Position numbers and translations under genes: made by a program | In this document: one piece after another, positions 1-64,000 of the stretch | Numbering within the stretch: the stretch's first letter is position 1 | Layout of the letters: each line of letters opens with the position of its first letter | Notes under the pieces: generated by a model | The model's database searches: none | The model's input: the letters and a program-made list of their open reading frames with translations, nothing else | Told to the model about the DNA's origin: nothing | Source of the DNA: a virus | DNA: 64,000 nucleotides | IMG/VR virus record: IMGVR_UViG_3300009788_000003 | Location: 1-64,000 of that record | Strand: one strand, 5' to 3'

Positions 1-319
1 CAGGAATCATTTCAGCATACATTTCTTTAGCAGCTTCAACAGCGTCTTCATAAGTTACATAAATCGGCTTCTCAGGATTGTAGAATTTTCCACGCATATC
101 AGACCAAGAACCATCAGGGGCAGATAAAGTCATTTGCTTTTTGCCACATGATTTAACTTCAGTGAAACGGATAATAAGTTGAATGGTAGTGTACTCACCA
201 TCTCTACGCTTCGGGTCAAAATGCCCTTCCGAACAGTTCCAATATTCTGCTGTGTAACCTACATTGCCTTTCTTGTTTATGATGGTATTCATTTCGTGTA
301 TCTCGTTGTTTGATTTCAT
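1..319 (-). CDS. Partial hypothetical early protein, C-terminus cut by left edge
   Basis: An open frame without stops runs leftward from an ATG at 319 to the window edge, giving about 106 residues that begin MKSNNEIHEMNTIINKKG. I do not recognise the family. A strong leftward promoter (326-353) has its -10 box only six bases before the ATG at 319, so the transcript would start at the ATG and be leaderless. An in-frame ATG at 292 is the alternative start. It is divergent from the rightward gene at 420. Confidence 0.6.
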   Translation of the reverse strand, partial: MKSNNEIHEMNTIINKKGNVGYTAEYWNCSEGHFDPKRRDGEYTTIQLIIRFTEVKSCGKKQMTLSAPDGSWSDMRGKFYNPEKPIYVTYEDAVEAAKEMYAEMIP

Positions 320-325
320 ACCTAT

Positions 326-353
326 ATTATAGCATGTTCCTTTTATTTGTCAA
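326..353 (-). promoter_or_regulatory. Leftward TTGACAAATA-family promoter
   Basis: On the minus strand TTGACA (348-353), 16 bases, then TATAAT (326-331). It forms a divergent pair with the promoter at 386-413 and fits the phage-wide TTGACAAATA family. Confidence 0.75.
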
Positions 354-385
354 GGAATTTTAATGATTTAATTGCCTAATATACA

Positions 386-413
386 TTGACAAATATAACT
401 AGTGTGCTATACT
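386..413 (+). promoter_or_regulatory. Rightward TTGACAAATA-family promoter
   Basis: TTGACA (386-391), 16 bases, TATACT (408-413). The expected start of transcription coincides with the ATG at 420. Confidence 0.75.
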
Positions 414-419
414 TATAGT

Positions 420-593
420 ATGAAAACAAACAAAGAGACAAACAACATGAACGAATTAAACACAGACAACAGCAACGAAAAAACAGTAACAGTAGTTCAC
501 GCTTTCTCTGGTAAGGAACTGGTGATAGTCAACAACACTGACACCATCAATTCTTACTTCTATCGCGGCTACATCGTTAAGGGGTCTAAATAA
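420..593 (+). CDS. Small hypothetical early protein
   Basis: A 57-residue polar protein (starts MKTNKETNNMNELN) of unrecognised family. The ATG at 420 lies six bases after the -10 box of the 386-413 promoter, so the message may be leaderless. The in-frame ATG at 447 is preceded by AAAGAGA and is an alternative start. The upstream leader text AACAAACAAAGAGAC also occurs before the gene at 38,376. First gene of a rightward three-gene unit. Confidence 0.5.
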   Translation: MKTNKETNNMNELNTDNSNEKTVTVVHAFSGKELVIVNNTDTINSYFYRGYIVKGSK

Positions 594-594
594 T

Positions 595-771
595 ATGATT
601 CCTAAATCAACTCAATACGCTGTTACCGAAAACGGCAAATGTATTTTCAAGGGTTCCGCAAAAGCTTGCCGTAAACTTTGGAAGGCTAAGCGGAAAGAAC
701 ATTCTGACAAGCCCACCCATTACATTACTCTTTGGAACTCACCTAGCTCAAAAGTTGGTGACTACATATGA
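595..771 (+). CDS. Small basic hypothetical protein
   Basis: 58 residues (MIPKSTQYAVTENGKC...), lysine-rich in the middle (KACRKLWKAKRK). It follows the preceding stop by one base and its TGA overlaps the next ATG (ATGA), so the three genes look translationally coupled. Family not recognised. Confidence 0.6.
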   Translation: MIPKSTQYAVTENGKCIFKGSAKACRKLWKAKRKEHSDKPTHYITLWNSPSSKVGDYI

Positions 772-1028
772 AACATCGGGCAAAGAGAATTACAACAGGT
801 GAATATTCCTACAGGGGATATGAACTTGCTGTTGATGCTACTGGTTGGATGATCAAAGTTGAAGGGGAGAATCATTACCCTTGGGATGCTGAATCCAAAA
901 AAGATGCAATGGGTTTTATTGATCAGATGATTGAAGATGATGAGACCAAAGCTACCCTTGCAAAATCTGAAAAACTTTCGGGTGAAGAACTTTATGAAGT
1001 AGACCCGTGGGCATGGTTGGATAGGTAG
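768..1028 (+). CDS. Hypothetical acidic protein
   Basis: 86 residues, starting MKHRAKRITTGEYSYRGYEL, with an acidic C-terminal half. The N-terminal YRGYELAVDATGWMIKVEG stretch looks like a small beta-rich domain seen in short phage proteins, but I cannot name it. Last gene of the rightward early unit. It is followed by leftward terminators that belong to the late block. Confidence 0.65.
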   Translation: MKHRAKRITTGEYSYRGYELAVDATGWMIKVEGENHYPWDAESKKDAMGFIDQMIEDDETKATLAKSEKLSGEELYEVDPWAWLDR

Positions 1029-1062
1029 TGGAATTTTAAATTCCATTAATTCCACAAGGCAT

Positions 1063-1085
1063 AAAAAAGCCCCATCAAGAAGGGC
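1063..1085 (-). terminator. Rho-independent terminator, distal copy
   Basis: On the minus strand a short hairpin GCCC/GGGC (1069-1072 and 1082-1085) is followed by six T. It is the second of two tandem stops at the end of the leftward late block. Confidence 0.55.
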
Positions 1086-1181
1086 AGTTCAAGACAGGGC
1101 TTGCACCCATTCTCAGGGGGATAGTTCTGAGAGGCATAGGCGGCATGATCATTATGTCATTGATTTTATCATTGTCAAATG

Positions 1182-1210
1182 AAAAACCCCCAACATTTCT
1201 GAAGGGGGTT
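1182..1210 (-). terminator. Rho-independent terminator of the late block
   Basis: On the minus strand a perfect 7-bp stem AACCCCC/GGGGGTT (1185-1191 and 1204-1210) with a 12-base loop runs into TTTTT. It lies downstream of the last leftward late gene (1305-1700). The stretch 1029-1304 otherwise holds only a second hairpin (TCTCAG/CTGAGA near 1110-1131). Confidence 0.8.
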
Positions 1211-1304
1211 CCCAATACACCACACAAAACAATCATCAAACACGAATATAGGCAATCAGCAAATCACCCAACTTTAAGTATAGTAGGTCTGGTTTTATTT
1301 GCAA

Positions 1305-1700
1305 CTACTTAGCAAGCAGTTGTTCGTTGATTTGATCGTACTGTGTATTCAGTTTTCGAATATCAGACTTCAACTTTTGGATATACTCTTGACTAGGATT
1401 AGTCTTCTGCTGTTCCCGAAATAATCTGTCTTCCAGAATATCCAATCTAATTTGAGTTTGAATCAAAGCATTGTTCAGATTATCCATCTGGCGAGAATCA
1501 TCAATAGCCTTGAATTGTCCTGCGACATCCATCGACATCGTATCGAATTCGGCATCTACTTCAATCGTGTGGGCATGACGTTCATCAATCTGAAATGCTG
1601 TCCCACCCAAAACAACAATTGCAGTTACAGTTGCAGCAATCATACCAATCACCTTTGATAGAAATGTGAAGTGTCCTTGGTCATCTTTTAACTTGACCAT
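1305..1700 (-). CDS. Membrane-anchored coiled-coil protein, lysis region
   Basis: 131 residues. One N-terminal membrane segment (about residues 14-37, FLSKVIGMIAATVTAIVVLGG) is followed by a long helical, heptad-rich tail (about 80-130) with many K, E, D and Q. This N-in, single-span, coiled-coil plan is that of inner membrane lysis accessory proteins and some spanins, but a separate spanin pair lies just upstream (1758-2538). Last gene of the late block before the terminators. Function not assigned. Confidence 0.7.
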   Translation of the reverse strand: MVKLKDDQGHFTFLSKVIGMIAATVTAIVVLGGTAFQIDERHAHTIEVDAEFDTMSMDVAGQFKAIDDSRQMDNLNNALIQTQIRLDILEDRLFREQQKTNPSQEYIQKLKSDIRKLNTQYDQINEQLLAK

Positions 1701-1757
1701 TATTTATTCCTCTTTACTGGTTTCCGAAAAAACTTCTTTGGTTGCTGCGGTAATGTT

Positions 1758-2156
1758 TTACCCACTGTCTTCATCAATTGCTTCCCGCATTTTGTCAGCA
1801 TCATTTTTCAACTTATCTATTTGATTATTAAAAGTAATTATGCATTCCCGATAATAAGCAACAACCCCACGTTGATCAATTATATACCTGATAGTTTCCT
1901 TTGTGTTGATTGCCAAATTTTCATAATCATTTGGGGTCAGTGCCACCCACCAAATTCCTGCCATATCTTGAATCGCTTTCGGCTTGATTGGTCTCGGACT
2001 AATGGATGTAACTTTTTGGGCATCAGGGCAAACCACAGGAACATAGACAGGAACATTTTTTACCACAATCTTTTCCTTGGTGAATACTCCGCACCCAGAA
2101 AGTGATACTAAGATCAAAATGCAAATAGACCCTAAATAGACCCTACTTAGTCGCAT
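1758..2156 (-). CDS. Outer-membrane spanin-like lipoprotein (Rz1-like)
   Basis: 132 residues with a lipoprotein signal peptide: basic start, hydrophobic run, lipobox LSGC with Cys at about residue 22. The mature part has a Pro-rich segment (VPVYVPVV, SPRPIKP) and then a helical C-terminus. Outer membrane spanins have this plan, and the gene overlaps the 3' end of a single-span coiled-coil protein by 14 bases, as Rz/Rz1 pairs do. The ACTAAG box copy at 2101-2118 lies inside this gene, in the signal-peptide codons. It is longer than classical Rz1. Confidence 0.6.
   Translation of the reverse strand: MRLSRVYLGSICILILVSLSGCGVFTKEKIVVKNVPVYVPVVCPDAQKVTSISPRPIKPKAIQDMAGIWWVALTPNDYENLAINTKETIRYIIDQRGVVAYYRECIITFNNQIDKLKNDADKMREAIDEDSG
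2101..2118 (+). promoter_or_regulatory. ACTAAG box inside a lipoprotein gene
   Basis: AGTGATACTAAGATCAAA (two mismatches to the consensus) within the signal-peptide codons of the spanin-like lipoprotein. Confidence 0.4.
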
Positions 2157-2538
2157 CTTCTAACTCCTTTAAAACTTTTGCGGTAGCTTTAATCATTCGA
2201 ACTTCAATCAGAGTAGGATTCTTTTCAAGCAACTGCCTGAACCTGTCACCCATGAAAAGGTCTCTTACATAATCTACCTGCCTTTTGGATTCTTCCCGTT
2301 CAGCCCCGATCTTAATTATCTGTTGCTGGAATTTTGCAACCTGATCAGCCTGAAATTTATTTGAGATTTCAGCAGTGGCAAGATTCCCTTCTACTACTTC
2401 CAGTTCTGTAGTCAAAACTTGAATCTGAGAATCCTTAGCAGCAATGATTAATTGTTTTGCCTGAACCTGAATATACAGCCACCCGCACAAAACTCCCAAA
2501 GCAGCCATTCCAATTAATCCAAGTTTCAATCCCATCAC
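2143..2538 (-). CDS. Inner-membrane spanin-like protein (Rz-like)
   Basis: 131 residues: an N-terminal membrane helix (about 5-25, LGLIGMAALGVLCGWLYIQV) and then a continuous coiled coil in the periplasm (about 30-125), the architecture of i-spanins that bridge the cell wall to an outer membrane lipoprotein. The partner is the overlapping lipoprotein gene at 1758-2156. Two adjacent ATG codons compete as start. Confidence 0.6.
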   Translation of the reverse strand: MMGLKLGLIGMAALGVLCGWLYIQVQAKQLIIAAKDSQIQVLTTELEVVEGNLATAEISNKFQADQVAKFQQQIIKIGAEREESKRQVDYVRDLFMGDRFRQLLEKNPTLIEVRMIKATAKVLKELEDATK

Positions 2539-2780
2539 TCAGCCTCTTTTTTCCAGACCCTACCCGATTCCAAATAAGAAGTTGTCATTCCTTTTGCGAG
2601 TCCCGCAATAGCAGGAATTGTCAAACCACCAAAGGCAGTATAAGCAGCTAATTTCCAATCTGAAATTTCGGGCATCTCAATCAGCTTGAAATAAAATTCA
2701 GTGAAGTCAATTGTGTACCACAGGGTAAAAGAATAAGTTGCAAGCAAAAGTAATCTTGGGATGAGCCTGAACGCATCCAT
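2535..2780 (-). CDS. Putative holin-like membrane protein
   Basis: From the ATG at 2780 the product is 81 residues (MDAFRLIPRLLLLATYSFTL...) with two hydrophobic segments (LLLLATYSFTLWYTIDF and LAAYTAFGGLTIPAIAGLA) and a charged C-terminus (ESGRVWKKEAE). Its place between endolysin and spanins favours a holin or holin-like role, which is inference. Longer starts up to 2861 remain open but would overlap the upstream gene. Confidence 0.55.
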   Translation of the reverse strand: MDAFRLIPRLLLLATYSFTLWYTIDFTEFYFKLIEMPEISDWKLAAYTAFGGLTIPAIAGLAKGMTTSYLESGRVWKKEAE

Positions 2781-2802
2781 TACTTCCGCAACTTTTAACC
2801 AC

Positions 2803-2931
2803 TTATCCAAACACCCACCACGCCGCAACGAATCCAACCAGTAAACCCAACGCAAGTGCATAGCGTTTTTTCGGTATCATTTGATCACCCGATTCCAACA
2901 GAAAGTTCCAAATGATTTTTAACATTTCCAT
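2803..2931 (-). CDS. Small single-span membrane protein
   Basis: 42 residues from the ATG at 2931, which has the site GTAGGAAAAG upstream. The C-terminal half is one membrane helix (YALALGLLVGFVAAWWVFG). The longer frame to 3021 lacks a ribosome site and overlaps the upstream gene. Possibly a small holin or antiholin, from its position in the lysis block. Confidence 0.5.
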   Translation of the reverse strand: MEMLKIIWNFLLESGDQMIPKKRYALALGLLVGFVAAWWVFG

Positions 2932-2941
2932 CTTACTTTTC

Positions 2942-3247
2942 CTACGGTTGTGTTGACCAAGAAACTTGAAGTGAACCTGCCCCACCGATAGGCAATAACC
3001 GAACACCAGTGACTTTCGCACCGGGAGAAAAAAACTGCGGGGTTGTTATTACAGCAGCAGCAACCACAGCCCATTTCGCACCATCCCCTTGTCCTTGCCG
3101 GGTTAGTTCAGGGTCATCACACATAACTTCCAAGTTAGCTGCACCCGCAGCAATATCAAAACATATTGCACACGGCCCATCAGGGAACACTATGTTTTCT
3201 AAATTCCCACCAAGACCATCAGGGATTTCTACAGATTTTCTTGACAT
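2942..3247 (-). CDS. Hypothetical small virion-type protein
   Basis: 101 residues, no membrane segment, beta-rich composition (VMCDDPELTRQG, TGVRLLPIGGAGSLQVSW). Strong site GTAGGAGG precedes the ATG. The C-terminus resembles small phage head or tail decoration proteins in character, but no family is recognised. Confidence 0.55.
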   Translation of the reverse strand: MSRKSVEIPDGLGGNLENIVFPDGPCAICFDIAAGAANLEVMCDDPELTRQGQGDGAKWAVVAAAVITTPQFFSPGAKVTGVRLLPIGGAGSLQVSWSTQP

Positions 3248-3259
3248 AATAAATACCTC

Positions 3260-3772
3260 CTACGGTATTGTAAAAGCTTGTCCACGATTACCAGATTTGG
3301 AAGCCCACGAAGCATGAACCCACCCAGAATCAGGAACACCCTTTTTGGGAAACTCCCTGATTAGCTGATCAAATTCAAACTCTTTTTTAATCAGATTGAA
3401 CAATTCATTATTTGACATACTGGAAACTTCAATATCGATAGCCGAACCTTTGGGATGTGATTTTCTTTTAAAGTATTCATCCCACGTTTCAGCTTTAATT
3501 TGATACCCCTTTTTTGCACACCAAGCAGCAAAAGATTTTTGAGTTAAAACTTTTTCCAGTGCTTCACATCTGAACCAAGATTGGGGCATCATCGGGCCAA
3601 CTTCATCACGCAGGGGTTGAAGTAAATTAGTCACCAGAGCTTGAACATTTTTAATAATAACGGGGTCATCAGTTACATTATCAATTCCAATTCTATCAGC
3701 AGTCGATGATTTCCAAACTTCATACCATCTAAAATTTGGGCATTTTTTTACAATCAAATTAGTGTCTTTCAT
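3260..3772 (-). CDS. Endolysin, peptidase M15-like
   Basis: 170 residues. Zinc ligands of the M15 (VanY / D-Ala-D-Ala carboxypeptidase-like) fold are visible: SWFRCEALEKVL, then SHPKGSAIDIE (H and D, about residues 107-117), then the C-terminal WVHASW histidine. Such enzymes cut peptide crosslinks of peptidoglycan. No signal peptide, so it would need a holin; candidates lie just downstream. Moderate-length single-domain endolysin, typical of phages of Gram-negative bacteria. Confidence 0.8.
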   Translation of the reverse strand: MKDTNLIVKKCPNFRWYEVWKSSTADRIGIDNVTDDPVIIKNVQALVTNLLQPLRDEVGPMMPQSWFRCEALEKVLTQKSFAAWCAKKGYQIKAETWDEYFKRKSHPKGSAIDIEVSSMSNNELFNLIKKEFEFDQLIREFPKKGVPDSGWVHASWASKSGNRGQAFTIP

Positions 3773-3788
3773 TTCTCATCTCATCTCG

Positions 3789-4052
3789 TTAAGGTTTATC
3801 CGCTTTCAAATCTAGCTTGTTAGAAATAACATCAAGCTTTTTAAACAATGCACCTGCCATAGTATCTAGCTGTTCTTTGGTTACATAGTTTGTAGGCAAG
3901 GCAATTCGAATGCCCGTAATTTCTTTGGTCAACACTGCATCCTGTTCGCGCAAAGCGTCAAGACTGCTAAATAATCTATTCACAATAAATCCTAACCCAA
4001 AACTAATTAAGGCAATCGCACCATTAAATAAACTTTGAAAAGTAATATCCAT
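3789..4052 (-). CDS. Membrane-anchored small protein upstream of endolysin
   Basis: 87 residues: an N-terminal hydrophobic segment (about 8-28, LFNGAIALISFGLGFIVN) followed by a helical cytoplasmic or periplasmic tail ending FKKLDVISNKLDLKADKP. Proteins of this plan often sit beside phage endolysins and have been called holin-associated. The exact role is unknown. Its start codon overlaps the neighbouring stop at 4052. Confidence 0.6.
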   Translation of the reverse strand: MDITFQSLFNGAIALISFGLGFIVNRLFSSLDALREQDAVLTKEITGIRIALPTNYVTKEQLDTMAGALFKKLDVISNKLDLKADKP

Positions 4053-4489
4053 TAAGAATCTGCATCACCAGAATCAATTTCATCCTTGTAAGCTTGAACG
4101 GCATCGGCACGGGGTCTGGTGTCAGTCGGCATGAAAGTAGCAGGTATCACAGCCCTTAAATTGGCTATCCCCCCTGTACTGGCTTTCATATCATCCATTG
4201 CAGTTTGTAATTCCATGATTCGGTTCACTAAATAATTATCACGCTTATTCAATGTCTCGATGATTGCTCTAGCCGACATCCCCGCATGGTCTCGCGTTTG
4301 GTCTGCTGCGTTTTTTGCTTTAGTCCTGAAATCTTCTGTGTTCTGCGTGTCTATTGCGGGTTGAGTAACAGCATCAATTGCCACTTGCGTAGGCTGTGCT
4401 CTACCATCTCGCCATTCAGTAATCGCACCTTCCGCAGTATCGCAATCAGGGAGAGGAACTAGTGCATTAAGTTTTTCCCAAAATGTCAT
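4052..4489 (-). CDS. Hypothetical tail-associated protein
   Basis: 145 residues from the ATG at 4489, which overlaps the upstream stop as TAATG and has AGGTGG before it; the longer frame to 4555 lacks support. Sequence is mostly helical and polar (TKAKNAADQTRDHAGMSARAI). No family recognised. It follows the fibre gene directly and so may be a fibre chaperone or small tail part. Confidence 0.6.
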   Translation of the reverse strand: MTFWEKLNALVPLPDCDTAEGAITEWRDGRAQPTQVAIDAVTQPAIDTQNTEDFRTKAKNAADQTRDHAGMSARAIIETLNKRDNYLVNRIMELQTAMDDMKASTGGIANLRAVIPATFMPTDTRPRADAVQAYKDEIDSGDADS

Positions 4490-5781
4490 TATGCCACCTT
4501 CAGTAAAATCATTGAGCGTTGTAACATAGTTAAGGTTCCACCAGTAGTACGCCACCGAATATCAATATCTTGTGCCGCCAAAACTCCTGTTACATAAGCC
4601 TGAGTCGCACACGTTAATTCAGTGTCAGGAGTCGAACTTTCCATCTCATTCTTTCTTTCACTGTCTGCCACTTGAATTCCATTCACATAAACAGAAACAA
4701 ACATATCTTCTGCATCAGAGTTTTCCCATGATGAATTAAACATCACAACATAATCACCGGGGCCGGGAGTCAATACCAAACCTGCAACTACCACATCGGA
4801 TGAACTGGTAGTTGTGGTGGTAGCAGTAGCAGATGCTTTAGATGTCGGAACACCACCTTGAATCGTAATATCAGCAACACCACCCCCTGCATCACTGGCG
4901 ACAACTGCTGCACCTACGAAATTAAGCGCATCGTGTGGGGTATTAGGAATCGGCGTACCTTCATCCTGAACATTGAGTGTAGTACCTGAACCGGGTACAC
5001 CCTGAATACCTTGTGCGCCAGTAGCACCATTGCCACCGATAGAAAAGAATGACAGTCTCACACCGTTGGCATGAGTATTACAATCCTCCGTTTCATTTAC
5101 CCGCTGAGCACGAATCCGAATGACATCGGTATTAACCAAACTAGCAATGATTAGCGCATGAGTTGACCCTTCTTCATTTGGGTCATCATGATAAATTCTA
5201 CCCCGTGTTCCTGCTATCTCGACAGAATTTAATTCTAACCACGCTTCAATTGTAGCGGGGGGCGCAGAATCTTCATCTAAGGTCACATCATACTGAACCG
5301 CATAATCACCATCCGTATTAATCGTAACTTCATCACCAGATCGAGTAAACGCTGCGGTTTCTTGGCGATTTATATTTAGTCCTACTGTTACCGCAACCCC
5401 TGTAATTAGCGTTTGAGCATTAGCATAATAGTTAGCGTATTCTGCGGGGGAACCACCACCCCCACCGGGAATCGTTACCAGAATTTCATCGGCAACAGGT
5501 TCCGTTGCGGTTACTCCCGTCCCTGCGAAATTGATTTTTTTGGCAGCAAGAGTCAGAGATACAGCTTCATCTTGCACTTCCAAAGGAAAATTTGTACCTG
5601 TCGGACGTTCAAACCATGCTGCACCGTCCCAAATCCAGTGGCTACCGTCATCAGTCTGAATTGCTTCATCACCTTCCTGTACAGTCAGGGCAATCCTTGC
5701 AGCAGCATCAGCAACAACATGAACTTCAGGTAAAGCAGTAGCAGGAATTTGAGCAACGGGAACCTTACCCCCACCATCCAA
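4489..5781 (-). CDS. Tail fibre, C-terminal part in shifted frame
   Basis: This frame has no true start of its own. The codon at 5781 is TTG inside a continuing sequence (GYAGLDGGGKVPVAQIP) that stays open upstream to about 5877, where it joins the 5685-6503 frame. The product has a trimeric-fibre look: Gly-rich linker, a beta domain (DGDYAVQYDVTLDEDSAPP), a collagen-like triplet run (GATGAQGIQGVPG, about residues 252-265), and a C-terminal jelly-roll-like domain of the C1q/BclA kind. Probably host recognition. See the frameshift finding. Confidence 0.6.
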   Translation of the reverse strand: MDGGGKVPVAQIPATALPEVHVVADAAARIALTVQEGDEAIQTDDGSHWIWDGAAWFERPTGTNFPLEVQDEAVSLTLAAKKINFAGTGVTATEPVADEILVTIPGGGGGSPAEYANYYANAQTLITGVAVTVGLNINRQETAAFTRSGDEVTINTDGDYAVQYDVTLDEDSAPPATIEAWLELNSVEIAGTRGRIYHDDPNEEGSTHALIIASLVNTDVIRIRAQRVNETEDCNTHANGVRLSFFSIGGNGATGAQGIQGVPGSGTTLNVQDEGTPIPNTPHDALNFVGAAVVASDAGGGVADITIQGGVPTSKASATATTTTTSSSDVVVAGLVLTPGPGDYVVMFNSSWENSDAEDMFVSVYVNGIQVADSERKNEMESSTPDTELTCATQAYVTGVLAAQDIDIRWRTTGGTLTMLQRSMILLKVA

Positions 5782-6503
5782 TCCCGCATAACCGTTAGCA
5801 CTGCCTTTCTCAGATACAGCTTGCCCACCAAGATTACTGATAGCAGTGGAAGCAGTTGAAGCGTTTGTACCACATTTGCAATAGGCAATATTCCAGTTAC
5901 ATGAGTAACCAGATTAATCAATGCGCGGGTAATTACTTGTCCTGCGAGAGTGATGTAATTGGGCGTACCTGCCAAAGTAACAGGGTCATGACTAGCCCCC
6001 CCACCCGAATGACTTGCCAAGAAAGCAACAACTTCATTATTAGTCATTGCTGCACCCTGAGATTCAACAGAGCTAAGCGGGAAGGTAAACACACCACTTG
6101 CAAGACTAGGAGTACCACCAATCTCAGCCGCTATGAATTGAGTAGCATCATCCTGAGCTTGAATATAAATCAAATCCCCTACAACGAGAAGAGATAGGAA
6201 GGCACTCAAATCCGTGCCACCATCATTCAAAACATTGACATAAAGTTCTGTGGCATCATCTACCGTAGTGTCATCAAAATTTAATCGTCCTGCTGTTGGT
6301 GTACTGGTTATCTCAGTTCGATATCGCCACAAACCAAATCCATGAAAACCACCCCCACTTCCACCCCCAAGAGTCAAATCGATTACTGCACCCGCATCAT
6401 CAATCTGCTTCAGATGTTTATCAACGGAATCAACAAAGATTTCAGCAAACCCTGTAGGTGGGGTTGCGGGAGTTGCCTGTTCATCTAGTCTTATCTTACC
6501 CAT
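5685..6503 (-). CDS. Tail fibre, N-terminal part, frameshifted near 5874
   Basis: Begins MGKIRLDEQATPATPPTGFAE, the common attachment-end motif of phage fibre proteins, followed by a Gly-rich linker and a beta domain. Up to HVTGILPIAN the sequence is fibre-like. Beyond that (below about 5874) it becomes Leu-rich nonsense (LLLLMLLQG), while the -1 frame continues with CGTNASTASTAISNLGGQ. Fibres usually read PIANGGTNAS here, so one G appears to be missing. The intact product would be about 670 residues (4489-6503). Confidence 0.65.
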   Translation of the reverse strand: MGKIRLDEQATPATPPTGFAEIFVDSVDKHLKQIDDAGAVIDLTLGGGSGGGFHGFGLWRYRTEITSTPTAGRLNFDDTTVDDATELYVNVLNDGGTDLSAFLSLLVVGDLIYIQAQDDATQFIAAEIGGTPSLASGVFTFPLSSVESQGAAMTNNEVVAFLASHSGGGASHDPVTLAGTPNYITLAGQVITRALINLVTHVTGILPIANVVQTLQLLPLLSVILVGKLYLRKAVLTVMRDWMVGVRFPLLKFLLLLYLKFMLLLMLLQGLP

Positions 6504-6865
6504 CAGATAGCATCTCCAAGAAGTATCAAAGTCCCTTCAATAATTAAACAGCCAGTACCCGCAATACTTATTAATCCATGTACAATTGACTGTCTACGGG
6601 CGGCAATCGTAAATGCTTCACCATCAAGAATCTCATCAACACCCGATTGAATATCCTCAGTAGAAAGTGTGGCACTTGTCTTTACATTCCACTCAGCATC
6701 CAAAGCACCGAACTTTTGGTACAACTCCCCGTTAGATCGAATAAATAAAGTCCCAACAGGGGCAGCAACCCCCGAACCCGCAGAAGGGTCTACGGAGCCG
6801 GGGATAATACCGACAAGTTCCCCTAAGAGAATCTCATCAATTTCAAATGCTTTGTCAAGTGCCAT
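6503..6865 (-). CDS. Hypothetical virion protein
   Basis: 120 residues, beginning MALDKAFEIDEILLGELVGI. Contains GTLFIRSNGELYQKFG, a short motif of the type found at the head of phage fibre modules. The ATG overlaps nothing upstream but its stop abuts the fibre start at 6503. Probably a virion adaptor or fibre-associated protein. Confidence 0.55.
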   Translation of the reverse strand: MALDKAFEIDEILLGELVGIIPGSVDPSAGSGVAAPVGTLFIRSNGELYQKFGALDAEWNVKTSATLSTEDIQSGVDEILDGEAFTIAARRQSIVHGLISIAGTGCLIIEGTLILLGDAI

Positions 6866-6871
6866 GAGCTA

Positions 6872-8065
6872 TTACGCTGTCAATATAACTTCACGTACCG
6901 CACGGACATCAACCGCAGTTGTGGAAGTAATGGTTAGCCGCATTACCTGAGCGACACCTGCACCGGAAATATCCACTGTGAACACCAAACCTGTGATGAC
7001 TCCCATCTTCAACTTGGCATAAACTGTGAAATCCGTATCAGTTGCATCCGCACCCGCACCATTGATATGTCCATCATGGGTTCCCAGAATTTCAACTACA
7101 CGTTTCTCATCAGCATCAGCCAGAAGATTACCTTCACAATGAACTGTCCATTTACAGGTTGATACATCATCCACTAGAACCGAATCAAGAACCTGAACGG
7201 TTGTGACATTGGTTAAGCTGGATGCAGTTCGACCTAACAGAATATCCAGTTCAGCCTGATCAAGATCATTTTGAGTAGTACCTAACTGAGCATCAAGAGC
7301 ACCAATCGCAGTTTCTAAACTGGTTGCATCCGTGACGAAATTATTGGAAGAGTAGGTTGGGGTTTCAGAACCCGCAGCAGACTTACCAATGAAGGTACGA
7401 ATGAAACCAAGTTCAGCTTCAGTAGCAGCAGAAGCAATTTGGGCAAATGCAATCTGAGTTGTGTCAACTACAATCGGGTCATTGGTAGTAATCGCCCAAT
7501 AGGTATCTTCATTAACCGTACCTTCTTCAACACCGACTGCCAACGAAGCAGTAACTTCAGCGTCTTCATCCGCATCAGTGGTACGAGTCAATTCGAATTC
7601 GACACCCGCAGTACCTTCCACGGTTACTTCATACAAACCATGATCAGCATCACCGGGCGCACCCGCTTCATCCTTGACTAAAATACGATCACCAAGAACG
7701 GTTGCAATTCCATCAACGGTTAGAATACCAACCGCATCAGCACTCAGGGTTGCACCTACTCCCGCACCTGCTTGGGTATAGGCAGGAAGGGCAGCAGCAG
7801 TTGCTAACCGTACAGAATCTTTCCAGTCAACACCCAGACCCGAAGAAGTAACAAATTCTTGGGTAGCAAGTTGCTCCCATTTGTCAAATCCCGTACCTGC
7901 TGTATCTTTAGTGAAAACATTACCCGTTGCCGTATCACGGTAATGGGAACCTACACTTGCGTCATCCGTGTCAGTTGTAGCACCGGGAGCACCAGAACCA
8001 ACAAGGATGACAGGGCCAGCATCAATCTGTAGCCCTTTTTCAATATCGAAAAATTGTTTAGACAT
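6872..8065 (-). CDS. Tail fibre-like structural protein
   Basis: 397 residues. The N-terminus (GSGAPGATTDTDDASVGSHYRDTATGNVFTKDTAGTGFDKWEQL) has the pattern of short beta repeats used in phage side-fibre proteins to describe a trimer shaft. A central helical stretch (TSLETAIGALDAQLGTTQNDLDQ) could be a coiled coil, then a beta C-terminus. Acidic throughout. Part of the fibre/adhesin block; exact position in the virion unknown. Confidence 0.65.
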   Translation of the reverse strand: MSKQFFDIEKGLQIDAGPVILVGSGAPGATTDTDDASVGSHYRDTATGNVFTKDTAGTGFDKWEQLATQEFVTSSGLGVDWKDSVRLATAAALPAYTQAGAGVGATLSADAVGILTVDGIATVLGDRILVKDEAGAPGDADHGLYEVTVEGTAGVEFELTRTTDADEDAEVTASLAVGVEEGTVNEDTYWAITTNDPIVVDTTQIAFAQIASAATEAELGFIRTFIGKSAAGSETPTYSSNNFVTDATSLETAIGALDAQLGTTQNDLDQAELDILLGRTASSLTNVTTVQVLDSVLVDDVSTCKWTVHCEGNLLADADEKRVVEILGTHDGHINGAGADATDTDFTVYAKLKMGVITGLVFTVDISGAGVAQVMRLTITSTTAVDVRAVREVILTA

Positions 8066-8100
8066 CGTAATGCTCCAAAGTATTTAAAGGTCTCATCTCG

Positions 8101-8646
8101 TCACACCGTTGTAACAATTCGCATCACACTGATGTCTATTGAATTGGTACTGTTGTTCGTTATTTCTAATCTTAAAAATCCTGAAACTATTGTTACATCC
8201 GTAAAGACAGAAATCGTGTCACCAACTTTTCCGTAGACAGAATATAAAGGGGTTGTCCCGTTATGCACTGCTATTACTTCATAAAATCTGTACTCCCCTG
8301 CTGTTGAATCCTTGATTGTCACCAACCATTTTGCAGAACGGTATGTAGCTATGGCAACCGAATCTGCCACCTGTGTAGCTCCATTTGCAACAGGGCCAGT
8401 ATCTACCTGAACAATTCCAAATCCATCTAAACCATTCTGTCCCGCAGGGCCAACTTTGCATTCTGCAATAATTGGTATCGGGGTTCTATCATCAACCACC
8501 TGAACGGTTGGTTCTTCCCTGACAATAACAGTCGGCCCTATTGCAACAACTACTTGATGTACATCATCACTCTTGACAATTGTGGTGACTTCTTCAACCT
8601 GAATAATTTCAGTCAGGTCTTCTTGAATAATACAAAGGCTAGACAT
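8101..8646 (-). CDS. Virion-associated protein with collagen-like hinge
   Basis: 181 residues. An acidic, Val-rich N-terminal part with repeated V/T strands (about 1-60) is joined through a short Gly triplet segment (VGPAGQNGLDGFG, about 64-76) to a C-terminal beta domain (WLVTIKDSTAGEYRFYEVIAVHNG, then SIDISVMRI). The C-terminal part resembles small head- or tail-fibre tips. Start overlaps the upstream stop at 8646. Confidence 0.55.
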   Translation of the reverse strand: MSSLCIIQEDLTEIIQVEEVTTIVKSDDVHQVVVAIGPTVIVREEPTVQVVDDRTPIPIIAECKVGPAGQNGLDGFGIVQVDTGPVANGATQVADSVAIATYRSAKWLVTIKDSTAGEYRFYEVIAVHNGTTPLYSVYGKVGDTISVFTDVTIVSGFLRLEITNNSTNSIDISVMRIVTTV

Positions 8647-9020
8647 TACCGTGTTACTTCCAGATCAACCGTTACTTTCCCCTCCAATAATCTGATCACA
8701 TTATCTGGGTCTGCATCCTCCACAATCTCAAAATCGTAAACACCGGACAACCAATCAAGGGTTCCCGATTCTGTATCGGTAGCCCCAACTAACCAATCAA
8801 TCTGACCAATCACAGCACCCGCTTCAAAAATAATTCTGCTATTGGCTGTAGTAAGTTCAAGAAGAATAGTATTGTCTGCTGTGGTTTCTCTGATTTGCAT
8901 CCGACCAGAAAAACCAGTCAGGGGAACAGCAACACCATCTTCATCATTATATTGGAATCGTTTGCTAAGCTTAGCTCCCTGTTCAATTTTGAAATCAAAT
9001 GTTGCTGCTGTCATAATCAA
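8646..9020 (-). CDS. Tail or baseplate-type beta domain protein
   Basis: 124 residues. The opening FDFKIEQGAKLSKRFQY, followed by VPLTGFSGRMQIRE and DWLSGVYDFEIV, is a recurring phage domain of small tail or baseplate-linked proteins in siphoviruses and myoviruses. No enzymatic motif. It sits among fibre genes, in keeping with an accessory structural role. Confidence 0.6.
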   Translation of the reverse strand: MIMTAATFDFKIEQGAKLSKRFQYNDEDGVAVPLTGFSGRMQIRETTADNTILLELTTANSRIIFEAGAVIGQIDWLVGATDTESGTLDWLSGVYDFEIVEDADPDNVIRLLEGKVTVDLEVTR

Positions 9021-9025
9021 TACCC

Positions 9026-9250
9026 TTAAGAGTTGTTGTACCTACGCACCATGTTTCTTAACTGTAGAAGTTGGTTGTCATGAGAGCAGCAGCAAGAATT
9101 AGTATATTGAAGAGACCAATCATCAATAGATTTTTCACTTGGATTTTTAAACTTAAATTTTGAACCATCATAGGCTACAAATTCGCATCCACTCATTTTC
9201 ATGTAAGCAGCCAAAGCTATATCCTTGATTTCTAAAACTAAAGTTCTCAT
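9026..9250 (-). CDS. Small protein resembling DUF5659
   Basis: 74 residues from the ATG at 9250 (MRTLVLEIKDIALAAYMKMSG). The pattern of an N-terminal DIALAAYL-like helix, a beta pair (CEFVAYDGSKFKFKN) and a C-terminal helix with an NQLLQLRNMVRRY tail resembles the DUF5659 family of short phage proteins. Role unknown. A GTTAGGAGG site with CTATAG eight bases before it lies upstream (9287-9309). Confidence 0.5.
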   Translation of the reverse strand: MRTLVLEIKDIALAAYMKMSGCEFVAYDGSKFKFKNPSEKSIDDWSLQYTNSCCCSHDNQLLQLRNMVRRYNNS

Positions 9251-9286
9251 CTCATACCACCAAAAGAGCAGGGACAAGTGTAAAAC

Positions 9287-9309
9287 CTCCTAACGCTTTG
9301 CGCTATAGC
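9287..9309 (-). promoter_or_regulatory. CTATAG-N8-GTTAGGAGG leader element
   Basis: On the minus strand CTATAG (9304-9309), eight bases, then GTTAGGAGG (9287-9295). The same spacing recurs before the portal gene (37,162-37,184). It may be a late-gene leader or promoter remnant; only two copies were seen. Confidence 0.3.
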
Positions 9310-9311
9310 AG

Positions 9312-9329
9312 ATTGATACTAAGATCAAA
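9312..9329 (+). promoter_or_regulatory. ACTAAG box (intergenic)
   Basis: ATTGATACTAAGATCAAA, matching 17 of 18 bases of the consensus TTTGATACTAAGATCAAA. It lies immediately after the stop of the leftward gene at 9330 and just upstream of the leader element of the next gene. Confidence 0.6.
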
Positions 9330-9905
9330 TCAATGAAGAATATCAACATGCCCCGACATCTCCTGAATAAAGGACAATCTTACTTCTTTAGCAATTTCAT
9401 CTTTCACTTCATCCGACATTTTAAACACAGGGGGCAAGTGCGTGTGTTCCCCTACTTCAGATACGTGTGTGTGGCTAGTCAGGGCATACCCTGTGTGTTC
9501 ATGGGCTAAATCTTGAAGCGGATGGGTATGCTCTGGCAGATCGTGGCTTACGGGGGCATACAGGGCTTCATGGGTATGCTCACGTATTAACTTCTGATTG
9601 TCAGTAATCGTCTGCATTCCCACCTTAATATCTGCCTGAATATTAAGCAGTTCATCAAACACAGCATCTTCTGTGGCTCCCTGTGCTATCTGTGGGGGTT
9701 CAATCAATCCCAACTCAATAGCAGCTTCCTTGAATGGTTGCGTGTCTGTTACCTGTCCCACAATAGCCGTACCAGAAACACCAAAGAACATTGCCCACAA
9801 AACCATAGCAAATTTCTTTGTGGCAAAAGCAATTTTGACCCATGAAATTATTCTTTCAAAAGGTGTAGGGTCTGGAATTTCAATGTGATCTTCTTTGTCC
9901 ATCAC
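9330..9905 (-). CDS. Membrane protein with repeated EHTH histidine motifs
   Basis: 191 residues. One membrane helix (about 33-52, FAMVLWAMFFGVSGTAIVG) separates a short N-terminal region from a large outer part. Residues about 107-160 carry His motifs spaced along the chain: EHTHEA, PEHTHP, HEHTG, SHTHV, GEHTHL. HxH motifs can hold metal ions, as in phage fibre tips, but no such fold is evident here. It overlaps the start of the downstream gene by four bases. Similar HxH motifs end the portal and protease proteins. Confidence 0.6.
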   Translation of the reverse strand: MMDKEDHIEIPDPTPFERIISWVKIAFATKKFAMVLWAMFFGVSGTAIVGQVTDTQPFKEAAIELGLIEPPQIAQGATEDAVFDELLNIQADIKVGMQTITDNQKLIREHTHEALYAPVSHDLPEHTHPLQDLAHEHTGYALTSHTHVSEVGEHTHLPPVFKMSDEVKDEIAKEVRLSFIQEMSGHVDILH

Positions 9906-10333
9906 TTAAGCTTCCACATCAGACCAACACCCAAACCAAGTTCACTATTGGCAGCAGTCCCACTAACTTTGAAAAGCATATCGTATTTTGTTACAAGTTT
10001 ACCTGCACCAAATGCTACAGCTTGTTCACCGTCATATGTTCCAAATCCTACACCAATTTGCCATTGATTCGTAGATGAACTGAAATCAATTTGGGAAACA
10101 GCGATTACGGAAGCTACACCTGTATTAAGATTTGACTTGTGGATTCCATTAGCACCATCAAGACCATTGATACCATTAACGCCAGCGATACCATTAGTCC
10201 CATCAAGACCATCAACCCCATCAATCCCATCCTTTCCATCCTTACCATCTTCGCCTTGGTGGTGGTGATGGTCATCATTGGCATACGCACCCAAAGAAAA
10301 CATTAGCATAAGTGCTAAGATTAAAATTTTCAT
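9902..10333 (-). CDS. Collagen-repeat protein with YadA-like anchor
   Basis: About 143 residues from the ATG at 10333 (GAGGA seven bases upstream). Signal peptide (MKILILALMLMFSLGAYA), a DDHHHH stretch, about thirteen collagen-like Gly triplets (GEDGKDGKDGIDGVDGLDG onward, about 27-66), then a C-terminal segment (QIGVGFGTYDGEQAVAFGAGK ... LGLGVGLMWKL) matching the four-strand membrane anchor of YadA-type trimeric autotransporters in length and ending. It should be exported and anchored in the outer membrane, where it could change receptor access. A very short member of that class. Confidence 0.65.
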   Translation of the reverse strand: MKILILALMLMFSLGAYANDDHHHHQGEDGKDGKDGIDGVDGLDGTNGIAGVNGINGLDGANGIHKSNLNTGVASVIAVSQIDFSSSTNQWQIGVGFGTYDGEQAVAFGAGKLVTKYDMLFKVSGTAANSELGLGVGLMWKLK

Positions 10334-10378
10334 TATCATTCCTCATGAAATTTAAAAGTCTCATCTCAGTCTCGTTTT

Positions 10379-10546
10379 CTAATCTGGGGTTCTGTCCACA
10401 ATCGGTAAACTGTCATCAATGCACTGTTGGCATGATACAGGGGAACCCAAACCGTGACCCGTTTCCCTTTCTGGTTCAGGCATATACTTCCCGCAGCACT
10501 GACACAAATCACCGTTCTCACAAAAATCTATTGTTGCTTGATCCAT
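10379..10546 (-). CDS. Small zinc-ribbon-like protein
   Basis: 55 residues (MDQATIDFCENGDLCQCCGK...). Two CxxC pairs, C15-C18 and C39-C42, suggest one zinc site. The start has AAGGTG at the right distance and the stop is TAG. Too short for most gene finders but well placed between two coding genes with normal spacing. Confidence 0.6.
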   Translation of the reverse strand: MDQATIDFCENGDLCQCCGKYMPEPERETGHGLGSPVSCQQCIDDSLPIVDRTPD

Positions 10547-10555
10547 ATTATCACC

Positions 10556-13500
10556 TTAAAGGGCATCATCCCACGCAGTAAACCCTGTAGGAATTGCATT
10601 AAAAAAATCTGCTGAAGCAGTGACAAGTTGAGTTTCACTATTTCCAAAACTGGCTAACTTCCGTATGTTCACACAGTAGTCCTTTTCTAAATCCAGTGGG
10701 GCAACCCCGGTAGGAGAATTCACACCCAACGGAAATGCGCCCGTACTTGGATTCGCTGCATTGGACACAATCCCACCACCAATCCACAAATTCTCATGAC
10801 CAACCCACCAATCACCTGTATCCCAATCTATAGCAAATTGATAATACTCGCCTGTTCTGGGGGGAAATATATTCCCATTATTAGTAACGAATTGATCAGG
10901 AAATCTAATACCGTGACCATCAAAAATCTGAGATTGTTCAAGATGATATCCATCAGTACGAAGCGGAAGTATTCCAAACACATCGGCATCTGCTGTCAAC
11001 AATCGGATTCCCGGCAAACAACCAAACTGATTATCTCCCTGCAATACAAACAGCAGTTCGAAATACACTTTACCGTTTCTTGGAATCGCAGCAGAATTTA
11101 TACCTGCTTGACCAAAAACAACATCATCCATCTTGGCAATGGTTGGGTCTCCACCTACGAGAGTCGTATGATCAGAATCCAGAATAAACCACTGAGGATT
11201 AGTCAACATTTGATGACCGTTTAATGCACTGGCTTCAAATAGCTTCCTAACCATATTTTGAGTAAACCTTACCCCACCCTTGTACTCAGTCAGTGAACCG
11301 TAATCACCACCTGATCTACTAAGTTCATCAACACCATTGGATTGCTCACCATTAAACATGTAAGCACGGGCATTATCTAACCACCCCGTATTTGTTCCAC
11401 TTGCTACAGGCATACCATCGACATAGACCACGTAATCAGTATCACTACTATGAGCTATTACCAGTTGATGAGTTTTATTATCTCCATAGAAATCAATCTC
11501 AGATTCCCAATCAGTTAGAGCATTAAAATTATTAACCATAGCAGGGAAATTACTTCCTCCATTCCCCCTTCCGATACCATGCCTATTATTATTACTTGCG
11601 CGGATAAGACAGCACTGAGTTTGGGAAAAATCTGGTTGTCTGAACCACAATTCAAATGCATGAACATCATCATCTTGACTAGGCTGAACGGCATCAGCAT
11701 TTATAGTTCTGGGCCAACGGATTGAATCAATTGAAACATGCGATAACTGAAGTCCACTAAAGGTAGGGTCAGTACCCGCACCATCAGTTAAATTTCTGAC
11801 TATTGCTTTATTTAATTTCTTATCATTCGTATCATCAAGGTAGGTACTCCCCCCACCTTCAAACACGTATCGACCCACTTCTAACGCAGGGTAGAAATCA
11901 AATACGGATTGTCTTCTGTTCACACCTTGCGGGAGAACTTCAACAGTATAAGTCTGTGGCTCCCATGAATCATAATTCGTAGGTATTGGATGAATCATTT
12001 CATAGAATTTAGTCCGAAGCCTGACCTTACCGTTTCCGCTAGTGCCATTTGTTCTAAGCCACGCTCCCCAATTAAAATTGGTAACAAGGAAGCCAAGCCC
12101 CGCACGATCTTGCGAAGGATTCGCCTGTTCATCAAAGAAGAATTCGGCCCGTAATGCTTGAACAGTTATCCATGCTGAAGGTCTAACTCTAAGAAACTGA
12201 CAGGTGAACGGAATCAGTTGATTGGTGACTACCGTTGTAGCATCACCTACATTACCGTTCAAGACTTCACCACCGGGGAATTCAACGCCGTTATACGGAA
12301 TCCAAATATCGCTATCATCATCGTTATACTCAAGCCTATATTGGTTTATCCTAGCAGACCCAGATGTTGCCCCTTGAGTGCTGATTGCAGCAATATCTCT
12401 TAGTGAGCCAAAGTCTATCTTCCACCATCCACCTCCGACACTGACACTTGGTTGCCAATGATTCGGAAAGGCATTATTCAACCTTGCATGACGGGCAGCA
12501 TGATCAGCATCAAGAAAAGTCGAAGCCGATAAAGCACCATCTAGTATGGCTCCACTTTCTAATCCCACAGCAGGATTAGTGATACCTGTTCTACCTTTCC
12601 ATCTAAGGTCATCACCAATAAAGAATTGTGTTGGGCTTGCTGCAACCCACTCCATAGCGAATCGATATATCTGTCCTGTGATCGGGTCATCTAAAACAGT
12701 GGCATCTTGATCACCATCACCCGTTCCCGTAGGCAATACCACATTAGCCCCATCAAAAAGCAAACCTGCCTTCAGATATATTGCTTCATCAGTATTATCA
12801 GAATCACCACCGACAGGGCCACCCTCTGCAAATCTCCGAAGACCAAGCAAGGTTGCAGTAGCATCATCACCCTGTTCAAGAATCTCCAACTCAAAATATA
12901 CTCTATCACCCCCTCCTGTGAGTTTGCTTCTGCGTATAGCCCCACTTCGAATTCCGGTAGCATCAGTCACATCTCCCAGATCAACCTGCTTGGCTAATAT
13001 TGGGTCTGGGATAACTACATTCGAACTATCTAAAACAAACCAACGTGGAGAGGTAAGCATATCCCTTCCATCAAGGCAGGACGTTTCATACAGTTCCCTT
13101 GCATCTCTCAAAGACAGATTTGACCCATTATTGAAAGTAGTAAACGAACCCGCTTCCCCACCATATCTATCTGAATTGGTAGCATCATCTTTGTCATTGA
13201 ATGAAGGCAGTGGGGATAAAACGGTTGTCCCACCTGTTGACCCAATAGCAACAGGCATTCCATCAATACAAACAACGAAATCATTACCCCCCGCAGTGTC
13301 CCGAAATTCTAGTAGTTGATGGATAAGCCCATCCCCAGACAGATCAATTTCAGACTCCCATTGTAATATTGCATTGAAATCATTTCTATTCGAAGGCCAA
13401 TTAAACCCAACAGTATTACCACGCCCAATATGATTACTAGGATTATTATCTTGACCCACAAGAACCGAAACATCACCATCAGTTAGAGTATCCCTGAACC

Positions 13501-13858
13501 ACAATTCAAAAACATAATGAGTTGGAATCGTAGTAAATACCCGAACATAATTCTGGTCACTGTTATTGAACTGAATCGAATCGACTGAATGGTGACTAAA
13601 CTGATCACCCCCCAAAACAATAACACCTGCACCATCATCTTGTGCTACCGTGTTTCCACGTATCTCATCAAGGGCTACCCCGTTTGGGCCTGCTGCGCCC
13701 TCAAACAACATTTCGGCAACCTCACCCAATGTTAAAGCCGAAATCGTAGCTGCCCGTGCCGAAGGGCTACCCCTCCCACCAAACGGGGGCGCGGGAGTAC
13801 CGGGGGGGCCAAACAGCAGATTGAACCCTGCTGCCCCTGCAATGATTCGTCTAGGCAT
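10556..13858 (-). CDS. Large adhesin with duplicated LamG-like and SPRY-like domains
   Basis: 1100 residues. After a Pro/Gly/Ala-rich N-terminus, two related halves are seen. Each has a concanavalin/LamG-like unit (FELWFRDTLTDGD ... VVCIDGMPVA; repeated as FELWFRQPDFSQ ... VVYVDGMPVA) and then a SPRY-like unit (KVYFELLFVLQGD, YYQFAIDWDTGDWWVG). Between them, about residues 450-570, lies a discoidin (F5/8 C)-like domain (WWKIDFGSLRDIAAISTQG, then FLRVRPSAW). These folds bind sugars or proteins, so this is a strong candidate receptor-binding protein. The duplication is internal and diverged. Confidence 0.7.
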   Translation of the reverse strand: MPRRIIAGAAGFNLLFGPPGTPAPPFGGRGSPSARAATISALTLGEVAEMLFEGAAGPNGVALDEIRGNTVAQDDGAGVIVLGGDQFSHHSVDSIQFNNSDQNYVRVFTTIPTHYVFELWFRDTLTDGDVSVLVGQDNNPSNHIGRGNTVGFNWPSNRNDFNAILQWESEIDLSGDGLIHQLLEFRDTAGGNDFVVCIDGMPVAIGSTGGTTVLSPLPSFNDKDDATNSDRYGGEAGSFTTFNNGSNLSLRDARELYETSCLDGRDMLTSPRWFVLDSSNVVIPDPILAKQVDLGDVTDATGIRSGAIRRSKLTGGGDRVYFELEILEQGDDATATLLGLRRFAEGGPVGGDSDNTDEAIYLKAGLLFDGANVVLPTGTGDGDQDATVLDDPITGQIYRFAMEWVAASPTQFFIGDDLRWKGRTGITNPAVGLESGAILDGALSASTFLDADHAARHARLNNAFPNHWQPSVSVGGGWWKIDFGSLRDIAAISTQGATSGSARINQYRLEYNDDDSDIWIPYNGVEFPGGEVLNGNVGDATTVVTNQLIPFTCQFLRVRPSAWITVQALRAEFFFDEQANPSQDRAGLGFLVTNFNWGAWLRTNGTSGNGKVRLRTKFYEMIHPIPTNYDSWEPQTYTVEVLPQGVNRRQSVFDFYPALEVGRYVFEGGGSTYLDDTNDKKLNKAIVRNLTDGAGTDPTFSGLQLSHVSIDSIRWPRTINADAVQPSQDDDVHAFELWFRQPDFSQTQCCLIRASNNNRHGIGRGNGGSNFPAMVNNFNALTDWESEIDFYGDNKTHQLVIAHSSDTDYVVYVDGMPVASGTNTGWLDNARAYMFNGEQSNGVDELSRSGGDYGSLTEYKGGVRFTQNMVRKLFEASALNGHQMLTNPQWFILDSDHTTLVGGDPTIAKMDDVVFGQAGINSAAIPRNGKVYFELLFVLQGDNQFGCLPGIRLLTADADVFGILPLRTDGYHLEQSQIFDGHGIRFPDQFVTNNGNIFPPRTGEYYQFAIDWDTGDWWVGHENLWIGGGIVSNAANPSTGAFPLGVNSPTGVAPLDLEKDYCVNIRKLASFGNSETQLVTASADFFNAIPTGFTAWDDAL

Positions 13859-14546
13859 AAGCTTGACCGACTACATTGAATTGAATTGTTCCACCGTCCA
13901 CAATCCTGATAAAAAATTCGTCTTTCGAAAGTGAACCCAATGAAGGAACAATTGGTGTACCACCGGGCCATTGTGTTCCACCGGGAAATGTAACCGTATG
14001 ACCTCCCACCACATCCTGTTCAAATGTCCATGAAATATCAATCGCATTAGCAGGAATATTGATAAACGACAGGGTAATGTTTGCAGTTGCTCCGCTAGTC
14101 CTGAAGTTCCGTGACAGCGATAAGTCCATGATGACTGCACCTGTGAGTACCGTTTCACTGATCGGTTCTGAGAGAGCAGCCTGTGCGGTCTGAGGAACCC
14201 AAGCAGCACCATCCCAGAAATACTTAAATCCTTCATCCTGTACGAATGCATCCCACCCCAATTTTGGAACATGAAATTCCCAAACTGCACCACCACCATC
14301 AGGGTCAATGAAGATTCCAATATTGTTATCTTGTCCTGCCCATGCTGCACCAGTAGCACCAACCGGAATAATATATCTGTCACCTTCAGTCGGCCCTCCC
14401 GGTTGAGCAGCAAGGTCTTTATCGATGACACCAAGATTCATCGTACCGTCAATTAATTTCAATGTCAGATCGTTGTCAGTTTTCCAGAACTCTCCAAGAT
14501 CGAACCCAAATTTTATACCCTCATTCGGGCCAGTTTGAGCAGGCAT
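13851..14546 (-). CDS. Tail fibre protein, DUF2793-like
   Basis: 231 residues. The middle (GGPTEGDRYIIPVGATGAAWAGQDNNIGIFI, then GWDAFVQDEGFKYFWDGAAWVP) matches the DUF2793 family of tail-associated proteins found with GTA- and lambda-like tail tips. The C-terminal part is a beta domain (FINIPANAIDISWTFEQDVVGGHTV) common in phage fibres. It overlaps the large adhesin start by eight bases and abuts the tip protein gene, so it may link the two. Confidence 0.75.
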   Translation of the reverse strand: MPAQTGPNEGIKFGFDLGEFWKTDNDLTLKLIDGTMNLGVIDKDLAAQPGGPTEGDRYIIPVGATGAAWAGQDNNIGIFIDPDGGGAVWEFHVPKLGWDAFVQDEGFKYFWDGAAWVPQTAQAALSEPISETVLTGAVIMDLSLSRNFRTSGATANITLSFINIPANAIDISWTFEQDVVGGHTVTFPGGTQWPGGTPIVPSLGSLSKDEFFIRIVDGGTIQFNVVGQAYA

Positions 14547-16840
14547 TACACAAAACCTCCGTAAAATTCACCGTAACTATAACCATAGTCGGCGCGTTTA
14601 AAAGCATAATCATGGAATTGATTACCATCTAAACCAGAGACACTATTGTTAGCCTCTAATTCAAGTCGTAAATTGTTATTCACTCTATCAGTCAAACCAC
14701 TATCCGCTGTTTCATCAACCCACGCAAAAGATGTTCCCGCAATTAAAACTTCAGTTCTAGATAAAACACCAAGTTCATTATACAGTCTCAGCGTATACGT
14801 GGTTCCAACTTCAGGGCCAATATCACCGAATGCTTGCGGGAAGTGCCTTGCTGCGGTTTGTTGTGTGCGGTCTCTATGTTCCCACGTAATATCTAGATCA
14901 CCCAAAGTCATTCCGATAGGGGTATAAGCAGGGAGTCCATCCAACTGAACATTAGCAGGGGGGTAAGGTTTGTCTTTACGATTACTTGTCACAAACACAT
15001 TTGTTGTTGCATCAGACTGAGCTAATGTACCTTGCCCACTTTGAGTCAATAATTTGATATCCAAACTCTCACCAGTAGCATATTGGACACCAGACCTTGC
15101 TCTAAGATTCTGATTACCAAACAATCTAGCACCAATCGAATGAGCCGCAGGAACAGTATCAACCACACCCCGATTTACGATCATAGTTTTAGCAACTATG
15201 TCATGTTCAATCACATCCATGAACTCATCATCAATCCGAACAAATTCAAATAATGGCAGGAACTTCAGAAAGCCCCCATCACCTTCATAAGTAAAAGTCG
15301 TTACTGCACCTGTTACCATAGCCGCTACAAGGGTTGCACTTGGCGCAAAATCACCTATACCTTCCTTAGTATATAAGGTTAAGTTTTGATCAGGTGTAAT
15401 CCACAGTTGAAAATTATAATGGTCTGAAGTTGGTCTGACTGCGGTAGCCTTAATAAATCCCTGATCAGGCAAAACATTAGCCGCATCATCTTCACCAATT
15501 TCCTGAACAATATCGTAGTAGGTAGCATCTTCTATAAATTGAAATACTGCATCAGTCGGTATGCTGCTAGGTTCAACCCATCCGCTAACCTGTGGCTTTG
15601 CGTAACTAGCACTAGGCAATCCAAAGACATCTTCAATAGCATCAATAACTATATGACCGTCTTTCAAGTTGCCATAATTTATAGCACCCACCCTGAACAC
15701 TACTTCAACAATACCAAAAGCAAGCCAAGATAATTTAAAGACATCACCGGGGGCAGTATCCCATGCATCCCTATTTACCCTGATTTTAATTTTAGCCAAT
15801 GGGCTAGACAAAGTTCTCAAATCTCGCAACGCTACAAAGGCGGCATTTTCAGCAGTTGAAATGCCGGGGTATTGCCTAGTAATATTAATTGTTGTTCCCT
15901 GAATCTGAATATTTGCCATATCCTGAACAGTAAACGGCACATCTTTATTGATAACATTATCGTGATACACAACCGTTACTTCATTGGTTGTCTCTCCCCA
16001 TGTTCTTCGTGAAAAGTTCTGCATATCCACTACATTGCTTTCATCAAAAAGAGGCAAAGATGCAACAACATAATCATCACGAATCAATTTAATTACAAAT
16101 AATCCTGTAGCCAAATCAATATACAAAGACCCATTAATATGTTCCAAGATACTATCTACAAATGATTCAATCGAATCTGAAGAAGTCCAAATCATTGACA
16201 AACCAAACCCTTCATCATCCAAAGTAATAGCAGCAGCAACAAAACTAGGTTGATCAAGGTCAGCTTGGTTATACCCCATACCCCAATCAATATTAGTCAG
16301 AAGTTCAAATAACATATTGGCAGGATTCGCATCTTCACCAATTTGCTTAGTGGCAGGATTCAATTGACCGGGGAACCTCTTTACCCGAAATGACCAATCT
16401 TTTATATATGGATTGTTACCGACATAAAACTGTTCAAAAATAAAACCTAACACGCTCCTGTAAGCAGGTATATCCCCTACAATCTTCTCTTCAAGATAAG
16501 CATTTGGTAGTTGCGAAGCTTCACCAAAAGCAACACTAACGAATCCTGATGAATTAGTAGAATCAATAATACCTTTAAAACCAGATTCAAATCCTTCTCT
16601 TCCACCTAAAGAAATCCCACCTACACCACCTTCCCTTTCTTCTCCACCAAACAATTCAGGCTTGTTGATAAATATTTGTCCTGAAGCTGTTATTGCAGGG
16701 TCAGCCCCACCACCATCGTAGGCTAAACGATCACCCACACGAAGTTCAGTGACTTCATCCACAGGGCCATAACAAACAATCATATGCATACCAATGAAAT
16801 ATTTGTAACCAACTGTACCCCCTCCTTTACCTCCCCCCAT
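14546..16840 (-). CDS. Tail tip / baseplate hub protein (J-like)
   Basis: 764 residues. Begins MGGGKGGGTVGYKYFIGMHMIVCYGPVDEV, the conserved head of phage tail tip attachment proteins, followed by hub-type regions (NMLFELLTNIDWGMGYNQADLD, SFVDSILEHINGSLYID, ESNVVDMQNFSRRTWGETTNEVTVVYHD) and a fibronectin-like C-terminal part (RTEVLIAGTSFAWVDETADSG). It forms the tip of the tail tube and carries the fibres. In many phages the preceding short ORF (17030-17257) is fused to this protein; here they are separate and a third gene lies between them. Confidence 0.8.
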   Translation of the reverse strand: MGGGKGGGTVGYKYFIGMHMIVCYGPVDEVTELRVGDRLAYDGGGADPAITASGQIFINKPELFGGEEREGGVGGISLGGREGFESGFKGIIDSTNSSGFVSVAFGEASQLPNAYLEEKIVGDIPAYRSVLGFIFEQFYVGNNPYIKDWSFRVKRFPGQLNPATKQIGEDANPANMLFELLTNIDWGMGYNQADLDQPSFVAAAITLDDEGFGLSMIWTSSDSIESFVDSILEHINGSLYIDLATGLFVIKLIRDDYVVASLPLFDESNVVDMQNFSRRTWGETTNEVTVVYHDNVINKDVPFTVQDMANIQIQGTTINITRQYPGISTAENAAFVALRDLRTLSSPLAKIKIRVNRDAWDTAPGDVFKLSWLAFGIVEVVFRVGAINYGNLKDGHIVIDAIEDVFGLPSASYAKPQVSGWVEPSSIPTDAVFQFIEDATYYDIVQEIGEDDAANVLPDQGFIKATAVRPTSDHYNFQLWITPDQNLTLYTKEGIGDFAPSATLVAAMVTGAVTTFTYEGDGGFLKFLPLFEFVRIDDEFMDVIEHDIVAKTMIVNRGVVDTVPAAHSIGARLFGNQNLRARSGVQYATGESLDIKLLTQSGQGTLAQSDATTNVFVTSNRKDKPYPPANVQLDGLPAYTPIGMTLGDLDITWEHRDRTQQTAARHFPQAFGDIGPEVGTTYTLRLYNELGVLSRTEVLIAGTSFAWVDETADSGLTDRVNNNLRLELEANNSVSGLDGNQFHDYAFKRADYGYSYGEFYGGFV

Positions 16841-17030
16841 TAGCAGCCTCCCTTGCTACAGCAGCCACATGCAAAGCAATAGCTTGACCAGTCGCTTCTA
16901 TTTCTTCAACAGGCATTGTGCCATCACACAATTTTTTAAAATCCAGATGGTATCGTGTACAGAATCGCCTTACCGCGAAAACGCAATAACCCAATGTACG
17001 ACAGTGAGTAATGTTCACATAAACTTGCAC
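16827..17030 (-). CDS. Small tail-tip-associated protein
   Basis: 67 residues (MQVYVNITHCRTLGYCVFAVRRFCTRYHLDF...). A short protein with the pattern TLGYC..GVRRF, a helix pair and an Ala-rich end is often encoded beside the tip gene of such phages. It overlaps the tip gene by 14 bases and the stop of 17030-17257 by one. Function unknown. Confidence 0.65.
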   Translation of the reverse strand: MQVYVNITHCRTLGYCVFAVRRFCTRYHLDFKKLCDGTMPVEEIEATGQAIALHVAAVAREAANGGR

Positions 17031-17257
17031 TACTTTTTACCCCCTCCTTTAATCGCTATAGCAAAAAGATCACCGTACCAAACTACATTCGGCCCCGTAA
17101 TTTCAACCGTGCCAAACACCACGGGTATAGCTCTATCTTGCTCTGCTGAAGGCACTTGGAAATCTCCTAATGATGCTGCTTTAGGCGTAGGTGGTTTCGG
17201 TGTCAACATTGCTGTTATCACCGCTGAAAGAACTAATAATACAAGTTGTACCCACAT
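17030..17257 (-). CDS. Tail tip N-terminal segment as a separate protein
   Basis: 75 residues: membrane-like or signal-like start (VQLVLLVLSAVITAML), then TPKPPTPKAASLGDFQVPSAEQDRAIPVVFGTVEITGPNVVWYGDL. This is the usual N-terminal part of J-like tail tip proteins. It ends AIAIKGGGKK, and the tip gene at 16840 restarts with GGGKGGG, so the two look like halves of one ancestral protein. Confidence 0.7.
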   Translation of the reverse strand: MWVQLVLLVLSAVITAMLTPKPPTPKAASLGDFQVPSAEQDRAIPVVFGTVEITGPNVVWYGDLFAIAIKGGGKK

Positions 17258-17272
17258 ATCTATTTACCTGTT

Positions 17273-17290
17273 TTTGATCTTAGTATCACT
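17273..17290 (-). promoter_or_regulatory. ACTAAG box (intergenic)
   Basis: Plus-strand text TTTGATCTTAGTATCACT, that is AGTGATACTAAGATCAAA on the minus strand. It fills the gap between the leftward genes ending at 17289 and starting at 17257. Confidence 0.55.
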
Positions 17291-17522
17291 AACATTCAAC
17301 TGCTTTATCAGCATCAATCTTACCTTCACCAACATACTCATGCATGTCACCTTGAAGAGAACCAGTTCGACAATAAATCAAATTACCTGATTCCTTATGC
17401 CTGTAAATACTCACAGCCACTTTTGCCCCCGGCATCAAATTCCATATCAAATTGGGTCTAACATGAAGCACAATTGCAATCAACGCAAGAATAAGAGCCA
17501 CTACCGATATTAAAAAATCCAT
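17289..17522 (-). CDS. Small membrane protein
   Basis: 77 residues from the ATG at 17522, preceded by TTAGGAGAAATGTG. One membrane segment (about 2-20, DFLISVVALILALIAIVL), then a soluble tail with GNLIYCRTGSLQGDMHEYVGEG. The longer frame to 17591 lies in the upstream gene. Inserted within the tail module; role unknown. Confidence 0.55.
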   Translation of the reverse strand: MDFLISVVALILALIAIVLHVRPNLIWNLMPGAKVAVSIYRHKESGNLIYCRTGSLQGDMHEYVGEGKIDADKAVEC

Positions 17523-17532
17523 CACATTTCTC

Positions 17533-18339
17533 CTAATATAAAATTGTTCCACCAAACGGATTACGATCAGGGCTATACGGAAACCCACCATAATTTACTA
17601 TGTTGTCATACCTATCTTTACAATCTGCTAAGTCATGATTACAGCCGGGGAAAGCTTCAACAAGACTTCCAACTTCTAAATCAGCAAATGGAGTTACAAG
17701 AGTTAAAGTACCTGCACCGTCATCAGCCAAAACGGTTCTGAAATTTACATTATCAAACACAACATACCCACCATCATAAAATTCTGGTGCGGTTACTGCC
17801 CATTGTGGGGCAGTAATTATATTCGTTGAAAAAGAAGAGATAGTACCAATCACCTGAAACGCTAAATTATTTACTTTGCACTCAGAACCATAATGAATAT
17901 GTGGACATTGGCTTGAATATTTCCTACGCAAACCGGGTCTTTTCAAACTGGTGAAGACAGGCTCACAAGCAATTGCCGCTTTAGAACCAGACCATTCAAT
18001 AGTTAGTACCCTGCCCTTCCAGACCACCACAAATTGATCAGCCAAATCATTCAAGTGTTTTCTATAAATTGTTAGGGTCATTATTTCAGTTGGTGGAAAT
18101 GCAACAAAGCTTTCTAGTACCAGAGCATCCCTTTGAATATCTATCTTCAGTTCTTGTCTTTCAATTTCCGTGTTCTGTTCAACAGCTTGCCTTTGCATCT
18201 GATGTGGCAGATATACGTTTGACTGAAATGTTATTTCAGCATCATGCGAAGTCAGAAAATATTCTGTGGCAACACCCAACTTAAATTCATACAACTCAAT
18301 TGGATAACCAAACCCTTCTTCTTGTGCTTCAAAAGTCAT
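17533..18339 (-). CDS. Tail protein of the BR0599 (DUF2163-like) family
   Basis: 268 residues. MTFEAQEEGFGYPIELYEF at the start, the TIYRKH ... VVWKGRVLTIEWSG middle, and a C-terminal Cys/Gly region (CPHIHYGSECKV; GCNHDLADCKDRYDNIVNYGGFPYSP) match the BR0599 family, a tail tip component (hub ring) common next to tip proteins. Two Cys clusters at the C-terminus may bind metal or an iron-sulfur cluster, as proposed for lambda L-like proteins. Confidence 0.75.
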   Translation of the reverse strand: MTFEAQEEGFGYPIELYEFKLGVATEYFLTSHDAEITFQSNVYLPHQMQRQAVEQNTEIERQELKIDIQRDALVLESFVAFPPTEIMTLTIYRKHLNDLADQFVVVWKGRVLTIEWSGSKAAIACEPVFTSLKRPGLRRKYSSQCPHIHYGSECKVNNLAFQVIGTISSFSTNIITAPQWAVTAPEFYDGGYVVFDNVNFRTVLADDGAGTLTLVTPFADLEVGSLVEAFPGCNHDLADCKDRYDNIVNYGGFPYSPDRNPFGGTILY

Positions 18340-18346
18340 AACGATA

Positions 18347-20032
18347 TCATCCTAAAGGTATCACCCTAGTAGCAAATGAAACTTCTGCCATTTCAGTATG
18401 AGTCCAAGCAAATTCTACCCCATCAACATCTAGCCTAGATGGATGTAAAAATGAAATCAACTTAATCTCATTTAACGGAATTGTTACACCCAAAGAGGAA
18501 TCAATACCAAGTATTTCTTCTCCCGGCGCACCTGCTGTTGCTGATGTTATTCTGCGATAAAACACCAACCCTGTTGTAGTAAATATTGCAATGTCCCGCT
18601 TGCCGGGGGCTAGATCATAAAAATTCCTGTACTCATAATCCTGAACAAGTATTACATTATCTGTATTGTCAATTTGTTCCAATGGGACAAAATCCTTAGA
18701 CTGAGAGACTATCCAGAATTTAGTATGTTTACCTGCCCTTGCGTGTAACCATTCTTTCCAGAACCAAATATCTGCTCTTCCTTCATCAGCAAAATTAAAC
18801 AAAGTTACTACATCTGGGAATCCTTGACGGTCATCTACAAAAGCAGGGGCTATCCCAAAATCTACAAGACCATATTTAGACTGATATGATAAATCTAAAT
18901 TTTCTGCTCTGTTGGGTACTTTCTCTAAAATAAATTCGGTCTCATAAGCAGTTGGTGAATCCACAGCAGTAATAGCTTCGTTATCCACAAATTGAAATTT
19001 GACACTAGCAAAATCTATGTCAGCAGTTGGTTGTGTTAAGGTTTGATCTTCAGTCATTCTACCTATCAACGAAGGATAAATTCTAGTGCCAGAAGGCCAC
19101 TCGTTTAATGTGGGCCTTATCAGCGTCAAACTAGTAGGTTGAATGCTTAATATTTCTACAGCCTCAACTGTTCGTTGATCAATAAAAAATATTGCTACAC
19201 CACCAACCTTGAATGATGTGTTATCTGTAAATGCCACATCTATTACTGAATCCCCAATTGGTGTAAGTGCAGTGGTGAAAACGCAATCAGTCCAGATCGG
19301 TACAGAAAATAATCTTGCTTTCCAATCCCAAAGATAAGTTTCAAGCCAACGCTTATCATCTGAGTCAATCAAAACCCTGTATTCCAAACTTCTTCTTGGA
19401 TTGGTTCTCAACCTATTTCTTCTTTCAGTCCCATCATCCGATTCAATTATTTGGGTCAACCATTCATACCTTTCAACTACGTTATCACTCCAATCTGGGG
19501 AGAACGCAAAAATAATTACCCTGTTACCCGTTAGTGTAAAGGTTACTTCTTCTGTGGCGAAAACCCATGTGTATACAATATCGATTTCAGGGGGGCCAGA
19601 TGTAGATATATTAAGTATGTACTCTCTGGTTTCTAAGGCAGCATACGTGGTTGGGGGTACAGCAGGTTCAGTTAGAATAACTCCTGTTGTATCACCTACG
19701 GGGGTCAATGATGAATTTAAGTTGCTAGTAAAAAAGGCATTCCATACATCAAATGTTTGTATCTCTGCACCAACCAGATTACCTAATGCAATAAACTTTG
19801 GAGTAACATGAACCCGTTCATAAAAATCCTTTACAAACATCGGGCAACTGATACCCGTAATATCCTCAGAGTTTATATCTACTGGTCTTAAATCTACTAA
19901 ATCCCCAAATATAAACATATCGAAAAATGGAACAAATGTTGTAGGGGGAATATCCTGCCCCTGAAGCAGCATAGGCTGCGTACCTTCAAAGGGGTTTTTG
20001 AAGATCGGTGATGGTTCGATAAAATCAGGCAT
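18347..20032 (-). CDS. Tail protein, distal-tail type
   Basis: 561 residues, beta-rich throughout with no membrane segment. ERRNRLRTNPRRSLEYRVLIDSDDKRWLETYLW and FWKEWLHARAGKHTKFWIVSQSKDF are of the kind seen in large tail proteins encoded between tape measure and BR0599 genes in this tail-tip type. The protein probably forms part of the tail tip ring. Start overlaps the upstream stop by one base. Confidence 0.65.
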   Translation of the reverse strand: MPDFIEPSPIFKNPFEGTQPMLLQGQDIPPTTFVPFFDMFIFGDLVDLRPVDINSEDITGISCPMFVKDFYERVHVTPKFIALGNLVGAEIQTFDVWNAFFTSNLNSSLTPVGDTTGVILTEPAVPPTTYAALETREYILNISTSGPPEIDIVYTWVFATEEVTFTLTGNRVIIFAFSPDWSDNVVERYEWLTQIIESDDGTERRNRLRTNPRRSLEYRVLIDSDDKRWLETYLWDWKARLFSVPIWTDCVFTTALTPIGDSVIDVAFTDNTSFKVGGVAIFFIDQRTVEAVEILSIQPTSLTLIRPTLNEWPSGTRIYPSLIGRMTEDQTLTQPTADIDFASVKFQFVDNEAITAVDSPTAYETEFILEKVPNRAENLDLSYQSKYGLVDFGIAPAFVDDRQGFPDVVTLFNFADEGRADIWFWKEWLHARAGKHTKFWIVSQSKDFVPLEQIDNTDNVILVQDYEYRNFYDLAPGKRDIAIFTTTGLVFYRRITSATAGAPGEEILGIDSSLGVTIPLNEIKLISFLHPSRLDVDGVEFAWTHTEMAEVSFATRVIPLG

Positions 20033-21015
20033 TACGGAATCTTCTTATACGCATATGCCAGAAAACCAGAACTAGGGAGATTGTCTCTAGTGGCAGGGTC
20101 TTTCTTTTCAATTACTGGAAATATAACCCATTCATCCCCGCCAAAGAAAATCGATGTACTAGGAGAAACATTCTCCATATTGCACATCCTCAAATCGAAG
20201 GGCTTACCAACCGGAGTGCGTAACGTAGAACTCCTGAATATATGACAAGGCAACTGAAATAAAACCACAGTAGAGTTAAATGTATTCGGTTGTGCAGCCT
20301 TACTAGTACCAGATTTGACTTCCAAGAAATCTTCCAATGGATAACCTTGCGCTGAACCCTGCATAGGTGGATACCATTGTTCAGCACTATTAAAAGCCCG
20401 TGCTACCTTCCAAGAAAACCCATCGATATCAACATGCAAATATTGAAAGGGGAACCCCGTATTACCAATCTGTACCCAAGGCCAACCATGCTGAAAATTC
20501 ATCGGTTCATCGATGAACTGCGCGGCTTGATCGTGACAACAAGCCGTAACATATTCCCCGCCCGTATACGCACCAATCTTGTCAAGCAACCCAAAATGAA
20601 TATGCCTGAACTCGTTGGCAGTCGTTTCTACTACCACATGAATATAAGTCAAGGCAGGGTCAGTAAAGAAATGATAGGCAGTCATATTTGGAAGCAGCCA
20701 ATTTGTTTCCGCTGTTCCTGATGTTCCCGGTTGATCATCAACATCATTCGCGCCATTGAAACCAGTTGCCCCCCAAACATGAAGAAACGGATGATCTAGT
20801 GCTTGGTTGATTCCATGATAAACATTATTCCCACCCGTCAACTGCCCCGCAAAACTAAAGAAACTACTGCCTTTGGATAAGTATAATTCTGAACTTGCAC
20901 CATCACCACTTCCTGCCACTACTTTTTCTTGAGTCCAACCTGCGGTTACTGCAAAAACACTTATCTTTGCAAGTAGGTCATCAACATTTAATGCTGTTCC
21001 AGTTTGATATGTCAT
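20032..21015 (-). CDS. Structural tail protein
   Basis: 327 residues (MTYQTGTALNVDDLLAKISVFAVTAGWTQEKV...). The opening pattern of a helix followed by GWTQEKVVAGSGDGASSELYLSKG is shared with the upstream 547-residue protein, whose start also reads DLMNKVRQFVTGYGTF. The two are probably paralogous virion proteins. It overlaps that gene by four bases. Confidence 0.65.
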   Translation of the reverse strand: MTYQTGTALNVDDLLAKISVFAVTAGWTQEKVVAGSGDGASSELYLSKGSSFFSFAGQLTGGNNVYHGINQALDHPFLHVWGATGFNGANDVDDQPGTSGTAETNWLLPNMTAYHFFTDPALTYIHVVVETTANEFRHIHFGLLDKIGAYTGGEYVTACCHDQAAQFIDEPMNFQHGWPWVQIGNTGFPFQYLHVDIDGFSWKVARAFNSAEQWYPPMQGSAQGYPLEDFLEVKSGTSKAAQPNTFNSTVVLFQLPCHIFRSSTLRTPVGKPFDLRMCNMENVSPSTSIFFGGDEWVIFPVIEKKDPATRDNLPSSGFLAYAYKKIP

Positions 21016-22655
21016 GTGTCTAACCTCAAAGCTACGAAAGCATCGAATGTTAATCGGAAAATATCGGGGAAGCAGATATAGTCATCAGGGCCAATCGTTA
21101 TCGTATTTTCAGGCGTATTATTTTCACCTGATATATGAAACACCCCATCCAGTTCACCATACGCATTTGAATTTTTACCTAACTCGCCTGCGGGGGTTTC
21201 ATACTCAGCAAGAATACATGGGGTCAACGGATATGACCCATCAATACCTGCTGTTACTTTGGGTTGAAAATCATTAACTTTACTATTGCTTGCACCACCA
21301 TAAGGCCAAACATTTCTAAGATTAGTAGGTGTACCGGGAGATGTTCCATTGTGGTTTTCAAAAGTCAGCCATGCCCCGCTTGGGTCACGAACCTTCATGG
21401 CTTCTTGACCAACAGCAAAGAATCCCCTGAATCGATTATCAGTGTTAGTGAAATGCAAATTCGTAACTCCTATGTTCCCCATGACACACAACGGATAACC
21501 GTACTCAGCAGGCACACCATAAGGCAAAAACAGACCCATCATCATTGATGTATAAACCGTTGCCAGTTTTGTAACAACAATAAAATATCTGCCTGTAGCA
21601 ATAATCCAATATTCAAGAAGTCCATCGTCTATAACATAATAAGTGTTTGCGCTGTTGCTTGGCTGATTATCAAATTCTGCTGCATCATCAAATGCCACTG
21701 CCCCCTGAATTTTCCAATTGAAATATGGGGAAGAAACATTTTCCTTAATCCGCATACCTACAAAAATAGTATCAGCCGCAGCAAGTCCTTGTCCCGTTAA
21801 AAGAACGTGTCCACTAGGGGCAGTGTAAACAAGATCACCTGTAACACGGGTATCTATTTCCCCAACAGTGATATCCACCCCACCATTATTAGCGGTAAAA
21901 TCCCATCTCCAATAGAAGTGCCTACCGGGACTAGCAAGCGCACCAGTATGCGGAACACCAGAAACCGGATTCGCTCCTACCACCGTATCAGCAACCGTCC
22001 AGTTAATTCCATCATCCGACCATTCAACTGTCCAGTCTGCGGGTCTATCAAGGGGTTCTATAAATGATGGGTCTCCACCTGTTGACGAAAAAACTTGATA
22101 CGAATCGAACTCCACTGCATCATCATATTTAACTTGGTATACGGCAGCAGTAGCAGCCCTTCTTACAACCACTGAAAGCTGACTACCGTTCATCATTTCT
22201 ACTGGATTAGAAAAGTTGGTTCCTGTGAACACATCATTTTTATCAGGAGACCATCGATCTTGCCCCCACTCTTCCCCTGATGTAATCATTGCGCCTTCAG
22301 TAATAACCACCGTGAAAACATCAGTTATGATGAAATCAATCGGCCCATCATTAATCAGAAATTCAATCAGTCCACCCGCACCATCATAAAATTCCCCAAC
22401 CGTTGCATCAGCTTGAGCACCAGATGAAGAACCAACCACAGTGAAAGTGCCTACTCCAACACCACCACCTAGATTGCAAGTGATAGTCCAAGTCTCAGAT
22501 AAAGAAGGTGGGGGGGAAGCAACATCACTTATGGTTCCATCACCAGTTCCCGCATATCCCGGCGTAGGAAAAGTTCCATAGCCTGTTACAAATTGGCGAA
22601 CCTTGTTCATCAAATCTTTATGGTCATTGGCAAATAAGCCTTGTACGTTTGGCAT
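21012..22655 (-). CDS. Structural tail protein, beta-rich
   Basis: 547 residues. Starts MPNVQGLFANDHKDLMNKV, then long Thr/Gly/Ser beta regions including WTVEWSDDGINWTVADTVVG, which resembles a discoidin-type or carbohydrate-binding loop. Placed directly after the tape measure, where distal tail and hub parts are encoded. Confidence 0.65.
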   Translation of the reverse strand: MPNVQGLFANDHKDLMNKVRQFVTGYGTFPTPGYAGTGDGTISDVASPPPSLSETWTITCNLGGGVGVGTFTVVGSSSGAQADATVGEFYDGAGGLIEFLINDGPIDFIITDVFTVVITEGAMITSGEEWGQDRWSPDKNDVFTGTNFSNPVEMMNGSQLSVVVRRAATAAVYQVKYDDAVEFDSYQVFSSTGGDPSFIEPLDRPADWTVEWSDDGINWTVADTVVGANPVSGVPHTGALASPGRHFYWRWDFTANNGGVDITVGEIDTRVTGDLVYTAPSGHVLLTGQGLAAADTIFVGMRIKENVSSPYFNWKIQGAVAFDDAAEFDNQPSNSANTYYVIDDGLLEYWIIATGRYFIVVTKLATVYTSMMMGLFLPYGVPAEYGYPLCVMGNIGVTNLHFTNTDNRFRGFFAVGQEAMKVRDPSGAWLTFENHNGTSPGTPTNLRNVWPYGGASNSKVNDFQPKVTAGIDGSYPLTPCILAEYETPAGELGKNSNAYGELDGVFHISGENNTPENTITIGPDDYICFPDIFRLTFDAFVALRLDT

Positions 22656-22663
22656 TTCTTTTC

Positions 22664-25600
22664 CTACCTCAAATATTGTTTAACTTGTCCTGCATTCCTA
22701 CGCATGATATTCAAAACCACTGTTTCATTTTCAGAGCTAGATGAAAATTCTTTAGCAGCTTCCATATCGGGAACATTGATTATTCGTAGTGAAGATAATC
22801 CTTCCGTTTTTTCAGGGCTTTGGGAACCAGAATCCACAACACCACCTTCTTGAAATCTCATTTTGCGGGGTCTACTGATTGCAAAATTTGGAAGTCCTTT
22901 TGTGTTCACATCCAACTTCAATCTGTTAATTGCTTCCATGAAATTCAAACCGTATTTCTGCACAGCCGCAGCATTGTGGACATACTCCCCATCACTTACC
23001 ATTGCATGAATAGAATCTGAAGTTGAAGTTCCCCTTCCTTGAACTCTACCCCCACCTGCAAACCCAAGTTGTCCCTGTTGGTTCAATTGAAACAGACCAC
23101 CCTTAGAACCTAACCCCGCAAGGAAAGTCCCAAAGGCTCCACCCGCACCACCCGCAGCACCAAGCGCAGCATTAACAGCGCGGAGTGCCAGAGCACGAAG
23201 AATCATCTGGGCAATCTGGGCAATGAAACTTCTAGCAAAATCAGAGAAAGCATCCTTAGCACTTTTAGTCCCATCGATAATAGATGTGAAAGCACCAGTT
23301 AAATCATCTACTGCTGATGCTCTTATTTTTTCAAAATTAACATTCGCCACCCGTCCTAGTTCTTCAATTTCAACTCCAATATTACGAATGCTTATAGCTA
23401 CTGCTTCATCTTTGGCAGTTTCATTAAATGCAATTTGAGCATCCCGCAATAGTGTTAAGTCTTGAATGGCTTTCTGATTAGCAGCAAAAATATTTGCCCC
23501 TAATTCAAATTCAGTATCTTCCCCTGATTCTACTCTTCTTTCTGCTGCAACAATTTCTTGTTCCCGTGCAAACCGAATTGCTTCCAATCTCTTAGCAAAC
23601 AAATCTTTCTGTGCTTTTAATTCCGCTTTATCTTTTTTGTCTTGCGCTGTTTTCGCTTTATCAGCAGCCGTATTTATGGCTTTAGTTGCTTTAGCAGAAT
23701 TTTCTGCCCTAATTTGTGTTTCCCTTAATCCCAATTCTTTTAGGTGGTTAGTTAAACTAAGTAACTCCTTTTCCTGATTCAAATCTTGTGTGACTTGTTG
23801 TGATGCAAACGCAGCTTTAATAGCAGTTAATTCTTTATCAGAATTTGCTTCTAGTTCTGCAATCGTTGCTGATCTAGCTAATTCTTCATCAGCTTGTTTG
23901 TTAAGTGCAATTTGGGCAGCAATTTTTTGCTCAGTAATCGCAACTTCAGCATCAAGATTCGCAAGGGCTAATTTTAATAATCCTTCATAATATTGTTGAA
24001 CTGATATATCTCTATCTTCAAGTCCTTTATCCAATATAGCCTTTTCTATTTTTTGAATTTCATCTGCTGTACTCTTAGCTAATTCCAGTGCTGCTAATGC
24101 GGAAGCTTCCTCAAGATTTTTCTTGGCATTAATAGCATCAAGTTCTGCTGCTGTTTGTTTAGCTACCAACGCAGCAAGATCATCTGCATCTTTTTCAGCA
24201 GCCTTTTTTTCCCTTTCCAATTGAGCAAGTTTTAATTCCGTAAGTCTTTCAAGCTTGGCTTCTTGGATAGCTATTTCAGCATTAGCTGCTTCTAAAATAT
24301 CTTCTTGTTCACCTACATCAATCCCACTAATAAATTCCCCGGTTTCACTTGCAATAAATCCCGTTTGTTCAGATGCACTATCAATTGCTTCTTGAGCAGC
24401 TTCAGCTTTTGCCTTAAGTGCATCTAAACTTTGTTGGGCTTGAATAGTCCGTACATTAATATCAGCAGACCTAAACCCTTCTACCGTTGATTCAACATCC
24501 AAAACTGCTTGTTCAATCTCACGTAAAACATCAACAGTTTCTTTTGCATCAGTCTTAGCAAATGCAAGCAACGCTAAACCGAAACCAATAATCCATCCTA
24601 ACGGGCCTAACGCCCCAAGAACAGTTGTCCTTAAAATAACAAATGCACGGTTCAATCCAGTAAGGCCAACCGCTGCTGCTCTGGCAGCAGTTACCGCAGT
24701 ACCCAAACCAGTAGCTAAACTAGCTAAAAATCCAAGTACCTTAAGTCCTATCAAAGCAAATAAAACGAATCTCAGAGATTCAACAGCATCAGCTATTTGC
24801 CTGAATAGAACTGCATCTTTATCAAGGGGGTCTTGGATTCCCGCAAAGGTTCTAATCACCCCCGTTGCAATTACGGTCAACCTTCGTAGAGACCCAAGCA
24901 GCCCATCATCCCTAGTACCCGTTTGTAATAGCAATTCTGTAAATGCAGATGTAAGTCCTTTTATTTCACCTGTCAAAGAATTAGATCGTATTGCTGCTTG
25001 TCCTGCTGCTTCACCCGCACCTTCAAAGGCAGCTTGTGCTTTAGCTACGGTTTCATTCAATTCAATCAGGTCTTCATTCTGAGATACGATAGCCAGAATT
25101 GCGGGTGCGCCCCTTTGACCAAATACATCTAGTGCATCACCTGCACCCAAAGTAGTATTTGAAAGACGTTCAATGATGTCAGAAAGACTATTAGTAGCAG
25201 GATTAACTTGATCAAATGTCAATCCTAAATCATCAAGCAGCTTGGAAGTTTTGTCGGTGCGTGTTCCCAGAACAGCAAGCACCCTTCTTAAACCAGTACC
25301 CGCAGTAGATGCTTGAATACCTGCATTACCCAGAACACCAAGAGCAGCAGAAGATTCTTCGATTGACTGTCCAAAGGCAGCAGCAACAGGGGCAACAAAA
25401 GCAAGTGCTTCACCCAACTGTTGAACAGAAGTATTTGAATTCGCAGCAGTGGCAGCTAATACATCCGCAACCCTTCCCGCTTCAGAAGTGTCTATGTTAA
25501 AACCAGACAGTACATTTGAAGCAATGTCAGCAGCTTCAGCTAAACCAAGACCACCCGCAGCAGCAAGATTCAACGTACCTTCAAGGGCAGCTATTTGTTC

Positions 25601-26020
25601 GTTGGCATCAAAACCCGCACGGGCTAAGAACTCTAAACCTTGCGCTGCTTCAGTCGCACTAAATACAGTTGTTGCACCCAACCTTCGGGCTTCTTCATTT
25701 AAGTTCTTAAATTCAACATCCGTAACCCCTTTCGTAACGGCACGAACATTCTGCATAGCCTGATCGAATCTGGCAATCTCTTTAATTGCATTCGCAAATA
25801 AGGCTATACCTCCTAGAGTGACTAACACTCTCGTTAAAGCACTTCCTGCGGATGAAGCCTTTTTAAAACCTGCGGCAAGGGCATTCCCACCAGAACCGGG
25901 CTTACCCCCTCGGAATTTTTGTACTTCATCATTGAGTTTCTTAACATCCTTTTGAACTTGCTTAAGCTGCTTAGTAGCTAAGTTCTGAGCGTCAATAATT
26001 ATTTGAAGTCTGGTAGCCAT
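22664..26020 (-). CDS. Tape measure protein
   Basis: 1118 residues, with a TP901-type N-terminal region (about 60-380; RRLGATTVFSATEAAQGLEFLARAGFDA, AASNVLSGF), a hydrophobic stretch (about 410-510, FVLFALIGLKVLGFLASLATG), a long Ala/Glu/Lys coiled coil (about 520-930) and a C-terminal segment with GGRVQGRGTSTSDSIHAMVSDGEYVHNAAAVQKYG. At about 1.5 angstroms per residue the tail would be near 165 nm. The start lies four bases after the frameshifted chaperone stop. Confidence 0.9.
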   Translation of the reverse strand: MATRLQIIIDAQNLATKQLKQVQKDVKKLNDEVQKFRGGKPGSGGNALAAGFKKASSAGSALTRVLVTLGGIALFANAIKEIARFDQAMQNVRAVTKGVTDVEFKNLNEEARRLGATTVFSATEAAQGLEFLARAGFDANEQIAALEGTLNLAAAGGLGLAEAADIASNVLSGFNIDTSEAGRVADVLAATAANSNTSVQQLGEALAFVAPVAAAFGQSIEESSAALGVLGNAGIQASTAGTGLRRVLAVLGTRTDKTSKLLDDLGLTFDQVNPATNSLSDIIERLSNTTLGAGDALDVFGQRGAPAILAIVSQNEDLIELNETVAKAQAAFEGAGEAAGQAAIRSNSLTGEIKGLTSAFTELLLQTGTRDDGLLGSLRRLTVIATGVIRTFAGIQDPLDKDAVLFRQIADAVESLRFVLFALIGLKVLGFLASLATGLGTAVTAARAAAVGLTGLNRAFVILRTTVLGALGPLGWIIGFGLALLAFAKTDAKETVDVLREIEQAVLDVESTVEGFRSADINVRTIQAQQSLDALKAKAEAAQEAIDSASEQTGFIASETGEFISGIDVGEQEDILEAANAEIAIQEAKLERLTELKLAQLEREKKAAEKDADDLAALVAKQTAAELDAINAKKNLEEASALAALELAKSTADEIQKIEKAILDKGLEDRDISVQQYYEGLLKLALANLDAEVAITEQKIAAQIALNKQADEELARSATIAELEANSDKELTAIKAAFASQQVTQDLNQEKELLSLTNHLKELGLRETQIRAENSAKATKAINTAADKAKTAQDKKDKAELKAQKDLFAKRLEAIRFAREQEIVAAERRVESGEDTEFELGANIFAANQKAIQDLTLLRDAQIAFNETAKDEAVAISIRNIGVEIEELGRVANVNFEKIRASAVDDLTGAFTSIIDGTKSAKDAFSDFARSFIAQIAQMILRALALRAVNAALGAAGGAGGAFGTFLAGLGSKGGLFQLNQQGQLGFAGGGRVQGRGTSTSDSIHAMVSDGEYVHNAAAVQKYGLNFMEAINRLKLDVNTKGLPNFAISRPRKMRFQEGGVVDSGSQSPEKTEGLSSLRIINVPDMEAAKEFSSSSENETVVLNIMRRNAGQVKQYLR

Positions 26021-26024
26021 TGAT

Positions 26025-26310
26025 TTAACCTAAGTCTTTTAAAGCACGTTTGTACTGTTTGTTATCAGCATGATATGCCATACGCATTACTCCCATCTGA
26101 TCAGCATATTCCCCACGCTTTCTTTTATTGGCTAAATAGAAGAAGGTAATTGCTTGGCATAGGGTATAACTTAATGCATTAATGTGACCGTGAGAAAGTA
26201 GGTATTCCCCTACCTGTGCGTAATATAATTTCCAATCTGTTACTATCCTTGCGTCTTCAGCGTCTTTCTGCTTTTTGGTCTTTACTTTGATTCCATCTTT
26301 TCCGCTAATT
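26025..26310 (-). CDS. Tail assembly chaperone, frameshift extension (gpT-like)
   Basis: About 83 codons with no stop and no start codon (TKKQKDAEDARIVTDWKLYYAQVGEYLLSHGHINALS...), in the -1 frame relative to the gene upstream and ending just before the tape measure. This is the classic GT arrangement in which a few percent of ribosomes slip back one base. The overlap runs through GGAAAAG (heptamer read G GAA AAG) and A AAG just before the TAA; either could be the slip site. Confidence 0.7.
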
Positions 26311-26662
26311 TCGGGATAAGTCCTTGTATCCTTTCTATCAGCTTTTTTAGCGCATCATAATCCGGTATTGTCAAATCCCAACATTTTTCAAAAGCAGTCA
26401 GTTGGGTAGTAAAAGGAAGGGAAGCTATTTTTTCCCACTCATCAGGTTCATTTGCAGAAAGGGCAACAACTTTAGCCATGAATTCAGGATACTGATCGGC
26501 AATAGAACCTAGTTCTAATCTGCTTTCCATCAGGGCTTCAAGTGGTTCTTTGTATTCTCCTATCAGCTTACCAAGATGTGTCAGGGTTAAACCCTGCACT
26601 TCAAACGATTGATCATTTGGCAGATCGATTTTTTCGGTCTGCACAACAATATCTTTAAGCAT
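26282..26662 (-). CDS. Tail assembly chaperone (gpG-like)
   Basis: 126 residues, acidic helical protein (MLKDIVVQTEKIDLPNDQSFEV ... LTHLGKLIGEYKEPLEALMES) directly between tail tube and tape measure. Size, position and the -1 frame extension match the lambda G chaperone family, which binds the tape measure during tail assembly. Confidence 0.75.
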   Translation of the reverse strand: MLKDIVVQTEKIDLPNDQSFEVQGLTLTHLGKLIGEYKEPLEALMESRLELGSIADQYPEFMAKVVALSANEPDEWEKIASLPFTTQLTAFEKCWDLTIPDYDALKKLIERIQGLIPKLAEKMESK

Positions 26663-26682
26663 GGTCTCATCTCATTGTGATT

Positions 26683-26710
26683 TAAAACAAGGGGGGAATT
26701 TCAACCCCCC
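26683..26710 (-). terminator. Hairpin after the tail tube gene
   Basis: Perfect GGGGGG/CCCCCC stem (26691-26696 and 26705-26710) followed on the minus strand by TTGTTTT. It lies between the tail tube gene and the chaperone, and probably attenuates downstream transcription or protects the tube mRNA. Confidence 0.6.
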
Positions 26711-26717
26711 AGAATTA

Positions 26718-26735
26718 TTTGATACTAAGGTCAAA
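26718..26735 (+). promoter_or_regulatory. ACTAAG box (intergenic)
   Basis: TTTGATACTAAGGTCAAA, one mismatch to the consensus, placed between the tail tube stop (26737) and the hairpin at 26683-26710. Confidence 0.6.
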
Positions 26736-26736
26736 C

Positions 26737-27510
26737 TTAGTTAGTTGTAATCTGCCTTATAGTGAAATACTGGCTTCCACTTGACCGGGTTGGGTCAGTA
26801 AGGGCAGATGCTTCTACCACCATTTCGGCAAGTTCTTCATTGATCAATGCCAGTTCTGCCAGTGGTTGAATTGAGCCTTTGTAAATATCGATTACAACAG
26901 GGTTTTCAGCATCAGCAGTATTCAGACCTTCAAAGCGAATCCAACGCTCAGGGGCAACAGAAGAAATGATTGCTTCAATTTGGTCATAACCTGCATGATC
27001 GTAATCGACAAAGATAACTTGAAGATCAGTGATTGCGCCAGTGCTCAGGACTTTGATTGAACCCGTTTCCGCATTCAGTTCATAGTCAGTGTCCAGAACG
27101 TAAGTGATAGTCGGGGTTGCATCATCACCGACAATAACTGAAGACACTTTGATGTGATCAAGTGACGCCCACTTGTCATGCTGAGCAGTAAGCAGTTCAT
27201 CAGAAATGGAAGCACCCACAACAGCAGCAGTTGTGCCGTAAAGGGCAAGGGCAAGATTGTCATTGTCGATAGATTCCATTGTCATTGCAATGGTCACAAT
27301 AGTTTCCTGCACGATTTCTTTATCGATACCCCGCACACCAGTACATGATTCTTTGTGTTGGAATACGGTTGTCTCTACACCGATTGTAAGGGCAGACACG
27401 TTACCAACAGGACGAAAACCTTCTGGTTCTCCCGTAACAGGGTCTTTCGTTGCAACCAGTACAGAGCCTTGACCGGAGAAATATTGATTAGTTACGCATG
27501 AATTAGTCAT
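26737..27510 (-). CDS. Major tail tube protein
   Basis: 257 residues. MTNSCVTNQYFSGQGSVLVA and GFRPVGNVSALTIGVE, together with acidic beta repeats (SISDELLTAQHDKW), fit the tail tube family of siphoviruses. Encoded between the connector genes and the G/T chaperone as expected, and followed by a strong hairpin often seen after highly expressed virion genes. Confidence 0.8.
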   Translation of the reverse strand: MTNSCVTNQYFSGQGSVLVATKDPVTGEPEGFRPVGNVSALTIGVETTVFQHKESCTGVRGIDKEIVQETIVTIAMTMESIDNDNLALALYGTTAAVVGASISDELLTAQHDKWASLDHIKVSSVIVGDDATPTITYVLDTDYELNAETGSIKVLSTGAITDLQVIFVDYDHAGYDQIEAIISSVAPERWIRFEGLNTADAENPVVIDIYKGSIQPLAELALINEELAEMVVEASALTDPTRSSGSQYFTIRQITTN

Positions 27511-27527
27511 TTATCAAACCTCTATAT

Positions 27528-27737
27528 TTAAGAAATAATGCCCCGTGCTCTTAATTTCCTTGCCGAAGCAGGGTTATCAAAGACAATGACATCACCAGAT
27601 TTATACGAGACACCCCTATGAGTGTGTGCCGCAACTACAACAGTACCAGTGTCTTCTGCTTCATCAATAACAGATTCAGCATCAACACTCGCATCATTGT
27701 CGGAGTCCTTAACTTTCAGCTTTTTCTTACGAGCCAT
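27528..27737 (-). CDS. Small head-tail region protein
   Basis: 69 residues: a basic start (MARKKKLKVK), acidic middle, and a C-terminal fold HTHRGVSYKSGDVIVFDNPASARKLRARGII, a module found in short proteins of phage connector regions. Role unknown. Confidence 0.6.
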   Translation of the reverse strand: MARKKKLKVKDSDNDASVDAESVIDEAEDTGTVVVAAHTHRGVSYKSGDVIVFDNPASARKLRARGIIS

Positions 27738-27786
27738 AAAAAAACCTCAAATAGTTATCGTGAGACTACAACTACCTAACATCAAA

Positions 27787-28218
27787 TTAAAGTATTATTT
27801 GATATGCTGTAACCCATCTTTGCCTATAAATCAACTTATCATCCACCCCAAAACTAGGGGATTCAGATTCCAGATTCCAACTTCTTGTAGTAGCACTGGT
27901 ATTACATGCCATTGCTTTTCTTAATCTTTGGAGAATTTCCGTTGCTGTGGGAACAACATTGAGACCTTGAACTTGGTTTAATGATTCAGCTTTTGCCACC
28001 AAATACAGATCAAAAACAACATCATGCTTCTTACCTGCTATACGCATTCCCGCATAATGAAAAATCAGACAAGGCAAAGACAACCGTGTATGTGCTGCAC
28101 TTAATTGGGATGGGTCATAGAGATACAGGGATTTTTTATTTAGCTCAGACACAGTATTTACCTGAGTTTCAATATCCTCCTTCAGTGCCGTAATAACATC
28201 TGTTGCTGTAGTGGTCAT
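27787..28218 (-). CDS. Tail terminator-like protein
   Basis: 143 residues. Position between the virion morphogenesis protein and the tail tube, size and alpha/beta character (KHDVVFDLYLVAKAES) are those of tail terminators (lambda U or DUF1834-like). The sequence itself gives weak family evidence. Confidence 0.55.
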   Translation of the reverse strand: MTTTATDVITALKEDIETQVNTVSELNKKSLYLYDPSQLSAAHTRLSLPCLIFHYAGMRIAGKKHDVVFDLYLVAKAESLNQVQGLNVVPTATEILQRLRKAMACNTSATTRSWNLESESPSFGVDDKLIYRQRWVTAYQIIL

Positions 28219-28658
28219 CGTAGTGCAAGTTTAACACGAGCCTCAATTATTCTTTTAACTCCTTCTTCATCTTCAGGACTTATTCCCAGAAATTCCCGCT
28301 TTGGAAATTGAACCCCATCAACTTCAAGACCAAATTGATGTATGTCTGCATAAGGAAGATCGGTAGAAATGATTCTTACTCCCGGCCCTCCCCGTGTCAA
28401 TTCAATGCTGTTGAATAAATCACCTGAATCAAATAAGGTTCCCCCACCAAGACCACCTGCTTGTCTATTCTTGGCAGCTTGGGATACTTCCCATGTGGTT
28501 CCATCAGTGGCTTCCTGTCTTAAGAATCTGGTTTTGATTTGATTGAGGATGAAGGCTCCCGCAGCATCTAAAATATCTTCCGTGTTGGTTGCCAACTCCA
28601 TAGCATTAAGTGCCTTCTGGATGTCTTCAAACCCTTCTGCGAGAATACTTGCAGCCAT
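28215..28658 (-). CDS. Phage virion morphogenesis protein (neck / tail completion)
   Basis: 147 residues with GGGTLFDSGDLFNSIELTRGG, PYADIHQFGLEVDG and FPKREFLGISPEDEE, which match the Mu G / P2 S-type virion morphogenesis family. It helps join head and tail. It overlaps the preceding gene by four bases. Confidence 0.8.
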   Translation of the reverse strand: MAASILAEGFEDIQKALNAMELATNTEDILDAAGAFILNQIKTRFLRQEATDGTTWEVSQAAKNRQAGGLGGGTLFDSGDLFNSIELTRGGPGVRIISTDLPYADIHQFGLEVDGVQFPKREFLGISPEDEEGVKRIIEARVKLALR

Positions 28659-28659
28659 T

Positions 28660-29328
28660 TTAGAACTGGTCTATTGGGTCTAAATGCAGGGGGGCAACAC
28701 GAATATTATTATCAACCAGATAAGCCAGATTCCCAGAGAAAGCATCCGCAGGAACATCTTTGGAAGGATTGGTTAGTTGATATATTTCCCGCGCCTTAAT
28801 TAATCCCGCTTCCTTAAGCCACTCAGGAACACCATCATAAATCCTACCGTCTTCCGTGCTAATGTTGGCAAACCCATGATCGTAGGTGATACGAAATAAA
28901 TATTCAAAAAAGAAATCTGGAATTCTTCGACTAATGGTTATCAGATCACTATTGAAACCAGTGACATCAAATTTAACGGTTCCTTTGTCGGTATTGATCT
29001 TCAGAAATTTGGGGTCAATCGAAGTGGCATTAACTAAATCGTCTTCCGTGATTCCAAACAGAACATCCACAGAATTAGTGGTTTCATCAATGAAGGCATT
29101 AGTAACACGAAACTTTAAATACCGTTCACCACGTACTGCGGTATCCCGGTCAATCAGAAAGTCCTCAATAACAGCAACCCCCGCATCAAGTTCACCCAAT
29201 CGAAAAATATCTTTAAGTTGGATAGTCGCAGACTTTAACGATTCGTATAGCAGGGGTCTTAATCCCTGTGCATCAATGGCATTAATACGAAGAATTAAGT
29301 CATCTACTGATGCAAGGGGAAGTGTCAT
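28660..29328 (-). CDS. Head-tail connector-type protein
   Basis: 222 residues (MTLPLASVDDLILRINAIDAQG...), alpha/beta, with a C-terminal helical part that ends VDNNIRVAPLHLDPIDQF. Located between the Lys-rich protein and the morphogenesis protein, where DUF-type head completion proteins are encoded. Assigned mainly by position. Confidence 0.5.
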   Translation of the reverse strand: MTLPLASVDDLILRINAIDAQGLRPLLYESLKSATIQLKDIFRLGELDAGVAVIEDFLIDRDTAVRGERYLKFRVTNAFIDETTNSVDVLFGITEDDLVNATSIDPKFLKINTDKGTVKFDVTGFNSDLITISRRIPDFFFEYLFRITYDHGFANISTEDGRIYDGVPEWLKEAGLIKAREIYQLTNPSKDVPADAFSGNLAYLVDNNIRVAPLHLDPIDQF

Positions 29329-29331
29329 AAA

Positions 29332-29712
29332 TTAAACCTGTACTACGTTGCTTGATTTCTCAGTTTTGGCAGTCGGCTTTTTCAGCTTGGGGGATTTTTT
29401 CTTTGCCGTACTTTTCTTTGCTGCGGATTTCTTCGGTTTGGTACTAACCTGTTTTAGTGGTTGCGCCTCTCCTGCCACCGATACTTGTTTTGGAACAACA
29501 GGGGCATCAGGAACGTAATCTTCAATTTGAAGACTGACTACCGGAACACTCCCAACATTGGCAGGGTCAACAATACCGAACATGGGCATATCTTTGTCCA
29601 TCAAACTACAAAGAGTCATACCCATATCTTCGGGTACATCGTAGATACGCGCCTTCCGATATAGGAAGTTATCTTTTAGGAATCTTTTTGCAACAGTTAA
29701 ACGAACTAACAT
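29332..29712 (-). CDS. Basic-tailed head-region protein
   Basis: 126 residues. The N-terminal half is a compact domain (LVRLTVAKRFLKDNFLYRKARIYDV ... YVPDAPVVPKQV); the C-terminal half is Lys/Ala/Pro-rich (KPKKSAAKKSTAKKKSPKLKK), a histone H1-like tail that could bind DNA inside the head. The combination is unusual. Confidence 0.6.
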   Translation of the reverse strand: MLVRLTVAKRFLKDNFLYRKARIYDVPEDMGMTLCSLMDKDMPMFGIVDPANVGSVPVVSLQIEDYVPDAPVVPKQVSVAGEAQPLKQVSTKPKKSAAKKSTAKKKSPKLKKPTAKTEKSSNVVQV

Positions 29713-29735
29713 GGTAATTAACCTCTCAGTCTCAT

Positions 29736-29766
29736 TAAAAGTAAGACCCGTATTTCAGGGTCTTAC
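29736..29766 (-). terminator. Terminator after the capsid decoration gene
   Basis: Nine-base-pair stem GTAAGACCC/GGGTCTTAC (29741-29749 and 29758-29766), then TTTTAAT on the minus strand. It marks a boundary after the gene at 29782-30030. Confidence 0.7.
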
Positions 29767-29781
29767 CATACTAACAAGAGA

Positions 29782-30030
29782 TTAGAAAATTACAATATCA
29801 ATCGTATCGTCTGCGGCCCAATCAACACCACCAGTATTGTCAATACTAACAACATCAGTACCGACAGTAATAAGACCGTCCCATGCGACAAGAACACCTA
29901 CTCTTCGCACTGTGACAAGCGCACCAGTAGCAGCAGATGAATCCGTATTAAAAGCAATGACCGCATCAGAAACATTCCCGGCAGTGACAACGTGCCGAAG
30001 ACCTAAACATTTACCCATTTCCATCTTCAT
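29782..30030 (-). CDS. Small capsid decoration-like protein
   Basis: 82 residues, beta-rich (SSAATGALVTVRRVGVLVAWDGLITVGTDVVSI), encoded right after the major capsid gene and followed by a terminator. Typical of short decoration or stabilising proteins; fold inferred only. Confidence 0.55.
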   Translation of the reverse strand: MKMEMGKCLGLRHVVTAGNVSDAVIAFNTDSSAATGALVTVRRVGVLVAWDGLITVGTDVVSIDNTGGVDWAADDTIDIVIF

Positions 30031-30050
30031 ATCCTCTTAAGTTGAAGGGA

Positions 30051-30083
30051 TTGAATCAGGGGGAATTACTCCCCCCCATTTCA
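30051..30083 (-). terminator. Stable hairpin after the major capsid gene
   Basis: GGGGG/CCCCC stem (30059-30063 and 30071-30077) within flanking TTGAA/TTCAA inverted repeats. No T tract follows, so it may protect the mRNA rather than terminate. Confidence 0.5.
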
Positions 30084-30090
30084 ACTCGGA

Positions 30091-31065
30091 TTAGCCGATG
30101 TTAATGTACTTAACCACTGCTTCTTCTTCTTCGTACTTGAAGTCGATTCGCAGGGTCATGACAATAACGAAAACGCGCTCAGTGATAATCTTATCAACTT
30201 CGACAGACAGTTGACGCTGAATACCCCAGATCATGTTATTCGGATTGGTGAAGAGTCCATTCGCGGCAGGCATAACAGCAGCACCTTCGACCTTTGTTCC
30301 CAAAGCCCAAAGAATCGGAGTTACCTGATCATTGACGGTATCACCACCGTTGGTTTCCCGGTTAGCACGAGTGTCCTGATACTCAGTATAGTTGTCCATA
30401 CTCACGAAGTTTTTCAACTGCGCCAATGTGCCTTTGTACTGATCAGGAAGGGTTTTGATACCATTCTTGAACAGAGTACGAGAAACGACAGCAGCCCCGT
30501 TATCGACCACATTCGAAGTGGCAGCAACAAGGAAACCATCCAACAGGGCAAGATACGCATCACCGGAACCTGTGTCACCCAGAATCGCTAATTCTTCTAG
30601 GTCAATGGCAACACGTTCTGCCATCATCTCCATGATGGTATCTTTAAAGTCACCCTGAACAACACCGGAACCTGTCATGCTTGGGTCTGCGTTAATGCTT
30701 GCACCACCCTGTTCAATGTTGTCTTCGATAACATCGTAAGGCAACCGGACTTCAGCAATAACTTCCTTGGTAGTCAGTTGCACTTGCTCAGTGGTTGCTT
30801 TACTGCGCCGATTGGTTGGGGATGTATCTTCATCCAGTGCCGTGCCAGAAATCGCAGGCATCAGGATTCTATCACCAAATCCAATCTTGTCGATGTTACG
30901 TTGGGGAGAACTCATCACAACAGTACGCATCTGGTTAAGGATGGTAGGTGTAGTTCTGAGCTTGCGAATAAATGCGGCAGCTTGTTCTGGATTTAACAGA
31001 CCACCAGAAGCCAAGTCTGCAAGCGTCATATCCGCTTTTTGGATAATCTTACTATTAGAAGACAT
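30091..31065 (-). CDS. Major capsid protein
   Basis: 324 residues. Features of HK97-fold capsid proteins: N-terminal helix (ADMTLADLASGGLLNPEQAAAFIRKL), VQLTTKEVIAEVRLPYDVIEDNI, MMAERVAIDLEELAILGD, and a C-terminal strand region (FVIVMTLRIDFKYEEEEAVVKYINIG). Encoded after the protease and scaffold-like protein and followed by a decoration gene. No obvious N-terminal scaffold domain. Confidence 0.85.
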   Translation of the reverse strand: MSSNSKIIQKADMTLADLASGGLLNPEQAAAFIRKLRTTPTILNQMRTVVMSSPQRNIDKIGFGDRILMPAISGTALDEDTSPTNRRSKATTEQVQLTTKEVIAEVRLPYDVIEDNIEQGGASINADPSMTGSGVVQGDFKDTIMEMMAERVAIDLEELAILGDTGSGDAYLALLDGFLVAATSNVVDNGAAVVSRTLFKNGIKTLPDQYKGTLAQLKNFVSMDNYTEYQDTRANRETNGGDTVNDQVTPILWALGTKVEGAAVMPAANGLFTNPNNMIWGIQRQLSVEVDKIITERVFVIVMTLRIDFKYEEEEAVVKYINIG

Positions 31066-31103
31066 ATTTAATACTCCAATTTACAAAAGTTACAATTTAA
31101 AGA

Positions 31104-32291
31104 CTAAGATAGCTCAACGTCACCGAAGTCCAACACATTATCCCACTTCACTGCTTTAGCTTTCTTCGGTTCAGCTTCAGAGTTATCTTCGGCTTCCTCA
31201 GAGTTGACAGTACCCGCTAGGGCTTCATCAGTCTTTTTTACCTTGGCTTCCAGATCAGTCAATCGATCAGAAAGTTCTTTCATCGCTTCAGTCTGGGAAG
31301 TTTTAAGTTCCGCAAGACCATCCACGATACCAGTTAAAGATTTGGTCATTGCTGCAATAGCATCTTCCGAACCTTCAGCTTGGGTTCCATCCGGGTCTTT
31401 CGATACGGCTTCTTCTGAATCATCACCATCTGCCCCGGCATCTTCATCATCACCGTTTTCATCAGACCCATTTTCATCATCACCGTTTTCATCCGCACCG
31501 GAATCATCCGCACCAGAAGAATCTTCAGCTACAGCATCATCTTCTTCTTCCTCCCCATCTTCATCATCCTGCTTCGTAGTTTCCTTTGCAGGCTTTTTCT
31601 TGGAAGCTTTTTTCGGGGGGGCTTTTTTCGGTGCATTCAGCAAACCCTTTTCAACTTCCACTACAATTTCTTCAGCTTTGAAAGCCTGAACAGGGATTGT
31701 AGAAAGGATTGCATCGATGTACCCGCCGAAATCCGAAATTGCCTTTTGCACGGCTTCTTTGGTTTCAGCAGCATCACCTTCAGAGAAGATAATATTCCCA
31801 ACAGTTTCATTGAGAATTTCATTGGCGATATGATAGGAAGGCGCAAATCCTGCCTTCGTAATATTTTCGATGAATGAATTGCTGTCTGGAAAAGCCAGAA
31901 GACCTTTCTCTACTCCGACAACAATCAGTGCGACCTCATCTGAGATTTTCAATGCAACGGCATCTTTCATTTCATCAGACTTGGTAAACATCAGGGTTAC
32001 ACTTTCGTTTTCCCCTTCTGTTACGTGGTCAACTTCAAAACCCCCATCAGCAAGGGCTTTGGTATAAACTTCCTGATCAGCCGATTTTGCTAATACAACT
32101 GCAACAACCGCAGGGTCTAGTTTGGTTTCATCTTTCCAAACAAAAAGATTTGAAATATTCATGGTGGGTTCTCCATCAGATTTTACGATACGAAAAGGAA
32201 TGCGATTCGCACCACGCTTAACTAAAGAGATTATATTCACATCCATTTCCGAAAGTTCACGGGCTTGGATTACTACCTTTTTACGGGTCAT
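31104..32291 (-). CDS. Acidic scaffold-like protein
   Basis: 395 residues. Begins MTRKKVVIQARELSEMDVNIISLVKRGANRIPFR, a motif of PBSX/XkdF-linked proteins, with a helical C-terminus (LAELKTSQTEAMKELSDRLTDLEAKVKK). Between lies a Lys-rich then very acidic low-complexity stretch (about 230-300, repeats of DENGDD and SDENG). Such composition fits a scaffold that fills the prohead. It overlaps the protease gene by four bases. Confidence 0.65.
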   Translation of the reverse strand: MTRKKVVIQARELSEMDVNIISLVKRGANRIPFRIVKSDGEPTMNISNLFVWKDETKLDPAVVAVVLAKSADQEVYTKALADGGFEVDHVTEGENESVTLMFTKSDEMKDAVALKISDEVALIVVGVEKGLLAFPDSNSFIENITKAGFAPSYHIANEILNETVGNIIFSEGDAAETKEAVQKAISDFGGYIDAILSTIPVQAFKAEEIVVEVEKGLLNAPKKAPPKKASKKKPAKETTKQDDEDGEEEEDDAVAEDSSGADDSGADENGDDENGSDENGDDEDAGADGDDSEEAVSKDPDGTQAEGSEDAIAAMTKSLTGIVDGLAELKTSQTEAMKELSDRLTDLEAKVKKTDEALAGTVNSEEAEDNSEAEPKKAKAVKWDNVLDFGDVELS

Positions 32292-33022
32292 TGCGTGTAT
32301 ACCTCAACGAAGCTAAATCGGTGTGCATGGTCATTGGTCTCTTCGGTAATAGTACCTCGCTTGATAAGGTGTACATGATCAGCATTGTCATCAATCGTTT
32401 TGCCCCCAAGAAAATTCCCTTCATCATCGAAGTGAACCTTGAAAACATGTTTATGATTCTGCTCTTTATCTGTTTCACCTTTAACAAACTCTGGAATTTC
32501 AATTTCCAGTTCAGTATCTTTACCTTGCCCTACACCATCTAATGAGAAGCCATTAATCTCCCCACTCTTTATAAGTTCCCAAACGGCATCATCCATAATT
32601 TTGATTCCTGCAACCCAAGCATTTTCAATAAAGTCTGGGTCTCCCTTGCGAACTATAAAACTTTCGACCACAGCAGCAGCAATTTCATCCCTGCTATGAT
32701 TTACATCAACCTTTGTTACCCTGCCATTTGCCAGAAACCCATGCCCCATCTCACGCACAGTTTCAATAGTCATAAAATCATTATCTGAATCTGGGGTATT
32801 AGGAACATAGACTTCAGCGTAAACAATCTGTAGTTCCTCATCTATTTTTTTGATATTCATCAAATGATTTTTGGTAACAGTCTCATCTTTTTCAAACTGA
32901 GAAAAACAAACCGCAGCCCTTTGGTCTGTATCAGGAAAATCTTTAACTGCTGTTGGATTACTCATGCAACGCGCAATAAAATTATCCCTTGATTCACCCG
33001 TATTAGGTGTGGGTAACGGCAT
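32288..33022 (-). CDS. Prohead protease, XkdF-like
   Basis: 244 residues. The N-terminal motif PLPTPNTGESRDNFIARCMSN is common in phage prohead proteins. The protease domain has VDVNHSRDEIAAAVVESFIV (His), IENAWVAGIKIMDDAVWELIK and GEINGFSLDGVG (Ser), as in the XkdF family of serine proteases. The C-terminus is His-rich (QNHKHVFKVHFDDEG, DNADHVHL, NDHAHRF). Confidence 0.8.
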   Translation of the reverse strand: MPLPTPNTGESRDNFIARCMSNPTAVKDFPDTDQRAAVCFSQFEKDETVTKNHLMNIKKIDEELQIVYAEVYVPNTPDSDNDFMTIETVREMGHGFLANGRVTKVDVNHSRDEIAAAVVESFIVRKGDPDFIENAWVAGIKIMDDAVWELIKSGEINGFSLDGVGQGKDTELEIEIPEFVKGETDKEQNHKHVFKVHFDDEGNFLGGKTIDDNADHVHLIKRGTITEETNDHAHRFSFVEVYTQ

Positions 33023-33087
33023 TTTTTCTCAAAGCCAATAATCTATGTGTGTAATTTAGAACTACCTAACGCGAATCGCAAGGATTT

Positions 33088-33105
33088 TTTGATACTAAGG
33101 TCAAA
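33088..33105 (+). promoter_or_regulatory. ACTAAG box (intergenic)
   Basis: TTTGATACTAAGGTCAAA, between the stop of the 33109 gene and the start of the protease gene at 33022. A GCGATTCGC hairpin leader follows on the minus strand. Confidence 0.6.
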
Positions 33106-33108
33106 CGA

Positions 33109-33318
33109 TTATTCTTCTTCGAATATAAAGTTTCCTGTCTCTAGATCAACTTCAGGGAATAACTCTTCAATCGATTCATCATCAGTTATTAGTGGGACAT
33201 TATCCCGTCTAGTCTCTGATACCGAAACAACATCATTTTCTACATGATCGGAATCTATGAAATCCCCATTAGCATAGGTAAGGAAAGCATCACCATCTGC
33301 ATTTCTGATTTTAGCCAT
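33109..33318 (-). CDS. Small acidic head-region protein
   Basis: 69 residues (MAKIRNADGDAFLTYANGDFIDSDHV...), strongly acidic. Its start codon overlaps the stop of the upstream head protein. No family recognised. Confidence 0.55.
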   Translation of the reverse strand: MAKIRNADGDAFLTYANGDFIDSDHVENDVVSVSETRRDNVPLITDDESIEELFPEVDLETGNFIFEEE

Positions 33319-35087
33319 TAGAAACTACCTCCAACAAATTTAGGGTCAGTTCCAAAGGGAACAAGGTTATCCCACATACCCCATTTGCTAAAACTTGAAC
33401 GTAATTGATCAAAGACTATTTCATTTTGAGTGTTGGAAAGGATTACATCCAGTGGTACATATCTTCTTTCTTCACCCAATGCCCTTGCTACTGCTCTGTT
33501 TGCGGCTTCATGTCTAGGCAGATACATGTAATATCCTTCAAGTTGATACCCTGCATCAGTAAAAAGATTCATCCGTTCAATAGCTTGCCGTGCATTTTTC
33601 AAAGTCATATCATGAACCACATTGAAATTCATTCTTCTGGCAATCTTTGTGATTTCATCAAATAGATAGGAAGATTCTAGGTGAAGTTCTCCCGCATTCC
33701 ACCCTTTGTATTCTGGCAGCAACTTCTTGATTGCATCACTATCCATTAGCAATACGTTCCTTCGATCAATAGGCCCATCAACACCAGAGAACCAAGACTT
33801 ACCAGAACCCCCGCGCCCCCCTATAACAGTATATGTTGGGGCTTGTCCCGCAGTAGCCTTGGCTTGATGGAATCCATCTCTCAGAATATTAGAACGGGTT
33901 AGAACACCTGTTGCTTCATCATGACCAAGAATAACCTTTCTTATAATATCCCTGTGAACCAGTTGCCTTCCCGCAGACCAGACACCATTTACATCCCTGA
34001 ATCTATCTATGGTAGGAACTACACCATCTAACAATTCTTCAAAACCCCTGATAGTGGCAGCATCTTCCAAAACCAGAGCATCAATTATTCCTGCTTCCGT
34101 TACTGCGGTATCTCCCGCAACATAATAATCTGAAGCAGAAGTAAAAGGTTTGTCTGGAATTCTTTGACCGGGGCGCAACGGATTTACAGGTTGAACTGCT
34201 CTAGGTGCGCGAACTGCTTTCAGCAATCCCCGGCATCTGGGATGGTAAGGGGGAGTGTCCCAACCCTTAGCACGTAATTGTTCATTAGTCATTTCAGTCA
34301 AATCTTTGACAGCAGCTTTGCTTTGTAGGGGAAAGGGCGCAAGGATTTTTAAATCAGTGGGGTCAGTTATTCTTATCTGTGTATCCAATTTTGCCAGTGC
34401 GGGGGCAACCTCAAATCTCTTGCCGTGCATCCGACTACACACAGGACAAATCCTGCTATCTAATTGTTCATTAACAATATAATGAGTTACGCCCCGTGAA
34501 GATGCTTCAGCAGTAAACCCATATTGAGCCATTCTTGACATCTGAAGAGAAGAAGCAGTGCTTATCATACTGCTCCCAATATTTCCTGCACCAGTAGTCA
34601 AAGCACTTCTTAAATTAATTGGATTGATTTTTTGAACATTGGTGGAACTCCCTTTGTTAAATTCTTCTTCTTGTTGTTCTTCAAAGACAAGTCTTGCTTC
34701 CAGTTTAACAGCCAATTGTAAAAACCGTTTTCTAACAGTAATCATTGCCTGATCTAACTGGATTTGATATTGATTGGTAGCAATGGGAACCAACCCTAAA
34801 GCATTTGGATTCAAGACTACTTCAAGGTCTAGGGTATTCCCATTAACTAAAGCACCCCCAAACACTAAACCTGTTTTAAGAAGTGTATTTATTTCAGTTA
34901 GTTTGCCTTGGTATAAAAGAGAAGTGTTGATGGTATCAACTATCTCAGTAACCTTTTGCAAATCATGGGCTTGAATAGCCTTCTCAATCTGGGGGATAAC
35001 CCGTTTTAGAATACTGTTCCAACGGGGTTGAACTATAGCCTCAAGGGATGCTTCCAAGTCAAGATAGGCTTCTACTTTGACTACCAT
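33318..35087 (-). CDS. Mu F-like head morphogenesis protein fused to a zeta-toxin-like kinase
   Basis: 589 residues. Residues about 1-300 match phage Mu gpF / SPP1 gp7-type minor head proteins, including the metal-site signature (NEQLDSRICPVCSRMHGKRF ... YHPRCRG, about 206-287). The C-terminal 170 residues hold a P-loop (GGRGGSGKS, 423-431), an acidic strand (LLMDSDAIKKLLPEY), ELHLESSYLFDEI and NVVHDMTLKNARQ, the layout of zeta toxin / chloramphenicol phosphotransferase-like kinases. A virion protein of this family could carry the kinase into the cell. The fusion lies in a single frame with no sign of frameshift. Confidence 0.75.
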   Translation of the reverse strand: MVVKVEAYLDLEASLEAIVQPRWNSILKRVIPQIEKAIQAHDLQKVTEIVDTINTSLLYQGKLTEINTLLKTGLVFGGALVNGNTLDLEVVLNPNALGLVPIATNQYQIQLDQAMITVRKRFLQLAVKLEARLVFEEQQEEEFNKGSSTNVQKINPINLRSALTTGAGNIGSSMISTASSLQMSRMAQYGFTAEASSRGVTHYIVNEQLDSRICPVCSRMHGKRFEVAPALAKLDTQIRITDPTDLKILAPFPLQSKAAVKDLTEMTNEQLRAKGWDTPPYHPRCRGLLKAVRAPRAVQPVNPLRPGQRIPDKPFTSASDYYVAGDTAVTEAGIIDALVLEDAATIRGFEELLDGVVPTIDRFRDVNGVWSAGRQLVHRDIIRKVILGHDEATGVLTRSNILRDGFHQAKATAGQAPTYTVIGGRGGSGKSWFSGVDGPIDRRNVLLMDSDAIKKLLPEYKGWNAGELHLESSYLFDEITKIARRMNFNVVHDMTLKNARQAIERMNLFTDAGYQLEGYYMYLPRHEAANRAVARALGEERRYVPLDVILSNTQNEIVFDQLRSSFSKWGMWDNLVPFGTDPKFVGGSF

Positions 35088-35090
35088 TTT

Positions 35091-37118
35091 TTAACCTAGT
35101 TGATGTGTATGACTGTTAGTAGAACCTGTTGTTGCTTCCTCATTATTCCACGTATGGGTATGACCTTCTGCTTCAGATGTAACCCCACCCTCTTCAAGAA
35201 TATGGATGTGATTATTTACACCACCGGGGCCAACGGAATCACCTGCTTCAGCCTTTTGCTCATCCTTGGCTACACACTTCCCATCACGGTACACCTGACC
35301 GGGGGGGCATTGATGCTGAGCTTTAATTCCTGCAACTGCCCCAACCAATTCAGACATCCCAACATTATCATGTTCAACGGAAGCATAGAGTTTATTACTG
35401 GTAAGCATATTGACCATATCCTGTTCAAACGCATTCAGGCTTTTAATACTTGCTCTCAATTCCTTTAAATCTTTGGCGGGGATACTCTGGGTCAAACTCT
35501 TAACCTGAATATCAGCAATTTTCCCCAGATATGATAAGTCAACTTTTGCAACAGGCTCTTCTTCACTGATAGCAATTTGCTCTTCATCTACAAAATCTTC
35601 AATGTGTGGATTCCGTACCTGATCAGCAGAACTAGAACCACTGAATCTTTCAGCAATTTCATCACCCGTTTCAGCATCCAGTTCTTTCAGGTTCACGCTT
35701 CCCACCAGATTTAGATTTTCTACCAAATCTTTCTTAGTGATAGCCCCGGCATTCATTGCTGTTCGAAGTGTGTTCAGATTTGTTTCAGCATCAGCAACAG
35801 TCAGGGGTTTAGATTTAATCCGGTAAACCCCTTTGGTCATTTCCTTCATAACCGTGTTATTAAACGCTTCATCGAACTCCATTCTTTCCGGTTGGAATAC
35901 CTGAGCTTCAGCCAACGTATAGGAAGCGAACACAGAAGCATAAGAATAATCATCAGCCTTACCGACAAACAACGGGGGCAATCTGAAGGAAGCACGAACA
36001 CGTTGCTCACACCGAACATCATAATTTTCAAACATTGAATCCTGTTGACGGTCAGAACCAAAGGATTCTATATCGACACGCACACCACCACCTTTATCAA
36101 TAGTTCCTGATGTGCTCTGAATATCGGCAACGATACCTTTTAATTTGTTTCGTGCTTTACCCGCAAGCAAACCTTCCAATTGTTTTCTAGCAGCCTGAGC
36201 CATTGCACCACCAGAGATAAAGACCATCAAAGGGGGAATACCACCTGCTGCAAAATACTCAAGATTCAATTCTTCAGCAGAACGCGAACCAATAACGGAA
36301 GGCAATTGATTCAACCAACGGGGAACACCATAAGGGGATACAGCAGATCGATGAACAGTCAAGTAAATGATTTCACTAGCCCTTTCTTCAAACGGTAATC
36401 TTTTTCCTGCTTCCTCAACAAAAACACCTGTGGCTTTGGTAAGATCACGGCTAGAACCAAACTCTTTGAAATAGATTTTCCTACGGGCAACCAATTGCAC
36501 AAACCGTCTTTCCCGTGCCATAGTTTGAATTTTCATTTCCACCCCACCGCGAATTAAAGTTTTCACGGTAGGAACGGCTTGCCCTAATTTCATTAATCGA
36601 ATCGTTTTCGATTCCAGAACCCGCATGAAAACAATTTCATCTTTGGGGTTTCTGATGACTTCGATACAAGCATATCCAGAAATTTCTTCCTGTCTCCGCA
36701 TCTGTCTACGCAGAGTTACAAAAGAAACAGTGGGGGAAACCTCCATCAAAAATTCCCTGACAGGCTTAAGGGCAGCTTCATCTGCATCAGTTAAGTCTTC
36801 ATGATCAGTACGAACAATATCAAAACCCGTTCCATCAATATTGACCTCCATAGCGGAGATACACTGATTCAGGGAATTGTTTTGTTCGACAAGGGAATAG
36901 TAAATATCTGGGGAAATCTCTGGTTGAAGAACATTAGCCGTATAATTATTCGTAAATGTATCTTCGATTTCCAGAGCATTAGAAGTTATCTGTGCTTCCG
37001 CTTTTACAATAGCGGTAACATTTGTTTCCAGTTTACGCACATTGGAAGGGGGGGTAGCAGGTTTCGCTTTCTTACGGGTACGAGTAGCACCAGTTTTCAA
37101 CTTGGTTGTTTCAGCCAT
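35091..37118 (-). CDS. Portal protein
   Basis: 675 residues, PBSX/XkdE-type portal: NSLNQCISAMEVNIDGTGFDI, EEISGYACIEVIRNPKDEIVFMRVLESKTIRLM, VHRSAVSPYGVPRWLNQLPSVIGSRSAEELNLEYFAAGGIPPLMVF and FRLPPLFVGKADDYSYASVFA are all portal hallmarks. Basic N-terminus, and an unusual His-rich C-terminal tail (NNHIHILEEGG, EGHTHTWNNEE, NSHTHQLG). It forms the dodecameric DNA gate of the head. A hairpin with a T run lies between its leader site and ATG. Confidence 0.85.
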   Translation of the reverse strand: MAETTKLKTGATRTRKKAKPATPPSNVRKLETNVTAIVKAEAQITSNALEIEDTFTNNYTANVLQPEISPDIYYSLVEQNNSLNQCISAMEVNIDGTGFDIVRTDHEDLTDADEAALKPVREFLMEVSPTVSFVTLRRQMRRQEEISGYACIEVIRNPKDEIVFMRVLESKTIRLMKLGQAVPTVKTLIRGGVEMKIQTMARERRFVQLVARRKIYFKEFGSSRDLTKATGVFVEEAGKRLPFEERASEIIYLTVHRSAVSPYGVPRWLNQLPSVIGSRSAEELNLEYFAAGGIPPLMVFISGGAMAQAARKQLEGLLAGKARNKLKGIVADIQSTSGTIDKGGGVRVDIESFGSDRQQDSMFENYDVRCEQRVRASFRLPPLFVGKADDYSYASVFASYTLAEAQVFQPERMEFDEAFNNTVMKEMTKGVYRIKSKPLTVADAETNLNTLRTAMNAGAITKKDLVENLNLVGSVNLKELDAETGDEIAERFSGSSSADQVRNPHIEDFVDEEQIAISEEEPVAKVDLSYLGKIADIQVKSLTQSIPAKDLKELRASIKSLNAFEQDMVNMLTSNKLYASVEHDNVGMSELVGAVAGIKAQHQCPPGQVYRDGKCVAKDEQKAEAGDSVGPGGVNNHIHILEEGGVTSEAEGHTHTWNNEEATTGSTNSHTHQLG

Positions 37119-37129
37119 GCGCTAAACCC

Positions 37130-37178
37130 AAAAAAATAATCGGAAGGGGGAAAGTGTATATCCTCCTAACCGATTATT
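37130..37178 (-). promoter_or_regulatory. Leader hairpin upstream of portal
   Basis: On the minus strand AATAATCGG and CCGATTATT (37170-37178 and 37135-37143) pair around a loop holding GTTAGGAGG, and the stem is followed by seven T before the portal ATG. It has the form of a terminator or attenuator placed in front of the structural genes. CTATAG lies eight bases before GTTAGGAGG (37179-37184). Confidence 0.45.
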
Positions 37179-37202
37179 CTATAGTTTCAGACTGAGAGCA
37201 AC

Positions 37203-37850
37203 CTATTTAACAGCGTCTTTCCACTCCGAAGTAAGCCCCCAATTATCAGCACAGACCGGGCCAAACCCCGCAGTTACCGAATTCTCATGGGTCAGAGTCT
37301 TATTACAGAAGCAACATGAACCATGTTTGTGTCCATAGTTGGCGGCAAATCCCGCAGGGTTAAGTGAAAGTTCTTTCAGCAAATTCCCAACTTCATCAGT
37401 TGCGCTATAAGATTTTTCCCAATTCCCAACATCGTCAACCCTGCCATACCAGATGTTATGACCGTAAGGTTGTCCATCCGTGACATTTATGGTTCCCGGC
37501 TTTGCTGCCTGTTTTCCTGCCAGTGATAACATCACAGTTCCACCTGATTCAGTAGTCAGGCTAATCTTCGGGTACTTCAGATTTCCCTTGGCTTTAGTGA
37601 ACAATTCAATCACTCCCGAAAAATCCCCAACACGTTCTTTGGGCAAATCGGGTTTGGGGGCAGTGGCTTGCTTCACCAGACTAGCAACAAAATTCCATTG
37701 CGGTTCAGTCAGGGAATTATCATGTTGACCTTTCTTGATGTATTGGCTCACCAAAGAATAAGCAGCATCAGCAGCTTTTTCACTGAAGGGGTGAGTGTGA
37801 AGCAGCGTTTCCAATTCCACTGCTAAAGATTGCTTGGTGGTCATTTCCAT
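37203..37850 (-). CDS. Zinc-binding hypothetical protein, DUF6011-like
   Basis: 215 residues. The C-terminus GSCCFCNKTLTHENSVTAGFGPVCADNWGL is the Cys motif of DUF6011-type phage proteins. The rest (about 70-150) is a beta-rich domain (GGTVMLSLAGKQA). It abuts the gene downstream by one base and lies upstream of nothing essential in the head block, so it belongs to the non-structural class. Confidence 0.65.
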   Translation of the reverse strand: MEMTTKQSLAVELETLLHTHPFSEKAADAAYSLVSQYIKKGQHDNSLTEPQWNFVASLVKQATAPKPDLPKERVGDFSGVIELFTKAKGNLKYPKISLTTESGGTVMLSLAGKQAAKPGTINVTDGQPYGHNIWYGRVDDVGNWEKSYSATDEVGNLLKELSLNPAGFAANYGHKHGSCCFCNKTLTHENSVTAGFGPVCADNWGLTSEWKDAVK

Positions 37851-38089
37851 TATGCTTCTTCCTTCGCATCAAGTTTCCACATTGCATCAGCTATATGATC
37901 GTAGGCAATACAATCAATTGCATCATCAACATGGGCATTAAGAAATTCATACTTTTCATAACCAGTAATTCCCAATCTTTCAATAGCGACTCTAACGCTT
38001 TTTGAAGTGAATGATTCTGGTGAATGCCCCATATCAAAATAGATATGGTTAGCTATCGCATCAATGTTTTTCTGTTTACGTGGTGTCAT
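37850..38089 (-). CDS. Hypothetical small protein
   Basis: 79 residues from the ATG at 38089, which has GGAGAG before it. Helical (MTPRKQKNIDAIANHIYFDMG ... FLNAHVDDAIDCIAYDHIADA). Family unrecognised. Confidence 0.6.
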   Translation of the reverse strand: MTPRKQKNIDAIANHIYFDMGHSPESFTSKSVRVAIERLGITGYEKYEFLNAHVDDAIDCIAYDHIADAMWKLDAKEEA

Positions 38090-38114
38090 TGTTTCTCTCC
38101 TAAACTTTAATGAA

Positions 38115-38132
38115 TTTGATACTAAGATCAAA
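38115..38132 (+). promoter_or_regulatory. ACTAAG box beside terminator
   Basis: TTTGATACTAAGATCAAA, a perfect copy of the consensus. It lies directly after the terminator stem of the 38158 gene. Confidence 0.7.
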
Positions 38133-38150
38133 AAAGCCCCCGTAGGGGCT
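38129..38150 (-). terminator. Rho-independent terminator
   Basis: On the minus strand AGCCCC, CTAC loop, GGGGCT, then TTTTTT. It ends the one-gene unit at 38158-38376. Confidence 0.8.
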
Positions 38151-38157
38151 AAGTTGA

Positions 38158-38376
38158 TTATGCGTTAAAAGTGGTAGCCATTGAGTAACGACCGTAAGGA
38201 AAACAAAATTCATTTCCTTCTGAATCAATCTGAATGCCAACAGTCTTCGGGCCATAAAGATCAGTGTCAAGGGTAACGCGCTTTGCAGTACGCTTGATAA
38301 CAGTTGCAGTAAAAATACAGTCATAGTTACAAATGCTGCGGTCTGAAAGTTCTTGTCCTGCGTAAAATTTGTTCAT
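38158..38376 (-). CDS. Small hypothetical protein in its own transcription unit
   Basis: 72 residues (MNKFYAGQELSDRSICNYDCIFTATVIKRTAKRVTLD...), a beta-barrel-like small domain of the kind common in phage genomes. It has its own promoter (38410-38437) with ACTAAG and TGTGA boxes upstream and a terminator downstream. Its leader contains AACAAACAAAGAGAC as in the 420 region. Confidence 0.65.
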   Translation of the reverse strand: MNKFYAGQELSDRSICNYDCIFTATVIKRTAKRVTLDTDLYGPKTVGIQIDSEGNEFCFPYGRYSMATTFNA

Positions 38377-38409
38377 CGTGTTAGTCTCTTTGTTTGTTTG
38401 TATACCTTA

Positions 38410-38437
38410 AGTATAGCATTCCCTTAATATTTGTCAA
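38410..38437 (-). promoter_or_regulatory. TTGACAAATA-family promoter
   Basis: TTGACA (38432-38437), 16 bases, TATACT (38410-38415), minus strand. Drives the single gene at 38158-38376. Confidence 0.75.
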
Positions 38438-38443
38438 GGAATA

Positions 38444-38461
38444 TTTGATCTTAGTATCACT
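38444..38461 (-). promoter_or_regulatory. ACTAAG box upstream of promoter
   Basis: Minus-strand AGTGATACTAAGATCAAA, six bases upstream of the -35 box and centred about -49 to -50 from the expected transcript start. Confidence 0.65.
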
Positions 38462-38467
38462 TATTTA

Positions 38468-38483
38468 TGTGATGTAGTTCACA
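38468..38483 (-). promoter_or_regulatory. TGTGA-N6-TCACA palindrome (CRP-like)
   Basis: TGTGATGTAGTTCACA is a full match to the CRP consensus half-sites. It lies next to the ACTAAG box and overlaps the end of the DNA polymerase gene. Host CRP binding is inference. Confidence 0.4.
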
Positions 38484-40800
38484 CCCTGACTTCATGCAGT
38501 TCCCCCAGATTAAAGCCAGTTTCACAATCAACTAAAAAAGGTAATTGGGGAGACCACCCAAAATATTCTTTTAGCGGTAAATTCTCCATGATGTTTTTCA
38601 TTTCAGGAATCCATAAATCACGTTCATCTAAATCAACGTAGGCAGTCAAATTATCATGTGTCATTCCAAAGAACCTACACCCTAAAGGATTGCCATGTTT
38701 CTTTTTAAACTCTGCCAGAGCTAAGCAGGAAAGGTCTGAGAGGGTAGATTGAATCGGGCTATTGATTGCCTGTCTTTCAGCCTGAAGCATTTTCATAAAG
38801 TTGTTTGAATTGATTAACGGTAAATGCCTAACCCTGCCTAACGGGGATTGAACAAAACCCCACTCATGAGCATAGGCTTTATATTGATCATGGTAAGTTA
38901 CCAGTTCAGGATATATTTCAAAAAACTTATCTCGCTGAGCCTTTGCTTCTGTCACAGAAATTATTACCCCAAAAGTATTACGTGCGTACTCAGCAAATCC
39001 TTCTGGAAAGATTCCGTAAATCAAACCGAAGTTTCCTGCCTTGCCCCCTTGCCTGATTGCTATTATTTTTTCATCACCTTCCGCTTTCATTCTCAGGGCT
39101 TCCGCTAAAGTGTACCCATTCAATTCTGCACCTGTTTTCAAATGCATATCAATTCCATCACGGTAGGCTTGAATCATTGTCGGTTCATCTGCTACGCAAG
39201 CAATTACCCGAAGTTCTCCCTGTGAGTAATCCCAATTGACAATGCAATATCCTTCAGGGGCAGGGTAAGCAAGTCTTAATTTTTTTGCCCATATCGTATG
39301 CTTGGATAAGGTTTGCCAAGCAGGGTCTTTAAATGAAAGTCTTCCGGTTACTGTCCCAGAGTCATCAGCACTTCCCCCATAATCCCCCCGGTACAAAATT
39401 GCTGTTGGATGAAGCAACCCATCTTCCCGAAGATGTTTCAAAAATCCAGTAACATAAGTTGATTCAGTTTTTTTAGCTGAATTCCATTCCTTATATAACT
39501 TCACAAACTCAACTGCTTCAGGAACATTTTCAAACATTTTGAGATGGTCAAATGATGTACTTGGTTGCTTGGTTTTTTCTGTCACCATTTTGGGGGTAAG
39601 TTTCAACCCGTTAGGATGGGCAAACATAAAATCTTTTATGATTGCAGATTTAGTCAGGGAGAATTCATCCCCATATTTATTCAGGATTCTTCGTGGTATC
39701 AAATCTTTTACTGCTTCAGTCAGCCGTGACATTTCTGCAAACAGTTCAACCTGCAATTCTGCGAACTTATCTACATCAACATGAATTCCATTGAACTCCA
39801 TATCTTCAAAAGCACGAGCCGCAGGATGAAGAAGATTTATATAAAATTGAGTCTGGGATTTTGACTCCGTTAATTTCTTCACCATCTTATTTGCAACCTG
39901 CAAAGTAGCGTCTGTATCTCCCCCCGCATATTTCAACAGTGGTTCATCAGGCACTAAATCCATTCTTGATTTATCGTAGTCCAAATTAAACGGGTCATCA
40001 TACCCCCCCAACGCAGGAACATAAATTTTGGTGTGAGTGTTTAACGAATTGCTTCTATTTTCATCTAGCAGGGAACCCACCAAAGTTGTATCCATTCTAA
40101 AGTTAGTGCAACGGATTCCCCACTTTAACCGAATCCAAAGAAGGTCATATTTCAGGTTAGCCCCAATCAAAGAAATCCTGTCATCATTCAGCAACCAATT
40201 TATTTCATCCCACAATTGAGAATCTTTATCAGGTTGGTCATCAACCCCCTGAAATCTGATCAGGTCAGAAACACCTTCCAAAGATGTAAAAGAAATACTG
40301 ACAATAAATTTCTCAGAATCAAAGGGGTCAAGTCCCACAGTTTCTAAATCCATTGCAACCCGAACACGTTTCCCTGTTTTGTTATATTGTTTATTTATGT
40401 AAGGTGGTAGATGTTCAAAATCTTCCATCCAAACATAGCTTCCATACACAGGTTCCAAACTCCCGGTATCCATAAATCTTTTAGTCAGGGAAATATCAGT
40501 TTGAAGTTTCACGTAGTTGGTGTAATCGAATTCTTTAATATCAATATCGAATGTGACAAAGCAGAACCCTTCCCCGATGTCATGAAGTTTTTCACGCATG
40601 GAAGTTATGGTTCTGCCTTTGGGTAAATGTCCTGCCTGTTGAATTGCTTTTAGATTTTCCCCACCCATACTGAGTAGCACATCATTGGGGGCTAAATTAG
40701 GAACTGCGGAACCGGAAGGAAAAGAATAATCCCCCGCTTTTAATACATCCAATTCTTTTATTAATTCTGGATGCTCAGACTTAGACCAAATTTTTAACAA
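38479..40800 (-). CDS. Family A DNA polymerase with 3'-5' exonuclease
   Basis: 773 residues. Exonuclease motifs: RVAMDLETVGLDPF, LIGANLKYDLLW and YAGGDTDATLQV (about residues 148-300). Polymerase motif A IVNWDYSQGELRVIA, motif B RQGGKAGNFGLIYGI and motif C GMTHDNLTAYV. No 5'-3' exonuclease domain. Motif C has HDN where HDE is usual, an oddity in the second metal-binding region. It replicates phage DNA. Its start overlaps the stop of the next gene upstream by seven bases. Confidence 0.9.
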   Translation of the reverse strand: MLKIWSKSEHPELIKELDVLKAGDYSFPSGSAVPNLAPNDVLLSMGGENLKAIQQAGHLPKGRTITSMREKLHDIGEGFCFVTFDIDIKEFDYTNYVKLQTDISLTKRFMDTGSLEPVYGSYVWMEDFEHLPPYINKQYNKTGKRVRVAMDLETVGLDPFDSEKFIVSISFTSLEGVSDLIRFQGVDDQPDKDSQLWDEINWLLNDDRISLIGANLKYDLLWIRLKWGIRCTNFRMDTTLVGSLLDENRSNSLNTHTKIYVPALGGYDDPFNLDYDKSRMDLVPDEPLLKYAGGDTDATLQVANKMVKKLTESKSQTQFYINLLHPAARAFEDMEFNGIHVDVDKFAELQVELFAEMSRLTEAVKDLIPRRILNKYGDEFSLTKSAIIKDFMFAHPNGLKLTPKMVTEKTKQPSTSFDHLKMFENVPEAVEFVKLYKEWNSAKKTESTYVTGFLKHLREDGLLHPTAILYRGDYGGSADDSGTVTGRLSFKDPAWQTLSKHTIWAKKLRLAYPAPEGYCIVNWDYSQGELRVIACVADEPTMIQAYRDGIDMHLKTGAELNGYTLAEALRMKAEGDEKIIAIRQGGKAGNFGLIYGIFPEGFAEYARNTFGVIISVTEAKAQRDKFFEIYPELVTYHDQYKAYAHEWGFVQSPLGRVRHLPLINSNNFMKMLQAERQAINSPIQSTLSDLSCLALAEFKKKHGNPLGCRFFGMTHDNLTAYVDLDERDLWIPEMKNIMENLPLKEYFGWSPQLPFLVDCETGFNLGELHEVRV

Positions 40801-41165
40801 GCGATTGTCTCTATTACAAAATCAGATTTCCATTTGCCTTCGACAAGATGGGTAAGCAACGCATCAAAATCTTTGCTGTCAAAATATTCCCTAGCAATTG
40901 GGTCACTGAAATCAATCAAACAAATCTTTTTCAGACAACCATTCCCGGCATGGGCAATAATTCCTAGATCACCGATATGCATTATCACGTACATGTTCAA
41001 ATCGGATTCATAAATATGAAGCCCCATTATTCTGACTTCAGCCTTAACATAATCATTGTTGATTATGATGGGGGTCAGAATTTTGAAGACACCACCTTTG
41101 CCTACCTTCGCATTAATTTTGAAGGCATCCAAGACTTCATATAAATTAGCTTGGCTTACGTTCAT
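40794..41165 (-). CDS. Hypothetical protein upstream of DNA polymerase
   Basis: 123 residues, alpha/beta (MNVSQANLYEVLDAFKINAKVGKGGVFKIL ...). No motif I can name. It overlaps the polymerase start and the small gene upstream by 20 bases, and so is coupled to replication genes. Confidence 0.6.
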   Translation of the reverse strand: MNVSQANLYEVLDAFKINAKVGKGGVFKILTPIIINNDYVKAEVRIMGLHIYESDLNMYVIMHIGDLGIIAHAGNGCLKKICLIDFSDPIAREYFDSKDFDALLTHLVEGKWKSDFVIETIAC

Positions 41166-41331
41166 TTAGAATCTCCCCAAAATGTTTGCCCAAAGATACC
41201 CCACCAACTTCTAGCGTAACTGATTTTGCTGTGTGGCTAGTTACCTTTAAATAAGTTTTACTTCCAAGCAACCACATCCCAGAAACAGGAACCATATTTT
41301 TCTTGCTTGAATTTTTGGTTGGCTTACCCAT
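41146..41331 (-). CDS. Hypothetical small basic protein
   Basis: 61 residues (MGKPTKNSSKKNMVPVSGMWLLGSKTYLKVTSHTAKSVTLEV...), a small beta-barrel-like domain after a basic tail. It is joined to its neighbours by overlaps (1 base up, 20 bases down). Confidence 0.55.
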   Translation of the reverse strand: MGKPTKNSSKKNMVPVSGMWLLGSKTYLKVTSHTAKSVTLEVGGVSLGKHFGEILNERKPS

Positions 41332-42110
41332 TACACACTTAGCTTCCGAATTTTTTCTTCATCAAATTTGGCAACTTCCCAACCTGTAAGACTTGCTTTC
41401 ATCATTGCAAAATATCTTTTCAGTGGAAGTGTTCCGTGCATTTCAAAATGACCCGAAGCATAATCACCATTGTTATTCAATCCGATCATATCCATATCTT
41501 CAGATAACGAAGCGTTAAACGGTTCAACACGAACAGAACATTTAGTTCCCCTCAATCTCATTGCAAGTTTTCCCTTGCCGTTAGTTTCTACCGCAATAAA
41601 AACATAACGTGAACTTTCATTGGTTGACCGTACTGCATCATAAAACTTTGCAGCATCCTTCAACCACGGCACGGAAACCGTACCTGAAATATCATCTTCA
41701 ATTTGTTTGTGTGCCATTGTGACCCCAAGATTTTCAGTAGATTCCGCATCCACATTCAAACTAAATAAACCATCATCCGACATAGCGGAACTGTCAGGTT
41801 CCCCAATTCCTAACTGCATGAGAATCCCAGACTTAATTAAATTAGCCTTAGCACTCCAATGTAATTCTTCAGGTAAATGGGCTTCACATATTGTTCCACC
41901 ACCCATTGCAAAAGTAGAAAATGTTCTAGAGCAATGCAGTGTATAATCTAATTTCTTGGTTTTCAAAATATGCGTAACAGTTTCACCCAACAGTTTATGA
42001 AGGGTCTGCTTGCTAATCTTTGTAGAACCATACCCGCAAAGTGCTTTGCGAAGCGGCATAGGAACAACAGTCGCTTTGGGTTCTAACTCTGGTTTCTGAA
42101 TTTGTAACAT
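41331..42110 (-). CDS. Hypothetical protein of unknown fold
   Basis: 259 residues. No recognised family. Features: a basic-Pro start, CSRTFSTFAMGGGTICEAHLPEELHWSAKANLIKS, and a beta region (YVFIAVETNGKGKLAMRLRGTKCSVRVEPFNASLSED). A strong site AGGAGGTTAT precedes the ATG and the promoter at 42134-42162 lies upstream. First gene of the unit that leads to DNA polymerase, so a replication role is possible. Confidence 0.6.
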   Translation of the reverse strand: MLQIQKPELEPKATVVPMPLRKALCGYGSTKISKQTLHKLLGETVTHILKTKKLDYTLHCSRTFSTFAMGGGTICEAHLPEELHWSAKANLIKSGILMQLGIGEPDSSAMSDDGLFSLNVDAESTENLGVTMAHKQIEDDISGTVSVPWLKDAAKFYDAVRSTNESSRYVFIAVETNGKGKLAMRLRGTKCSVRVEPFNASLSEDMDMIGLNNNGDYASGHFEMHGTLPLKRYFAMMKASLTGWEVAKFDEEKIRKLSV

Positions 42111-42133
42111 ATAACCTCCTAGTTCAAGACCCC

Positions 42134-42162
42134 ATCTTACAGGAGTCTAAAGTATTTGTCAA
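42134..42162 (-). promoter_or_regulatory. TTGACAAATA-family promoter
   Basis: TTGACA (42157-42162), 17 bases, TAAGAT (42134-42139), minus strand. It precedes the unit 41331 to 38479, including the DNA polymerase. Confidence 0.65.
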
Positions 42163-42848
42163 TCATTATTTACGATTAATGAAGTGCCGTTAGCAGCTAA
42201 ATAAGTCTGTGTTTTGTTCTTCGTTACCTGCCCTTCAATCCAATTTTCAATTAGATCAGTTCCAAAAGGAAGGCTAGTAGAACTTTGATTGCCCCAAGCA
42301 GTAGAAAGTTTTGAAGACTTCTTTTCTTTGCTGCCTTCAACTTTCTTGATTCCAAAATGCTTGTTCAACCAATTAATCTGTTCACTTGATTCAACAGCCT
42401 TCTTACAATAATTTTCTCTGACTGTGGTGGTTGCATCTTTATCCCCAATCATGTGCTTAGTCAGGGCAGCAAGGAACAAACCTGTTCTACCATGCCCACC
42501 GATACAACCCACAAAAACAGACTTGCCTTTTTTCATTTCTTTGGCAGTCCATGAAATCAGTTTTTTGAATTCACCTAAATCTTTAGGTACACCCATATCA
42601 GGAATCTTGAAATAAATATCTACTCCATCATTCCACGGATAAGACCGTTCACCTTTTTTGCCCCCACCATCCAGAGCAATAAAAATATCAACATCAGGGT
42701 AATTACTGGTACAACTTCCACCAACGATTTCCCACTTGCCTATTTTATAAACAGGATGTGTATGCCAACAAGGGGCATAAGATTTAATTTTAGATTTGGA
42801 CTTAGACTTTTTACTTTTGCCACTCCAAATATCAGCTACCTTAGTCAT
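42159..42848 (-). CDS. Dual-specificity-type phosphatase 1
   Basis: 229 residues. After a Ser/Lys-rich basic N-terminus, the cysteine phosphatase signature VFVGCIGGHGRTGLF (C-x5-R-T) follows a general-acid-type loop (DMGVP). The C-terminal 60 residues are polar and unrelated. It overlaps the next gene upstream by eight bases. A second enzyme of the same type is encoded 1.4 kb away (44274-44810). Confidence 0.75.
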   Translation of the reverse strand: MTKVADIWSGKSKKSKSKSKIKSYAPCWHTHPVYKIGKWEIVGGSCTSNYPDVDIFIALDGGGKKGERSYPWNDGVDIYFKIPDMGVPKDLGEFKKLISWTAKEMKKGKSVFVGCIGGHGRTGLFLAALTKHMIGDKDATTTVRENYCKKAVESSEQINWLNKHFGIKKVEGSKEKKSSKLSTAWGNQSSTSLPFGTDLIENWIEGQVTKNKTQTYLAANGTSLIVNND

Positions 42849-43875
42849 GTTTAACCCCCTTCCTTGTTAGGGTTGGAATTTTCATAATCATTAAATCAAG
42901 ATTACCAGATGGGAAAAATTCTTCATCTGAATCTGAATCTTTAGTTGCATCAACAGCATCTTTCGCTTTCTTAAATACATGCTTAGATAATGCCCCCGCT
43001 TCATGAATCGCAGCCGGGGAAACATAAGAATAAAACTCTTCACCCAGAATCGAAGCAGCAGAATTTACTTCCCCTACAAAGTTAGCAGCAACATTCGAAG
43101 CAACTCTAAAGGAAGGACACTCGCTTTTATATTTTTCGAAGTGCTTGATCAATGAAGGAATAGCTCCCCCACGTTGCATATCAAGTAATTGGGTAAGCCC
43201 CGCACCATCAAGTTCATGTTTATAAATTGTGTTCTTATTAAAGATTGAACCTGTGTTGTGAACCAAAGCCCACGCAACATCAACCATAGTGAAGGGTGAA
43301 ATTTCACCTTCCAGAACATGAGTAATTTTCTGGCTAATGTTTTTCCATTTCTTTCCACCATAAGAACCCATCCCTGCGAAACAATGAACAAACATCCAAT
43401 CACAATAGCGGGAAAAATCCAGAAGGTCTCTATCACAAGAAAGGAATTCATCCCGTGAACCAGAACGATTTTTCTTGCCGTTTGTAACTGAACCAAAATT
43501 CTTAACATCAGCACCATACTGCTTTAAAATTGTAGCAGATTGAGAATGCACTTTTCCATGCCGGGATTCCCCGACAGAAATTAAAAGGATATAAGTGAAG
43601 ATACGAAAGAAAACATCTTCCATATGTGAATGATGTGCTTTAACTAATTCGGCAACTGCTTCAGGAAGTTCAGTTTCAACCCCGTACTTAGATTCAACAG
43701 CACCCAGAACATGAGCACCAAGATAGAACCTGATAACATCTTCTTCAGGTTGAATCATTGCCGTAGTATTAACAGAAATAAATTTATCCATGCCCACTTT
43801 TTGCTTGCTGTATTCACAAGCTTTAAAGAGCATTGAATTTTTTAAGTCTTTAAGTATCATTAAAAATCTCTCCAT
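42841..43875 (-). CDS. Large hypothetical protein between two phosphatase genes
   Basis: 344 residues; I do not recognise the family. Polar, mainly helical, with conserved-looking stretches SVGESRHGKVHSQSATILKQYG, CDRDLLDFSRYCDWMFVHCFAGMGSYGGKKW and VDVAWALVHNTGSIFNKN. The C-terminus is acidic then basic. It lies between genes for phosphatase 1 and the 43860 protein, in one promoter unit, so a substrate or partner of the phosphatase is possible. Confidence 0.65.
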   Translation of the reverse strand: MERFLMILKDLKNSMLFKACEYSKQKVGMDKFISVNTTAMIQPEEDVIRFYLGAHVLGAVESKYGVETELPEAVAELVKAHHSHMEDVFFRIFTYILLISVGESRHGKVHSQSATILKQYGADVKNFGSVTNGKKNRSGSRDEFLSCDRDLLDFSRYCDWMFVHCFAGMGSYGGKKWKNISQKITHVLEGEISPFTMVDVAWALVHNTGSIFNKNTIYKHELDGAGLTQLLDMQRGGAIPSLIKHFEKYKSECPSFRVASNVAANFVGEVNSAASILGEEFYSYVSPAAIHEAGALSKHVFKKAKDAVDATKDSDSDEEFFPSGNLDLMIMKIPTLTRKGVKHD

Positions 43876-44210
43876 GAAGTCCGAACAAATTCTTTAGTAA
43901 GATCACCATTCGGAAATTTGGTAACAAGAAAAACTTCGTGCTTAACTTTATTGCCTGACTTGTCCCAAGTGAATTGAGCAGAACCTTCTTTAGTTGAATC
44001 GAAAACAGCAGCAGTGGTTTCCCATTGTTGGCTACCATCATTCCACTCAACTTTTTTACCTTTCTTCAAAGCCTGTTTACCTTCTTCTATGGCTTCAGCA
44101 ACAACACCCGCACCAAAGGCAACAGTTAAAGTATTTTCCTTATCACGGAAAACCTTAACAGTGGTTTTGGGGCTATTCTTTAATAGTGCTTTTGCGTCTT
44201 TTTTATTCAT
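43860..44210 (-). CDS. Hypothetical protein, possibly leaderless
   Basis: 116 residues (MNKKDAKALLKNSPKTTVKVFRDKEN...), beta-rich, with WETTAAVFDSTKEGSAQFTWDKSGN. Its ATG lies six bases after the -10 box (44217-44222) with no ribosome site, as in a leaderless message. First of three genes ending with phosphatase 1. Confidence 0.6.
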   Translation of the reverse strand: MNKKDAKALLKNSPKTTVKVFRDKENTLTVAFGAGVVAEAIEEGKQALKKGKKVEWNDGSQQWETTAAVFDSTKEGSAQFTWDKSGNKVKHEVFLVTKFPNGDLTKEFVRTSWRDF

Positions 44211-44216
44211 ATACTA

Positions 44217-44244
44217 ATAATAGCATACTAGTATTATTTGTCAA
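44217..44244 (-). promoter_or_regulatory. TTGACAAATA-family promoter
   Basis: TTGACA (44239-44244), 16 bases, TATTAT (44217-44222). An ACTAAG box variant lies six bases upstream. Confidence 0.75.
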
Positions 44245-44250
44245 TAGATA

Positions 44251-44268
44251 TTTGATCTTAATATCAAA
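44251..44268 (-). promoter_or_regulatory. ACTAAG box upstream of promoter
   Basis: Plus-strand TTTGATCTTAATATCAAA, one base off the consensus (TATTAAG in place of TACTAAG on the minus strand), near-perfect palindrome. Same distance from the -35 box as at 38444 and 50868. Confidence 0.6.
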
Positions 44269-44273
44269 TTAAT

Positions 44274-44810
44274 TTACCTGACAATATCCATACAATTATC
44301 GATTCGATCACGAATAGCCAACATTTCAGTTGGGTCATAATGACTTACAAATTTATATTGCTCTGAAGTTTCAACCGCAGTAGAAAGATATTCATCACGA
44401 ACAAATTCAACAGGCTCATAAACCATAGAACCATTCTCTAGGGTACTTGGATATTGGTTGAAGAATACTTTAATCCTGCCCCACAAAGTTTTTCTATCAG
44501 CTTCCAGATTCATGATACCAATTGTCTTGATCAAGATAGCCATGAACATTCCGGTTCGACCAATACCACCCATGCACCCAAGATAGATCACACCATCTTC
44601 AGTCAGGATTTTTAAAGCTTGGAAAAGAGCACCGTCTACTTGATGATTGGTAGGTACACCGAAATCAGGAATATCTAAAACGACATCCGCAGTAGATTCA
44701 ATTTCTTGTGCGAGTTTTACGCCTCTTATTTCGTGCGGTCTGTCTCGGTATGGGCCGCCCATTACCGTGACTTTGCGCCCTAACAATTTTGTTTCTATCA
44801 TTCCATTCAT
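44274..44810 (-). CDS. Dual-specificity-type phosphatase 2
   Basis: 178 residues. Signature VIYLGCMGGIGRTGMF (C-x5-R-T) preceded by DIPDFGVP. The N-terminus (VTVMGGPYRDRPHEI) differs from phosphatase 1. ATG at 44810 has GGGGA seven bases before it. The first 113 bases overlap the gene upstream in another frame. It ends the unit that begins with the PPDK-like gene. Confidence 0.75.
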   Translation of the reverse strand: MNGMIETKLLGRKVTVMGGPYRDRPHEIRGVKLAQEIESTADVVLDIPDFGVPTNHQVDGALFQALKILTEDGVIYLGCMGGIGRTGMFMAILIKTIGIMNLEADRKTLWGRIKVFFNQYPSTLENGSMVYEPVEFVRDEYLSTAVETSEQYKFVSHYDPTEMLAIRDRIDNCMDIVR

Positions 44811-45186
44811 TTCTATCCCCTACAATTTGCTTACCCGTACAATTCGGACAAGCGATTAATTTAAAATCTAAACCTTCTTTACAATCTTTACATCCTGCCC
44901 CATCACAAAAACTACACGGGTCTCCCACTTCAATTGTCTGTGAATCAAAACACACGTTACAATGAAACGTAAAATACCGTGCATACCTATTCAAATGAAA
45001 AAGTGTGACCCCAACAATTTCCCTGTTATTTCGATTAACAACGATATTGTTATATCTTATGTTCCCTAATTTATGGTCACAGGGACTTCCATTCTTGATG
45101 TACGAAAGTACATCTGCATAAGTGTGTTCATTGTGCAGGGCTAATAAATCTTCCTTAGCCCCTTTACTAAATTTGTGTAACATCAT
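44698..45186 (-). CDS. Protein with DnaJ-like CxxC cluster
   Basis: 162 residues. The middle (about 76-122) holds CNVCFDSQ, CSFCDGAGCKDC and CPNCTG, three to four CxxC pairs as in DnaJ-type zinc domains. The C-terminus is basic (RPIPRQTARNKRRKTRTRN), and its last 37 codons overlap the phosphatase 2 gene. RNA or protein chaperone role is possible. Whether both overlapping frames are used is not certain. Confidence 0.6.
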   Translation of the reverse strand: MMLHKFSKGAKEDLLALHNEHTYADVLSYIKNGSPCDHKLGNIRYNNIVVNRNNREIVGVTLFHLNRYARYFTFHCNVCFDSQTIEVGDPCSFCDGAGCKDCKEGLDFKLIACPNCTGKQIVGDRNEWNDRNKIVRAQSHGNGRPIPRQTARNKRRKTRTRN

Positions 45187-45474
45187 TTACCCGTTGCGTT
45201 TTTTCTGCCCACGGTCAATTGTAATACTTCTGGGGGCATCAACCAACACCCTACAGAACCCATCCCGATTCGTATCAGTTCCCAACATCATTTTAACATC
45301 AGTAGTGACAGCAACATATTTCAAATCATTGATGACCAATTGTTGCGTCATATATCTCCCATGAACTGTAATCTGGGTTTGCTTCGGATTTAAAATCTTG
45401 TCTATCGTTATCAGTAAATCACCCACCCAAATTTCATTATCCTTTTCTAAATTCATCCCAAGAACTAAAGCCAT
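45187..45474 (-). CDS. CsrA-like protein with an internal insertion
   Basis: 95 residues. The N-terminal ALVLG ... EIWVGDLLITIDKI and the C-terminal CRVLVDAPRSITIDRGQ fit the strands of CsrA/RsmA, the RNA-binding translation regulators (typical length about 60), including the GD and AP turns and the Arg of the RNA-contact strand. Between them about 40 residues are inserted. If the fold is intact it could bind GGA motifs in mRNA. Alternative: an unrelated small beta protein. Confidence 0.45.
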   Translation of the reverse strand: MALVLGMNLEKDNEIWVGDLLITIDKILNPKQTQITVHGRYMTQQLVINDLKYVAVTTDVKMMLGTDTNRDGFCRVLVDAPRSITIDRGQKKRNG

Positions 45475-45475
45475 T

Positions 45476-45904
45476 TTATTTGCCCCCGTGCCATTTTGTT
45501 ATTACTATTTTATGAGCAGTCCACAAGGAACCACCCAACCTTCCTTTTCGATCTTCCAAAGCAGTTATCAATCCTCTCTTCCTTAAAATAGAAAGATTGG
45601 TTGTTGCCTTGTCAACCGTGATACTCAACTGTCTTGCAATTTGCTGAGAAGTTAAATCTCCCAGAGCAACCAAGCATCCTAAAATTTGTGAAAGCTGACT
45701 TCCCCTGACAGGAAGCACAACAGTAGTTAATTTAATCGGAACCCTAGTGAGAGTTACCCCATCTATTTTAAGGTACAGAAACTTGTTCAGTCCACAAACG
45801 CAATGTTGTACAACCGAATCTTCTTCAAATTTAATCCAAGACCACGCCCCACATTTGGGGCAAGCTAGAGCCATAAGAAAGGTCATCAGCAAAAAAAGTG
45901 TCAT
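45476..45904 (-). CDS. Zinc ribbon / winged-helix regulator
   Basis: 142 residues, or 132 from the internal ATG at 45874 (MALACPKCGAWSW). The N-terminus has CPKC and CVCG pairs for one zinc. The C-terminal half is a winged helix (LVALGDLTSQQIARQLSITVDKATTNLSILRKRGLIT). Likely DNA-binding regulator. Encoded directly after the PPDK-like gene. Confidence 0.65.
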   Translation of the reverse strand: MTLFLLMTFLMALACPKCGAWSWIKFEEDSVVQHCVCGLNKFLYLKIDGVTLTRVPIKLTTVVLPVRGSQLSQILGCLVALGDLTSQQIARQLSITVDKATTNLSILRKRGLITALEDRKGRLGGSLWTAHKIVITKWHGGK

Positions 45905-45908
45905 GAGT

Positions 45909-47846
45909 CTAACCTATATGTATTCGTTTTTCGAGAAGACCTAATGCACTTTCCATTGCAACAACCCGTGCAGATAATCCCAACTGCTCACTAATTTGAT
46001 GGAAAGTTTCAGCATCACCCATAACATTTTCAATAAAATCTTTTTCGATGTACCCGATAAAATCAGGGTTCATAACATCAGCCATAGTTTTATAAGGCTT
46101 AGCAACTTGCTCAGTTACCCAAGTTCCTGAATCAAAAAATACGTTAGTCATTGCAGGATTATTACAAATAGCTTCATCCAATTCACGGGCAACTTCCATT
46201 GCTTCAGGGTTGGGGTCTCCAAGAAAATTACTGACTTTATCCCTACGCTCAGGATTAAGAAGAACAACCTTATCAAAACGATCAGCCAAATCAGCAAGTT
46301 CAGTAGCAGACAAACCTTCAACCGGAACCCCAATTTTATAAATGTAATCTTCAAGGCTCAGGGCTTCATTATAATTCTCAACCTTAATCCAATCATTTTC
46401 TGTAATGGCAACTTCAAAAAGACTACCCAAAAGTTCAACAGGAATGTTGGTTGAAAAATCAAGATCAAAAGGTTTATCTGATAAAAAGACTTCACCTTTT
46501 TGACCATCGATCAGAACATACATAGTTCCCAAAAGATTAGAAGCATCTGCAAACATAGGTTCAACATCAGGACAACCCACAACACAAGGCTTGTTCATTC
46601 CACGAGCAACAACAGCAGCGTGACAAGTAGCTGAACCTCTGAAGGTCAAAATACCTTTAGCTTTTTCCATTGCCTTAATATCTTCAGGGGTAGTTTCTTC
46701 GGCAACCAGAATTGTATCTTCGTTGCTGTCCAGAACTTCCTTCACAGAAAAAGCAGCTTTACCTGTGGCGAAGTATCCACCAGAACCAATACCCTTTGCA
46801 TTAGCTTTCTTTTTAAAATCAGCAGGGAGAACGGGAACCCGAAGTTTCATAAAAGTTCCTTCATTAATTCCATCACCCAATTCATCAATGATACCTTCTT
46901 CAAGAAGATCAAGAGCAATCTTGATTTCTGCATATGAAGACCGCGCACCATTACGAGTTTGAAGAATAAACAGTTCACCATCTTCAACAGTGAATTCAAT
47001 ATCCTGCATATCCTTATTTTTCTTTTCAAGAATTTTACCAATCTCAACCAGTTCATTATAAAGATCGATGTTCCACTTTTTCATTTCAGAAATCGGGGGG
47101 GCAGTAATATGACCCGCAACAACATCTTCACCCTGACAATTGGTAAGGAAGTCTCCAAAAACTTTCTTCGCCCCAGAATCAGGATTACGAGTAAACATAA
47201 CTCCTGAACCAGAGTTGTCATTGAAGTTTCCAAAAACCATAGATTGAATTATTACAGCAGTTCCCATATCGTTAGGAATCTTGTTCATCTTTCGATAGTG
47301 TGTGCAACGCTCATTATCAAAAGACTTCCAAACTGCTTCAATTGAATTACGGATAACATCCCGCAATTCAGGAATGTGTTTTTTGATGGTCTTCATCCAC
47401 TTAACAGGGTCTTCAATTTTTCCTTCATGACCCATAACAACACCCGCATACATTTCAACAAAACGTCTACGGCAATCTGCTTTCAAGTTTTTCTCTAAAC
47501 CCTTGTCTTCGTAACCTGCCCCAACATTCAAAACAGTATCCATCATTCCCGGCATTGAGATAGGCGCACCAGATCGAATCGATACAAGCTTATGAACCGA
47601 TTCAGGATAAATGTGGGTATCCAGTGCTTCCATAACAGCATCAATTACTTGATCAAGTATGAGAGTCTTACCTGTAGGATTTGATTTGCGGTATTGATTA
47701 CAAATGGCAGTAGGTATAACCATGCCAGTAGGAACATTAAGACCATCCATTTTCATTTCAATCAGGTTATGACCTTTGCCACCGTTACTATTAACAGTAG
47801 ACTTGTTATCAATTTGTCCTGATGTGAAAAGGTTAATTAAATTCAC
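45909..47846 (-). CDS. Shortened pyruvate phosphate dikinase-like protein
   Basis: 645 residues. The ATP-grasp half is PPDK-specific: VSIRSGAPISMPGMMDTVLN (about 88-107), GSGVMFTRNPDSGAKKVFGDF (about 213-230) and DIEFTVEDGELFILQTRNGARS (about 282-303). The swivelling phosphohistidine domain is present (GSATCHAAVVARGMNKPCVV, His about 409). The usual PEP/pyruvate-binding barrel (about 350 residues) is missing and replaced by about 175 residues of unknown sequence. It can thus be expected to autophosphorylate, but on what substrate is unknown. It heads a unit with a regulator, a CsrA-like protein and phosphatase 2. Confidence 0.8.
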   Translation of the reverse strand: MNLINLFTSGQIDNKSTVNSNGGKGHNLIEMKMDGLNVPTGMVIPTAICNQYRKSNPTGKTLILDQVIDAVMEALDTHIYPESVHKLVSIRSGAPISMPGMMDTVLNVGAGYEDKGLEKNLKADCRRRFVEMYAGVVMGHEGKIEDPVKWMKTIKKHIPELRDVIRNSIEAVWKSFDNERCTHYRKMNKIPNDMGTAVIIQSMVFGNFNDNSGSGVMFTRNPDSGAKKVFGDFLTNCQGEDVVAGHITAPPISEMKKWNIDLYNELVEIGKILEKKNKDMQDIEFTVEDGELFILQTRNGARSSYAEIKIALDLLEEGIIDELGDGINEGTFMKLRVPVLPADFKKKANAKGIGSGGYFATGKAAFSVKEVLDSNEDTILVAEETTPEDIKAMEKAKGILTFRGSATCHAAVVARGMNKPCVVGCPDVEPMFADASNLLGTMYVLIDGQKGEVFLSDKPFDLDFSTNIPVELLGSLFEVAITENDWIKVENYNEALSLEDYIYKIGVPVEGLSATELADLADRFDKVVLLNPERRDKVSNFLGDPNPEAMEVARELDEAICNNPAMTNVFFDSGTWVTEQVAKPYKTMADVMNPDFIGYIEKDFIENVMGDAETFHQISEQLGLSARVVAMESALGLLEKRIHIG

Positions 47847-47883
47847 TTACAACCTCCTAAGTTTTCAAGTGATATACCCTAAG

Positions 47884-47910
47884 CTTATACCATGAGTTAA
47901 TATTTGTCAA
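47884..47910 (-). promoter_or_regulatory. TTGACAAATA-family promoter
   Basis: TTGACA (47905-47910) and TATAAG (47884-47889) with a 15-base spacer. It overlaps the stop of the upstream gene and drives the PPDK-like unit. Confidence 0.6.
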
Positions 47911-48110
47911 GCTATTTCTTTAATTAATTTACGATAATCTTCAGACCCAAAAAACTGATTCTTTTTACTATCGTGCTTAATCAACGGATGCAAGTGAGTG
48001 CTGAAATACTTGTAATGGGGGCAACTAAAAACCAAAGGCTTAGCACCCCACTTCCTGATTTGAATCAGGGCTTCATTCCGGTTTATCATCACCCAAAGAT
48101 GATCGCTCAT
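47907..48110 (-). CDS. Hypothetical small protein
   Basis: 67 residues (MSDHLWVMINRNEALIQIRKWG...), with HPLIKHDSKKNQFFGSEDYRKLIKEIA at its end. It overlaps the 3' end of the 401-residue gene by 38 bases. A later ATG (48089) is possible. No family recognised. Confidence 0.5.
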   Translation of the reverse strand: MSDHLWVMINRNEALIQIRKWGAKPLVFSCPHYKYFSTHLHPLIKHDSKKNQFFGSEDYRKLIKEIA

Positions 48111-49278
48111 GTTTCACTTCCCGTTCCTTGATTTCCTTCTGCAATTTTTCTTTAGTCACTTCCCCACCTTCTGTCATTTCACTCAGGTAGTCCCTGATGA
48201 TGATTCCATATCTGGGGTCTCCCGCAACATAACTAGGAACCCAAGTCCGTTTTTGAAGATGGTGGGGAAGCCTTCTGTGATTAGGCCAAAGCTGATAATG
48301 CCCCCTTCGAACATGCATGGCAACCCCGCTAACAGGATTTTCTGAAGGTCTACTTTCTGTATAAACGGTCTTCGTAAAATCACCGATACTGCTCACAAAA
48401 TAATTTGTATAAGGGGTTTGCTTTTTCTTGGTTCTTTTTCTGGCTATGCCTCTGGGAATTTCTACTTCCTTATAATAAACCCGTTGATGTCGATAGAAAA
48501 ACAAAAACAGAACCACAATAGTCATCATCGAAGTTCTAGCAACATCATTAAGATTTTCAATTAGAATTTCATCTTCCTTGAATGCTGATGCTTTCGATGT
48601 TTTAGAAGAATGAACAAAAGGCCCATAAATAAAATCTAATATCTTGTCTCCCCACAATAAATTTTGTTCCAATATTACTTCATCTTCAAATAATTCAACT
48701 ATCTGTGGCTTACAACTTGCCATATAAATATCTTGTTTTCTGTTTGTAAAGTCATAGTCTTTATCTGAGATTGTGTGCATCATCGAAATCTCAATCATGG
48801 TATCAACAGATTCATCCAACTCAATACGATAACTTTTAGTTACGTTCCGAATGCGAACACACACATCTTCAAGGACTTTACTATCTGGGGTTTCACATGC
48901 CCCAACATTGATAACCATATCTTCAAAAGGAAAATGACATTTGCCGTTCCTCATATCTTCAGCAGCAACTTTAATTAGACCAACAAGGTCATCTTCACTC
49001 AAAGTTTTTGCCAGATATTGCAAGTCATTTTCAAAATCTATAATAACAGGATATTGGTCATCTATACTCATTCCGCAATCTGCTGTCCAATAACAAAATT
49101 TATCCGTTCTAATTAGAGACTTTGCTACCTCTTCTTTAAGACCATCAAAATTCCCAAGTTCAACATCGTGCAGCCTTTTAAATTCTTCGGGGTAATTTAT
49201 AAGAACATAACTATCAGACATCACCCTGTATGAAAATTTAAGTTTGTCCCTTAGCCCCGCAATTTTCGATTTAAACAT
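48073..49278 (-). CDS. Hypothetical phage protein with HVRRGHYQL motif
   Basis: 401 residues. The C-terminal section (HVRRGHYQLWPNHRRLPHHLQKRTWVPSYVAGDPRYG) carries the RRGH ... TWV ... GDP motif seen near the ends of several phage and plasmid proteins of unknown role. The N-terminal 250 residues are acidic and novel to me. A strong site (CTAGGAGG) precedes the ATG. Confidence 0.65.
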   Translation of the reverse strand: MFKSKIAGLRDKLKFSYRVMSDSYVLINYPEEFKRLHDVELGNFDGLKEEVAKSLIRTDKFCYWTADCGMSIDDQYPVIIDFENDLQYLAKTLSEDDLVGLIKVAAEDMRNGKCHFPFEDMVINVGACETPDSKVLEDVCVRIRNVTKSYRIELDESVDTMIEISMMHTISDKDYDFTNRKQDIYMASCKPQIVELFEDEVILEQNLLWGDKILDFIYGPFVHSSKTSKASAFKEDEILIENLNDVARTSMMTIVVLFLFFYRHQRVYYKEVEIPRGIARKRTKKKQTPYTNYFVSSIGDFTKTVYTESRPSENPVSGVAMHVRRGHYQLWPNHRRLPHHLQKRTWVPSYVAGDPRYGIIIRDYLSEMTEGGEVTKEKLQKEIKEREVKHERSSLGDDKPE

Positions 49279-49288
49279 TTTTAACCTC

Positions 49289-49783
49289 CTAGTTAAATAT
49301 ATCGAATCTAATTTTCGCCTCTATAAAAAGTTCTTTGGAAAGTTCAATATCCACATGATGCTTTTCCATTTTCTCAGGGGATGATAGTAGAGTCACCACC
49401 CTTCCTAATTTCCTGCTGATGATGCTAACCGTGCAAGGTACACACGGGGGGTAGGTCACATACAAAGTTCTGCCCACCAAATTCTTAGTTGAATTATCCA
49501 TTGCATTTTTCTCAGCATGAATAATCAGCTTGTGTTTCAAATCGTAATCATCCAACCTTTCTTTCAGATCAGCAATTCCTTCTGGGAATCCGTTGTACCC
49601 AATATCAATATCCCGTTTCCCGTTTGCAATGATTGCCCCAACTCCTGTCCGTGGGTCTTTACTCCACTGCGAAACGTGAAGGGCTAAATTCATTAACCGC
49701 ATATCCCAATGAAGACCAACTTCTGTAGCCACAATATTATTGGAGTACACCCGTGCTAGTGGCTTGTTGTCAATTTGAATCAT
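49289..49783 (-). CDS. Deoxycytidylate deaminase
   Basis: 164 residues. Zinc-site motifs HAE (LIIHAEKNAM) and PPCVPC are intact, with DPRTGVGAII and IGYNGFPEGI as in dCMP deaminases, which make dUMP for dTTP synthesis. It overlaps the next gene by four bases. Expected to act in the cytosol. Confidence 0.85.
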   Translation of the reverse strand: MIQIDNKPLARVYSNNIVATEVGLHWDMRLMNLALHVSQWSKDPRTGVGAIIANGKRDIDIGYNGFPEGIADLKERLDDYDLKHKLIIHAEKNAMDNSTKNLVGRTLYVTYPPCVPCTVSIISRKLGRVVTLLSSPEKMEKHHVDIELSKELFIEAKIRFDIFN

Positions 49784-49968
49784 CGTAGTTTTATAATCCC
49801 CTTTAGGAAATCACCTGTTGCATCCCCTTCAGGAAATCTCTTAGTCAAATAGTTCATTGCCCTATCATTATCTTTCCAATACTTGATCAATAAATCAGTC
49901 ACCAAAGATTCATCAATTATTTTAGATAGCTTTCTAACTCGCAATTTTTTTAGTTTTAGGAGTACCAT
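49780..49968 (-). CDS. Small hypothetical protein
   Basis: 62 residues (MVLLKLKKLRVRKLSKIIDESLVTDLLIKYWKDNDRAMN...), basic N-terminus and helical rest. Overlaps neighbours by 4 and 35 bases. Family not recognised. Confidence 0.55.
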   Translation of the reverse strand: MVLLKLKKLRVRKLSKIIDESLVTDLLIKYWKDNDRAMNYLTKRFPEGDATGDFLKGIIKLR

Positions 49969-50170
49969 AGTGGTTTCTAAAATCCCTCACTGCTAGTTTT
50001 TCGGTTTCGTACCTGTACCCCCTTACCCCGCACACAGGACATTCAACATGAAATGAATCACCGTTGTTATGAACGTCTGAAGGGGTTTCACACTCAGGGC
50101 AAAGAGTCAGCAGAGAAATAATTGTATGCTCTACCGTTCCCGTGTGTAATTTTGAAAGTAGTTTAGGCAT
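49934..50170 (-). CDS. Lar-like zinc finger protein
   Basis: 78 residues. CPECETPSDVHNNGDSFHVECPVCGVRGYRYETEKLAVRDFRN follows the Lar / restriction-alleviation pattern CPxCG ... V.CP.CG ... A...WN. Such proteins protect unmodified phage DNA from some host restriction systems, but the family also occurs without known function. Confidence 0.6.
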   Translation of the reverse strand: MPKLLSKLHTGTVEHTIISLLTLCPECETPSDVHNNGDSFHVECPVCGVRGYRYETEKLAVRDFRNHYGTPKTKKIAS

Positions 50171-50789
50171 TTGGAAGCACCCATTTAGCTTTATTCAAAT
50201 TAGTAAGTGTAATTACTTTTTTAATACGCTGAGCATGTGGATGCTTTGCACCTACAGTTTCAATAACAATAAAACAATCATTATTTTCCTCTTTTTCCTT
50301 CACTAACTTAAACCAAATATCGATATCCGTTTCAGAGAAATCAAAAGTCAAATCATGATTAGCTACTTGATCAAGAAGATCACTAATCTTACCCATCATT
50401 AATCCTTCAAGGGTTTTCTTCGGGGGGTCAATTTGATAAACACCGTTTTCTTCTGGGTTAGCAGGGTCAATATGAAGAATAGCCTTTTCCCCCTCAACTA
50501 ATTCAACCCCGTCAACTGTCATTGTCATTAATGGGTTAGCATCTTTCTCATCTTGCTCTATAAGGATTTTGAGATTAGTAACGGTCTCATTAAATTTTAC
50601 ATTCTTAGATTCTTCTTGGTTAAGCAGCCACATACAATAACTGTGTTGTTGTTCCATCAGCATAGACAGATTCATGCCCTTATGCTTTCCAAAATCAATC
50701 ACATACTCTGCTGCCTTGACCACATCATCAGATGGGTCTTGCAGCTTTTGTTGCTGTTCAACTAATTGCCCGAAGGTCAGACTAGTCAT
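50163..50789 (-). CDS. Protein with exonuclease-tail-type DNA-binding motif
   Basis: 208 residues. Near the start (about 30-60) VIDFGKHKGMNLSMLMEQQHSYCMWLLNQ matches the short domain at the C-terminus of exonuclease X / DUF3820-type proteins. The remainder is helical and acidic and ends in a basic segment. Function unknown; possibly binds DNA ends. Has its own promoter (50831-50860). Confidence 0.55.
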   Translation of the reverse strand: MTSLTFGQLVEQQQKLQDPSDDVVKAAEYVIDFGKHKGMNLSMLMEQQHSYCMWLLNQEESKNVKFNETVTNLKILIEQDEKDANPLMTMTVDGVELVEGEKAILHIDPANPEENGVYQIDPPKKTLEGLMMGKISDLLDQVANHDLTFDFSETDIDIWFKLVKEKEENNDCFIVIETVGAKHPHAQRIKKVITLTNLNKAKWVLPNA

Positions 50790-50830
50790 AAGCCATACAC
50801 CTTTTTGTATTTAGATTGTTCATACCTCCT

Positions 50831-50860
50831 ATTATAACACATCTAAAAATTATTTGTCAG
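50831..50860 (-). promoter_or_regulatory. TTGACAAATA-family promoter
   Basis: CTGACA (50855-50860), 18 bases, TATAAT (50831-50836), minus strand. Drives the unit beginning at 50789. Confidence 0.7.
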
Positions 50861-50867
50861 TTTATTT

Positions 50868-50885
50868 TTTGATCTTAGTATCAAA
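50868..50885 (-). promoter_or_regulatory. ACTAAG box upstream of promoter
   Basis: Minus-strand TTTGATACTAAGATCAAA, a perfect copy. It overlaps the stop of the dNMP kinase gene and lies seven bases upstream of the -35 box. Confidence 0.7.
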
Positions 50886-51447
50886 CCACTTCCAATAACT
50901 CCATCGTACCTAAAAGTTTTTCAAGTTTCCAACCAAGTGTTTCAACATCTGTATTATTCATAATTCGGTAGTCAATCAGGTCTGGTGAAATTCCATCTTC
51001 AGAAGAATGCTCTGCTTCGGTTCCCTCCAAAGATAACACACCTTCCCTGAGTAATTCGATCACTGCCCCACCACACGAATGAATCCAATTCGCTTCATTA
51101 TTAAATCTGACATCGGTAACAAATCCCAATCTAATAGAAGTGGGGGAACTCTGTATTTTTTCATTCAATCGATTAACCCAGAAATCCTTTGAAATTAAAT
51201 CCCGTGCAAACTCGGTTCCAAGCTTTTGCAACATTTCCCGGTACGAGATTCCCCACCGTTCAGAAATCTCTTCCTTGTGTTCATAAAACTTCCCAACAGG
51301 CTCACCAAAAACCGCAGCACAAGAATGTTTCACTGCATCAGCAAAAGCAAATCTTTGGGCTAACGGGTGGTCTGGTCTTTTGAAATATTCCTCAACCATT
51401 GTGTCTTTTCCACATCTTGCCTTACCTGTGATTCCGATTATTATCAT
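50881..51447 (-). CDS. Deoxynucleoside monophosphate kinase
   Basis: 188 residues. P-loop GITGKARCGKDT at residues about 5-16, then FADAVKHSCAAVFGE and REMLQKLGTEFARDLISKDFWVNRL, as in T4 gp1-type dNMP kinases that make dNDPs. No leader peptide. It pairs in role with the dCMP deaminase 1.1 kb downstream. Confidence 0.8.
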   Translation of the reverse strand: MIIIGITGKARCGKDTMVEEYFKRPDHPLAQRFAFADAVKHSCAAVFGEPVGKFYEHKEEISERWGISYREMLQKLGTEFARDLISKDFWVNRLNEKIQSSPTSIRLGFVTDVRFNNEANWIHSCGGAVIELLREGVLSLEGTEAEHSSEDGISPDLIDYRIMNNTDVETLGWKLEKLLGTMELLEVV

Positions 51448-51704
51448 TTAAAAAACCTCGATACAATTTTATGAACTACCAAATGAAATCCACGCGCAAA
51501 AAATCGGCGCGTGTAATATCTACGAATATAAGAAGTCACAGTGAAAACCATGACTACCCCGAATGCAACCCCCGCACTTGACTTCGACACGTAGGAAGGG
51601 AACAGCACCGGAATGAGCCAAAGCATGACACACCAAGACACCACGAATCCACTTGCCATATCTGCACTTGCCTCAATGTGAGACTCAACCTTAGTTTGTT
51701 CCAT
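51444..51704 (-). CDS. Small membrane protein, DUF7220-like
   Basis: 86 residues, two membrane segments (ASGFVVSWCVMLWLIPVLF, GVAFGVVMVFTVTSYI) followed by RRYYTRRFFARG. The pattern resembles the DUF7220 family of phage membrane proteins. Role unknown. Overlaps the kinase start by four bases. Confidence 0.6.
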   Translation of the reverse strand: MEQTKVESHIEASADMASGFVVSWCVMLWLIPVLFPSYVSKSSAGVAFGVVMVFTVTSYIRRYYTRRFFARGFHLVVHKIVSRFFK

Positions 51705-51766
51705 CCCCGTATCCCCTACTATATATGCCGTAGCTTTTAAACACTATCCCGTATGTTGTGGTTTAC

Positions 51767-51949
51767 CTATCGCCAACAAATCCCTGCATGAATCTCAATC
51801 AATTTATGATTTTGGTGGGTAGTTAGCGCATGGTCATCACCCTTGTTAAACAGATCATCCACAAATTTACGCTCCCATTCATTTAAGTCAGGCTCATTTT
51901 CTGACTCCATGATTTCATCCAACAATCTACTTTGCACTTTGTTCATCAA
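51767..51949 (-). CDS. Small hypothetical protein
   Basis: 60 residues with the pattern LNEWERKFVDDLF ... LTTHQNHKLIEIHAG, a short helical module common in phage genomes. Overlaps the nuclease gene by four bases. Confidence 0.55.
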   Translation of the reverse strand: MMNKVQSRLLDEIMESENEPDLNEWERKFVDDLFNKGDDHALTTHQNHKLIEIHAGICWR

Positions 51950-52302
51950 TAATCCTTGAAGACTGCATGACCTACCGAAACCATTTCTTCATTGATATTC
52001 ATTTCCGTATGCTCACCCCTGTCCATCCAAAGCGTACCTATCCACCTTCCATACTTGCCCTTCTTATCCTTCAAAGTCGTTACAACCAAATCACCTGTCA
52101 TGTTATGCAACAGTTCAACTAAAAATTTAGTGGAAGCAATACCTGCCATTTTTTCAGTAAGGTCTTTGGTTCTGGATTCTGGTGCATTGATTCCATGCAA
52201 CCTAAATCTTTCATGAATGGTAATCTTAAATCCAAGGTCTACCCATAGATCAACCGTGTCACCATCCACTACCCTGTCTATTTTGCATTTGTATTCAAAC
52301 AT
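51946..52302 (-). CDS. Staphylococcal nuclease-like protein
   Basis: 118 residues from the ATG at 52302 (GGGGAG upstream); the longer frame lacks a site. Motifs CKIDRVVDGDTVDLWV, RFRLHGINAPE and KGKYGRWIGTLW are those of the SNase / thermonuclease fold (OB-fold, Ca-dependent). Asp of DGDT, Arg of RLHGINAPE and the distal Arg pair are present. Short, single-domain version without signal peptide. Confidence 0.7.
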   Translation of the reverse strand: MFEYKCKIDRVVDGDTVDLWVDLGFKITIHERFRLHGINAPESRTKDLTEKMAGIASTKFLVELLHNMTGDLVVTTLKDKKGKYGRWIGTLWMDRGEHTEMNINEEMVSVGHAVFKDY

Positions 52303-52303
52303 T

Positions 52304-52594
52304 TTATCTCCCCGTGTGTTTTGCAACTTCGTGTTGTTGTAGTCCAACTTCAGCAACAAGTTTACCACAGTGGGGGCATTTTACTTTTGGTGATTTGCCC
52401 TTAGTGGCATGATGCTGTGGGTTGTTGGTTTGTTGTTTCTCTGGGATGTCAAAAATGCTTGGGTCATCATCTTCAACTTTCTCACCCCCGCATTCCGCGC
52501 ATGTGTAGGGATAACCTTGCGGCTCCCTTCCATCAGAGCAACAACACAATTGGCAGATTTCCCCTTCAACTATTTGATCAGCAATATCACCCAC
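52304..52594 (-). CDS. Double zinc-finger protein
   Basis: 96 residues. CQLCCC ... CAECGG for one site; CPHCGKLVAEVGLQQHEVAKH for a C2H2-type finger at the C-terminus. Probably nucleic-acid binding; no known function. Confidence 0.6.
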   Translation of the reverse strand: MGDIADQIVEGEICQLCCCSDGREPQGYPYTCAECGGEKVEDDDPSIFDIPEKQQTNNPQHHATKGKSPKVKCPHCGKLVAEVGLQQHEVAKHTGR

Positions 52595-52820
52595 CGTCTT
52601 TCTCCGTTGGGGGTTTTCCCGTGTACCTTCTGGATGTCGTTATGTCCATAAGAGATTCCACACTTTTCATAATTGCCCGTGCATCAGAATTAGACTGACC
52701 TTCTAAAGCATCAGCTATTTCAACCATAGCCTGTCCATGTTTTCTTAATTCCTCAGATGGAACTTCGCAACGTGTATCTAATATTTCAAGAACACTATTT
52801 ACCATTTCTATTTTAGTCAT
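52587..52820 (-). CDS. Small helical hypothetical protein
   Basis: 77 residues, all-helical (MTKIEMVNSVLEILDTRCEVPSEEL ... MVEIADALEGQSNSDARAI). Overlaps its neighbours by eight and one bases. No family recognised. Confidence 0.55.
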   Translation of the reverse strand: MTKIEMVNSVLEILDTRCEVPSEELRKHGQAMVEIADALEGQSNSDARAIMKSVESLMDITTSRRYTGKPPTEKDGG

Positions 52821-53191
52821 TATCCTAACCCCTCTATAAATTCTCGTATGTTGGTTTCATCGGAGAGCATTACCGCATTATGGATAACATATCCCGGCGA
52901 TATTGGCCCCACGTAAGGAACGTCAAATTCCCCGAACTGATCAACCGTCATATCAACAATAGTATGTGACTCTTCATCGATGTTCTCTACCTGAATCCAA
53001 CTATGGTCTTTCCCCGCAAACACACCCTGACACAAGTGAATGTTGTAAGTTGGAATACCTGTCTCTTTGATTTGGATTGCTAACCAAGTTAGGGCTTCAT
53101 GACATCTACCGTAGGTACTGTCTAATCCCCTCTCTTCCAAAAACTTTGGCACATTAGCCAAAGCTGCTACTTGTCCCACTGTCGCGCTCAT
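52820..53191 (-). CDS. Cysteine peptidase / transglutaminase-like protein
   Basis: 123 residues. A likely C-H-D triad is seen: YGRCHEALTW (Cys about 29), AGKDHSWIQVEN (His about 63) and HTIVDMTVDQFG (Asp about 79), which follow the order of transglutaminase-like folds. Such small phage proteins are of unknown function. The terminator at 53209 lies upstream. Confidence 0.5.
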   Translation of the reverse strand: MSATVGQVAALANVPKFLEERGLDSTYGRCHEALTWLAIQIKETGIPTYNIHLCQGVFAGKDHSWIQVENIDEESHTIVDMTVDQFGEFDVPYVGPISPGYVIHNAVMLSDETNIREFIEGLG

Positions 53192-53208
53192 TTTACTATC
53201 CCCCAGAT

Positions 53209-53247
53209 AAAAAAAATCCCGTTCCTGAAATAAATCAAGAACAGGAT
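53209..53247 (-). terminator. Strong terminator of the alarmone hydrolase gene
   Basis: On the minus strand a 13-bp stem ATCCTGTTCTTGA / TCAGGAACGGGAT with G-U pairs, followed by eight T. Confidence 0.8.
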
Positions 53248-53269
53248 GCTCTACCCCTCCCCATTATTC

Positions 53270-53797
53270 TTACGCAGCATAACCATAAAGAAGTGCTTCA
53301 GCCCTAGCATATAATTCAGGATGTCCACCTTCCAAAGATTTCAACAGCAATTTGTTTTCGGCAACATAGACCTTTGCAAAATTCGGGTCATATTTAATTA
53401 TAGTTGGAGTGTTGTGCAGAATATCGGCAAGCTTGATTGTCTTAACTTCATTCGGGGCTTTAGCCAGATGTGCAGCAATCAAAGCCTTCCTGTGTTTTCT
53501 GTTTGTGGCAAAAGAATATTCCTTGTTGGTCAACCACTCAACATAAGTAGCAGCAACCATCCCACCAACCCTTTCAACATCAGTCAAGGTAAAGTCAGTG
53601 TCTTCAAGGATGTCATGCATCATAGCAGCCGCAATCATATCCAGATCATAAACAACATCCCGAACAATCCGTGCAACTTCCATAGGATGTTCAACATAAG
53701 GTTCACCCGTATACTTTCGGGTCTGACCCTCATGAGCCATTGCTATAAACTCGATAACATAATCGATGTCGTGAATAAATTTCATGTTAGTTTCCAT
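53270..53797 (-). CDS. Small alarmone hydrolase-like HD protein
   Basis: 175 residues. RKYTGEPYVEHPMEVARIV, AMMHDILEDTDFTLTDVE, NREHRK-like ATNRKHRKAL and IKLADILHNT fit the SpoT/MESH1 HD hydrolase domain, which removes pyrophosphate from (p)ppGpp. All HD metal ligands appear present, with no synthetase domain. It is a single-gene unit with promoter and terminator. The ATG at 53797 lies six bases after the -10 box, so it is possibly leaderless; ATG 53785 is the alternative. Confidence 0.7.
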   Translation of the reverse strand: METNMKFIHDIDYVIEFIAMAHEGQTRKYTGEPYVEHPMEVARIVRDVVYDLDMIAAAMMHDILEDTDFTLTDVERVGGMVAATYVEWLTNKEYSFATNRKHRKALIAAHLAKAPNEVKTIKLADILHNTPTIIKYDPNFAKVYVAENKLLLKSLEGGHPELYARAEALLYGYAA

Positions 53798-53803
53798 ACG
53801 TTA

Positions 53804-53832
53804 ATAGTACCATTCAGTAAATTATTTGTCAA
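53804..53832 (-). promoter_or_regulatory. TTGACAAATA-family promoter
   Basis: TTGACA (53827-53832), 17 bases, TACTAT (53804-53809), minus strand. Confidence 0.7.
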
Positions 53833-53834
53833 TA

Positions 53835-54005
53835 CTAAATATAAATAAATCCAAAGAAAAATAGTCCTGCTGTGCTGAACCAATACACCCCCAAAACCAT
53901 CATAATAATAAAAGGGTGATTGGCGTAATCAACTCTCTTGACCATGTATACGTGAATCGCATACAAGATAAAAATAGTCAGGACAATGTAAAATTTAATT
54001 TCCAT
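53835..54005 (-). CDS. Small two-span membrane protein
   Basis: 56 residues from ATG 54005, which overlaps the upstream stop as TAATG. Two hydrophobic segments (YIVLTIFILYAIHVYM; FIIMMVLGVYWFSTAGLFFFGF). It ends with TAG at 53835 just upstream of the promoter. Family unrecognised. Confidence 0.6.
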   Translation of the reverse strand: MEIKFYIVLTIFILYAIHVYMVKRVDYANHPFIIMMVLGVYWFSTAGLFFFGFIYI

Positions 54006-54148
54006 TATGCTGTCCTGACTACAACCCTGTAAGGTCTCGGATTCGGGCGCATATCAACTTCGAATCTGACATTGTACCCAAGGCTTTCCATCTCTGAGAT
54101 GTAAGCACTGGTAGCAGTCCAAGTTGAAAAGAATTTACTGGTTGTCAT
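54005..54148 (-). CDS. Very short hypothetical protein
   Basis: 47 residues (MTTSKFFSTWTATSAYISEMESLGYNVRFEVDM...), in an overlapping run of small genes (TAATG at 54005). Supported by frame and coupling only. Confidence 0.5.
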   Translation of the reverse strand: MTTSKFFSTWTATSAYISEMESLGYNVRFEVDMRPNPRPYRVVVRTA

Positions 54149-54442
54149 CTAGTACACCTTGTTAGAAAGAATAATAATTTTGGTTGTGATAGGGTCAGTT
54201 GCATTCTCAGGAACTTCAACCCCTTCAATTAAATCTGCATATTCAACAACCCACCTTTCAACATCAAAAGTCCAAAGTCCATTTGTATAAACTGAACTAT
54301 CATGGGCATAAGTGATGGGGGCAAGTCTGTAATCTTCTTCAGCAGAAGTGAAATGAAAATATCCGTGACCTTTTATCAGTTCAACCTTGTGACCGAACTT
54401 CTTCAGGATTGCAGCAGCAACATTTTTCTTAGTAGCTTTCAT
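54149..54442 (-). CDS. Hypothetical small protein
   Basis: 97 residues from ATG 54442, which overlaps the upstream stop (TAATG). Alpha/beta, YFHFTSAEEDYRLAPITYAHDSS in the middle. No family recognised. Confidence 0.55.
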   Translation of the reverse strand: MKATKKNVAAAILKKFGHKVELIKGHGYFHFTSAEEDYRLAPITYAHDSSVYTNGLWTFDVERWVVEYADLIEGVEVPENATDPITTKIIILSNKVY

Positions 54443-54633
54443 TATGCTGCCTTCCTGATTGCTAATTCCATCCCACAATAATTAACTTCATCGGCATAGT
54501 AACCTGCTTTAGAACCTTCAGGATTTGCTCTCATTGCTTCATAAGCATCCTTCATAATATAACGCAGGGAATCATCAGATTTATTTTTCAGACTGATGGG
54601 ATATGTTCTGTGGTTGATGTTTACTATGACCAT
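54442..54633 (-). CDS. Short phage protein of common type
   Basis: 63 residues (MVIVNINHRTYPISLKNKSDDSLRYIMKDAYEAMRANPEG...). The pattern of a beta pair followed by a helix with ALRxI..DA.EA and YADEVNYCG is widespread in short phage proteins; role unknown. Confidence 0.55.
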   Translation of the reverse strand: MVIVNINHRTYPISLKNKSDDSLRYIMKDAYEAMRANPEGSKAGYYADEVNYCGMELAIRKAA

Positions 54634-54635
54634 GA

Positions 54636-54860
54636 TTATTTAACTCCGTAAAGTCTAAGAGTAGCGGCACAAACAGGAACTTCATAAAGAGTGATTCCAA
54701 ATTTGCGAACAGCGATTCCTGCTTGATGTGCTTCAGGATGCTTCTTGCAAATGCGCTGAGCTAAACGATGAGTTGTAACAGTTCTCCAATGCTTGAAACC
54801 CGCAACTGCAAAAAGTCCTACCGGGATTTGAAGGCTTAAAAAGATGATTACTGTTTCCAT
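54636..54860 (-). CDS. Small protein with an N-terminal membrane segment
   Basis: 74 residues; membrane helix IIFLSLQIPVGLFAVAG then a basic region (KHWRTVTTHRLAQRICKKH). Leader includes AACAAACAACACGAGACA. The promoter at 54894-54921 drives the unit. Confidence 0.55.
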   Translation of the reverse strand: METVIIFLSLQIPVGLFAVAGFKHWRTVTTHRLAQRICKKHPEAHQAGIAVRKFGITLYEVPVCAATLRLYGVK

Positions 54861-54893
54861 TTTCTGTCTCGTGTTGTTTGTTTCTATACCTTA

Positions 54894-54921
54894 ATTATAG
54901 CACTCTACTATTATTTGTCAG
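54894..54921 (-). promoter_or_regulatory. TTGACAAATA-family promoter
   Basis: CTGACA (54916-54921), 16 bases, TATAAT (54894-54899), minus strand. Confidence 0.75.
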
Positions 54922-54930
54922 GATTATCGG

Positions 54931-54946
54931 TGTGACTTAGTTCACA
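54931..54946 (-). promoter_or_regulatory. TGTGA-CTTAGT-TCACA palindrome
   Basis: TGTGACTTAGTTCACA on the plus strand, centred near -51 of the promoter. It matches the CRP half-sites and keeps the ACTAAG core in its minus-strand reading, which links it to the ACTAAG boxes. Confidence 0.5.
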
Positions 54947-54953
54947 TTTCGGC

Positions 54954-54980
54954 AAAAAAAGAGGGGCATTTCAGCCCCCC
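54954..54980 (-). terminator. Terminator after the Cys-rich protein gene
   Basis: On the minus strand GGGGGGCTGAAATGCCCCTC forms a GGGGC/GCCCC stem and then seven T. Confidence 0.75.
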
Positions 54981-55003
54981 AAAAACACGCTCTTCTACGT
55001 GAT

Positions 55004-55237
55004 TCAATCCTTCAATAAATCTAAACAAGCACGGGGTTTTAAATAACCGTCTACATCCCGCAATTCCTTATCCAGAGTAAACCCCATAGAACAAGTTGCG
55101 TGTCCACCATAGTTATCAAAGAACTGACAGTGGGGGGAATTCTGCCCCGTAAGCTTGCAGCAATGTGTGCTGTCAGGAACCAAGATTTTCAGGTTCACCA
55201 TTTTGTATCCGTTATTCAAATTTAGTGCTTCACTCAT
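55004..55237 (-). CDS. Cys-rich small protein
   Basis: 77 residues from ATG 55237, with GGAGG nine bases upstream. CCKLTGQNSPHCQFF ... HATCSMG ... ACLDLL suggests a metal site. Function unknown. It ends in front of a strong terminator. Confidence 0.55.
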   Translation of the reverse strand: MSEALNLNNGYKMVNLKILVPDSTHCCKLTGQNSPHCQFFDNYGGHATCSMGFTLDKELRDVDGYLKPRACLDLLKD

Positions 55238-55251
55238 TTTTATTTCCTCCA

Positions 55252-55932
55252 TTATTTTATCCAATAAACTAGAACGTACCTTTCCCCCTCAGTAACAGGA
55301 TTTGCCCTATGACACTGAATAGGGTTCCCAGAAAAAAGAAGAGCATGACCCTTCGGTATTTCAATTTTCGTTTCTGGATGTCTCACGAAAGACATTTCCC
55401 CGCCCTTAAAACCATCATTCAAATTAACCGAAACAGATAGCAAGGAAGTTTTATCATGATGCATATCCATACTTCGATATCCAACTTGAGTTGTGTACTT
55501 AATCAGGAAACACTTGATAGCTTTTTCTGCTACATACCCGAACAACCCCTTGTACAAAGAATTCAAAATCCAGAGACAAATAAAATCTTCGTGATAACTA
55601 TTAATCCACGGATTCATTTTCTTCAAGTGAGTTTCGAATGCAGCATATCCATCTTTATTATCGAAGCACCACTTGTCAGCTTCGTTACCTTTCTCAATCA
55701 GCCAGTCACAATATTCATCTGAGAAAAGGGGAACTAAAAAAGTGTAGGGTAGTGGTTCCTGTATTTGGGTTAGAATCTTGCTGCCCTCATGAATGACCCC
55801 AAACGGATTAAAAATATTTTCCCAATCTGGATGCAGCATTTCGGGGGTAGGTCTCCAATTCCAAGAATCAGGAATGTCAGTGGGCAACCATTTATCCACT
55901 GCTTTAATTATGTTGCCCCGAAATTTACTCAT
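55252..55932 (-). CDS. 2-oxoglutarate/Fe(II) oxygenase-like protein
   Basis: 226 residues. Iron ligands: HxD as MHHDKTSLLSVSVNLND and distal His as PIQCHRANP, with the 2-oxoglutarate Arg in GERYVLVYW. GFKGGEMSFV and PKGHALLFSG are hallmarks of the lysyl/prolyl hydroxylase-type fold. It could modify protein, nucleic acid or a small molecule; the partner is unknown. Confidence 0.75.
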   Translation of the reverse strand: MSKFRGNIIKAVDKWLPTDIPDSWNWRPTPEMLHPDWENIFNPFGVIHEGSKILTQIQEPLPYTFLVPLFSDEYCDWLIEKGNEADKWCFDNKDGYAAFETHLKKMNPWINSYHEDFICLWILNSLYKGLFGYVAEKAIKCFLIKYTTQVGYRSMDMHHDKTSLLSVSVNLNDGFKGGEMSFVRHPETKIEIPKGHALLFSGNPIQCHRANPVTEGERYVLVYWIK

Positions 55933-56132
55933 TTTTTTCTGTCTTCAAATTGAGAAGGGTGAAATAATCTCCTTACCGCTTCAAATGTTTGATAGGGATT
56001 ATTCTTGTGGCTATCTTCCATTGCTTGCTTTATTTCATCGGCAATAGGAACCCCACTACCATCTTGAAACTCCCACACCATTGTTTTAGAATTTAATTTT
56101 CTACCGCGCCAGTAACTACCGTGTTTTGTCAT
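55929..56132 (-). CDS. Small hypothetical protein
   Basis: 67 residues (MTKHGSYWRGRKLNSKTMVWEFQDGSGVPIADE...), basic. Overlaps neighbours by four and one bases. Family unrecognised. Confidence 0.55.
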   Translation of the reverse strand: MTKHGSYWRGRKLNSKTMVWEFQDGSGVPIADEIKQAMEDSHKNNPYQTFEAVRRLFHPSQFEDRKK

Positions 56133-56452
56133 TATGAATTTCTGTGTGGGATGCTTTCCGCAAGTTCATAATCGAAGTCCACAAATGCTGCCTTCAGAAA
56201 TTCTTTAACATGACCTTCATTATTAAAGATTCTGGAATCCTCATGTGGAAGATCACGAATTGCAGTTTTGTATGTGACTTGAATAAAGTTCAATCCATAG
56301 ACACTGATTGTCCCATCCAATATTTTTGCTTTGCAGAAGGTAAGGGTTCTGAGTTTCCCATCGAAGTTTTCAATACAACCATAAACTTCATTCAGTCCAA
56401 CCTCATTACAAAATTCAAACAGCCTTGTTGATAAATCTTTCCTTGCGCTCAT
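56132..56452 (-). CDS. Hypothetical protein
   Basis: 106 residues, alpha/beta (FEFCNEVGLNEVYGCIENFDGKLRTLTFCKAKI). No family recognised. Start overlaps nothing; an ACTAAG box lies upstream at 56468. Confidence 0.55.
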   Translation of the reverse strand: MSARKDLSTRLFEFCNEVGLNEVYGCIENFDGKLRTLTFCKAKILDGTISVYGLNFIQVTYKTAIRDLPHEDSRIFNNEGHVKEFLKAAFVDFDYELAESIPHRNS

Positions 56453-56467
56453 ATTCTATCCCCGGTA

Positions 56468-56485
56468 AGTGATACTAAGTTCAAA
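56468..56485 (+). promoter_or_regulatory. ACTAAG box (intergenic)
   Basis: AGTGATACTAAGTTCAAA, immediately after the stop of the gene at 56486. No promoter was recognised beside it. Confidence 0.5.
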
Positions 56486-56794
56486 TTATTTTCTCTCGTA
56501 TGGTTCACCACAGTACAGGCAATTATCCATTTCAGGGTCTTCCCCTTCATCATAAACACACAAGGGAAAAGGATTCTGATGTTGGTACTTCTCACATTCC
56601 CATCCATCCGCAGGATACATAATCCACTGTTTCCGATCTGGAAAATCTCTGCCCACAACACATTTAACGATGTTTGCAATCTGATCATTTAACCCATTCA
56701 CTTTCTTTTGAATGGTAATCAATTTAGCATCAAGTCGTTTTACCTGAACTTCCATATCCACAACTAATTTCCCTGCTTTCCTTTTTGTTATCAT
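56486..56794 (-). CDS. Coiled-coil plus zinc-ribbon protein
   Basis: 102 residues: helical N-terminal half (VDMEVQVKRLDAKLITIQKKVNGLNDQIANI) and a C-terminal zinc-type region (WECEKYQ ... CVYDEG ... CLYCGEPYE). Role unknown. Confidence 0.6.
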   Translation of the reverse strand: MITKRKAGKLVVDMEVQVKRLDAKLITIQKKVNGLNDQIANIVKCVVGRDFPDRKQWIMYPADGWECEKYQHQNPFPLCVYDEGEDPEMDNCLYCGEPYERK

Positions 56795-56979
56795 CTGCTC
56801 TGCCCCAATTGAATATTGATCACAGCAAGATCATTCATCAGAGTTTTTTTAACCCCCTCAAGATCGTCTATTTTTTGCAACACCCTGTTAATCTCTTCCA
56901 ACGTGAAAGAAATAACAGGCTCTTCCATAGTGGCAATTGCATCTGCCCGTTTGTGTACAATCAGATTTAGTATGTCCAT
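56791..56979 (-). CDS. Small helical protein
   Basis: 62 residues, all-helical with acidic middle. Overlaps the gene downstream by four bases. Family unrecognised. Confidence 0.5.
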   Translation of the reverse strand: MDILNLIVHKRADAIATMEEPVISFTLEEINRVLQKIDDLEGVKKTLMNDLAVINIQLGQSR

Positions 56980-57270
56980 TCAATGCCTCAACGGAAATTG
57001 AGCATTCCATTCCTTCCAGTGCTCTAAAGAAAATTCTTCTATTCGTGTGTAGGCTTCCCGCATTTGTTTCAACGTCAATTCAGAAACCATAATATCTAAA
57101 CCCGTACAAAATGAATTGGCATCAAACTTCATTGACCAACCCGTGAAAAACGTGACATCGAAAGTCATAGACAGATAATGAAAATCCAGTTTTTGAATTA
57201 AATCCAGACACCCATCTTTGTCTATTCGTTGATTAAATGAATGGGCAGTTTCAATATTGTAGTTCATCAT
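56980..57270 (-). CDS. Hypothetical protein
   Basis: 96 residues (MMNYNIETAHSFNQRIDKDGCLDLIQKLDFHYLSMTFDVTFF...), alpha/beta. No family recognised. Joined to neighbours by one-base spacing. Confidence 0.55.
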   Translation of the reverse strand: MMNYNIETAHSFNQRIDKDGCLDLIQKLDFHYLSMTFDVTFFTGWSMKFDANSFCTGLDIMVSELTLKQMREAYTRIEEFSLEHWKEWNAQFPLRH

Positions 57271-57461
57271 TAAATCTCCGAACTCACTTCATCAAATGCC
57301 TGAATCGCAGTTTCAAAAGTGCTGATATTCATTTGAAGGTAAACACGGTATTCCCGGTCTACCCTATTATGACAATTAGCAGGGATTCTCTCCAACTCTA
57401 ATTGCATTTCAGATAATTTGTTTCGTGCCTCTCCGACACCCATTCTTACTTCAGTCATCAC
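57270..57461 (-). CDS. Small helical protein
   Basis: 63 residues (MMTEVRMGVGEARNKLSEMQLELERIP...), helical and polar. Overlaps the gene downstream by one base and the gene upstream by eleven. Confidence 0.5.
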   Translation of the reverse strand: MMTEVRMGVGEARNKLSEMQLELERIPANCHNRVDREYRVYLQMNISTFETAIQAFDEVSSEI

Positions 57462-57678
57462 TGACCCCCATTAAGTTTTTGGCATATCTTCGTAACGCAC
57501 CAAGTTCCTTCGATACATCTTCATGAGATTTGCGATAAACAGTACCACCCGCAAACCCTTGTATTTCAAGTTCCAACTTTTTCAAACGCTCAGCCAATTC
57601 CTGAATCATATCGTACTCTTCTGAATCACAGTTTTCTTGTCCTGCCATATCGAAAGCACGGGTTGTTAGTTTGCTCAT
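57451..57678 (-). CDS. Small helical protein
   Basis: 75 residues with EYDMIQELAERLKKLELEIQGFAGG and KELGALRRYAKNL helices. No family recognised. Overlaps the gene upstream by four bases. Confidence 0.55.
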   Translation of the reverse strand: MSKLTTRAFDMAGQENCDSEEYDMIQELAERLKKLELEIQGFAGGTVYRKSHEDVSKELGALRRYAKNLMGVSDD

Positions 57679-57896
57679 CCTAATTTACTCCACCATAAAA
57701 TTTCAGTGAAACAGGTTGCTAACCCGTATTCTTTTTTAGCATGTTCAGCAGTTTCATTTGTCAAAGTCTCAATCCCAATATCAGACTGCGGGGTTATCCG
57801 GTCTTTGATTACCAAATTTCCATACCCCTGAACAAGCGTGGAATCTTCGAAACCCATTCTGCCTGTGTAATGATAACTCACAAACAAATCACTCAT
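57675..57896 (-). CDS. Hypothetical small protein
   Basis: 73 residues (MSDLFVSYHYTGRMGFEDSTLVQGYGNLVIKDRI...), beta-rich start resembling a short phage family of unknown function. Four-base overlaps on both sides. Confidence 0.55.
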   Translation of the reverse strand: MSDLFVSYHYTGRMGFEDSTLVQGYGNLVIKDRITPQSDIGIETLTNETAEHAKKEYGLATCFTEILWWSKLG

Positions 57897-58177
57897 AATT
57901 TATCCTGATGATGTGAAATACAATCCTGCTCAGTTTCAAAAACAAGTTCTCTGCCTGACAGGGGTAAATCAATTCTCATTCTCCCTGCCAATCTCACAAA
58001 AGCATTTGCGCTTCCCTTTATTAGCATGTGTCCCGCGCACTGTAATTTTGTATTTTTGTGACACACAAAAGAATCTTCTGCCAGAATTTCAGGCATACGA
58101 TTAAGCCAACCCTTCATGCAATCAGTTCTGAACGGGCAATCTTTACAAGGCTTTCTTACATGCGGTAATTTAGTCAT
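57893..58177 (-). CDS. Cys-rich protein, DUF6283-like
   Basis: 94 residues from ATG 58177. KPCKDCPFRTDCMKGWLNRM, SFVCHKNTKLQCAGHMLIKGSANAFVRLAG match the DUF6283 type of phage proteins with Cys/His sites. Its ATG overlaps the stop of a 34-residue membrane gene. Confidence 0.7.
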   Translation of the reverse strand: MTKLPHVRKPCKDCPFRTDCMKGWLNRMPEILAEDSFVCHKNTKLQCAGHMLIKGSANAFVRLAGRMRIDLPLSGRELVFETEQDCISHHQDKL

Positions 58178-58274
58178 CTCTTTTTTCCAACCACCAGAAC
58201 AATGCCGCAAGTGCAAACGCACCAATCCCGCAAATAACAAAAGCAACAGGAATTAGATAGTAGTCTGGGTTCAT
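58170..58274 (-). CDS. Very small membrane protein
   Basis: 34 residues, MNPDYYLIPVAFVICGIGAF onward, one membrane helix and a charged end (WWLEKRDD). It overlaps the gene upstream by four bases and the gene downstream by eight (stop and start staggered). Function unknown. Confidence 0.55.
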   Translation of the reverse strand: MNPDYYLIPVAFVICGIGAFALAALFWWLEKRDD

Positions 58275-58540
58275 GATAATTTCTTTAGCCCCCAATCCGT
58301 TTTAATCTGATTGGTAAGATTCTTGACTGCGGCAATTCTTTGTTGATACTCAATCCGAACAACTCCAAGTTCCTTAGCCAAAACATTAAGGGCTTCCATT
58401 CGTGGGTCTTCCGTGAGCCTAGTGCAATCCGTACCACAAGATTTACACACAGGGGTATCTGGGAACCCATCATCTGTTTTCGGGTACTCCCGGTCTGAAC
58501 TAAAATCCCCACATTCGGGGCAATAGAATCTTTCTGCCAT
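58271..58540 (-). CDS. Zinc-ribbon protein
   Basis: 89 residues from ATG 58540. CPECGD ... CKSCGTDC at the N-terminus, then a helix (LNVLAKELGVVRIEYQQRIAAVK). Probably nucleic-acid or protein binding. Confidence 0.6.
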   Translation of the reverse strand: MAERFYCPECGDFSSDREYPKTDDGFPDTPVCKSCGTDCTRLTEDPRMEALNVLAKELGVVRIEYQQRIAAVKNLTNQIKTDWGLKKLS

Positions 58541-58541
58541 G

Positions 58542-58709
58542 TTATCCCCCAAGTTCCTTAATCCATTCTTTCTTCTTCACAATGGAGTTTTCAAGACAAA
58601 CAATAGTTTCGGAATCGCGCAGCGTCATATCATTCAATTCTTCCAACCTGCTTTGCAAGCGAATCAAATCAAGTTTGGCTTTGTCAAGTTTAGAAAATTC
58701 GGTTGTCAT
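58542..58709 (-). CDS. Small helical protein
   Basis: 55 residues (MTTEFSKLDKAKLDLIRLQSRLEELNDM...), coiled-coil forming. It overlaps the gene upstream (58706) by four bases. Its stop sits one base before the next ATG region. Confidence 0.55.
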   Translation of the reverse strand: MTTEFSKLDKAKLDLIRLQSRLEELNDMTLRDSETIVCLENSIVKKKEWIKELGG

Positions 58710-58981
58710 TTCTCTAGCCTTTGCTTTCTTTCCACTGTGTAAGTAGATTCCAGTTTGACAAGTATATGTCCTGATTCGTTAATCAGATTTTCAAACTGGT
58801 CATCTATATTCTCTAGGTCATCAGGAAGGGTTTCATACGCACCCACATATCGGGCTTTGGTACGGGCAACCCCAATACCAACTTCTACTAATGTATCTGC
58901 CTTATCAAGAACTGCCCACACTTCATCAGTCATATAGTTAGAAGTGGTGATGACTTCTTGGGTCTTCAGTAATTTTCCCAC
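58706..58981 (-). CDS. Hypothetical protein
   Basis: 91 residues (MGKLLKTQEVITTSNYMTDEVWAVLDKADTLVEVGIGVARTK...). Acidic helical end. No family recognised. Confidence 0.5.
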   Translation of the reverse strand: MGKLLKTQEVITTSNYMTDEVWAVLDKADTLVEVGIGVARTKARYVGAYETLPDDLENIDDQFENLINESGHILVKLESTYTVERKQRLEK

Positions 58982-59231
58982 GGTTATACTCCTGTACTTT
59001 GGTCATTAAAAAATCTATTCGGTTCTGCTTCCAGACATCCCGATTATTATCACGGGGATTAATTAGCCGTATAAGAACATCAGCATCAATACGATCAGCA
59101 AATTGCTTTGCATGTATCTCTGCTGCTTCTTCAAAAATTTCTTCGTGTCGTTGTTTTTTTTTCACTGATTTAAGGATTGCCGCAATTAAGCGGCTACCTA
59201 TCCCCCATCCGAATTTCTCTGCCCACTTCAT
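58938..59231 (-). CDS. Basic hypothetical protein
   Basis: 97 residues; KWAEKFGWGIGSRLIAAILKSVKKKQRHEE then acidic and basic helices, ending in HHHF. Overlaps the gene downstream by 44 bases. Possible membrane-surface association by its amphipathic start is speculation. Confidence 0.5.
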   Translation of the reverse strand: MKWAEKFGWGIGSRLIAAILKSVKKKQRHEEIFEEAAEIHAKQFADRIDADVLIRLINPRDNNRDVWKQNRIDFLMTKVQEYNRGKITEDPRSHHHF

Positions 59232-59452
59232 GAAGGTAAACCCAAAGCCCCCCGCATTTCTTTTCGGGCATCTTTTTTACCTGCTGCAACACCCCGATTA
59301 ACCATCTTCGCAAACTTTTCCAAATCTGCGTGATCGATAAAATTTAAAGGTGCGCTCCAAGTCGAATCGAACTGCCCATTAATCCAAAGTTCAAGATCGT
59401 AATCACCTTGATTGTTTCGCTTCGGATTGAATTTAATTTCACACGCACTCAT
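59228..59452 (-). CDS. Hypothetical protein
   Basis: 74 residues (MSACEIKFNPKRNNQGDYDLELWINGQFDSTWS...), beta start and basic helix. ATG overlaps the stop of the basic protein at 59449. Confidence 0.5.
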   Translation of the reverse strand: MSACEIKFNPKRNNQGDYDLELWINGQFDSTWSAPLNFIDHADLEKFAKMVNRGVAAGKKDARKEMRGALGLPS

Positions 59453-59577
59453 GACAGTTCACGCTTTGCGGATTTGCGGCAAGCTTTGTTGGCAATACGC
59501 TTTTGTACAGGCTTGGCAGTTCTGCCCCAAGTACCTGCTTTGCGTCTGCCTAGTTTTTTAACGGTATTCGCGTTCAT
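59449..59577 (-). CDS. Small highly basic protein
   Basis: 42 residues, about a third Lys/Arg (KKLGRRKAGTWGRTAKPVQKRIANK). ATG has AGGAGG close upstream. The composition is that of a nucleic-acid-binding peptide. It is part of an overlapping run. Confidence 0.6.
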   Translation of the reverse strand: MNANTVKKLGRRKAGTWGRTAKPVQKRIANKACRKSAKRELS

Positions 59578-59599
59578 AAAACCTCCTAGTCAATATAAC

Positions 59600-59626
59600 C
59601 CTATACTATATAGAGATATTTGTCAA
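59600..59626 (-). promoter_or_regulatory. TTGACAAATA-family promoter (weak -10)
   Basis: TTGACA (59621-59626) with TATAGG (59600-59605) at 15 bases, or TATAGT overlapping at shorter spacing. It precedes the basic protein gene. Confidence 0.5.
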
Positions 59627-59896
59627 TCAGAATCTATCGATATTATCCTCAATAGATTTTTCAATTTGTTCATCGATGTCAGCCCACAAATCTTTGCTGT
59701 CGGCTATCTTGTGAAGCCACTTAGCTTCCCCCTTCTTAGGGTATCCATTGCGGTCTTTCAAATTGTATTCCATTTCAGTATAACCGTAACAGTCAACATC
59801 ACTATCAGCTTGCATTCCCTGCGGGGCAACGTGAATATAACTAGTCAGTTCTGCCAGAGCAGGAATACCATTTACATTAATTTTAAAAGTATCCAT
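59627..59896 (-). CDS. Hypothetical protein, possibly leaderless
   Basis: 89 residues (MDTFKINVNGIPALAELTSYIHVAPQGMQADSDVDCYGYTEMEY...). Family unrecognised. The ATG at 59896 lies six bases after the -10 box with no ribosome site. Confidence 0.55.
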   Translation of the reverse strand: MDTFKINVNGIPALAELTSYIHVAPQGMQADSDVDCYGYTEMEYNLKDRNGYPKKGEAKWLHKIADSKDLWADIDEQIEKSIEDNIDRF

Positions 59897-59902
59897 TGGT
59901 TA

Positions 59903-59932
59903 AGTATAACACACTATAGAATTATTTGTCAG
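59903..59932 (-). promoter_or_regulatory. TTGACAAATA-family promoter
   Basis: CTGACA (59927-59932), 18 bases, TATACT (59903-59908), minus strand. Overlaps the stop of the gene at 59929. Confidence 0.7.
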
Positions 59933-60363
59933 TTTATTTTTCGCATTCTGTAAACTTCTTTTACGGTCTTCCCGGCTTGTGGGGAAAAAGCAGTTGATAC
60001 TTTGTGCTTGCTGAAGGTGTCTATGAACAGCCCACCCTGCACGGCAACATAGTGACCAGTGACATACACCACATAAATTTCTGGGTCATCAACGTCAAGC
60101 CCATGCATGAATTCCTTCAACCGCATCTTCGGATTTTCCGCATGATGATAGGTGGTGAAAGATCGCCACCCTAATAACAAGAAAGCTTTTCGCAGTTCCC
60201 ACGGTTGCACCGAACAGACCCCCCGTGTATCGGGTCTAAGTTTTGCGCGATTGATTGCCGTGCGAATTACATCGAAGGTTTCCCCTGTGGTTGCTGCCAT
60301 TACATAAGGCCCACAATACCACTTGCCTTTTTCTCTCGCAGGGACGTTCATTAATTTATTCAT
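59929..60363 (-). CDS. Papain-fold cysteine peptidase-like protein
   Basis: 144 residues from ATG 60363 (AGGA upstream). YCGPYVMAATTGETFDVIRTA (Cys, with helix) and VVYVTGHYVAVQGGLFIDT (His) fit a C39-like or YcgI-type papain fold, with an Asn/Asp near the end as third residue. Function in phage unknown. Preceded by the gene at 60372 with an eight-base gap. Confidence 0.5.
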   Translation of the reverse strand: MNKLMNVPAREKGKWYCGPYVMAATTGETFDVIRTAINRAKLRPDTRGVCSVQPWELRKAFLLLGWRSFTTYHHAENPKMRLKEFMHGLDVDDPEIYVVYVTGHYVAVQGGLFIDTFSKHKVSTAFSPQAGKTVKEVYRMRKIN

Positions 60364-60371
60364 ATCGTGTC

Positions 60372-60617
60372 CTATGCTCTGAGTGCAACTTTCGCACTCT
60401 TGGTAATTCCAAAATTCTTCCCGCACTTGCGAAGTGCCTTCTTCGCTTTATTAGTGGGGTAGTCGATGACCGTGTATCGGGAATCAAGTCTGACCTTTCT
60501 GATTCGCATTCCTGAAGAGTCAGGATAGATGACCCCAATAAATTTATGACCGACACTGACCACTAAGCCAGTTCGATAACCTTCATCTTCATGAAGTCTT
60601 ATAACTGAGTCTTTCAT
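60372..60617 (-). CDS. Hypothetical basic protein
   Basis: 81 residues (MKDSVIRLHEDEGYRTGLVVSVGHKFIGVIYPDSSGMRIRK...), a beta-barrel-like N-terminus and basic C-terminus (KAKKALRKCGKNFG). Leader carries AACAAATACGAGACA. Family unrecognised. Confidence 0.55.
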   Translation of the reverse strand: MKDSVIRLHEDEGYRTGLVVSVGHKFIGVIYPDSSGMRIRKVRLDSRYTVIDYPTNKAKKALRKCGKNFGITKSAKVALRA

Positions 60618-60649
60618 ATTCGTGTCTCGTATTTGTTTGCTGAATCATC

Positions 60650-60678
60650 ATTATACCACATCTAAATATATTTGTCAG
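60650..60678 (-). promoter_or_regulatory. TTGACAAATA-family promoter
   Basis: CTGACA (60673-60678), 17 bases, TATAAT (60650-60655), minus strand. Divergent from the rightward promoter at 60765. Confidence 0.7.
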
Positions 60679-60764
60679 TTTTATTTTTTCGGGATTTCTC
60701 TGCAAACACCCAATCAGCCTGTCTATCAGCCCTAAAAATAATTGAAATTAATTTCATAAATCGC

Positions 60765-60792
60765 TTGACAAATAATACGTGTGTGCTATTAT
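60765..60792 (+). promoter_or_regulatory. TTGACAAATA-family promoter of the structured RNA
   Basis: TTGACA (60765-60770), 16 bases, TATTAT (60787-60792). It reads into the non-coding region at 60799. Confidence 0.8.
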
Positions 60793-61035
60793 TAAGGTGT
60801 AAGTTAAGTAATGTGAGATTGAAACGGGGAAGGTCAGAATCCTCATTCGCAAGAATCATCGACTGACCGGACTCACCCCCTGATAGGCAGGTGGGTACAT
60901 TGAACAGGAAGTTTAGTGGTCTCACACTACTTAATTTACCACGGAAGAACGAATCGCTCATAAGCCAATAGGAACGGACAAGGGTAACGGGAGTAACCCA
61001 GATTAATATTCCCACCAAATTTGTTTTAATGTACG

Positions 61036-61139
61036 AGAAGGGTTAGCAGGGTTCGATTCCCTGCCAGTGTCACGAAGCTTCACCAGACCGGGTTTACCGG
61101 GGAAGGGCATTGAGAGAGTATTTTGGTACGGCTCCTTCT
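61036..61139 (+). ncRNA. tRNA-like element in permuted order
   Basis: Order along the strand: AGAAGG (61036-61041), 5-base variable region, T-arm GCAGGG-TTCGATT-CCCTGC (61046-61064), CAGTGTC (61065-61071), 34-base spacer, GGCATTG (61106-61112; pairs with CAGTGTC over seven positions with two G-U), a D-arm-like loop with TTTTGGTAC, and CCTTCT (61134-61139; pairs with AGAAGG). It is a cloverleaf with 3' half before 5' half. No clear anticodon loop. Confidence 0.4.
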
Positions 61140-61589
61140 ATTTTTTTTGAAAGTTCTTAGGTACTGCTAGTACATCCCGTTTCGATCACGGGTGAGACCT
61201 TAAGACTCTCAGTTAATCGGCAACAGTCGAAGACGTTTGACACGAAGGTTGGAATCCTTCTGCTGAGAACTTTCAAAAAAATTTATGTCTTTGATGAACG
61301 GTTTTTGTCCTTGACTACTTTGGGGGGTTGAATATTGCCCTTGGAGCATGATACCTGAACGGATACGTTCTTGGGAATAGTTCCCGGCAATGCTAGACCA
61401 ATAGTGGTAGGTTCGAACCCGAAGACCGTTCTTCAAAGACTTAAAGCGGAGCTAGGGCATCAGGAATGGCTTAAGACTGAACTGATGTACGTGACTGTTC
61501 TGGGTTGACAGGTGCATTCTACCGAAATTGAATGACCGCAAACGGGATTGCAGGTTATCGTATAACCACTTTTCTAGACCCCTCGATTT

Positions 61590-61660
61590 AGAGCTTGCTT
61601 CAATCCGATGATGCACATCGAACAATACGTGCTAGGTGAAATGAGGCAAGTTCTTTTTTT
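61590..61660 (+). terminator. Terminator of the structured RNA
   Basis: AGAGCTTGCTTCA (61590-61602) pairs with TGAGGCAAGTTCT (61642-61654), followed by seven T. An inner hairpin CGATG/CATCG lies at 61606-61620. Confidence 0.7.
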
Positions 61661-61677
61661 ACACTAGGAGGTAATAC

Positions 61678-61866
61678 ATGAACGTGGAGATATCTGAATT
61701 CGGGGAAACCCGCGAAGTTGAGAACATCATTGAAATAAAGGTGACACCAACATTCTACGGGAATGGGGAATACAATTACACGCACGTTGCTTTGATTCAC
61801 GATAAAAGTTTAAAGCACGAACCTGTCCTACTTAGGAACAGCGAAGATTACGTGTCAATCCGATGA
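61678..61866 (+). CDS. Small hypothetical protein, rightward unit
   Basis: 62 residues (MNVEISEFGETREVENIIEIKVTPTFYGNGEYNYTHVAL...), beta-rich. AGGAGG precedes the ATG by about eight bases. First of three rightward genes directly after the RNA terminator. Family unrecognised. Confidence 0.6.
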   Translation: MNVEISEFGETREVENIIEIKVTPTFYGNGEYNYTHVALIHDKSLKHEPVLLRNSEDYVSIR

Positions 61867-62153
61867 GCAAATTATTTGACCTTATCGAAGTAGCGAGAGC
61901 GTTGAAACCTGCTGAATGGGAACCCTGCAATAATTGCGGGTGGTGTTGCCTTACCGAAGTTTGCCCTACCGGAATTGAATTTGGTGGCACGGCAAGCATA
62001 CCCTGTAAATTTCTGGAATCAGAAGGTGATAAGCATTATTGCGGATTAGCGAAATTGAATATCCCGGTAATGAATGAACACCTGTCCATAGGTACAGGCT
62101 GTGATGCTCGTACCCAACAGGAACAACTTGCAAGTCTGGGATTCACGATATGA
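61863..62153 (+). CDS. YkgJ-like Cys-cluster protein
   Basis: 96 residues. CNNCGWCCLTEVCP near residue 22-35, then CKF and YCGL further on, match the CxxCxxCC pattern of YkgJ-type Zn/Fe-binding proteins (DUF-type, function unknown). Overlaps both neighbours by four bases. Confidence 0.6.
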   Translation: MSKLFDLIEVARALKPAEWEPCNNCGWCCLTEVCPTGIEFGGTASIPCKFLESEGDKHYCGLAKLNIPVMNEHLSIGTGCDARTQQEQLASLGFTI

Positions 62154-62377
62154 AGACCTACCGTATTCAAGATTTCTTCACGGGTAGACCGATACCCACC
62201 GAACAATATTTTATGGATGTCCACCTGTTCGACACTCCCAAAACTATTGCCGCTGCAATCAACAATCTTCCCGGCCCGTGTATCAAGGTATCGGTTCGCC
62301 ACGATGTAGGCAGAAAAGGCAGACAGGAAGCGCGATTAGCAGGAATAAAATGTGGTGTTGAAATCGTTTTCACATAA
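62150..62377 (+). CDS. Hypothetical small basic protein
   Basis: 75 residues (MKTYRIQDFFTGRPIPTEQYFMDVHLFDTPKTIAAAINNLPG...), basic C-terminal half. Its last bases overlap the stop region of the leftward gene at 62370 (convergent). Family unrecognised. Confidence 0.6.
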   Translation: MKTYRIQDFFTGRPIPTEQYFMDVHLFDTPKTIAAAINNLPGPCIKVSVRHDVGRKGRQEARLAGIKCGVEIVFT

Positions 62378-62537
62378 TGTTCTTTTTGCGCGAAAATTTT
62401 TCACGGAAATAAGCTCTATACCGTCCCACCAACGCTTTACACTCCCCTAGTTCACGCCTCAATCTGCGGATTTCTTTCACATCCACCTTAGCTTGCTGCT
62501 TCGCCCTGATTAACACACTTAAATATGGGTCTGTCAT
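62370..62537 (-). CDS. Small basic helical protein, possibly leaderless
   Basis: 55 residues (MTDPYLSVLIRAKQQAKVDVKEIRRLRRELGECK...), strongly basic coiled helix. ATG lies seven bases from an extended -10 (TGTTATAAT, 62545-62550) without a ribosome site. Convergent with the rightward unit. Confidence 0.55.
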   Translation of the reverse strand: MTDPYLSVLIRAKQQAKVDVKEIRRLRRELGECKALVGRYRAYFREKFSRKKNIM

Positions 62538-62544
62538 AGACCGG

Positions 62545-62550
62545 ATTATA
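62545..62550 (-). promoter_or_regulatory. Extended -10 promoter
   Basis: Minus-strand TGTTATAAT with no clear -35. ATG follows seven bases later. Confidence 0.45.
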
Positions 62551-62594
62551 ACATCCGTTTTTTTGTGCGCGTAGGAAATCTGGCTATTATCTCA

Positions 62595-62612
62595 TGTGAT
62601 ACTAAGATCAAA
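62595..62612 (+). promoter_or_regulatory. ACTAAG box
   Basis: TGTGATACTAAGATCAAA in the non-coding region. It keeps the full core with a TGTGA half-site, a hybrid of the two box types. Confidence 0.6.
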
Positions 62613-62635
62613 CCAGACTAAGCCGAAAACGAGAC

Positions 62636-62900
62636 CTGAAATATATATCAGAAAATTGAAATATATATAAGCCTCAAAAAACCTTAAAAATATCCAGAAA
62701 AACTATCCACAGGTGCTTTACCCGATTGATATTAATATCACCGACTAACTGAAAAAAAGTATATGGTATCCGAGACCGTTTAGGGACAAAAGAAAGAAAA
62801 AAGATTTGAAAATAATTTTCGATTCACTTAAATAATATTTTTTATATTTTAATAATAAAAATTATGGGTTCCTGTGGGGGGGTCTACAGGGGGGGTCTCT
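62636..62900. other. AT-rich region with repeats, candidate replication origin
   Basis: TGAAATATATATCAG and TTGAAATATATATAAG (62636-62671) are tandem near-repeats. CTATCCACA (62703-62711) differs by one base from a DnaA box. ATTGATATTAATATCACC (62725-62742) is a palindrome related to the ACTAAG box. 62801-62868 is almost pure A/T. GGGGGGGTCT occurs twice (62876-62885 and 62889-62898). An origin or DNA maturation site is inference. No gene is seen from 62551 to 63197. Confidence 0.35.
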
Positions 62901-62999
62901 TATACGCCTAATATCTCGTACAATATACACAGCAGCACACCCCGCGCCCTTGACACCGCAGATTGTATGTGTGAAGTCAGCCCCCGGCCCACCCACGGA

Positions 63000-63028
63000 A
63001 GTATATCATATCCTTTATTATTTGTCAA
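63000..63028 (-). promoter_or_regulatory. TTGACAAATA-family promoter toward the AT-rich region
   Basis: TTGACA (63023-63028), 17 bases, TATACT (63000-63005), minus strand. A TGTGACTTAGTTACTA box (63038-63053) lies at the same distance as at 54931. A second TTGACA copy (63062-63067) lacks a -10. Confidence 0.55.
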
Positions 63029-63118
63029 GGCTATGTGTGTGACTTAGTTACTATATTTATTTGTCAAGATATGTTATCATACCGGGGCGGGTCAGGGGCT
63101 ATCCCTGCCCTTATATTA

Positions 63119-63136
63119 TTTGATACTAAGTGCAAT
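63119..63136 (+). promoter_or_regulatory. ACTAAG box upstream of promoter
   Basis: TTTGATACTAAGTGCAAT, six bases upstream of the rightward TTGACA at 63143. Orientation toward the promoter is the same as at the leftward ones. Confidence 0.55.
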
Positions 63137-63142
63137 TAAGTG

Positions 63143-63170
63143 TTGACAAATAATAACTATTATGTTATCC
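63143..63170 (+). promoter_or_regulatory. Rightward TTGACAAATA-family promoter, weak -10
   Basis: TTGACA (63143-63148), 16 bases, TTATCC (63165-63170). It would transcribe antisense to the terminase gene. Confidence 0.45.
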
Positions 63171-63197
63171 TTACCGGGTGGGTCAGAGGGTACGCCC

Positions 63198-64000
63198 CTA
63201 GTCCCATACTTGCTTCTCTGGTTCATCCACCGCGAAGTAGTTGGTAATCATGGGGCTTGGTTGTACCCCGAAGCTTGCCCATGTCCACCGTTGCATAGTA
63301 AGTCCATACACTACCCCCGCGAATGCATCAGCTAAGTCTTTAGTATTGAATGCGTTGTGATCGACCTTACCCTTGGATGTACGTTCTAGGTGTACTATCT
63401 CATTGCGTACATGGGCATCTTCAGGTGCAGTGATACGCTCTTGATTCAGCGCGTTCTTAAGGATGTCATACGGTAACGGGGTTCTATCCATTGACTGTAA
63501 GCCCGTCATGTATCCCTTACCCCGCAATATCTGTAGGCTATCCACTGACTGATATGAATCGAATGTAACCCAACGTATCAGTACACCCAACTCAGTCAGC
63601 TTATATAAGATCGTGCGTATCTTGGCAAAGTTAATCTCATCATTGATAGGTGGTGTCACACGCAGGAACCCATCAATCATTATGTGGGGCATCATACCCC
63701 CGTGTGAGTCTTCTTCCCCTTCAACGTGTATGAACTTGTCCACGTAACCTAAGCACACACCCGCCGCATCAGCAGTAAGACCTAGATCGATGTGTACAAA
63801 GCGTGGTCTGTGAGGCTGCTTAATAGCATCCTTGACTAACCCCACCTGAGTAACAACGAAATCACAATCAGGTCTGGTGAATATACTTTTGATCTTAGTA
63901 TCAAAGTTCTTGGATAGTATCTCCACGTTGGGGAAGTATGGGGCTTTAGCTACCGTGCTTACCCCGGCTATCTCCCGCAGGGCATTGTATATATCGTTTA
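63198..64000 (-). CDS. Large terminase subunit, C-terminal part
   Basis: The frame is open to the right edge and continues beyond it (NDIYNALREIAGVSTVAK upstream), so this is a partial gene; the GTG at 63926 is internal. At least 267 residues of the nuclease domain are seen: VHIDLGLTADAAGVCLG (first Asp), IRWVTFDSYQSVDS (second Asp) and FNTKDLADAFAGVVYGLTM (third Asp). It cuts concatemers during DNA packaging; the ATPase half must lie to the right of the window. An ACTAAG box is embedded at 63888-63905. Confidence 0.8.
   Translation of the reverse strand, partial: NDIYNALREIAGVSTVAKAPYFPNVEILSKNFDTKIKSIFTRPDCDFVVTQVGLVKDAIKQPHRPRFVHIDLGLTADAAGVCLGYVDKFIHVEGEEDSHGGMMPHIMIDGFLRVTPPINDEINFAKIRTILYKLTELGVLIRWVTFDSYQSVDSLQILRGKGYMTGLQSMDRTPLPYDILKNALNQERITAPEDAHVRNEIVHLERTSKGKVDHNAFNTKDLADAFAGVVYGLTMQRWTWASFGVQPSPMITNYFAVDEPEKQVWD
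63888..63905 (-). promoter_or_regulatory. ACTAAG box inside the terminase gene
   Basis: Perfect 18-base copy on the minus strand within codons for NFDTKIKS. Its presence in coding sequence could be incidental or functional. Confidence 0.5.

Follow-up and report, generated by a model that had tools for sequence, protein, structure and literature searches.

The window analysed here, 64 kb in length, lies within an 89,323-bp IMG/VR phage record whose large terminase shares ~45% identity with its counterparts in the Stenotrophomonas phages DLP_3/DLP_5 and in Vibrio siphophages, SIO-2 among them. Some 1.5 kb away from this terminase gene, flanked by a leftward cluster of small genes on one side and three rightward small genes on the other, we found a locus for a structured noncoding RNA of ~860 nt (60799-61661; Table 1), which displays compensatory base changes and no conserved reading frame. 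Elsewhere in the window we noted two dual-specificity phosphatase-like genes (42159-42848 and 44274-44810, minus strand) flanking a gene without a family (42841-43875), and a gene for a 645-aa protein (45909-47846, minus strand) matching PHROG 18609, 'kinase' (E 5.8e-132), which by eye resembles pyruvate phosphate dikinase and is unusual cargo for this type of phage.

Table 1. Features of the RNA locus in the window and of a small conserved gene near it in related phages (fold z, stability of the part folded alone).
Feature	Coordinates	Strand	Fold z	Description
Promoter	60765..60792	+		TTGACA-16-TATTAT, extended -10 (TG); 11/12 consensus match; kept in L008 and L100
Cassette D1	60800..60938	+	-4.7	19-bp closing helix (60800-60819/60919-60938) enclosing three hairpins
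Module D2	60941..61142	+	+0.3	Pseudoknot, T-arm and more hairpins; no long closing helix
H-type pseudoknot in D2	60982..61020	+		GGGT 60982-60985/ACCC 60996-60999; loop GGGAGT 60989-60994 pairs with 61008-61013
T-arm hairpin in D2	61046..61064	+		GCAGGG-TTCGATT-CCCTGC
Cassette D3	61143..61282	+	-3.3	16-bp closing helix (61145-61160/61263-61278) enclosing four covarying arms
Cassette D4	61287..61440	+	-6.4	20-bp closing helix
Module D5, universal 3' core	61441..61589	+	+0.1	Present in all five lineages; no long closing helix
Intrinsic terminator	61590..61661	+	-3.5 (stem)	13-bp stem (61590-61602/61642-61654); T run to 61661
Three small downstream genes	61678..62377	+		61678-61866, 61863-62153, 62150-62377
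Basic ~35-aa peptide	L010 13591-13695	-
Basic ~35-aa peptide	L014 9943-10044	+
Basic ~35-aa peptide	L008 4250-4354	-
Basic ~35-aa peptide	L024 628-732	-

A preliminary description of this DNA had placed a promoter at 60765 and a terminator around a region devoid of credible genes, and all three proposals were borne out. The promoter, which is close to the consensus, puts the expected transcription start near 60799. Its 5' stretch recurs in the phage record at 83844, 44215 and 54885 (all minus strand); the copies are 83-90% identical to it over 30-47 nt and point to a family of promoters spread across the phage. The terminator stem and T run were confirmed, and they escape a simple terminator scan because the inner loop is long. 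Comparison with the relatives described below revealed no reading frame conserved across the RNA region, and in L008 the longest ORF, which codes for 118 aa on the minus strand (60662-61018), is broken; we hence rejected a protein-coding region. The three small genes downstream belong to no Pfam or PHROG family and show no promoter of their own; they are possible read-through targets of transcription of the RNA.

Relatives were sought by means of the terminase C-terminus, DNA patterns drawn from the RNA and a neighbouring gene coding for a 165-aa protein. The RNA is present in five phage lineages, all metagenomic, namely that of the window (to which contig L007 also belongs), L008, L010, L014/L015 and L100 (the same as L024). 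It is complete in L008, L014/L015 and L100, and its 5' end is cut by the contig in L010. As there are only five lineages and several of them are rearranged or cut, secondary structure was compared module by module rather than end to end. Relative to the terminase gene, the RNA locus of L014/L015 is also inverted, its orientation being opposite to that in the window, L008 and L010. A model of the D5 core (R2) matched every lineage at E 1.9e-26 or better and none of the other phages scanned. Nothing similar was found among 50,697 phage records, which thus yielded no relative from an isolated phage, and the D5 pattern recovered no RNA relatives from the prokaryotic genomes of GTDB. Prokaryotic genomes offered two terminase relatives only, of which the longer (L098) is without a D3 or D5 match. 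Likewise, ~60 more distant phage contigs with related terminases from IMG/VR had neither D3 nor D5 near the terminase gene; the distant terminase relative L042 gave a model match at E 0.14 only, inside a tRNA array, and looser pattern scans with D2 and with a tRNA-like module of L010/L014 added no contigs.

The minimum free energy of the 866-nt region is -287 kcal/mol; 20 dinucleotide shuffles gave -243 +/- 9 (z -4.8), and none of them (0/20) folds as well. The long-range multibranch of this single-sequence fold was rejected, its pairs enclosing D3-D5 being broken in L008. The RNA comprises five separable modules, with covariation in four (D1, the D2 pseudoknot, D3 and D5). The view that it consists of four domains closed by long helices is valid for D1 (19 pairs), D3 (16) and D4 (20), but there are five modules, and D2 and D5 have no such helix. 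Folded alone, these two are of average stability; the case for them comes from covariation and the pseudoknot rather than from fold energy.

Compensatory base changes, which the preliminary description had named as a check, were found in D1, D3 and D5. Between the window and L008, the paired sites of D1 show 21 substitutions, yet 44 of the 48 pairs are kept, and six have changed on both sides while remaining paired (p<0.0002; 0/5000 random placements of the substitutions were as good). The D1 closing helix GTTAAGTA/TACTTAAT becomes GTTGATTC/GAATCAAC in this relative, and a hairpin loop is GCAA in the window and TTCG in L008. For D3, three distinct sequences support 37 pairs, with 100% of the cells paired and two-sided changes at 9/37 (0/500 shuffles); one of its arms, at 61176-61192, carries a T-loop, another hairpin, at 61244-61260, is likewise T-arm-like, and in the arm with the loop TTCGATY the stem is largely variable and the loop constant. 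The D3 model recovers the L100 copy, which was absent from the model, at E 1.9e-24, and this copy has one further compensated hairpin. A small hairpin proposed earlier, GTACTGCTAGTAC (61161-61173), is not kept in L010. The D5 core, compared in five sequences, has two-sided changes at 15 of its 35 pairs (0/500 shuffles); CATCAG/CTGATG (61458-61487) and GGTTAT/ATAACC (61553-61567), the other two hairpins picked out at the start, both covary.

Module D2 is found in the window, L008 and L014/L015, and partially in L100. All 10 pairs of its pseudoknot are kept in four sequences, two of them with two-sided changes, the shuffle control being weak with so few sequences (51/500). The D2 T-arm shows a compensation of G-C to A-U in L008 at 61049-61061. 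We also observed that the heptamer ACCAAAT (61014-61020), which directly follows the pseudoknot, is invariant and occurs again in related loci, where encoded tRNAs have it right after their acceptor stem (CCACCAAATTTT); judged by these motifs, the pseudoknot and the heptamer resemble an acceptor end in pseudoknotted form. For D2, ARAGORN reports a tRNA-Val in the L014/L015 copy and nothing in the window copy; we rejected a tRNA gene here, the supposed D-loop pairing downstream in the covarying pseudoknot. D4 is nearly identical in L008, has a different interior in L100/L024 (121 nt in L024 versus 163 nt in the window, with the same closing helix) and is missing from L010 and L014. A duplication linking D3 and D4 was considered and rejected (17.8 bits, E 0.1, no convincing alignment). 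Three T-loop-type sequences had been reported in the RNA: those at 61047-61063 and 61176-61192 are indeed perfect, conserved T-arms, and the third, in D4, is missing from the D4 of L100/L024.

The order of these parts differs between the phages. The arrangement D1-D2-D3-D4-D5-terminator of the window corresponds to D1-D2-D3-D4-D5-tRNA-Tyr in L008; L100 has D2(partial)-D1-D3-D4'-D5-hairpin ending in CCA-tRNA-Tyr, L014 has D2-D5-tRNA-Asn-tRNA-like module-D3-other hairpins-tRNA-Glu, and L010 has tRNA end-tRNA-like module-D3-D5-tRNA-Glu. Thus, D1 precedes D2 in two phages and its homologue in L100 follows D2; D3 precedes D5 in four phages but comes after it in the fifth; and D4 may be absent, and its interior can be exchanged. 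Helix-closed cassettes have been gained, lost, reordered and given new interiors between related phages. Only two positions of the D3-D4 block distinguish the window from L008 even as D1 has diverged by ~20%, which suggests a recent exchange of that block. Further, contigs L010, L012 and L013 break off inside the RNA or where it starts, and L101 does so ~0.1 kb away, suggesting that the locus is variable within populations.

In the relatives, a tRNA (for Tyr, Glu or Asn, depending on the phage) starts ~8 nt past the end of D5, with a near-constant junction, CGAATTTT or CGATTTATT. RNase P cleaves at the mature 5' end of tRNAs; the near-constant distance hence suggests that it releases the 3' end of the RNA in these phages. 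The terminator of the window occupies the position of tRNA-Tyr in L008, tRNA-Glu in L010 and tRNA-Asn in L014. ARAGORN detected no tRNA gene in the window or in the whole 89-kb record, and the RNA is therefore independent of a tRNA in cis. The region has no match to RF00005 (tRNA), and neither ARAGORN nor Rfam scores the modules of the window as tRNAs. A separate tRNA-like module of L010/L014 retains a 4-bp acceptor, a D-arm and a T-arm, all with compensatory differences, whereas its anticodon arm has given way to three hairpins, in a fold for which the arms were imposed as constraints and which in L014 is also the unconstrained minimum; the L010 copy scores 24.5 bits as a tRNA in Rfam, below the cut-off. 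In this, the RNA is akin to tRNA-like structures, through the T-arm hairpins and the acceptor, D-arm and T-arm of the L010/L014 module, but differs from them in that the window modules fall below tRNA calling and the anticodon arm is replaced. Two further elements of these loci deserve mention. A hairpin between D5 and tRNA-Tyr in L100 (~1024-1127, minus strand) has an 11-bp acceptor-like stem and an encoded CCA-like end, GCCGCCA, and is not called as a tRNA by ARAGORN. Downstream of the RNA/tRNA unit, four lineages code for a conserved, very basic ~35-aa peptide (KKxGxPxSxSRxWxK..KR), which has no match in the window phage and is a possible RNA-binding partner.

The size and phage setting of the RNA recall GOLLD and ROOL, phage and prophage RNAs often encoded near tRNA islands that form RNA-only nanocages (PMC12286853). 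GOLLD, of ~800 nt, lies near or contains tRNAs, has a constant 3' part and a variable 5' part and assembles into a closed 14-mer, and the large, pseudoknotted ROOL likewise forms a closed nanocage (PMC12286853). Our RNA shares with GOLLD the phage setting, a similar size, the contrast of a constant D5 with variable D1-D4 and, in the relatives though not in the window phage, adjoining tRNAs; with ROOL it shares the phage setting, large size, pseudoknotting and, in the relatives, the tRNA neighbourhood. This resemblance, proposed in the preliminary description, does not extend to membership, which we rejected on the basis of covariance-model searches. Neither the GOLLD model (RF02032) nor the ROOL model (RF03087) matched any of six phage records at E<=10, and GOLLD was also absent from lenient Rfam scans; the ROOL of plasmid pMP118, a positive control covering ROOL only, scored 130.4 bits, above the cut-off. 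No Rfam family matched at the gathering score, only chance-level matches appearing at E up to 10, and HEARO and OLE, for which a covariance check had also been proposed, did not appear when the window and the region were scanned with Rfam 15. Moreover, the cassettes of the new RNA reorder between relatives, and we know of no report of such reordering in GOLLD. Among other large phage noncoding RNAs, the Vibrio phage ICP1 makes an abundant ~800-nt transcript and is, like the window phage, without tRNAs (PMC7567579), and the Staphylococcus phage K produces abundant large lncRNAs near tRNAs (PMC9241854), as in the relatives of the window phage; the role of either is not known. Both genomes lack a D5 model match, a convincing D3 match and any BLAST match.

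The weight of the evidence thus favors a new class of phage noncoding RNA that is large, structured and modular and probably scaffold-like; to this reading we assign a probability of about 0.55. This class would be of the same broad kind as GOLLD and ROOL without being a member of either, its newness being judged against the open-licence literature; of the two options in the preliminary description, its alternative of an unknown class fits better. That it is GOLLD or ROOL diverged beyond recognition appears very improbable: the size class, phage setting, tRNA neighbourhood and constant 3'/variable 5' organization are shared (PMC12286853), but the six records, the lenient Rfam scans and the working ROOL control all speak against it. 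An even less credible proposal is that the locus is a tRNA cluster in decay, or debris of mobile hairpins, and has no present function. While true tRNAs and tRNA-like pieces are mixed among the modules, the compensatory changes throughout D1, D3 and D5 together with the intact promoter imply purifying selection on the structure, and the covariation largely refutes this proposal.

Two functional alternatives need to be considered alongside these. The modules might form an array of tRNA mimics directed against host defences, which serve as decoys for tRNA-cutting or -modifying enzymes or resupply tRNAs, with their shuffling driven by an arms race. The conserved T-arms of D2 and D3, the short acceptor, D-arm and T-arm kept in the L010/L014 module, the interleaving of modules with genuine tRNAs of changing identity, and the high population variability suggested by the contig ends of L010, L012, L013 and L101 at or near the RNA all accord with this idea. 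Nevertheless, we regard it as unlikely, given that the window phage keeps the RNA without any tRNA gene in 89 kb, that the pseudoknot accounts better for what looks like a D-arm in D2, and that position 56 of the D3 T-loop varies (G, A, C), so that the elbow contacts are not kept; moreover, T-loops are common tertiary motifs of unrelated RNAs. More doubtful still is a long structured 5' leader acting on the three small downstream genes by attenuation at the terminator. The first of these genes does begin ~17 nt past the T run, and it has a good Shine-Dalgarno site and shows no separate promoter, but in L008 the homologue of the 61678 gene lies >1 kb downstream, behind the tRNA and other small genes, and the relatives have tRNAs rather than terminators after D5. 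The size and cassette shuffling are also unlike those of attenuators, and we know of none comparable in both respects.

Returning to the reading as a new class of scaffold-like RNA, we posit that during infection the RNA would be transcribed from a sigma-70 promoter of its own. Cleavage by RNase P where the mature tRNA following D5 begins would free its 3' end in the relatives, and in the window phage the terminator would make this end in place of tRNA processing. The D2 pseudoknot and the D5 core would constitute the constant part, into which helix-closed cassettes might be plugged as exchangeable arms, partly held by T-loop contacts. By analogy with GOLLD and ROOL, the most likely role of the RNA is not that of an mRNA but that of an abundant scaffold, which may be multimeric. 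A bolder version, which we put forward only tentatively and consider rather doubtful, is that it evolves by exchange of helix-closed domains, some of them tRNA-derived, and functions in infection as a variable scaffold for counter-defence or tRNA capture.

To our knowledge, very few RNA classes of this size exist in bacteria and their phages, and no phage one has an established function. The exchange of self-contained RNA domains, if true, would parallel domain shuffling in proteins. Moreover, the domains that have been moved, lost or given new interiors while keeping their closing helices amount to natural deletion and swap variants, which make the role of large ornate phage RNAs, and the parts of them that matter, directly testable.
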